From: a virus
Virus record (IMG/VR): IMGVR_UViG_3300021956_000077
Coordinates: 1 to 24,656 of that record
DNA: 24,656 nt
Direction: 5' to 3' (one strand)
Shown: positions 1 through 24,656 of the stretch, one piece after another
Numbering within the stretch: the first letter of the stretch is position 1
How the letters are laid out: the number at the start of each line of letters is the position of its first letter
Notes under the pieces: generated by a model
Told to the model about the DNA's origin: nothing
Seen by the model: only the letters and a program-made list of their open reading frames with translations
Database searches by the model: none
Made by a program: the position numbers and the translations under genes

Positions 1-222
1 CCCATTGGAGATCAATACAACACTACATTAGGTGGTATGAATTCATTGCCTGGCATGGGTGGACCAGTATTGGTAGGTGGTCCTGCAGATCCATTGCATC
101 AAAATCCATTGTCGATGGGTGGATTGGGTGGACCTCCACAAATGACATTTCAGGATTATATTGCCATGGGTATGGATCCGGCAACCGCACAAACAATGAT
201 GAGCCAATTTGGGCCAAAGTAA
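1..222 (+). CDS. C-terminal end of a Gly/Met/Pro-rich phage protein (5' partial)
   Basis: The reading frame is open from the first base and ends in TAA at 220-222, so the true start lies upstream of the window. About 73 residues are visible. They are rich in Gly, Met and Pro (for example GGPVLVGGPADP) and end in a more ordered tail, MTFQDYIAMGMDPATAQTMM. No domain is recognised. It is followed after 15 bases by the next gene, with an AAGGAA ribosome binding site between them, so it probably belongs to the same late operon of low-complexity virion proteins. An internal ATG at 37 could be taken for a start but has no ribosome binding site. Function unknown. Confidence 0.75.
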   Translation, partial: PIGDQYNTTLGGMNSLPGMGGPVLVGGPADPLHQNPLSMGGLGGPPQMTFQDYIAMGMDPATAQTMMSQFGPK

Positions 223-237
223 TAAAGGAATAACACA

Positions 238-960
238 ATGAGTATGGGTAAAGGTGGTGGAACCACAATACAAACAGCACAACCAACACCAGAGCAGTTG
301 GCACAAATTAGAGCGGCAACAGACTTTTTTACCAGTACCGTTCAACCATCATTCCAACAAGCAGTTGCTGGTGCCAAAGATGTTTACAATCAAAACGTAG
401 GTGGTGTGGGTGCGGCCGCACAAAATTTAGGTGGCATTGCACAACTAGCACAAGAAACATTGGGCGGTACAGGTGAAAGTGCTTTACGCACTGGTATCAC
501 TGGACTACAAAACTTGTTTGGCAATGACTACGAAGCACAACAATTACAGGCCGCATTGGCTCCTGCACAAGCACAGTATCAACAAAACTTGGCAGGCTTA
601 CAAGCAGGCTTTGGTGGTGCTGGACAAATTGGTAGTGCAAGACAAGCCTTGGCCAATACACAATTAGCCGGACAAACACAAGCCTTACAACAACAGGCCG
701 CGGCTGGTGTATTGAAAGATATTGCGGCACAACGTCTGGCCGCAGGACAAAGTCTAGCACAATTAGGCCAAGGTGGTTTAGGACAAGCAATTGGTGCCGC
801 AGGACAAAAGATTACAGCCGCTATGACACCACAGCAGTTATACAATCAATATGCCAGCGTATTGTTTGGAACACCTGCACAAAGTTATACTGGTCAGTTT
901 GGTGGCACACAAGGTAGCACAGCAACTTCTAGTAAGTATGACATGGGCATTAAAATTTAA
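238..960 (+). CDS. Ala/Gln-rich probable internal virion (DNA-ejection) protein
   Basis: This 240-residue protein starts at an ATG preceded by AAGGAATAACACA. The N-terminus is a Gly-rich leader (GKGGG) followed by PTPEQLAQIRAATDFF. The middle (residues about 70-200) is almost entirely Ala, Gln, Gly and Leu in a helix-favouring pattern (for example QQQAAAGVLKDIAAQRLAAG). There is no signal peptide. Proteins of this composition, placed next to a long low-complexity gene, are typical of podovirus ejection proteins that leave the head with the DNA and enter the cell envelope. That role is inferred from composition and neighbourhood; no specific family motif is seen. It lies 10 bases before the next gene in the same direction. 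Confidence 0.6.
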   Translation: MSMGKGGGTTIQTAQPTPEQLAQIRAATDFFTSTVQPSFQQAVAGAKDVYNQNVGGVGAAAQNLGGIAQLAQETLGGTGESALRTGITGLQNLFGNDYEAQQLQAALAPAQAQYQQNLAGLQAGFGGAGQIGSARQALANTQLAGQTQALQQQAAAGVLKDIAAQRLAAGQSLAQLGQGGLGQAIGAAGQKITAAMTPQQLYNQYASVLFGTPAQSYTGQFGGTQGSTATSSKYDMGIKI

Positions 961-970
961 GGATTAAACA

Positions 971-3460
971 ATGGCAATAGATTTCGGTGATATCGCGGCT
1001 AGATACGCACAAGCCCGATGGGATCAGGCAACTCAGCCATTTACTGATCCTGAAGCATACATGAATAATCGCATGATGCAAAATTATGGTGTGGACTTGA
1101 ATGGTAATACCAAACCCAAATCTACGACTATTCAATATGGCGACAATGGTCGTCCAGAGACTATAACAACCAAAACTGAAGTTGGTACTCCACCTCCTAC
1201 ACAAGATTATAGCATAGGTGCTGATTATTCATTGGCACCACAGATGCCAATTAGTTCACAAGGTATGCAAATGCCTGCCGTCCCAGCAGTTGGTATGCAG
1301 ATGCCTCAACAGCCAATTGTACAACAACCAACACCTGTGGTAGCACAAACACGAGCCGTAGCACAACCACAGGTGGTACCACAGCAAGAACCTGTGACCG
1401 CTATTAGTCCTGAACAAGTAGCACAACCTACAACATTACCTGAATTACCACAACCAGGTCCTGGTGTGCAAGTAGCCGGTCCAATGGTCGCAGGTGCGGT
1501 TCCTGCTCCAGCGCCTGCTCCAGCGCCTGCTCCAGTTACTGGACAGAATGTAAGAATGGCCCCTGGTATGACTGTAAATGCTGTTATGCCTAGTGCCACA
1601 GCACCCGCTCCAGCACCACAAGTAAGAGCAGAGGCTCCGCCAGCCTGGTCCAATGATATGATCAAGGCTGGCACAAATGCGGCCGCTTGGCACAAGATTG
1701 CTGGCAATGAAGATTATCCAGAAGAAGTACGACGTGCGGCTGGTGAAAAAGCATTCCAACTACATTCGCAAACAAGCGAACAAAATAAAGCCAAAGATAT
1801 TGCTGATCGTGCGGCGCAAGGTGATCGTGGTGCGGCCAATACTGTTGCCAAAGACCTAGCCAGCAACAAGCCCGAAGGCAGTTATATCCGTGCTTATTTG
1901 TTGAATCGTTTGGGTTTCACCGAACTGGCCAAAGAAGAACAAGATAAAATTTCTGGCAAGTACGAAAAGCCAATTGGTCAAGCCACAGTTGATGGAAAAC
2001 ACTATACTGTTCAGTATGATAAAAATGGTACTGTAATTGGTGCATGGGATGCAGGTGGCCGCCGTCAAAGTGATGATGTCAAGGCCTCTATTCAAGCACA
2101 AGGTTACAAACCCGGAACACATGCATTTAGTTCCACTGCGGCTAGTTATACTATTCCAGCAGGCGATCCAAATGCTGGTCAAGAATATCGTCAACGTTTT
2201 AACAGCATCACAGGAACATATGATAATGTTATTACTACAGGTCCTGATGCTGGTAAAGCATACACAGGTCGTCCTGGTCTTGAGAAGAGCGTACAAACTG
2301 CGGCCGCCAAGATGGATTACGGATTGGCTAACGATCTGTATAAGAAACACAGCGGTAATATATTAGACATGATGAGAGAGTATGAAACTCTTAAAGGTGC
2401 CATGTCACCAGATGAACGTAACTTGTTCTTGAATCGTTATGGTTATGGGCAAGTGGTTGCTCCTGGTAGTGCTGGCGCGACAATCAGCACACCACCTGCT
2501 GTTTCTACACAAACATCACAAGTTCCAGGTAGCCAAACTGCTCCAAGACCTGGTGGTGCTCCTGCTCCTGCCGGTGCTCCTGCCGGTGCTCCAGTACAAG
2601 TACAACAAGGTGGTGGACAAATTACTGGTGTTCCTCGCGTAGGCGGACCTCCTAGCACAAGTATTGCTGGTATGAGAGAACAGCGAGAATTAAGTACAGC
2701 GGCTGGCAAAGAAGCAATCCAAGTTGGTGGCGCACGTAGTCAGAAGTTTAATGAATATTTAGACAGCGAAGTTGCTCCACAAGCCACTGCTGGCAATACT
2801 GTACGTGATATTCGCAAGCAACAATTTGCTATTTTTGACCGCCCAGGCATTGATTCCAATAAGATCTTTGGTCTTGCCAATGGTGCTGGTCGTAGTCCAA
2901 GCGATCAAACATGGACTATTGTTCGTGACATCTTGGCAGGTAAAGTTGACAAGAGTGATGACAAGGTACGTGAACGTTTAGCCAACTTAGGATTAAGTCC
3001 TGCTGAACAAAGTGCTCTTGCTGATTATATCAATTTAAATGCTACAATCAATGCAACTTCATTGAAATCCACAGCCGGTGCAGGTTCAGTCAGTGATGCT
3101 GAACAACGTGCTAACCGTGAACGAAATGTTGATCCAACTAAGGTTCCAGCATTGGCGGCATACAATGGCATGGCTCAAAGTCAATTCAACGCCGATATGA
3201 GTCGCTACAAAGCAGACTGGGCAATTGATAGCAAAGCAACCAATACTTTACAATTAGAACGTGAGTGGCGTAGAAAGCAACAAGAATTGGTTGACATATA
3301 TACTAACGTTGCTAAGAAGCGTATCGAATTTATTCAACAGAATGGTGGTGATACTAATGCTGTTCGTGAAGGTTATCGTCGATTCCCTGTTCCAGAATAT
3401 GATGCGGCTACTGGCAAGTGGATTAAAACTAAACCACTGGCTGATATTTTAGGAAGATAA
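971..3460 (+). CDS. Large Pro/Ala-rich virion protein, probable internal core/ejection protein
   Basis: This 829-residue protein has AAGGATTAAACA before its ATG. The N-terminal part (residues about 75-230) is a disordered Pro/Gln/Ala/Val segment containing an (AP)n run. Residues about 230-500 look like a folded region with charged helices. A second Pro/Gly/Ala linker lies near residues 510-560. The C-terminal 270 residues are helix-rich and charged (for example LEREWRRKQQELVDIY). No catalytic motif for a lysozyme or transglycosylase is seen. Size, position between two other low-complexity proteins and lack of homology to enzymes fit a large internal virion protein. This is inference: a tail-associated structural protein is also possible. 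The next gene starts one base after its stop. Confidence 0.55.
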   Translation: MAIDFGDIAARYAQARWDQATQPFTDPEAYMNNRMMQNYGVDLNGNTKPKSTTIQYGDNGRPETITTKTEVGTPPPTQDYSIGADYSLAPQMPISSQGMQMPAVPAVGMQMPQQPIVQQPTPVVAQTRAVAQPQVVPQQEPVTAISPEQVAQPTTLPELPQPGPGVQVAGPMVAGAVPAPAPAPAPAPVTGQNVRMAPGMTVNAVMPSATAPAPAPQVRAEAPPAWSNDMIKAGTNAAAWHKIAGNEDYPEEVRRAAGEKAFQLHSQTSEQNKAKDIADRAAQGDRGAANTVAKDLASNKPEGSYIRAYLLNRLGFTELAKEEQDKISGKYEKPIGQATVDGKHYTVQYDKNGTVIGAWDAGGRRQSDDVKASIQAQGYKPGTHAFSSTAASYTIPAGDPNAGQEYRQRFNSITGTYDNVITTGPDAGKAYTGRPGLEKSVQTAAAKMDYGLANDLYKKHSGNILDMMREYETLKGAMSPDERNLFLNRYGYGQVVAPGSAGATISTPPAVSTQTSQVPGSQTAPRPGGAPAPAGAPAGAPVQVQQGGGQITGVPRVGGPPSTSIAGMREQRELSTAAGKEAIQVGGARSQKFNEYLDSEVAPQATAGNTVRDIRKQQFAIFDRPGIDSNKIFGLANGAGRSPSDQTWTIVRDILAGKVDKSDDKVRERLANLGLSPAEQSALADYINLNATINATSLKSTAGAGSVSDAEQRANRERNVDPTKVPALAAYNGMAQSQFNADMSRYKADWAIDSKATNTLQLEREWRRKQQELVDIYTNVAKKRIEFIQQNGGDTNAVREGYRRFPVPEYDAATGKWIKTKPLADILGR
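1502..1535 (+). repeat. 12-bp tandem repeat encoding an Ala-Pro run
   Basis: The unit CCTGCTCCAGCG occurs almost three times in a row and encodes PAPA repeats inside the disordered N-terminal part of the 829-residue protein. A similar but separate 12-bp tandem (unit CCTGCCGGTGCT, twice) lies at 2567-2590 in the second linker and encodes PAGA repeats. Both keep the reading frame. They look like slippage-prone flexible linkers. Confidence 0.8.
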
Positions 3461-3461
3461 G

Positions 3462-4175
3462 ATGGATCCAGAATTACAAAAGAAAATTGAAGAAGCCCGT
3501 GCGGCAGGTTATACTGATGAAGAAATCAATCAGTATCTTGCCACCAAGGATCAACCTGTTCCAGCCAATGAAGAACCTAGTCGTATGGCTGAAGTTGGTG
3601 GCCTAGCAGGTGCTTATACTCCTGATATTCTTGGCGGTGTTGCATCTGGACTTGCTACAATTGGGACAGGTGTTGCGGCATACAAATATGGTCCTGATAT
3701 AATTCGTAAGGGTTTAGAAACTTACAATAACATGCGCGGTGCTACACCAACATATCCACCAGGCAGTCCTGTTGTGTCTAGCGCACCTGGTGGTGCACCT
3801 GGTGGCAGTCCTGGAGTTAAAATTCCAATCAATCAACCTCCTACACAACAAACAACCAGTGCTGGGCGTCCATTTAGTCCACAAGGACAACAATTTTTAG
3901 AACAACGAGCACAACAAGCCGCGGCACAGGCCGCCCAAGCAAATCCAACTGCTGGTAATTTTATTGAACGCATGAGTAACTTGGCAAAGACATACGGTCC
4001 AGTTGCTGAACGTACTGCACAAACAGTTGGTCGAGTTGTTGCTCCGGTGGCAAGAGTAATAGGAAGTGCACCTGTTATGGGCGCACAGTTACTGATGCAC
4101 AGTGGTGGATTAAATGCCAATGAAGATGAAGAGTTACGTAAACGTAGAGCAATGGCTCCAACAATCACACCTTAA
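3462..4175 (+). CDS. Probable virion protein with a Gly-rich hydrophobic segment
   Basis: This 237-residue protein begins with a short charged helix (residues 4-28, including EARAAGYTDEEINQYL). A helix of this kind is often seen at the start of phage ejection or virion proteins. Residues about 45-80 form a Gly/Ala/Leu-rich hydrophobic stretch that could insert in a membrane. Residues 90-165 are Pro/Gly/Gln-rich and probably disordered, followed by an Ala-rich tail. The start follows GGAAGATAAG, one base after the previous stop, so it is translated with the two genes before it. Together the three look like an ejection-protein operon. The function is inferred, not shown. Confidence 0.55.
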   Translation: MDPELQKKIEEARAAGYTDEEINQYLATKDQPVPANEEPSRMAEVGGLAGAYTPDILGGVASGLATIGTGVAAYKYGPDIIRKGLETYNNMRGATPTYPPGSPVVSSAPGGAPGGSPGVKIPINQPPTQQTTSAGRPFSPQGQQFLEQRAQQAAAQAAQANPTAGNFIERMSNLAKTYGPVAERTAQTVGRVVAPVARVIGSAPVMGAQLLMHSGGLNANEDEELRKRRAMAPTITP

Positions 4176-4197
4176 CAATTGGGCCAACTAACAGGAC

Positions 4198-4205
4198 TAT
4201 AAATA
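4198..4205 (+). promoter_or_regulatory. T4-like late promoter (TATAAATA) for the Dps-like gene
   Basis: An exact TATAAATA stands between the ejection-type operon and the Dps-like gene. In T4-type late promoters this element covers about -13 to -6, which puts +1 at 4211, the A of the ATG. No ribosome binding site lies between the element and the start, so the message is predicted to be leaderless. Confidence 0.75.
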
Positions 4206-4210
4206 TTCAT

Positions 4211-4672
4211 ATGGACTTAACAAATTTACAAACAGTATTAGAAGAAACATTTGCGGCCAATTTCGTTAGTTACTACCGAAGCCATGTTGCACATGTAAAC
4301 CTACGTGCAAGAACTTTTTATCAGGACCACAAGTTACTGCAAAAGATCTACGAATATTTTCAAGCGAATATCGATACTATTGCCGAGAAGTTGCGTACTG
4401 TTCGTGCTTATATGCCAGATGATCTTGCAACCGTGACAGCATTAAGTCCTATCGTTGATATGCCCACCACAGGCACAGCAGATGAATTGCTAGAGCAAGT
4501 ATTAGAATCATTGGAAGCCATGGTTGATCAGTATCATGAATTAAATGATGCGGCAGAAGCAGTTAACTATATTGATATCTCAAACTTTGCACAAGACCAA
4601 ATTGGTCAAATCGTCAAATTCCGTTGGATGATCGAATCTACATTGGAAGAGCGCGATGACACCGAAGAGTAA
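4211..4672 (+). CDS. Dps-like ferritin-fold protein
   Basis: This 153-residue protein matches the DNA-starvation/stationary-phase protection (Dps) family along its length. Key positions align with E. coli Dps from memory: H28 with H51, H40 with H63, D55 with D78 and E59 with E82, keeping the family spacings of 12, 15 and 19 residues. The C-terminal helix has FRWMIEST, close to the family's FLWFIES. Dps proteins form 12-subunit shells that bind iron, use up peroxide and often coat DNA. One ferroxidase ligand differs: the position of Dps D67 is Q44, so iron oxidation may be weakened. The length is near the family's usual 150-170. It has its own late promoter with ATG at the predicted +1. The gene downstream overlaps it by 17 bases. 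Confidence 0.85.
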   Translation: MDLTNLQTVLEETFAANFVSYYRSHVAHVNLRARTFYQDHKLLQKIYEYFQANIDTIAEKLRTVRAYMPDDLATVTALSPIVDMPTTGTADELLEQVLESLEAMVDQYHELNDAAEAVNYIDISNFAQDQIGQIVKFRWMIESTLEERDDTEE

Positions 4673-4850
4673 TGTTTACGCATTGCCCACACTAGAAGAT
4701 CATCTTTCAGAGTGTGAAGCAAGATATCAACATCTACTAGACCGATTTGATCAAGTAGATGTTAAATTTGCCCGAGTTGAATCAAGCCTACAACAAATCA
4801 AAGATCTGCTTAGTAGTGCTCATTATAAAACTTCAGAACATGAGTCATAA
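4656..4850 (+). CDS. Small coiled-coil protein
   Basis: This 64-residue protein starts inside the end of the Dps-like gene (17-base overlap, a different frame), which suggests translational coupling. Residues about 12-55 form one amphipathic charged helix (for example LLDRFDQVDVKFARVESSLQ) likely to form a coiled coil. There is no signal peptide or membrane segment. Its 3' end overlaps the end of a minus-strand gene by 41 bases. I do not recognise the family. It might be a partner of the Dps-like protein, judging only from position. Confidence 0.6.
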   Translation: MTPKSNVYALPTLEDHLSECEARYQHLLDRFDQVDVKFARVESSLQQIKDLLSSAHYKTSEHES

Positions 4851-5016
4851 ACGCTGAACGATCAAACGTTCCGCCTTCAACACGCTCGCCCAGCGTATCT
4901 AAGATATAAAGTTCAACCTTATCTTCACGGGCACTATCTATAACAATTTCAATACGATCTATTACTAGATCATCGGTGCGTTCTAAATCAGTATCTTCTA
5001 TAACAAGTTTAACCAT
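4810..5016 (-). CDS. 68-residue acidic protein of unknown function
   Basis: The start is the ATG whose first four codons read MVKL. It overlaps the stop of the GroES-like gene in the arrangement ATGGTTAA. The frame is open much farther upstream, but that part is antisense-like sequence within the GroES gene and is not supported. The product is acidic (many Asp and Glu, for example EDTDLERTDDLVIDRIEIVI) and looks like a small alpha/beta domain. It is the last gene of a four-gene minus-strand operon. Its tail overlaps the convergent coiled-coil gene by 41 bases. Family not recognised. Confidence 0.65.
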   Translation of the reverse strand: MVKLVIEDTDLERTDDLVIDRIEIVIDSAREDKVELYILDTLGERVEGGTFDRSAFMTHVLKFYNEHY

Positions 5017-5305
5017 GATTGATCCCCGGTTCAATGATGTTGGCTGTTTCATTGTAACGTCCATAAATGTCTGATTGATCAATAACAAAGTAATCTCGAT
5101 TATTGTATTTGGTATGCATAACTTTGTTCCAGTCAGGCACAACTTCATCACCCACTGACATTTTGATAGTAACTTCATCACCAATGCTGACCACTCGAGC
5201 ACGTGGACTTTGTGTGTGATCATACTGCAATACAATACCACTTGATGTTTTCTTTTCTGTTTCGACTCGCTCAATAATAAGTCGCTTTCCAATCGCTTCA
5301 ATCAT
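5009..5305 (-). CDS. GroES-like co-chaperonin (Cpn10 family)
   Basis: This 98-residue protein has the length and layout of bacterial GroES (about 97). The N-terminus IGKRLIIERVE matches the family's first strand. Residues 16-32 correspond to the mobile loop that docks on GroEL, with the conserved hydrophobic tripeptide in SGIVL (23-26). Residues 35-60 (RARVVSIGDEV, then VGDEVV) and 72-82 (YFVIDQSDIYG) match the remaining beta-barrel. Phage co-chaperonins such as T4 gp31 replace host GroES and help fold the major capsid protein. No chaperonin gene is in the window, so a host GroEL is the likely partner. It overlaps both neighbours by 8 bases, and AAGGAA lies about ten bases before its ATG. Confidence 0.88.
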   Translation of the reverse strand: MIEAIGKRLIIERVETEKKTSSGIVLQYDHTQSPRARVVSIGDEVTIKMSVGDEVVPDWNKVMHTKYNNRDYFVIDQSDIYGRYNETANIIEPGINHG

Positions 5306-5657
5306 TTCCGGTTTCCTTTGTGTGTTTTAATACGAAGAACGTTTTTTCTGGGCAGTCCTCAGGCCAAATGAAGTCTACAAATTCTTGTAGACTCATATAC
5401 TTTCCATCGATCATGTAACGTTGATCGATCCATTGATCTCTTGCCATATTATACGCCCGATGTTGTTGGGCCGCATATTGCTGATTCATTGCCTGCTGTG
5501 CATATTGATTATAAATTTGATAACTTTGTTGTGCAGACTGTTGTGCCAGTTGACTGTAGGCTTGATTAAACTGTTGGTTCAATTGCTGTTGTTGTGCTGG
5601 GTTTAACTGTGTAGATCCAGCCGAACCAAATAAACTTGACCATAAACTATTCGTCAT
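5298..5657 (-). CDS. Gln-rich protein of unknown function
   Basis: This 119-residue protein has a low-complexity middle (residues about 20-70) dominated by Gln, Tyr, Ala and Asn, as in LNQQFNQAYSQLAQQSAQQS. The more ordered C-terminal part is rich in aromatic and acidic residues (YMSLQEFVDFIWPEDCPE). It is the second gene of a tight minus-strand operon, overlapping the upstream gene by 11 bases and the GroES-like gene by 8. The Gln-rich helix resembles phage virion proteins, but no family is recognised. Expression as late, virion-linked protein is inferred from the operon promoter. Confidence 0.65.
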   Translation of the reverse strand: MTNSLWSSLFGSAGSTQLNPAQQQQLNQQFNQAYSQLAQQSAQQSYQIYNQYAQQAMNQQYAAQQHRAYNMARDQWIDQRYMIDGKYMSLQEFVDFIWPEDCPEKTFFVLKHTKETGND

Positions 5658-6180
5658 AGGTAATCCTTATGTAACCAATTGATCCACGAACACTGAATCC
5701 AGCCTGTTCATGCAATCGCATAAACGCCGACTGTTCACTTCTAATGCTACTTGAAACCAACACTGGTATGCCGCCAATTATGCACCACAGGTACCATTGT
5801 TGTAGTACTTGTGCTGTTATGGTTATTCTTGAACGTAAAGGTAATCGTAAATCGCAATGCACAAAGCGGGCTTCGGCCATTTCATCACGACTGTATGTGG
5901 TATATGATCCACGACTGATCCAAGCCCAAGCCACCAGTCGATCATCGGTTTTATCTCTGGCTACCAACACTTGTTCTTGTCGTGCATCATGCATTTGTGT
6001 AAGCACAGCAATGCTGATATTACGACCAAATAGCGCAGGATCAGCCACAACAATTTGGTCCATCTCAGACTGAAAGTGACTCTGTGCCATAGCAACAATG
6101 TCAGGCACATCTGTTAGTTGTGCCAATTGCCATGTCCATGTGTCACGAGCGCTGGGCAAATATTTTTCTAATCCAATCAT
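5647..6180 (-). CDS. GNAT-like acetyltransferase-fold protein
   Basis: The start chosen is the ATG at 6180, six bases after AGGAA. The frame extends 36 codons farther upstream, but that extension runs through the promoter and has no ribosome binding site. The product is 177 residues. The C-terminal part, SEQSAFMRLHEQAGFSVRG (148-166), resembles the last GNAT motif, where an Ala/aromatic helix precedes a GF strand. A central strand, QVLVARDKTDDRLVAWAWI, would be the first core strands. GNAT enzymes move acetyl groups from acetyl-CoA to amines. The usual acetyl-CoA loop (R/QxxGxG/A) is not clear, so activity is uncertain. First gene of the operon leading to the GroES-like gene. Confidence 0.6.
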   Translation of the reverse strand: MIGLEKYLPSARDTWTWQLAQLTDVPDIVAMAQSHFQSEMDQIVVADPALFGRNISIAVLTQMHDARQEQVLVARDKTDDRLVAWAWISRGSYTTYSRDEMAEARFVHCDLRLPLRSRITITAQVLQQWYLWCIIGGIPVLVSSSIRSEQSAFMRLHEQAGFSVRGSIGYIRITYDE

Positions 6181-6197
6181 TTCAATTCCTATATGTT

Positions 6198-6205
6198 TAT
6201 TTATG
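6198..6205 (-). promoter_or_regulatory. T4-like late promoter (CATAAATA) for the minus operon 6180-4810
   Basis: Read on the minus strand the element is CATAAATA, with an A six bases after its end (6192). It leaves a 12-base leader containing AGGAA before the ATG at 6180. It lies back to back with the plus-strand promoter of the HNH gene, only one base apart. Confidence 0.7.
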
Positions 6206-6206
6206 A

Positions 6207-6213
6207 CTAAATA
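6207..6213 (+). promoter_or_regulatory. T4-like late promoter (CTAAATA) for the HNH gene
   Basis: CTAAATA is followed by five bases and an A at 6219. The 14-base leader carries AGGGGAAA before ATG 6233. Together with the minus-strand element beside it, this forms a compact divergent late promoter. Confidence 0.7.
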
Positions 6214-6232
6214 ATAATATAGGGGAAATAAC

Positions 6233-6793
6233 ATGTCAAGAGGAAGATATAGAAACTTAGATAACTTGTTTGATGTTGCAGTCAACACGGAGGCCTATTG
6301 GTCAAAGATTGATCGATCGGCAGGTCCTACAGCCTGCTGGCCTTATACTGGACCTAAACATAGGCAAGGGTATGGATTTATTGGTGGTCGTAGATACGCC
6401 GATGACAAACGTGTTATGTTGGTAGCACATCGTGTGGGTATGCGTATCAAGTTGGGTCGTGCTATAGCCAGCAGTGAAATGGTAGTGCATAGTTGTAGTA
6501 ATATGGCCTGTCAGAATCCCGATCATTTGATGTTAGGCGATGCCAGTCTACGCACCGTCAACATGTATCGCAATGGACGACAAGGACATGTTAGCGTGGG
6601 CAAACATAGCCGTGATCACAAACAGCAACTGGGCAGACAATACAAGCGTACCATTGAAGAAATGTTATTCATTAAAAACAGTAGACCCAAAGAAATTGCG
6701 GCTCGTTTTGGTATTGACATTAAAAAAGCCTGTGCTTGGCGAGCCGGAATTCGAGATGGATATGCCTGGTTGAAAAATTACGAAGATAAATAA
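6233..6793 (+). CDS. HNH endonuclease with C-terminal helix-turn-helix
   Basis: This 186-residue protein carries an HNH nuclease core. The start of the domain is CWPYTG (35-40) with a Gly-rich hairpin at 46-52. The motif continues with AHR (65-67), HSCSN (86-90), C93 and the closing NPDHLMLGD (95-103), where the histidines and asparagine form the metal site. Residues about 139-172 (including PKEIAARFGIDIKKACAWR) fit a helix-turn-helix that could direct binding. Enzymes of this type are often free-standing homing endonucleases in phages, and some HNH proteins assist terminases. The gene sits alone between two minus-strand operons with its own late promoter and a terminator downstream, as expected for an inserted gene cassette. 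Confidence 0.85.
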   Translation: MSRGRYRNLDNLFDVAVNTEAYWSKIDRSAGPTACWPYTGPKHRQGYGFIGGRRYADDKRVMLVAHRVGMRIKLGRAIASSEMVVHSCSNMACQNPDHLMLGDASLRTVNMYRNGRQGHVSVGKHSRDHKQQLGRQYKRTIEEMLFIKNSRPKEIAARFGIDIKKACAWRAGIRDGYAWLKNYEDK

Positions 6794-6819
6794 TTATGTC
6801 CAGTACGCTACAGCCATTG

Positions 6820-6843
6820 TGTCACTGGATGGGCTTAGTGACA
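6820..6843 (+). other. Perfect 7-bp inverted repeat after the HNH gene
   Basis: TGTCACT (6820-6826) and AGTGACA (6837-6843) are exact reverse complements around a 10-base loop. They lie in the non-coding stretch 6794-6887 between the HNH stop and the terminator. There is no T-run after the repeat, so it is not itself a terminator. It may be an RNA hairpin in the 3' end of the message or a protein-binding site. Confidence 0.6.
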
Positions 6844-6887
6844 TAGGTCCGATTTTCCTGTTAGAGTAACGTAAAAACTATCTAGTT

Positions 6888-6916
6888 CAAAGCCCCGGCA
6901 ATCGGGGCTTTGTTTT
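6888..6916. terminator. Bidirectional intrinsic terminator
   Basis: A 10-bp perfect stem, CAAAGCCCCG (6888-6897) with CGGGGCTTTG (6903-6912), closes a 5-base loop. It is followed by TTTT on the plus strand; on the minus strand the T-rich side is weaker (TTGAACTAG). It stands between the convergent HNH gene and the minus-strand gene ending at 6919, so it can stop both transcripts. Confidence 0.85.
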
Positions 6917-6918
6917 GA

Positions 6919-7359
6919 CTACTCTTCTACAAACAACTGTTCCATCACAGTTGGCGCACGAGCCATCCCGTACTCTTCAAACTCCACTGCTTGTATACGC
7001 ATGTTGGGAAATAACTGTTGGTCCTGACCTGACACAATGTCTGCAAACACAGTGGCTATTTTGCGGCAGTTCTTGTCTGTTAGATCTCTAGTGTTGCCAA
7101 GACGCATGTTACGCAACACACCACCAACTAAACTGGCCGCTGTGTTTTGTCTGCTGTGTCGGGGTGCATAACCCAATTCTTTATTGGCTGTGTTCCAATA
7201 CTCAATCAAGTTTTGGTCATCAGTGTTTCTACTGATACTGCGTTCGTTGACTTCAATTTGCAGTTGTTCCAACTGACGCATGATCCATGACTGATCTTCT
7301 TTTGACATATCCCAATATACGGCGGTTCCTGCGATGCGGGGGCTATACTTAATTTTCAT
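6919..7359 (-). CDS. Protein of unknown function (146 aa)
   Basis: The ATG at 7359 follows GAAAGGAAACAGGAA, a strong ribosome binding site, 13 bases after the stop of the gene upstream on the same strand. The sequence is mainly helical with charged surfaces. The N-terminus (KIKYSPRIAGTAVYWDMSKEDQ) precedes a helical stretch, and a basic patch lies near residues 84-103 (LRNMRLGNTRDLTDKNCRK). No motif, signal peptide or membrane segment is recognised. It is the last gene before a bidirectional terminator and is probably co-transcribed with the 229-residue gene. Confidence 0.65.
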   Translation of the reverse strand: MKIKYSPRIAGTAVYWDMSKEDQSWIMRQLEQLQIEVNERSISRNTDDQNLIEYWNTANKELGYAPRHSRQNTAASLVGGVLRNMRLGNTRDLTDKNCRKIATVFADIVSGQDQQLFPNMRIQAVEFEEYGMARAPTVMEQLFVEE

Positions 7360-7372
7360 TTCCTGTTTCCTT

Positions 7373-8062
7373 TCAAATGGGTATTATTTGCATACCAGAG
7401 GGTCTAAAGTTCTTTATGGGCTGACTGGCGGCCATAAAATATCGGCCCCCACCTTCTAGATTAAAAGCACCTTCCACTTCGGCATTTTCAATCCATAACC
7501 GGTAGTTCATTGTTTCACCATGTGTCCACATAACCATACTGGTAAATGGCGCCAGTTTCATTTTGCTAGTGCGATCTTTAAAGTTAAGTCTATAAGTGGC
7601 TTTGCCAATCCACTTGGTACAACTTAGATCATTGTAGTATTCCCAAGCCGATCCATATGCCAAATCAGTGGCCCACCCTTCGGGCAAGTTGGCATAGAAT
7701 TCACTGCGCTTGTTTGTTACACGCCATTTGAACTTTTGAAACACTGGATTGTTGTTGAAACTGATATCCATGTTGACAGCCATTCTAAGATATGTAGCAC
7801 CATCATGATCTGCACCTTTTGGGTTCAACAGACTCAAGCGCAGGTAACTGATTGAGTTGTAGTCAATCAATGGGCGCGATTGCACTATCTCCTTCCTAAT
7901 GGCCCTACAGTTCTCTGGTTCCGATTCTTTCGCTGAAGGCGAAAGGGGTGGTAGCACCGCAGGTGCGTCCTGTCTCGAAGAGATGCCGTAAGGCAACGGC
8001 GTGTCGCCGTTATTACTTCTTACTTCTTTCTTATTAAATATTACTTTTGCAGAATCAGCCAT
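7373..8062 (-). CDS. Protein of unknown function with a hairpin-rich disordered N-terminal segment (229 aa)
   Basis: The start ATG at 8062 has AGGAAAA seven to ten bases upstream and a late promoter 36 bases away. Residues about 17-50 are low-complexity (Pro, Ser, Gly, Asp) and are encoded by the cluster of five hairpins at 7928-8011. The remainder is aromatic-rich and looks folded, mostly beta (for example YLRMAVNMDISFNNNPVFQ and TSKMKLAPFTSMVMW). This composition would suit a virion beta-sandwich protein, but no family is recognised. The junction between disordered and folded parts makes it possible that the hairpin segment is a later insertion that kept the frame. Confidence 0.65.
   Translation of the reverse strand: MADSAKVIFNKKEVRSNNGDTPLPYGISSRQDAPAVLPPLSPSAKESEPENCRAIRKEIVQSRPLIDYNSISYLRLSLLNPKGADHDGATYLRMAVNMDISFNNNPVFQKFKWRVTNKRSEFYANLPEGWATDLAYGSAWEYYNDLSCTKWIGKATYRLNFKDRTSKMKLAPFTSMVMWTHGETMNYRLWIENAEVEGAFNLEGGGRYFMAASQPIKNFRPSGMQIIPI
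7928..8011. repeat. Cluster of five consecutive short perfect hairpins inside a gene
   Basis: Five palindromes follow each other within 84 bases. They are TTTCGC/GCGAAA (7928-7944, loop TGAAG), GCACC/GGTGC (7954-7966, loop GCA) and TCTC/GAGA (7973-7983, loop GAA). The last two are TGCC/GGCA (7984-7995, GTAA loop, a GNRA type) and AACGGCG/CGCCGTT (7995-8011, loop TGT). All stems are perfect with 3-5 base loops, and the segment looks more GC-rich than its surroundings. It is fully translated in the minus-strand gene as a Pro/Ser-rich linker. Such clusters resemble small palindromic elements that insert in frame, but I know no named family that matches. Confidence 0.8.
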
Positions 8063-8097
8063 TTGAATTTTCCTTTCATCTTTCTGTTAAGTACATT

Positions 8098-8105
8098 TAT
8101 TTATT
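8098..8105 (-). promoter_or_regulatory. T4-like late promoter (AATAAATA) for genes 8062-6919
   Basis: On the minus strand AATAAATA is followed by five bases and an A at 8092. The leader is 30 bases and contains AAAGGAAAA before the ATG at 8062. Confidence 0.6.
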
Positions 8106-8111
8106 ATAAAC

Positions 8112-8138
8112 AAAAAATAACCCCAGGAAAAGGGGTCA
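8112..8138 (-). terminator. Intrinsic terminator after the 64-residue gene
   Basis: On the minus strand a 5-bp stem, ACCCC (8136-8132) with GGGGT (8124-8120), is followed by TATTTTTT. It lies 12 bases beyond the stop of the gene 8150-8344 and just before the late promoter of the next minus-strand gene, so each unit is closed separately. Confidence 0.7.
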
Positions 8139-8149
8139 TTTTGATCAAT

Positions 8150-8344
8150 TTAACCTAAATTGCTGGGCGTCCTAGGATTGACTCTATCCCAATCCGAATG
8201 TGTGCGTAGGTATTCCAACTCAGTGTCTGAACACAAGCCAGTTTCAAAGATCTTGTTTTGTATTTGACGCACAGTCACACGAGCATTGGCGGAATTTTTT
8301 ATGTTCCTTACGGTGGTCAAGAAGGGATTTTTGAGGTCTTTCAT
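8150..8344 (-). CDS. Small basic protein, predicted leaderless (64 aa)
   Basis: I place the start at the ATG at 8344. It lies exactly six bases after the last A of a CTAAATA element, so it coincides with the predicted transcription start. A longer version starting at 8383 would run through that promoter and has no ribosome binding site. The product has a basic N-terminal half (KNPFLTTVRNIKNSANARV) and an acidic, aromatic C-terminal half (DTELEYLRTHSDWDRV). No known domain. It is a single-gene unit with its own promoter and terminator. Confidence 0.6.
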   Translation of the reverse strand: MKDLKNPFLTTVRNIKNSANARVTVRQIQNKIFETGLCSDTELEYLRTHSDWDRVNPRTPSNLG

Positions 8345-8349
8345 ACAAA

Positions 8350-8356
8350 TATTTAG
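8350..8356 (-). promoter_or_regulatory. T4-like late promoter (CTAAATA), leaderless geometry
   Basis: Minus-strand CTAAATA ends at 8350. The predicted +1 at 8344 is the A of the ATG of the downstream gene. No ribosome binding site is present between the two. Confidence 0.7.
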
Positions 8357-8438
8357 GCTGTTTTGATGTCGAAAGGCTGTCATTTTATGTGCTGGATAGC
8401 AACATACAAGAACGATCCTACAAAGATTGCAAAATAAA

Positions 8439-8594
8439 TCATGATCGTGTTTCTACAGTAATGTGATGCTGACGAGGGGCAGTCAACATGCCGATGATGA
8501 ATCCCAAGACCGAACAACCAATCCAAACAATCAATCCGATCTTGATGGCAATCAAAGCCCCCAAAAACACGATTAAAAAAATGATTTCAAACAC
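8439..8594 (-). CDS. Small membrane protein with two transmembrane helices (51 aa)
   Basis: The start chosen is GTG at 8594, six bases after AGGAG. The frame is open to a TTG at 8633, but that lies in the promoter region. Residues about 3-17 (IIFLIVFLGALIAIK) and 19-38 (LIVWIGCSVLGFIIGMLTA) are hydrophobic helices, followed by a short polar tail with His and Arg. The size and layout are shared by small holin-like or envelope-modifying phage proteins, but no specific family is recognised. A near-perfect sigma70 promoter just upstream, in a region otherwise using late-type promoters, suggests expression by host RNA polymerase early or throughout infection. Confidence 0.6.
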   Translation of the reverse strand: MFEIIFLIVFLGALIAIKIGLIVWIGCSVLGFIIGMLTAPRQHHITVETRS

Positions 8595-8624
8595 AGTCTG
8601 CTCCTGTAGTGTTACTGTATCTAT

Positions 8625-8653
8625 AGTATACAATTAATGCCTCGACAAGTCAA
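8625..8653 (-). promoter_or_regulatory. Consensus-like sigma70 promoter
   Basis: On the minus strand TTGACT (8653-8648) and TATACT (8630-8625) are separated by exactly 17 bases. Expected +1 is near 8618, giving a leader of about 24 bases with AGGAG before the GTG start at 8594. Confidence 0.82.
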
Positions 8654-8751
8654 ATTGCCTGTGGCGTAAATACAACACGCTGATGTTAACTGCACAACCA
8701 AGGATGGTAGGGATCAATTTTTTGCAGTTTCTACCCTAGACCCAAATTGGA

Positions 8752-9072
8752 TCAGCCACCAACACTGGTAATAATACCACCTGTGCCAGCAGTGGCCGTA
8801 ATAGATTCACGAACTGCTTGAGCACGAGCCTCGGCCGCCTGAGCCTCAGCCTGTTCACGTTGTACTTGTGCAACCAATTCTAGATATTCGGGAGCCAGTG
8901 CACCATCACGTATCCAACCCATGTGTATCATATGCACATACTTCATAATATCTTCTTCAGTGCATCCTGCTTGTTCCATTAGTAACACAGCAGTTTCCAA
9001 TGCTTGCATAACGCTAGGTCGTTTTACCTGCTGATGTCGAGGTGGTGGAGGAGCGAATTTAGGTTTTCCCAT
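8752..9072 (-). CDS. Helical protein of unknown function (106 aa)
   Basis: The start is taken at ATG 9072, eight bases after AAAGG. An upstream TTG at 9087 has no matching site. The N-terminus is short, basic and Pro-rich (KPKFAPPPPRHQQVKRPS). Residues 22-60 are helical with Met and charged residues (EEDIMKYVHMIHMGW). Residues 65-92 form an Ala/Glu/Gln-rich helix (REQAEAQAAEARAQAVRES), ending in a Gly-rich tail. It may be a small virion or scaffold-type protein, but the family is unknown. It has its own late promoter on the minus strand. The 157 bases between it and the next gene hold only the sigma70 promoter and a possible weak hairpin. Confidence 0.6.
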   Translation of the reverse strand: MGKPKFAPPPPRHQQVKRPSVMQALETAVLLMEQAGCTEEDIMKYVHMIHMGWIRDGALAPEYLELVAQVQREQAEAQAAEARAQAVRESITATAGTGGIITSVGG

Positions 9073-9096
9073 TTCAATGCCTTTCAATGTTAATGA

Positions 9097-9104
9097 TATT
9101 TATT
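9097..9104 (-). promoter_or_regulatory. T4-like late promoter (AATAAATA)
   Basis: Minus-strand AATAAATA ends at 9097, with an A six bases on at 9091. A 19-base leader with AAAGG precedes the ATG at 9072. It is one half of a divergent late promoter pair with the plus-strand element at 9130. Confidence 0.6.
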
Positions 9105-9129
9105 ATTAAGTCCAAACTACCAAAAACTC

Positions 9130-9136
9130 CTAAATA
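9130..9136 (+). promoter_or_regulatory. T4-like late promoter (CTAAATA)
   Basis: CTAAATA ends at 9136. The predicted +1 is A9142, only three bases before ATG 9145. There is no ribosome binding site, so the message is nearly leaderless. Confidence 0.65.
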
Positions 9137-9144
9137 CGCATACT

Positions 9145-9438
9145 ATGCTAGTTACTGAATACGCACACCAAGCAGGCCAATGGCAAACTATAAGACAATA
9201 CTATAGATTTGCTCCAGACTTGCCGCAGGATGATAACCTACGCCCGCCTAGAGATCCTTGTCCAGGTTGTGGTCGTCCATTGAGTGCGCCTGTGCTAAGA
9301 ACACATGAATGCCTAGGTGGTCGTGAAGGATATCCACGCATACCACAGGTCAAAGTCCGAATTAGACTACAGCGTGATCAAGCCTTGATCAATGAGTATA
9401 TTAGAGCACGTGGGCATCGAACTGTCAGCACAGAATAA
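9145..9438 (+). CDS. Small protein with a Cys/His zinc-knuckle motif (97 aa)
   Basis: The ATG lies three bases after the predicted late +1 and lacks a ribosome binding site. Residues 39-56 contain CPGCGRPLSAPVLRTHEC: two Cys in a CxxC pair followed by H54 and C56. This would bind one zinc ion as a small knuckle. The rest is basic (many Arg) and probably helical at the C-terminus (RDQALINEYIRARGHR). Such a protein could bind nucleic acid or another phage protein. No specific family is recognised. It is a single-gene unit, and the apparent small RNA gene follows it directly. Confidence 0.65.
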   Translation: MLVTEYAHQAGQWQTIRQYYRFAPDLPQDDNLRPPRDPCPGCGRPLSAPVLRTHECLGGREGYPRIPQVKVRIRLQRDQALINEYIRARGHRTVSTE

Positions 9439-9447
9439 CCAAACGAG

Positions 9448-9476
9448 TTGACCGGACAGGCAGTTGAGATTATAAT
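9448..9476 (+). promoter_or_regulatory. Consensus sigma70 promoter of a small RNA
   Basis: TTGACC (9448-9453) and a perfect TATAAT (9471-9476) are separated by exactly 17 bases. No reading frame with a ribosome binding site follows. The expected +1 is around 9482, and an intrinsic terminator ends at 9572. It starts only nine bases after the stop of the zinc-knuckle gene. Confidence 0.88.
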
Positions 9477-9481
9477 TGCTG

Positions 9482-9572
9482 ACATGTCTTGTTCCGACAC
9501 TGGTTGAGTTTGAATCTGTAATCCTGTTTGACCAGTGGGAAAAAGCCTCACAGATGGGTGGGGCTTTTTTTT
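9482..9572 (+). ncRNA. Putative small RNA of about 90 nt
   Basis: The segment runs from the predicted start of a consensus sigma70 promoter to a strong intrinsic terminator and holds no credible open reading frame (only a 7-codon ATG frame without a ribosome binding site). Two structures are visible before the terminator: a 4-bp hairpin TGTC/GACA (9485-9499, 7-base loop) and a 7-bp stem CACTGGT (9498-9504) with ACCAGTG (9531-9537) enclosing an AU-rich loop. These share two bases and would compete. The layout of promoter, structured body and U-rich terminator is that of a free-standing regulatory RNA. Its target is unknown. I considered a degenerate tRNA but the T-arm does not form. Confidence 0.7.
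9540..9572 (+). terminator. Intrinsic terminator of the small RNA
   Basis: AAAAAGCCTCAC (9540-9551) pairs with GTGGGGCTTTTT (9558-9569 region), 12 bp with one G-U pair, and is followed by a run of eight T in total. It ends the putative small RNA and can also stop read-through from the zinc-knuckle gene. Confidence 0.85.
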
Positions 9573-9630
9573 GACCGCAAATCCTTGTGCCTTTTCGGTG
9601 TCAACTTGAATTTCTTTCAAAAAAATCCAC

Positions 9631-9638
9631 CATAAATA
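9631..9638 (+). promoter_or_regulatory. T4-like late promoter (CATAAATA), leaderless geometry
   Basis: CATAAATA ends at 9638 and the predicted +1 at 9644 is the A of ATG of the following gene. No ribosome binding site is present. The element lies 60 bases after the small RNA terminator. Confidence 0.75.
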
Positions 9639-9643
9639 AATGT

Positions 9644-9973
9644 ATGGAAAAGAAAACAAAACCATCAGGCCATGGTGGCGCAAGACCCGGCGCTGGTAGA
9701 CCCAAAGGTTCAACCAATGCAGTAACGGTTCAAGGACTGTTGGGCGCAATTGACACAGCCGCAGGCCGTCCTTACATTGAATTGTTGGCTGAAGACTTCA
9801 CACATGCTCGACAAAATGATCGGCAGTTGGCACAAAAGTATCATCACCTAATCATGAGCAAGGTTGCGGCAACATTGGCGGCCGTTGAAGTGAATGAAGC
9901 AGAAGACGCCGTAGAAGCCAAGCGCCAGGCATTTGCTGATGCACTGGCCGCACTAACAAAGGTACAACAATAA
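9644..9973 (+). CDS. AT-hook-like protein, small-terminase candidate (109 aa)
   Basis: The start is taken at ATG 9644, exactly the predicted late transcription start. A longer frame starting at 9587 would cross the promoter. Residues 10-23, HGGARPGAGRPKGS, form a motif common at the N-terminus of phage small terminase subunits and other phage DNA-binding proteins. The GRPKG core resembles an AT-hook that binds the DNA minor groove. The rest is helical with an Ala/Glu-rich C-terminus (EVNEAEDAVEAKRQAFADAL). A small terminase recognises viral DNA and loads it on the large subunit, but this gene is 3.7 kb from the large terminase, so the assignment is uncertain. It overlaps the next gene by one base (TAATG). 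Confidence 0.6.
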   Translation: MEKKTKPSGHGGARPGAGRPKGSTNAVTVQGLLGAIDTAAGRPYIELLAEDFTHARQNDRQLAQKYHHLIMSKVAATLAAVEVNEAEDAVEAKRQAFADALAALTKVQQ

Positions 9974-10566
9974 TGGCATTGTTCAACATTATGCCTAGTT
10001 TTAACATTGGTCCATCAATGTACATTCCTGGGATGAATCCTGCAATAAATTTACCAGGTGGTGCTGGAAGAATTGGATTAGGATTACCAACAGGATCTGG
10101 CTTACCTTCGGCCGCATTGGGCACACCCACTGTAACAGGTTACACACCACCACCAGATTATCGCACAACCTATGGATTGACGCCTGGGTGGGGTAATATT
10201 AATGTACCATTGTTACAACAGTTTGTTAATCCTAGTCCTTATGTAAAAGCGTTGGCTTCAGTAAATGATACTATTAAAAATTTGCCGCCAGTGGTTCCGC
10301 AAGCAGAAATTGCGGCTAGTCCATATCCTAAAGATATGAATCCAGGTTTTGCTAACCCTAAAACTATACAAACTACTAATCCAACAGCAAATCAATACAC
10401 CTGGGGTGTGCCAGGCGCCGTTCCGAATGCTGGTTGGAAATCAACGGGGCCAACACAACCAACCTGGATGACAACACCAGCAAAATCATTTGCACCACCG
10501 CCAGTGACTGTTAAACCAGTGGCTCCAAGTGTAATTGCCACTAAAACAACAGGAGTTAAGAAATAA
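9973..10566 (+). CDS. Pro/Gly/Thr-rich probable virion protein (197 aa)
   Basis: The ATG overlaps the stop of the preceding gene as TAATG, so translation is coupled. The sequence is rich in Pro, Gly, Thr, Asn and Ala with few charged residues, as in FNIMPSFNIGPSMYIPGMNP and APPPVTVKPVAPSVIATK. The C-terminus is basic (GVKK). It looks largely disordered, like other accessory proteins of phage virions. No family is recognised, and no signal peptide or membrane helix is seen. Confidence 0.6.
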   Translation: MALFNIMPSFNIGPSMYIPGMNPAINLPGGAGRIGLGLPTGSGLPSAALGTPTVTGYTPPPDYRTTYGLTPGWGNINVPLLQQFVNPSPYVKALASVNDTIKNLPPVVPQAEIAASPYPKDMNPGFANPKTIQTTNPTANQYTWGVPGAVPNAGWKSTGPTQPTWMTTPAKSFAPPPVTVKPVAPSVIATKTTGVKK

Positions 10567-10766
10567 TGGCCCAAGTCCTACCATCCAATCGCATCAAAGG
10601 CCAACCTGATGCCACCATGAAGCATAAAACATTTGAACTGCCTTACCACAGCACATTCTCAGCAGACCGTAGCCGCTTATACCATAGTAAGACTGTGGCA
10701 AAACTTAATCCAACACGAGCACGACTAAACGCAGTCACATATCCACAGACTGGCCTAGGTGGTTGA
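10566..10766 (+). CDS. Small basic protein (66 aa)
   Basis: It is coupled to the upstream gene by TAATG. The product is basic (many Arg, Lys and His), for example ADRSRLYHSKTVAKLNPTRA, without a recognised domain. It may be an accessory virion or DNA-associated protein. The next small frame starts one base after its TGA stop. Confidence 0.55.
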   Translation: MAQVLPSNRIKGQPDATMKHKTFELPYHSTFSADRSRLYHSKTVAKLNPTRARLNAVTYPQTGLGG

Positions 10767-10767
10767 A

Positions 10768-10827
10768 ATGGCCACAATGGAAGACTGTCCCATCTGCGGG
10801 CATAAGCACCCGAAAAATAAGAACTAA
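10768..10827 (+). CDS. 19-residue mini-protein with a CxxC-H-H knuckle
   Basis: The frame ATG to TAA gives 19 residues containing CPICGHKHPKNKN. One CxxC pair with two following histidines could hold a single zinc ion. The ATG is one base after the TGA of the gene before it (TGAAATG), so it could be translated by re-initiation. Its stop codon lies inside the next late promoter element. The frame is very short and may be chance, though the compact Cys/His motif and tight spacing make it worth noting. Confidence 0.35.
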   Translation: MATMEDCPICGHKHPKNKN

Positions 10828-10830
10828 ATA
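10824..10830 (+). promoter_or_regulatory. T4-like late promoter (CTAAATA), nearly leaderless
   Basis: CTAAATA ends at 10830. The predicted +1 A10836 is three bases before ATG 10839, and no ribosome binding site exists. It probably drives the run of small basic genes downstream. Confidence 0.65.
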
Positions 10831-10838
10831 ATAACATT

Positions 10839-11120
10839 ATGCCATTGATTAAAAGTAAGAGTAAGGGTGCTTTTGCACACAATGTAAAAGCCGAGATAGC
10901 GGCCGGTAAGCCACCTAAACAGGCCGTGGCCATTGCTTATGCTACTAAGAGATCGGTTGGTCGGAAGTCTGACGGTGAGCACCACAGTTCACACAGCCAA
11001 AAGCGCAGTGAACATTACCACAACAATGTCATTGAGGCAACAGCCATTGGACATGGTGCTACCAAGATGACACGCCAGGAAGCAGTTCGTGGCAAGAATG
11101 AGGAAGCGTGGGACAAATGA
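10839..11120 (+). CDS. Small basic protein resembling the DUF6496 family (93 aa)
   Basis: Residues 1-35, PLIKSKSKGAFAHNVKAEI followed by AAGKPPKQAVAIAYATK, match a short motif found widely in phages and bacteria and, as I recall, named DUF6496. Its function is unknown. The rest is very rich in His, Lys, Arg and Ser (EHHSSHSQKRSEHYHNN), then a charged helix. Basic composition suits binding to packaged DNA or RNA, which is inference. The start is three bases after a predicted late +1. It overlaps the next gene as ATGA. Confidence 0.75.
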   Translation: MPLIKSKSKGAFAHNVKAEIAAGKPPKQAVAIAYATKRSVGRKSDGEHHSSHSQKRSEHYHNNVIEATAIGHGATKMTRQEAVRGKNEEAWDK

Positions 11121-11272
11121 CCGTTGCGAAGAAAAAAGGTGTTTACAAACTAAACCCTACACAAGCAGTCATGAAGTCAAACGGCGTCAAGGCCATCTTA
11201 GGTCATGGTCAAGATGTAAAAGGTTATAAAAAGGTCAAGCCACCTAAGGCTATGAAAAGGAAAACAAAATGA
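11117..11272 (+). CDS. Lys-rich small protein (51 aa)
   Basis: The ATG overlaps the previous stop (ATGA) and the stop overlaps the next ATG in the same way, so it is fully embedded in the operon. The 51 residues are strongly basic (about a third Lys/Arg/His), with VAKKKGVYKLNPTQAVMKSN at the start and KPPKAMKRKTK at the end. No domain is recognised. It may be a DNA-condensing or virion accessory protein. Confidence 0.65.
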   Translation: MTVAKKKGVYKLNPTQAVMKSNGVKAILGHGQDVKGYKKVKPPKAMKRKTK

Positions 11273-11664
11273 AAAATTCTACTCTAGGTCGCAAGCCTTC
11301 GAATGATATGAAAAAGGGTGTTGGTGCTTATGGTATCAACCCTCGTGCAAAAACTACCAGCCAGACTGGTGACGGCGAATCGTTTGCGTTCAACGGACAA
11401 ATGGGCGATGGTGTTAACCGCGATCGGGCCACCAATCGTTACAGCCACAATACTTGGTCAGGCCACAGCAATGATGGTCGTGATGTAAACAAGGGAATGG
11501 GCCCTCGCGTTGGTAATGCCAGTTCAGCCGCAATGGTAGTTGGTCCAAGCGCCACTCGTGATGCTAAGAAGTTGACCATTGCCACTGCCGCTCAAGGTGG
11601 TCGCATTGATGGCGGCGCTAGTGTCAAGTTCCCTGGCAACCCAGATAAAATTTACGTAGGATAA
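11269..11664 (+). CDS. Gly/Asn/Arg-rich protein of unknown function (131 aa)
   Basis: AAAAGGAAAACAAA precedes the ATG, which overlaps the previous stop. The protein is polar and low in hydrophobic residues: MKKGVGAYGINPRAKTTSQT, then NRDRATNRYSHNTWSGHSND, ending in FPGNPDKIYVG. It is likely extended or beta-rich. No family is recognised. It is part of the small-gene run between the AT-hook protein and the packaging genes. Confidence 0.6.
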   Translation: MKNSTLGRKPSNDMKKGVGAYGINPRAKTTSQTGDGESFAFNGQMGDGVNRDRATNRYSHNTWSGHSNDGRDVNKGMGPRVGNASSAAMVVGPSATRDAKKLTIATAAQGGRIDGGASVKFPGNPDKIYVG

Positions 11665-11668
11665 AGCA

Positions 11669-12013
11669 ATGGCATTCGTAACATTAGGTAACACAGTATC
11701 AGTTAGTGCTGGTCCAACAGTAACAGTTGCCAACATTCAGACTACCACAAACACATTCCGTGTGCTGAATGCCAACGCCACAGGTTATAGTTACGCTGGC
11801 GTTTACAGCACATATGCCGATGCACTTGTTGCACATCACCCCACAACTGGTGATGCGGCCGGTGGTTCAAGCGTAGGCATCGCTCCCACACAAAATGAAA
11901 TCATCGTTGGTAACTTTGGACCCAATGCTATCGCGGGCACAGTTTATGTTGCTGTGATCACAGGCGCCTCATCAGGACAGTTGGTTCAGATTACTCCTGT
12001 CAAACCTGTTTAA
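11669..12013 (+). CDS. Beta-rich probable virion (decoration-like) protein (114 aa)
   Basis: The start follows AGGATAAAGCA, four bases after the preceding stop. The sequence alternates Val/Thr/Ala strands with Gly/Asn turns, as in VTLGNTVSVSAGPTVTVANI and GTVYVAVITGASSGQLVQIT, a pattern of beta-sandwich capsid decoration or tail proteins. It has almost no charged residues. Location among virion genes supports a structural role, but no family is identified. Confidence 0.55.
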   Translation: MAFVTLGNTVSVSAGPTVTVANIQTTTNTFRVLNANATGYSYAGVYSTYADALVAHHPTTGDAAGGSSVGIAPTQNEIIVGNFGPNAIAGTVYVAVITGASSGQLVQITPVKPV

Positions 12014-12022
12014 GGAAGTCAG

Positions 12023-12202
12023 ATGGCAACAAAGAATTGGATCGCTGGCGCTATTAAAAAGCCTGGCTCACTAAGAAAATCGCTAGGCGTCAAGGCAGGT
12101 GAAACCATCCCAGCCAAGAAGTTAGCAAAGGCCGCAAAGGCCCCAGGTAAGATGGGACAGCGTGCCAGACTTGCCCAAACCTTAAAAGGATTTAAGAAAT
12201 GA
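12023..12202 (+). CDS. Small basic phage protein with a WIxGAIKKPG motif (59 aa)
   Basis: The ATG follows AAGGAAGTCAG. The N-terminus NWIAGAIKKPGSLRKSLGVK followed by AGETIPAKKLAKAAKAPGK resembles a short motif I have seen repeatedly in small phage proteins, often beside DUF6496-type proteins, of unknown function. The C-terminus is Arg/Leu-rich (GQRARLAQTLKGFKK). It is basic and helical. It overlaps the next gene as ATGA. A role with virion DNA is only a guess. Confidence 0.7.
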   Translation: MATKNWIAGAIKKPGSLRKSLGVKAGETIPAKKLAKAAKAPGKMGQRARLAQTLKGFKK

Positions 12203-12489
12203 TTACAGCAAAAGCAAGAAGCACAGTTAAGATTGCAAAAGAAACAGCCGCCAGTTGGTCGTGCGAAAACTTGTATCACAAAGATAATGTTAATGTGGCA
12301 CAAGGTCCACGCACTGGTAACCGGGGTATGCCAGCCAAGCGTACGGACTTCATCTCCAACAAGGCCGAGCGTGCCCCAGTTGCAGATGTTATCGCTAATG
12401 CCTATGGTGACCGCGCACAACGCGACTTTGTCGACGTCAAGGCTGAAGGTATTCGCCCTGTGGTTAAACCCAAGAAGTTTAGCCGCTAA
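12199..12489 (+). CDS. Basic protein of unknown function (96 aa)
   Basis: The ATG overlaps the previous stop (ATGA). A second frame from 12233 to 12502 is also open but lacks coupling or a ribosome binding site, so I prefer this one. The protein is rich in Lys, Arg, Ala and Asp (ARSTVKIAKETAASW, then PVVKPKKFSR at the end) and ends the run of small genes. No domain recognised. Confidence 0.55.
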   Translation: MITAKARSTVKIAKETAASWSCENLYHKDNVNVAQGPRTGNRGMPAKRTDFISNKAERAPVADVIANAYGDRAQRDFVDVKAEGIRPVVKPKKFSR

Positions 12490-12493
12490 GGAA

Positions 12494-12524
12494 AACGCTT
12501 AAGAGATTGTGCGTTAACAATCTC
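12494..12524 (+). promoter_or_regulatory. Possible H-type pseudoknot in the leader of the 268-residue gene
   Basis: GAGATTGT (12503-12510) and ACAATCTC (12517-12524) form a perfect 8-bp hairpin with loop GCGTTA. The loop bases GCGTT (12511-12515) are an exact complement of AACGC at 12494-12498, just upstream. The two pairings together have the topology of an H-type pseudoknot. The sequence after it (AACTTTGCATTTTTA) is only moderately T-rich, so it is a weak terminator at best. The next ribosome binding site (AAGGAAC) lies 20 bases farther on. A regulatory role is inferred from structure alone. Confidence 0.5.
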
Positions 12525-12554
12525 AACTTTGCATTTTTATTATAAGGAACTGAA

Positions 12555-13361
12555 ATGAAAAAAGTAGATAAGAAAACCTCTGACACCAACACATGGGACT
12601 TAGATCCTGTTGAGGCTGTCCAACCTGAAGCCACATTGGCCGAAGACTCAATCCCAACCGCAGAAGCAGAAACAGTTCAACGCCGTATCAGTCGACAGGC
12701 CTCAGCCTTTGACATGGAAGGCCTAATGACAGACTTCCCAACTGCAACTGAATTGCAACAGTTTGTTTATGACCAAACTGGCATTGTGTTGAACCTAAAG
12801 GGCCGTGCCAACAAGGTCAAATACCAAGTAGCACTAGATTGTCTAAATGGTATTGATCCTGATCCTGAGTTTGTTGGTGACCAAAACCCATACTTGGACA
12901 AGCGTGAACTGATTCCCACAGAACCATTAAAGGTATTACCTCCGCGTGATCCTGCCATTGATGCGGCTGGTCCTGAAATCACACGCTTTGCATCAAACCA
13001 ATTCCCACATCCTGATCCAGAATGGCGTGCCCAAGATCAGAAGTGTCAAGTTATATTCCGCAAGTATGCCAACAACATGATCACTTATGAAGTGCTGGGT
13101 CCAATTGCACAACGAGCAGTTGGTGTTAAAGTAAACAAATATGGTCGTGAAGTGCCAGAACGGATTGTATGGGTTGATGCCCGCACTGGTGAACAGATCA
13201 TCCGCAACTCAACTGGACAACTTACTCCATTGGGCACACGCTTAAAGGCATTTATGAGCCGCATGAAAGTCAACAAGACCAACCAATGGGACTTGTGGAT
13301 TGACCGTGAGTTTGTATTGGCTGGTGACATGGTCAGTGACAACCCGTGGGCTGTTAACTAA
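12555..13361 (+). CDS. Protein of unknown function before the terminase genes (268 aa)
   Basis: ATG follows TATAAGGAACTGAA. The N-terminal 45 residues are acidic and probably disordered (VEAVQPEATLAEDSIPTAEA). The remainder has a folded look with aromatic and charged residues, including LMTDFPTATELQQFVYDQTG and TNQWDLWIDREFVLAGDMVS. No enzyme motif is recognised. The next gene starts directly after its stop, and then the large terminase, so it may belong to the packaging module. Other virion roles are equally possible. Confidence 0.6.
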   Translation: MKKVDKKTSDTNTWDLDPVEAVQPEATLAEDSIPTAEAETVQRRISRQASAFDMEGLMTDFPTATELQQFVYDQTGIVLNLKGRANKVKYQVALDCLNGIDPDPEFVGDQNPYLDKRELIPTEPLKVLPPRDPAIDAAGPEITRFASNQFPHPDPEWRAQDQKCQVIFRKYANNMITYEVLGPIAQRAVGVKVNKYGREVPERIVWVDARTGEQIIRNSTGQLTPLGTRLKAFMSRMKVNKTNQWDLWIDREFVLAGDMVSDNPWAVN

Positions 13362-13679
13362 ATGGGTCAATATACCGCAGGCATTGCTAGACAAATGGAA
13401 ACAGTTGAAGAAGCAAGACAGCGCCTGGCTCGCGAACAAACTTCAGACACCAAGATCTTGCAAAAGGTCAACGCGGTACACCGCGAGGCCTTTGGTGTCA
13501 AGTATCCGGGTCAGGTAGAACATTGCTTACGCCTTGTGATGGAACGCCTACAGGCTGGATTAGACAAGCGTGGTGATGTTGTTGTAGATGATCCCAGAAC
13601 ATGGCGCATGTCAACTGTTGAAATATTAGATCTTGCACATGCCGCCAAACTGCTGAACGAAATCCGTCGAGGTTTCTAA
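13362..13679 (+). CDS. Small-terminase candidate by position (105 aa)
   Basis: It starts with no gap after the preceding stop and overlaps the large terminase start as TAATG, the usual place of a small terminase subunit. The 105 residues are helical and charged (QMETVEEARQRLAREQTSDT), with a C-terminal helix STVEILDLAHAAKLLNEIRR. No helix-turn-helix is obvious. The length is short for a small terminase. The AT-hook-like protein at 9644 is a competing candidate. Assignment rests on position only. Confidence 0.5.
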   Translation: MGQYTAGIARQMETVEEARQRLAREQTSDTKILQKVNAVHREAFGVKYPGQVEHCLRLVMERLQAGLDKRGDVVVDDPRTWRMSTVEILDLAHAAKLLNEIRRGF

Positions 13680-15304
13680 TGCTGGATCGCAGTTTACTAA
13701 TGCGTCGTGCCATTCGTTATGTCTGTGACCAGCATGGTCTAGCAGTCAACAACTTGGGCATAATGACATCTGACCAGCGAGCCCGTTTCGAAGAATTAGT
13801 GATTGCTGTGCAAGAAGACATGGCATTCAATCAATTACGATATTTTCGACCATTTGAACATCAATTACGATTCTTTGAAACTGGCCAGTCGGACCGTCGT
13901 GGCATCTTGGCCGCCAACCGAATTGGTAAAACAGTAAGCACATGTTATGAAACAGCCATGCACCTGACAGGCCAATATCCCGAGTGGTGGACTGGCAAGC
14001 GATTCGACAAGCCTATCACTGCCATGGTTGCTGGTGAAGGTTGGGGTCAGGTCGCAATGGTTCTGCAAAATGAACTGTTGGGCACACAAGATATCAAAAT
14101 AGCAGACGCCATTGGCACAGGAGCCATCCCTCGTGACAACATAGTGTTCGACACCATGCGTAACGATGGTGCCAACTGTCTTGGTGTCGAAGTGCGCCAT
14201 CAATCGGGTAGCAACAGTTACCTAGTGTTTGCCAACTACACACAGGAAGTGCGTCAGATGCAGGGTTTCAAATTGACACTGGCAGTATTTGACGAACAGC
14301 CACCCGATGACTTCTTCTCAGAAATTGTTACTCGAACTGCTACTACACAAGGTCAAGTGCTTTGTTCGTTCACGCCCTTAAAAGGTCTTAACGGTCTTGT
14401 ATCAAAGTTCTGGAACAATGAAGAAGGTTACAATCACATTCGTGTAAGTTGGGATGATGTGCCAGAATATGATCCCTGGGGCGAACCATTCTTATTAAAT
14501 TCAACGAGGGCACAACTTGAGCGTGATTATCTACCACACGAGCGCGATGCTCGTCGCAATGGTGTTCCTGTTATGGGCAAAGGAGCAGTATTCCAAATTA
14601 GAACATGGCCCACTTACCGGACTGGCGATTATGATTTCCGCAACAGTCATGGTCTGCATCGTATTATTGCTTTGGACCTGGGACTTGTCAATGACCGCAC
14701 AGTGATCTCACTAATGTATTGGGATCCAAACGAACGAGAAGCCTGGTTACACACACAGATAGTTGTGAAAGGTGTAGAAGAGGCCAACCCCATGAACTAC
14801 ATCAATCATCTAATGCGCCCAGAAGTATTCGGCACTCCTATTGTGTTGCCTGCTGATGCGTCAACACCAGGACGATATACAATGTCGGCCTTAAGCATTA
14901 GACAACTGTTTGAACAGTATGAATTGAATGTGCATCCAGAACCTATCATGAATCCCGCAGATGATCAAGGACGCAGAACCAATCATAAATCGTATGGTAT
15001 AAATGTCATGCGACAAATGTTGGAATTGGGCACATTACATGTCAATGAAAACTGCACAGAATTCTTACGCGAAGCACAAAACTATTTCGTTGATCCACAG
15101 GGACGATTTTCGGATCCAGATGACGCCATCGACAGTTGCCGTTATGCCTTATTAGGATGCCTAAATGGTATCAGTGAAGAATTTGATAGTCGCAGTCCAC
15201 AACAACGCTTCCGTGATGCTCGACACAATGCACAAGTGGCACGACTACGCAATGAACGTGAACGTCCCGCATGGAAACAAGTCTACAACGCAACAGGAAG
15301 TTAA
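13679..15304 (+). CDS. terL: Terminase large subunit
   Basis: This 541-residue protein has the full set of packaging-motor motifs. Walker A is AANRIGKT (78-85). Walker B is LAVFDE (201-206), with the catalytic Glu at 206. The coupling motif is SFTPLKG (230-236). The nuclease domain starts with the strand IIALDLG, with D333 as metal ligand, followed by PADAS (D392) and a cluster SDPDDAIDS (478-486). The ATPase part pumps DNA into the procapsid at the portal and the nuclease cuts genome units. Length is usual for the family. It is coupled to the gene before it (TAATG) and followed by a methyltransferase gene after one base. Confidence 0.95.
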   Translation: MLDRSLLMRRAIRYVCDQHGLAVNNLGIMTSDQRARFEELVIAVQEDMAFNQLRYFRPFEHQLRFFETGQSDRRGILAANRIGKTVSTCYETAMHLTGQYPEWWTGKRFDKPITAMVAGEGWGQVAMVLQNELLGTQDIKIADAIGTGAIPRDNIVFDTMRNDGANCLGVEVRHQSGSNSYLVFANYTQEVRQMQGFKLTLAVFDEQPPDDFFSEIVTRTATTQGQVLCSFTPLKGLNGLVSKFWNNEEGYNHIRVSWDDVPEYDPWGEPFLLNSTRAQLERDYLPHERDARRNGVPVMGKGAVFQIRTWPTYRTGDYDFRNSHGLHRIIALDLGLVNDRTVISLMYWDPNEREAWLHTQIVVKGVEEANPMNYINHLMRPEVFGTPIVLPADASTPGRYTMSALSIRQLFEQYELNVHPEPIMNPADDQGRRTNHKSYGINVMRQMLELGTLHVNENCTEFLREAQNYFVDPQGRFSDPDDAIDSCRYALLGCLNGISEEFDSRSPQQRFRDARHNAQVARLRNERERPAWKQVYNATGS

Positions 15305-15305
15305 T

Positions 15306-15872
15306 ATGTTTTGTCAGCCAGGATATGAATATTTTACTCAACAACTTGCACACAGCCCTTACAACTATTTGGAGATTGGCGTGTTCAATGGCGACAGCAT
15401 TGCGAACCTTGCCCGAGCGTTTCCCAACCTGCACATATATGGCATTGACCCGTTTGTTGAAGATGGATGCACAACACATACCACTGGAGTTGAACGACAC
15501 CAGCACATGCCACAGCAACTGGAAAACACATATAACAACATCAAGGATCTACCTAATGTTTTGTTGTTTGAACAGTTCTCAAGTGATTTTGCCAACACAT
15601 TAACTGATGCCACTGTGGAAGCCATGCGTGTTGGTTCGGTGCTAATCGATGGCAGTCACCATTATGAGGATGTTATTCAGGATGTGCATTTGGCCATGCG
15701 CCTAATTGGCCCAAAAGCCGGACACATTGTATTTGATGATGTAAACTTGCCAGGCGTTGCACAAGCATACCAGGAGTTTTTGTCTCAATATGCTGGTCGT
15801 TATGAACCAGTTGAAGACCTATATGATTACCATCCAGGTCATATACTTGCACATGCAATCCTGCCGGAATAA
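15306..15872 (+). CDS. Class I SAM-dependent methyltransferase (Methyltransf_24-like)
   Basis: The start is the ATG at 15306, which follows ACAGGAAGTTAAT. The frame is open 47 codons farther back, but that part overlaps the terminase end. The 188-residue product has motif I LEIGVFNGDS (22-31), the acidic end of strand 2 in YGIDPF (D48), and IDGSHHYEDV (114-123) followed by IVFDDV (141-146). These are hallmarks of the Rossmann methyltransferase group that includes Methyltransf_24, whose members often methylate small molecules or sugars. No DNA-methyltransferase motif (NPPY or PC) is seen, so it is probably not a DNA modification enzyme. It sits between terminase and portal. The target is unknown. 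Confidence 0.82.
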   Translation: MFCQPGYEYFTQQLAHSPYNYLEIGVFNGDSIANLARAFPNLHIYGIDPFVEDGCTTHTTGVERHQHMPQQLENTYNNIKDLPNVLLFEQFSSDFANTLTDATVEAMRVGSVLIDGSHHYEDVIQDVHLAMRLIGPKAGHIVFDDVNLPGVAQAYQEFLSQYAGRYEPVEDLYDYHPGHILAHAILPE

Positions 15873-15878
15873 ACCCTG

Positions 15879-15885
15879 CTAAATA
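15879..15885 (+). promoter_or_regulatory. T4-like late promoter (CTAAATA) for the portal gene
   Basis: CTAAATA lies just after the methyltransferase stop. The expected +1 would be about 15891 (a T here, the only one of twelve lacking A). A leader of about 20 bases with TTAGGAATAAAA precedes the GTG start at 15912. Confidence 0.6.
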
Positions 15886-15911
15886 ATACATAGAATGTTA
15901 GGAATAAAACC

Positions 15912-18191
15912 GTGCTTGATTTAAAAAATGTAGTCGTTAGCAACTTAAACAACACACGAGGCATGTTGGCTCGCTTCGTTAAGATGAAGAGCCTGTTAGA
16001 TGCCAAATGTGCGGCTAACTTGCGTTTGCTGGCTGTTAAGAACAACATCAATCGTGCCAGTGACTATCACTATCTTAACCTGGCAGTTACACAGTCAACA
16101 GAACCAGTTAACGGCATAGATTATATTCACCCTGTTGTAAAACCATCGGTAGACTATGCCACAGCAGTGGTATCCAAAGGCCTAGCACAAAATGGTTCAA
16201 TCAATTTTGAATTCGTGCCCGACAATGAAGAAGATCAAGTGGCGGCCAGACAGGCCACCGACATGGTCAACAAGATTGTAAACCAAAACAATGATCCACA
16301 TGCCATCTTACAACACTGGATTATGGATGCCATGTTGCACAAGAATGGTGAAATGTTGATCAGCCCAATGCGCGAACAGATCGTGCGTTATGTCACAACA
16401 CAGGGTACTGCTGATCAACTAACAGCATTTGAACAGCAGGCCGCAGATGCTGGATTAACTAGCCTACGCCAAAGTCGACGCAAAATCTCAATTGATATGG
16501 AACAGGTCCTGGCTGAACTTGAAGGCCAGGTTGCTGACCTACAGCAAGAACAAATTGATGCAGTAATGGCCAGCCGCATAGAATCTGCTGATGCTTATGC
16601 TAATGGTGATTTTGAAGCCGGAGCGGCTGTTGAAGAACCCACCATAGAATTGGATCAAGCCGACGCACTGATTCGTGATGCTGTCAATCGCAATACTGTC
16701 TATGAAGCCAAATACAAATTAACTGGCTATAACCTAAACATCAAGTTCCGTCCAATTGCACAACACTATTGGATGTGTGATCCCACAGTTATTTCGATCC
16801 AAGAACAACCATTCTGCGGCTTTTACAAGCCCATGTCGATTCAAGAAGCCACTGAACTATATCCTGACATCAATTTAGATGAATTCCAAGTTCATGCACA
16901 ATATTCAAACGTTGGTGCATACCAAGCCGGCTCATTGTTGAACAACTTGGCCTTACACGCTCGTGACTCTGTGCCAATCAACGGCCTACCAGCACAGGGC
17001 TATGCCGCACAGGATGCCAACAGTCGACAAGTCACAGTTCTAACAGTTTGGAACCGTTACGACATTGATGGTGATGGCGAACTTGAACTGATTGAACTGA
17101 TCTATTCCGGCAACTATGTTATTTCGGCTCGTGAAGTTGAATTCATTCCTGTTGCTAACATGGTTCCCAAGCCATTGGCACAAAACTTCTACGGTATGAG
17201 CATTGCTGAAAGTGTAGTTCCAATGCAGGAATACATGACTTCGGGCCACCGCAGTGAAATCATGATGGGCTTGTTACAGGCTACACCACGTATTGGTGTT
17301 AAGCCAGACAAGGTAGACTTTGAAATGATTCAAGATGGCGAAGCCGCTATCTTTATTTTGGATTCAAAGTTCAATCCACAGACCGACATTTATCCAATGC
17401 CACTACCAAATGGTAACTTACAGTTCATTGACACAGCAATGAACCGTATTCAGCAGGATACCATGGCCATGATTGGTATGACCACACCAAGTGATGTGTT
17501 CAACCCAGAAGTAATGACTCCTGGCAATTCAGGAGCCAAACTAAGCCTGGCCTTAAGTCCAAACCAAATCATTCAAGACAATACAGTTAAGAACTGTGCC
17601 GAAGGTCTAAAAGAAGCCTTATGGTTGGTATGGCGCACTCTGTGCCAATATGGTGATGACTATGGTGTTAAGAAGTTGGCGGCCGAATTTAATCCAGAAA
17701 AGAAACCCATATTCTTAGATGCACTTGCGTTTGATGACATGAACTTTAATGACCGTAAGATCATTCACATTGATCTGGCCCTGGGCATGAAGTCAGAAGA
17801 AAATGCTATTCAGCGCCAACAGATTATCCAACAAACACAAACACAATTATACACAGCAGTACAGGGCATGGTTGCACAAGGCACACTAACTCCTGCCATG
17901 TATACCAAGATTAAAAAGCCTTTTGCTGACACATTATATGTGTTGGGTGTCAAAGACTGTGACGCTTACTTGCCCACAGACGATGAAGTTATGGAAATGA
18001 TTCAGCAGGCACAAGAAGCCGCTAAGAATCGTCAACCGTCGGCTGATGATCAGAAGAAGACAGCAGACGCACACCTGGCAGAAGCCAAAGCCAAAGAGAT
18101 ACTTGATGGCATCTCAGGCAATACTGCCAGCCAGCAGTTGGAAGGTTATGCATTACTTGCCGAACACAAGGCAAGAGCATATGGACCCTAA
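15912..18191 (+). CDS. Portal protein (P22-type, 759 aa)
   Basis: The start is GTG 15912 after AGGAATAAAACC. The protein forms the dodecameric ring at one capsid vertex, through which DNA enters and leaves. Its length is close to P22 gp1 (about 725), longer than most portals. The central region has VLTVWNRYDIDGDGELELI around residues 376-394, a DxDGDGxxE signature I associate with P22-type portals, and NFYGMSIAESV near 427-437. The C-terminal 120 residues are a helical, Gln/Ala-rich region (QQIIQQTQTQLYTAVQGMV), as expected for the crown or barrel. Residues about 190-240 are a charged helical insertion. It is the first gene of the head operon. Confidence 0.88.
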   Translation: MLDLKNVVVSNLNNTRGMLARFVKMKSLLDAKCAANLRLLAVKNNINRASDYHYLNLAVTQSTEPVNGIDYIHPVVKPSVDYATAVVSKGLAQNGSINFEFVPDNEEDQVAARQATDMVNKIVNQNNDPHAILQHWIMDAMLHKNGEMLISPMREQIVRYVTTQGTADQLTAFEQQAADAGLTSLRQSRRKISIDMEQVLAELEGQVADLQQEQIDAVMASRIESADAYANGDFEAGAAVEEPTIELDQADALIRDAVNRNTVYEAKYKLTGYNLNIKFRPIAQHYWMCDPTVISIQEQPFCGFYKPMSIQEATELYPDINLDEFQVHAQYSNVGAYQAGSLLNNLALHARDSVPINGLPAQGYAAQDANSRQVTVLTVWNRYDIDGDGELELIELIYSGNYVISAREVEFIPVANMVPKPLAQNFYGMSIAESVVPMQEYMTSGHRSEIMMGLLQATPRIGVKPDKVDFEMIQDGEAAIFILDSKFNPQTDIYPMPLPNGNLQFIDTAMNRIQQDTMAMIGMTTPSDVFNPEVMTPGNSGAKLSLALSPNQIIQDNTVKNCAEGLKEALWLVWRTLCQYGDDYGVKKLAAEFNPEKKPIFLDALAFDDMNFNDRKIIHIDLALGMKSEENAIQRQQIIQQTQTQLYTAVQGMVAQGTLTPAMYTKIKKPFADTLYVLGVKDCDAYLPTDDEVMEMIQQAQEAAKNRQPSADDQKKTADAHLAEAKAKEILDGISGNTASQQLEGYALLAEHKARAYGP

Positions 18192-18199
18192 AATTAGCG

Positions 18200-18207
18200 T
18201 ATAAATA
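18200..18207 (+). promoter_or_regulatory. T4-like late promoter (TATAAATA) of the scaffold/capsid operon
   Basis: An exact TATAAATA begins nine bases after the portal stop. The predicted +1 is A18213. The 18-base leader includes GGAAC before ATG 18231. It probably drives the 120-residue protein, scaffold and major capsid genes up to the terminator at 21157. Confidence 0.75.
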
Positions 18208-18230
18208 AAAACACTTAGAATGGAACAGAA

Positions 18231-18593
18231 ATGTTAGATCAATCAGTAATCGATGCATATAATGCACGACCCCGAATTGATTTGAACTCGATTAAAACAA
18301 TGAAGCCCGAGCAACTTGACCGTGTCAAGACTTGGGGCACTTCAGCAGAGAACCTATTGTTGAATAGAGATCTCGGTCTGTTTATTAATCAGTTTAAATT
18401 TGAATTGACTGATGCCTTGTTAGACATCAAAACACACTCAGCAGAGGACAATGCCCTAAGAATCAGCATTGCCAATCAATTGAGTGGAATAGATAATTTT
18501 GTGTCCTCGTTAAAAAGGGCACAGTATTTTAAGACCCGCGTGGTAACAATGCAGACTCAGCAATCGGCTGATTCTGCGGCGCCCAACGCATAA
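18231..18593 (+). CDS. Helical protein between portal and scaffold (120 aa)
   Basis: The start follows TGGAACAGAA. The sequence is helical with a charged N-terminal half (SIKTMKPEQLDRVKTWGTSA) and a C-terminal helix (SGIDNFVSSLKRAQYFKTRV). No signal peptide or known domain is seen. Its position between portal and scaffold suggests an assembly or head-completion role, which is not shown by the sequence. The 12-base gap to the scaffold gene contains AGGAG. Confidence 0.6.
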   Translation: MLDQSVIDAYNARPRIDLNSIKTMKPEQLDRVKTWGTSAENLLLNRDLGLFINQFKFELTDALLDIKTHSAEDNALRISIANQLSGIDNFVSSLKRAQYFKTRVVTMQTQQSADSAAPNA

Positions 18594-18605
18594 CCAGGAG
18601 AAACT

Positions 18606-19772
18606 ATGGAAAACATAGTAATGGACAAGCCTAATCTCGCTCCCGAGACGGTCCCTGTCCAACAAAGCAGTAGTGGATTAGATGCAATAGCCGCTAAAAT
18701 GGCCGCAATGCGTAACCAAGTTAGTGCTACTAAGCCCGCTGAGACAGGTCAAGCACCGGTGGCAACCGACGCAAGCCCTGTGGCACCAGAAGGAGTTGAA
18801 GTCTCTGACGACAATACCGAGCCAGAAATTGCAGAACTAGACGCAGAGTATAGTGAAGACAGCAACGATGAATCAACAGCCCCTGAAGAGGTAAGCACTG
18901 AGGATTCGACTAGTGAAGAATTAATTGACTTTTTAGATTTCGCCAACACAAACCCGAACGCCAAGTTCAAGTTTATGCGAAATGGCAAAGAAGTCATTAT
19001 CGACGCTAAGAAAGCCGCCGCTATTCTAGGCCAAGGCGCCGCAATATCAGAAGATGCAAGACAGTTAAAGATTCAGCGTTCAGAGTTTGATGAGTACTTA
19101 AAAGAAAAACAAAGTCAAACAGAAGGATTGCTACTAGCGATGGAATTTACTGTGCGTCCTCAGTTGCAAAAGAGTTACGATGAGATTATAAAGACACAGA
19201 ATTACCAAACTGTGTTTCAACAGCAATTAGCACAGACCCGTGACCCAGCACAAGTTGCTAGGATACAGGCCGCCATGCAACAGAATGAGAGATACATTCA
19301 ACAGCAAGGTGAAGTGATTAAGCAGTTGAAGCCCAATGTGGATCAATTCTATCAGATCCGTCAACAACAAGTTTCAGAAATTCTCGATAACAATCGCAAG
19401 AATTTCCAGGACAAGGAGTTGCGTAATGAATATGTGTATAAAGAGATTCGTGACAAAGTTGCCAAAGGATGGGCAGGAGCCGAAGGACAATTAGTCCCAG
19501 GCATCCGAAATTTGGACCTAGTGACCAGTGATGAGCATATCTTGTCATTGATCCGAGATGGATTCAAATATCGTGATAAGCCCAAGGCCAAACAGAGTGG
19601 TAATAGTATTGCCGCACTGACTAGCCGACGCAGTAACAGTCAGATACCGTCGGGAGGTGAATCTGAACTTGCAGATCTTCGAAAACAAGCCAGGGGCGGT
19701 GATAAAAAAGCCGCAGACAACTTGCTAATGGCACAACTGACTAAGATTAGAAGTGCGCGAGCAGGTCGTTAA
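18606..19772 (+). CDS. Probable capsid scaffolding protein (388 aa)
   Basis: ATG follows ACCAGGAGAAACT. Residues about 55-115 are extremely acidic (SDDNTEPEIAELDAEYSEDS and on). The central part is a long Gln/Glu/Lys-rich helix (residues about 150-280, e.g. QSQTEGLLLAMEFTVRPQLQ). The C-terminus is strongly basic (AQLTKIRSARAGR), as in scaffold proteins that bind the capsid with a basic helix-turn-helix end. Position directly upstream of the major capsid gene is the usual scaffold position. There is no protease motif. Scaffolds direct procapsid assembly and leave before packaging. The assignment rests on composition and place. Confidence 0.75.
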   Translation: MENIVMDKPNLAPETVPVQQSSSGLDAIAAKMAAMRNQVSATKPAETGQAPVATDASPVAPEGVEVSDDNTEPEIAELDAEYSEDSNDESTAPEEVSTEDSTSEELIDFLDFANTNPNAKFKFMRNGKEVIIDAKKAAAILGQGAAISEDARQLKIQRSEFDEYLKEKQSQTEGLLLAMEFTVRPQLQKSYDEIIKTQNYQTVFQQQLAQTRDPAQVARIQAAMQQNERYIQQQGEVIKQLKPNVDQFYQIRQQQVSEILDNNRKNFQDKELRNEYVYKEIRDKVAKGWAGAEGQLVPGIRNLDLVTSDEHILSLIRDGFKYRDKPKAKQSGNSIAALTSRRSNSQIPSGGESELADLRKQARGGDKKAADNLLMAQLTKIRSARAGR

Positions 19773-19802
19773 AATAATATAGCCAAATCAAAGGAGATTT
19801 AA

Positions 19803-21131
19803 ATGGCAACAATTACAACCTCGGCAATCGGTAACGGAACAACAAGTTATCAGACCGACATTGTCGTGAAAGACTTGGACCTAGACGTGTCCAACCGCGT
19901 AAAAGACGATACACCTGTTCTAAACATGTGTATGGCTAAAAAGCGTAAAGTAGTTTCTACTTTGCCTTTGTGGACAAACGACGTTTATCGTCAACCACAA
20001 ATCCAAGCAGTTCCTGAAGGTGCCGCTGTTTCTGCTTCTAATGCAGAAAGCAACAGCCGTGCTAACTTGGGCAACTACACACAGATTTTCCAAACCACAG
20101 TTGGTGCCACAGGTACTGCTCGTGCTGTTGAACAATCTGGTGGCGATCCTCAAGCATATCAGGAAGTAAAACAATTGATCGAATTGATGTTCGACGTTGA
20201 AGCACAATTGGTTCGTAATGACCAAATCGGAACAAAGTATTCTGGACAATCCGGTCTAGCATATGGTTTCTCTGGTGACAACACCAACGCTCAAGGCGGT
20301 AACGTTGCTCTACAAAGCCCAGTTCAAACTGGTCGTCGTATGGGTTCGTTGAACTCGTTTGCTGGTACACACAGTTTCAACACTGGTGACGGCACAGGTA
20401 ACCTAAGCGTTTCTACTAACCGTATCACAACTAACTTCAACTTAGAAGGTAGCGATACAGTTGGTTACCAAACACTAACCAGTGGAAGCCGTGCTTTCAT
20501 TATCGGTGGAACAGCCAGTGCGGCTGGTAGCACAACTATCACCAACAACGGTGAAGGTCTAGGTAGTTCTTACTACACTTATACTGCTCAGTTGCAACAA
20601 TTTGCTCCTAGCATCTATAAGCAATTAGTAACTACTGCTGAACAGCGTTTCAACGCCAAGATCCGCACTATTGTTTGCCCAACAAGCCTACGCACACACC
20701 TAAGCGATACTATGCCTACAAGCCGTGGTATCAACCGTGTAAACAGCGAGCGTGGTGACACTATTGCTACATACGAAGGCGATTTTAACTACACTTACGA
20801 AATCTTTGATTCTTGGATCATGGACCAAGTTGGTGCTGGTAACCAAATCTACTTCTTGAACGAAGAAGTTCTACAGTGGGGTTCGTTGCGTGACCTAGGA
20901 CCTAACAATGAAGTGTTCTCGAACGCTGATGCGTCTCTAGACCAGTTCATCATGGAAGGTACACTAATTGTTCGTAACCCAGCAGGTGTTGGTGTTCTAC
21001 ACGACATCTCTGCAAGCGGCACTTATGTTGGTGTTTCTGGTGGTTCTACAAACAACTACGGAGCCTCTGGTTCACTACGCCCAAGCGCATTCGTCCTACG
21101 CTTAAATGCGTTCGACGCTCAATCATTCTAA
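19803..21131 (+). CDS. Major capsid protein, resembling the SU10/DUF5309 family (442 aa)
   Basis: ATG follows AAAGGAGATTTAA, among the strongest ribosome binding sites in the window, as expected for the most abundant virion protein. Codon use looks smoother than in its neighbours (frequent AAC, GGT, CGT), a sign of high expression. The region NSRANLGNYTQIFQTTVGAT (84-103) and the helix AYQEVKQLIELMFDVEAQLV (118-137) fit my recollection of DUF5309 heads such as the podovirus SU10. Residues about 170-265 are a Gly/Ser/Thr/Asn-rich insertion that may form a surface loop. It is expected to have the HK97 fold. The GroES-like protein may help it fold. A terminator follows. Confidence 0.85.
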   Translation: MATITTSAIGNGTTSYQTDIVVKDLDLDVSNRVKDDTPVLNMCMAKKRKVVSTLPLWTNDVYRQPQIQAVPEGAAVSASNAESNSRANLGNYTQIFQTTVGATGTARAVEQSGGDPQAYQEVKQLIELMFDVEAQLVRNDQIGTKYSGQSGLAYGFSGDNTNAQGGNVALQSPVQTGRRMGSLNSFAGTHSFNTGDGTGNLSVSTNRITTNFNLEGSDTVGYQTLTSGSRAFIIGGTASAAGSTTITNNGEGLGSSYYTYTAQLQQFAPSIYKQLVTTAEQRFNAKIRTIVCPTSLRTHLSDTMPTSRGINRVNSERGDTIATYEGDFNYTYEIFDSWIMDQVGAGNQIYFLNEEVLQWGSLRDLGPNNEVFSNADASLDQFIMEGTLIVRNPAGVGVLHDISASGTYVGVSGGSTNNYGASGSLRPSAFVLRLNAFDAQSF

Positions 21132-21156
21132 TCTTAGAAATAAGACCAGGAATGAC

Positions 21157-21179
21157 AAAGGCCCTTCGGGGCCTTTTTT
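21157..21179 (+). terminator. Intrinsic terminator after the capsid gene
   Basis: AAAGGCCC (21157-21164) and GGGCCTTT (21169-21176) form a perfect 8-bp stem closed by a TTCG tetraloop, followed by TTT. It ends the capsid operon. The next late promoter begins seven bases later. Confidence 0.9.
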
Positions 21180-21185
21180 ATTGCA

Positions 21186-21192
21186 CTAAATA
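21186..21192 (+). promoter_or_regulatory. T4-like late promoter (CTAAATA), leaderless geometry
   Basis: CTAAATA ends at 21192, and the predicted +1 at 21198 is the A of ATG. There is no ribosome binding site, because the terminator lies just upstream. The following three genes depend on this promoter. Confidence 0.75.
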
Positions 21193-21197
21193 CTAAC

Positions 21198-21815
21198 ATG
21201 AATAATGAATTTGACCATGTAGGAAACCGTAAGAGTTATTTGGATGACTCTGATCCCGAACATAACCCGGATCAATTCCGCCAAGATCGAGGTGGATTGG
21301 TAACAGCGCACAATGGTATTGCTGACAGACTGTTAAAAAATGATGCCTTATACAATACCTTAAAAGGCGATTGGAAAAGAACTGATTTTAATTTGAGTAA
21401 GAATATCCGCACAACTACAGGTCGTGAGGATGGCAAATTTTACATTCAGAAAGAACAATTAAACACAGATTACATTGTAGAACAATGTAAAGCCTATAGA
21501 GAGCGTGCCGAAGCCGGGTATGTAGATCCACTAGCACCACTAATGCCCGATGGTAAAATTGGTTACAAGTGGATTGAATTGCCAGAGGTAATTGCACAGG
21601 ACATCGGCAATAAGTATTTTGGTGGGCTGTCATGGCACACAATCAAACGCGATAAAACAATGAAGGCACAGTTTTATCGGGTAGTAGAAAAAGAATATAA
21701 TGCTTTTGTCTGCTATCCAGGTGGCAAATTGCCCATACCAATAGATGTGCCATATCCAGCCGCAGTGGGGCAAGACAAATTCTTCGCTGGTGCTAATTTT
21801 GTAGGAAATCCGTAA
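21198..21815 (+). CDS. Protein of unknown function after the capsid gene, predicted leaderless (205 aa)
   Basis: The ATG lies at the predicted late transcription start. The N-terminus is acidic and polar (DDSDPEHNPDQFRQDRGG). The rest has mixed helix and strand character with LPEVIAQDIGNKYFGGLSWH and AQFYRVVEKEYNAFVCYPGG. No domain is recognised. A gene here, between capsid and adaptor, is often a head-tail connector component, but this is position only. It overlaps the adaptor candidate as TAATG. Confidence 0.6.
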   Translation: MNNEFDHVGNRKSYLDDSDPEHNPDQFRQDRGGLVTAHNGIADRLLKNDALYNTLKGDWKRTDFNLSKNIRTTTGREDGKFYIQKEQLNTDYIVEQCKAYRERAEAGYVDPLAPLMPDGKIGYKWIELPEVIAQDIGNKYFGGLSWHTIKRDKTMKAQFYRVVEKEYNAFVCYPGGKLPIPIDVPYPAAVGQDKFFAGANFVGNP

Positions 21816-22540
21816 TGTCAACACAAATCGCCGACGCAACCAGTTTAGTAGATTACATCAAAGCCTTTACTGGTTCAAGCAATGATGATGAAATTAAACA
21901 ATGTATCTATCTTGCTGAATTAATGATGCGTAACATTGAGTTACCAGCATTGAGAACTGATCCTTATACCACATTAGGTATTGCCAACAGTCAAGGTCAG
22001 GTTCCTATTCCCGCTGATATGAACAAACCAATTATTTTCTTTAACCAGGGCAATACTGGCACAGCACAAGGTGCTGGTCCTTGGATTGTTTATGACCGTA
22101 TTGGTGATCGTGACATTATCACAGAAGAATTAATACAAAACAACTATCTAACTCCTGTTAACATTCCAGCAGTATATCGTGGTAAGTTCGGTGAAGTTGG
22201 TCAGGTATATGAATTCATTCCAATGCTGGGTGCCGGTGATGTAATCAACATGTATTACTACCAAACATGGCCCTTGTTGTTTAGTTTAGACAGCAATGGT
22301 GATCCAGTTGAAACCAATGCTGTGCTACAGAGTTGGAGTGAAGGCTATGTGTATGGCACGCTACACAATTACTATGCCAAGCGCAAAAACAATGAAGATG
22401 CAACATATTGGCGTGCCAAATTTGATGATGCATGGAACACAGTAGAAGATCAGAACAACAAAGGAAAATGGTCAGGTGGTCACAATAGATTAACCAGCAT
22501 ATTCCAACCCCGCAGAGATCGTAGATTCACTGCTAGATAA
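21815..22540 (+). CDS. Head-tail adaptor candidate (SU10-adaptor-like, 241 aa)
   Basis: It is coupled to the gene before it by TAATG. The N-terminus TSLVDYIKAFTGSSNDDEIK leads into a helix and then RNIELPALRTDPYTTL, followed by QVPIPADMNKP. This order (a helical start, then a P-x-D beta segment) resembles phage adaptor proteins of the type described in SU10, which bind under the portal and connect to the tail. Late motifs include GDVINMYYYQTWP and SEGYVYGTLHNYYAKRKNNE, the latter a helix that such proteins use at the ring. The length fits. The match is from memory of the family, so moderate confidence. The tail fibre gene follows. Confidence 0.65.
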   Translation: MSTQIADATSLVDYIKAFTGSSNDDEIKQCIYLAELMMRNIELPALRTDPYTTLGIANSQGQVPIPADMNKPIIFFNQGNTGTAQGAGPWIVYDRIGDRDIITEELIQNNYLTPVNIPAVYRGKFGEVGQVYEFIPMLGAGDVINMYYYQTWPLLFSLDSNGDPVETNAVLQSWSEGYVYGTLHNYYAKRKNNEDATYWRAKFDDAWNTVEDQNNKGKWSGGHNRLTSIFQPRRDRRFTAR

Positions 22541-22555
22541 TTAAGGAATAACTCC

Positions 22556-24656
22556 ATGCCAGGTTTATATGGATTCTCAGGCAATAGTAATGTCAGCGTT
22601 AACGTAGGTAATACCATTGGCCTGTATCAACAAAATACAGGTAATGTTTATGTAGTTAACAATGCCATAACATTGCTTAACACACTAAGTCAAGCAGGCA
22701 ACGTTAACTTTGCCTTGACTGATGGTAACAGTAAAGTATTGGCCTACACAGCCAACATTGGAACTCCTGCTGGCACATATGGTAATATTGATTACTATCC
22801 AGTATTGAGTGTAACCAGCGATGGTCGCGTTACCGCCATTGATACCGTCAGTGTTAGTGCGGCCACTGGTGGATATGGCAATGCCAACGTAGCGGCCTTT
22901 TTGCCTGGATATACCGGCAGTTTATCTAACAGTTCAAGCATTATCAGTTTAGTTGCCAATGCGGCCGCACAAGCCGCCAGTATTGATAATTTAAATTCTG
23001 AATTTACCAGTTTAAATTCAACAGTAATTGCACAAGGCGCACAAATTGCACTAAAAGCCAACATTGCCGGACAAGTGTTTACAGGCAATGTACAAGCACC
23101 TTACTTTATTGGTGATGGTAGTCAGTTGACCAACTTGCCAGTGGGTAGCATTTACAGCAATACCAACGTAGCGGCTTATTTAACCACTGCTTCAATCGAT
23201 ACCACAGGCAATGTCACAGCCGGCAACCTAATCAGTGCAAATTTCTTATATCCCAATGGCGTTAGTATTTTGTCTGGTATTGGTGGCACATACAGCAATA
23301 CCAACGTAGCGGCTTACTTAACCACTGCCAGCATCAACACCACAGGCAACATCGCGGCGGCCAACTTGACCACTGCTGGTAATTTAACCGCCAGTTATGT
23401 CAAAGGCGATGGTAGTTTGCTAACCAACTTGCCAGTTCAGCCCGGCACTTACAGCAACACCAATGTCACTGCTCTGTTGTCAAGCAACACAGTCAGCACA
23501 ATTAACACAACAGGCAACATCACAACCATTGCGGCGGTAAATGCCAACAGTTTACATACCACAGATGGTGTGTATTCGGCGGGCAACATTACAGCACCTT
23601 ACTTTGTAGGTGATGGCTCAAGTTTAACCAACATTGTTACCAAACTAGTTGCTGGCGCAAACATTGCGCTAAGTCCAGCAGGTGGTCAAGGGCAAGTTAC
23701 AATCTCAACTATCGGTGGCACAGCACCATTGACTTCTACTGGTTACTATGGATCATTCTATGATACCACAAACCAGTATGCCAATGTGGCCACCAACAGT
23801 TATACCATTAACTTAAACAGCACAATTGGCACCAACGGCGTGACTTTAGTTAACAGCAATGCCATGTCGTTCAGTTATGCAGGTGTTTACCAAGTTGCAT
23901 TCTCAATCCAGTTTGTAAACTTTGAAAATGCACAAAAGGAAGCCAATGTGTGGTTGACACAAAATGGCACAGCCTTAAGTTATACTAATAGCCAGGTAAC
24001 CATTCCTGCTCGTGCTACTCCTACAATTCCAGGCGCTATCCTAATGACTGTGCCTATAGTAATTACTGTTAACGCCGGAGATACTGTTGGTCTACAATGG
24101 CAACAAAGTTCAGGAACAAGCGGTGTTTATATTTCCAGTTTCACATCGGGCACAAGTCCAACAAGACCAGCAACACCGGGTATTATTTTATATGCCACAC
24201 AAGTAACTAGTGTTACCGGTAACCAATATGGCAACAGCAATGTAGCCACATTCTTGTCGGCGGGCTTTGGTAGCAACACTATTACAACAACTGGTAACAT
24301 CACTGCCGGTAATTTGATCTCAACTGGTTTTGTAGAAGGTGATGGTAGCAAGTTAACCAACTTGCCAGTGCAGGCCGGAACTTATAGCAATGCCAATGTG
24401 TCTGCATATTTGCCAGCATACAATGGCAGTATTGGTTCTACTGCTTCAGTAATGAACAACATCAATATGGGTGGCACACTTACTGTGGCTCCCAATATTG
24501 TAATTGGTACTACTCCTAGCACAACCATTACCAACGGTTCATACAGCACCAATGGTGGATCTGCTGGCACATTTGTAACTTTAACTGCCAGCACCGGTAA
24601 TGTATTTGCTGGATCAACCACAGGTAATACAGCAATACAAGATGGTGCTGTTACAA
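22556..24656 (+). CDS. Repetitive tail fibre/spike protein with a C1q/TNF-like domain (3' partial)
   Basis: ATG 22556 follows TTAAGGAATAACTCC, and the frame stays open to the end of the window (700 codons). It is Asn/Thr/Ser/Gly-rich. Two short modules recur: Y(S/G)N(T/A/S)NVAAYL (near residues 106, 200, 246, 300, 558 and 610) and GDGSxLTN (near 187, 286, 353, 597), with a TTGNI/AGNL strand between them. Such repeats build the beta-structured shafts of receptor-binding fibres. Residues about 397-548 break this pattern and look like a C1q/TNF jelly roll, with YYGSFYDTTNQ, AGVYQVAFSIQF, VWLTQNGTAL and NAGDTVGLQWQ. The protein probably binds the host surface. The C-terminus is missing from the window. 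Confidence 0.85.
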   Translation, partial: MPGLYGFSGNSNVSVNVGNTIGLYQQNTGNVYVVNNAITLLNTLSQAGNVNFALTDGNSKVLAYTANIGTPAGTYGNIDYYPVLSVTSDGRVTAIDTVSVSAATGGYGNANVAAFLPGYTGSLSNSSSIISLVANAAAQAASIDNLNSEFTSLNSTVIAQGAQIALKANIAGQVFTGNVQAPYFIGDGSQLTNLPVGSIYSNTNVAAYLTTASIDTTGNVTAGNLISANFLYPNGVSILSGIGGTYSNTNVAAYLTTASINTTGNIAAANLTTAGNLTASYVKGDGSLLTNLPVQPGTYSNTNVTALLSSNTVSTINTTGNITTIAAVNANSLHTTDGVYSAGNITAPYFVGDGSSLTNIVTKLVAGANIALSPAGGQGQVTISTIGGTAPLTSTGYYGSFYDTTNQYANVATNSYTINLNSTIGTNGVTLVNSNAMSFSYAGVYQVAFSIQFVNFENAQKEANVWLTQNGTALSYTNSQVTIPARATPTIPGAILMTVPIVITVNAGDTVGLQWQQSSGTSGVYISSFTSGTSPTRPATPGIILYATQVTSVTGNQYGNSNVATFLSAGFGSNTITTTGNITAGNLISTGFVEGDGSKLTNLPVQAGTYSNANVSAYLPAYNGSIGSTASVMNNINMGGTLTVAPNIVIGTTPSTTITNGSYSTNGGSAGTFVTLTASTGNVFAGSTTGNTAIQDGAVT
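23153..23316 (+). repeat. Near-identical repeat pair in the fibre gene
   Basis: The sequence TACAGCAATACCAACGTAGC and the few bases after it occur identically at 23153 and 23291, 138 bases (46 codons) apart, followed by similar TTAACCACTGC. Looser copies lie near 22871, 23450, 24226 and 24383. They encode the NVAAYL module and suggest that the shaft grew by duplication. The spacing follows the protein repeat, so this is not a CRISPR array. Confidence 0.8.

Follow-up and report, generated by a model that had tools for sequence, protein, structure and literature searches.

The window, by which we mean the whole 24,656-nucleotide stretch of IMG/VR virus record IMGVR_UViG_3300021956_000077, is a fragment of an SU10-type podovirus in which the portal (SU10_portal), the major capsid protein (SU10_MCP), and the large terminase are recognized. 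Its minus strand encodes a 229-residue protein whose coding sequence carries a row of five mini-hairpins near the start codon. Six homologs of this gene were found, all on uncultured viral contigs (L002, L130/L219, L116, L223, L058, and L221), with protein identities of 45–71% to the window copy (W); the seven sequences compared here represent about three lineages, a small number of independent cases, and all come from metagenomes. The features of the window copy, with the hairpins written as the plus strand, are:

7373–8062, minus strand: host open reading frame of 229 amino acids, with a conserved core from Cys52 onward
7927–8011, minus strand: mini-hairpin array of five stems, codons 18–46; the sense strand is the minus strand and the template strand the plus strand
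7927–7945, plus strand: H5, CTTTCGC-TGAAG-GCGAAAG, with GAA at the loop center flanked by T.G
7954–7966, plus strand: H4, GCACC-GCA-GGTGC, a cGNAg loop; overlapped by alternative stems at 7947–7958 (GGTG-GTAG-CACC) and 7960–7972 (CAGG-TGCGT-CCTG)
7973–7983, plus strand: H3, TCTC-GAA-GAGA, a cGNAg loop; GCGAAGC stands at the same position in L116, L223, L058, and L221
7984–7995, plus strand: H2, TGCC-GTAA-GGCA, a cGNNAg loop on the template strand
7995–8011, plus strand: H1, AACGGCG-TGT-CGCCGTT, sharing base 7995 with the H2 stem; cGNNAg loops occupy the homologous position in L130, L116, L223, and L058
8012–8051, minus strand: conserved leader TGCAAAAGTAATATTTAATAAGAAAGAAGTAAGAAGTAAT; the 35–39 nt from AAAAG to the array contain no C in any of the seven copies
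8060–8062, minus strand: ATG start codon, with a conserved Shine–Dalgarno sequence (AAAGGA/AAAGGG) at 8071–8076
8103–8108, minus strand: TATAAT-like −10 element of a putative own promoter, from reading the sequence
8114–8142, minus strand: intrinsic-terminator-like hairpin after the upstream gene, directly before the putative promoter

The protein family gave no convincing match to Pfam, PHROGs, or PDB sequences, and the AlphaFold model of the 229-residue protein, with a mean pLDDT of 34, is too poor to use. No homologs were found in deposited phages and no relatives in prokaryote genomes; the array with its leader likewise had no convincing match among deposited phages, and Rfam 15 gave no match at gathering score in the window or at five homolog loci. 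A scan of the region upstream of the gene returned no sigma-70 match and no scoring −35 element. Translation is unlikely to begin internally at the ATG/GTG that aligns near codon 60, given that the upstream ATG keeps its Shine–Dalgarno sequence in all seven copies and that L002 has GTC at the aligned position.

The window copy of the hairpin gene is inverted in place and runs opposite to its neighbors and the terminase gene (orientation being judged by neighboring genes), whereas in the other homologs compared (L014, L058, L116, and L223) it lies on the terminase strand at an equivalent place. In the window, an HNH endonuclease gene lies near the hairpin gene. At least nine relatives that yielded no copy of the hairpin gene also have an HNH gene at this site, and we therefore rejected a coupling between the two. 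Elsewhere in the window, an open reading frame between the terminase and portal genes (15165–15872) looks like a SAM-dependent methyltransferase by sequence inspection only. The contig that carries L002, G001 (also L013/L014), is 33,978 bp long with a 127-bp direct repeat at its ends and looks complete; it encodes an Fe/Mn superoxide dismutase-like protein (L014:16384–16893; Pfam Sod_Fe_C, E 3e-21) and a small open reading frame matching Pfam Adhesin_E (L014:11345–11740; E 2e-6). Record IMGVR_UViG_3300002091_000037 (L022 and L023, 54,495 bp) contains two large-terminase genes, each 81% identical to that of the window, and represents either joined relatives or a chimeric assembly.

The first-pass annotation had described five perfect mini-hairpins inside the gene at 7928–8011, at a density far above that of the surrounding DNA. 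The five hairpins are confirmed, with the array starting one base earlier, at 7927. By simple stem density it ranks first in the window, although its score of 26 against maxima of 20–25 in eight whole-window Markov shuffles places it only marginally beyond chance across the whole window. When stem density is weighted by G+C, the array is the highest in ~0.9 Mb of related phage DNA (43 vs. a null maximum of 35). Folded as RNA, the array forms all five hairpins with a z-score of −4.4 (0 of 200 shuffles equally good); folded as DNA, it gives about −5.3 on both strands, and none of 1,000 synonymous recodings of its peptide folds as well (z = −5.7).

The decisive evidence that the array is real is comparative: the same architecture recurs in all seven homologous copies. 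Each has a Shine–Dalgarno sequence and ATG, an AT/purine-rich leader of ~40 nt, a row of mini-hairpins, and the conserved core; the alignment of homologs that had been proposed as a check revealed the segment in every copy. The leader TGCAAAAGTAATATT is present in every homolog, L223 differing by one base at the leader start, and is partly read in another frame in L058 and L221 than in the other five copies. Despite several indels, all seven copies have an uninterrupted reading frame from the ATG to the core, which is true of no other frame. The first-pass suggestion of a small palindromic mobile element inserted in frame is not borne out as such, given that the array sits at the same place in every homolog and that a search for the same hairpin series elsewhere found no second array in the ~2.1 Mb of DNA fetched. 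The exact H1 17-mer has eight matches in viral contigs, approximately the number expected by rough estimate; a 20-mer GGCC/GCTTCGC string matched genome contigs once, in a Lentisphaerae MAG with no array there, and was discarded.

Substitutions in the segment do not follow the pattern of a selected peptide. Among codons for the same residue in W and L002, 3 of 32 differ in codons 1–46 compared with 66 of 132 elsewhere. In four comparisons, changes in the N-terminal segment are evenly distributed over codon positions 1/2/3 (12/10/13, 12/12/14, 13/16/17, and 5/5/4), whereas position 3 is favored in the core (36/34/96, 53/45/90, 49/41/100, and 19/10/46). Since the nucleotides are conserved, the peptide is not, and the frame is kept, the segment is very probably translated and constrained for another reason; on this comparative evidence, what is maintained in the array and leader is nucleic-acid structure and not the peptide. 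The pattern that the first-pass annotation had singled out as contrary, the same peptide with synonymous changes destroying the stems, was not seen, the stems being largely kept while residues change. The even codon-position spectrum would also suit translational bypassing, with ribosomes jumping over the array in the manner of phage T4 gene 60, as would the structured RNA in the N-terminal segment, the basic peptide upstream, and the HNH gene close by. We nevertheless regard bypassing as highly improbable: the frame from ATG to core is in register in all copies despite the indels and the shifted leader frame, no copy has a stop after a take-off codon, and the HNH gene is also present where the hairpin gene was not found.

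The stems themselves are preserved through sequence change. Between L058 and L221, 10 of 77 array positions differ, six of which form three compensated pairs; the other four are split equally between loops and spacers. None of the 20 stem pairs is lost, an outcome that random placement of the same changes achieves in 0.027% of trials. W and L002 differ by three double changes (one at the inner pair of H1 and two in H3) plus several broken pairs. Between W and L130, the 57-nt tract from H3 to H5 is identical at 56 of 57 positions and ends on both sides at hairpin borders; H1–H2 matches at only 14 of 28 positions, with the break at a hairpin border, and the gene cores differ at about one third of positions. 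Whole hairpins have thus likely been exchanged or replaced between related phages, which is the part of the mobile-palindrome idea that survives. The double changes, the whole-hairpin replacement, and the unequal divergence of W and L130 are also what we would expect if the array had no selected function, its palindromes having been perfected by template-switch (quasi-palindrome) mutation, swapped whole, and tolerated in a linker. We consider this unlikely, however, given that the array is confined to this gene and position in every homolog, that the G and A of the loops are conserved although template switching preserves no loops, and that the leader is conserved as well.

Loop sequences were counted in the 19 distinct array hairpins whose stems are at least 4 bp long and whose loops have 3–4 nt. 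The template (+) strand has cGNAg or cGNNAg loops in 12 of these and the complementary motif in none, compared with a background in related contigs of 98 of 5,035 (2%) for the motif and 50 of 5,035 (1%) for its complement; in 2.1 Mb, no sequence other than these arrays has three motif hairpins on the same strand in a 120-nt span. The inner loop bases vary while the G and A are constant: in four homologs, the H5 position is a hairpin with a 6-bp stem and a cGNAg loop (GAA, GTA, GTA, and GCA), and the H1 position has the loops GCCA, GTCA, GCTA, and GCCA, the last closed by T-A. Hairpins outside the motif, which weigh against a motif-based reading, are H1 of W (loop TGT), H1 of L002, and a GGCC-AAGA-GGCC hairpin of three homologs; in L002, no motif hairpin reaches a 4-bp stem. 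Most GNA triloops fall in one codon phase (NNT NCG), so that a preference for Ser/Thr/Ala codons might contribute to the strand bias; the GNNA loops at H1 occur in two phases and are therefore free of this caveat. Other GNNA/GNA hairpins in related phages lie near small open reading frames or in intergenic DNA (L057 and L059 1627–1773, L019 584–627) and include AGATCTC-GTAA-GAGATCT and the reverse-oriented AGATCTC-TAGC-GAGATCT.

We favor a role at the level of DNA because the array loops match stable DNA hairpins, whereas UNC and UNNC, the form they take on the mRNA, are not to our knowledge stable RNA loops. The cGNNAg sequence is a stable DNA tetraloop motif, and the GCGAAGC at H3 of four homologs is the classical extraordinarily stable DNA mini-hairpin. 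Stems of only 2–3 bp of the cGNAg kind melt at 76–88 °C (PMC10527192). The broken pairs of L002 are mostly G.A, T.G, and A.A on the template and T.C, C.A, and T.T on the mRNA side; the template-side mismatches are milder for DNA, a point in favor of the DNA reading. A point against it is that folding with DNA parameters gives similar z-scores for the template and sense strands.

The main rival is an element acting in the mRNA after an A-rich, unstructured start region, either as a binding site (e.g., for the gene product in translational autoregulation), as a ramp at which ribosomes pause, or as a stabilizer of the transcript, and it retains the first-pass proposal of an RNA structure that slows or redirects translation near the start. 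The sense-RNA fold of the window array, the C-free leader, which favors an open start region, and the constant orientation of the array relative to the gene and its direction of reading are all consistent with such an element. We see it as a real but lesser possibility, based on the UNC/UNNC loops, the absence of an Rfam match, stems that are nearly all Watson–Crick (an informal look at the compensated changes showed no replacement by G-U), and sense-RNA z-scores that are weak in L221 (−0.4) and L002 (−1.7), where DNA parameters give −1.7/−2.4 and −3.5/−3.1, respectively. Alternatively, the template-strand sequence might function as a small antisense RNA transcribed outward from the gene body, which would contain GNA/GNNA hairpins and end in a pyrimidine-rich 3′ stretch. 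The T.G pairs beside GAA loops would be U-G in such an RNA, and in W, H1 and the T-rich stretch complementary to the leader together receive a terminator-like score; however, GCCA, GUCA, and GCUA are not GNRA tetraloops, the z-scores are no better than for the sense strand, and the tail is interrupted by C, which makes an antisense RNA very unlikely.

The GNA side of the array is on the template strand in W as well, even though the gene is inverted there, so the choice of strand follows the gene. This fixed orientation relative to the gene argues against a role linked to fork direction or packaging, and the lack of a GC-skew switch at the array locus leaves a replication origin unsupported.

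Taken together, we propose, with a probability of roughly 40%, that the array is a template-strand DNA hairpin element that perhaps, as the target of a protein, gates transcription of its own gene. Of the three ideas in the first-pass annotation, a site for a DNA- or RNA-binding protein is the most compatible with the data, and the loop chemistry points to template-strand DNA as the bound form. In this model, the duplex would be opened by negative supercoiling or by transcription from the putative promoter ~100 bp upstream, the AT/purine-rich leader being the easily melted part. The cGNAg/cGNNAg loops would let the template strand fold into unusually stable hairpins, while the opposite strand would fold less well and could be kept open by a single-stranded DNA-binding protein in the manner of N4 promoters. 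We infer that the template strand folds in this way in the cell; that the folded template is recognized by a protein, perhaps the 229-residue product itself, and that it gates transcription of its own gene are the least certain steps. The encoded Pro/Ser/Ala/Leu stretch would be a tolerant linker that needs only to keep the frame. We are cautious about the complete scheme, a DNA switch inside a gene whose hairpins are melted out, recognized by a protein, and control expression while the ribosome reads through them as a linker, and regard it as doubtful.

Several known systems share features with the array. Rickettsia palindromic elements are palindromic sequences translated inside genes as in-frame inserts; the array differs in being a single locus, present in all homologs and not dispersed, with neither further copies in unrelated genes across the ~2.1 Mb searched nor empty sites among the homologs. 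The short palindromic repeats of green-algal (Volvox) organelles are similarly short hairpins with 3–5-nt loops, and they have TAAA/TTTA loops in many intergenic and intronic copies (PMC2670323); we rejected this parallel because the loops differ. T4 gene 60 likewise belongs to a phage and has, near its N-terminus, a structured segment whose peptide is not under selection, yet frame 0 of the array runs without a stop into the core in every one of the seven copies. A T4-like homing-endonuclease cassette is also unsupported, the HNH gene being equally present in relatives without a hairpin gene found. The d(GCGAAGC) mini-hairpins have the loop motif in common with the array, and their very sequence occurs at H3 of four homologs, but what is known of them is a physical property of short DNA molecules, not a conserved array within a gene.

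Functional single-strand DNA folds in double-stranded phage genomes are known to us mainly from the promoters of phage N4, whose virion RNA polymerase has ~3,500 residues. No open reading frame of such size is present in the complete-looking G001, where the largest encodes 869 amino acids, which counts against machinery of the N4 type; the window itself is a fragment. Profile scans of a subset of the G001 open reading frames found no polymerase or primase. The N4 promoters resemble the array in having a small stem, a 3-nt loop with 5′ G and 3′ A, a C:G closing pair, and a location on the template strand (PMC4496689). Without the loop G and A, which form a sheared G:A pair, and the closing pair, the N4 hairpin does not extrude or remain stable (PMC4496689). 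Several array hairpins have the N4-type combination of a 5–7-bp stem and a C:G-closed GNA triloop (GCACC-GCA-GGTGC, GAGAC-GAA-GTCTC, and CTTGCC-GAA-GGCAAG), while others have 4-bp stems or 4-nt loops. The array further differs from N4 promoters in that about five hairpins occur in tandem, inside a translated open reading frame and downstream of the start codon. If our reading is correct, selection within a gene can act on DNA structure and not solely on RNA structure or peptide; what is new relative to the N4 promoters would be an array with the same loop chemistry conserved inside a coding region.
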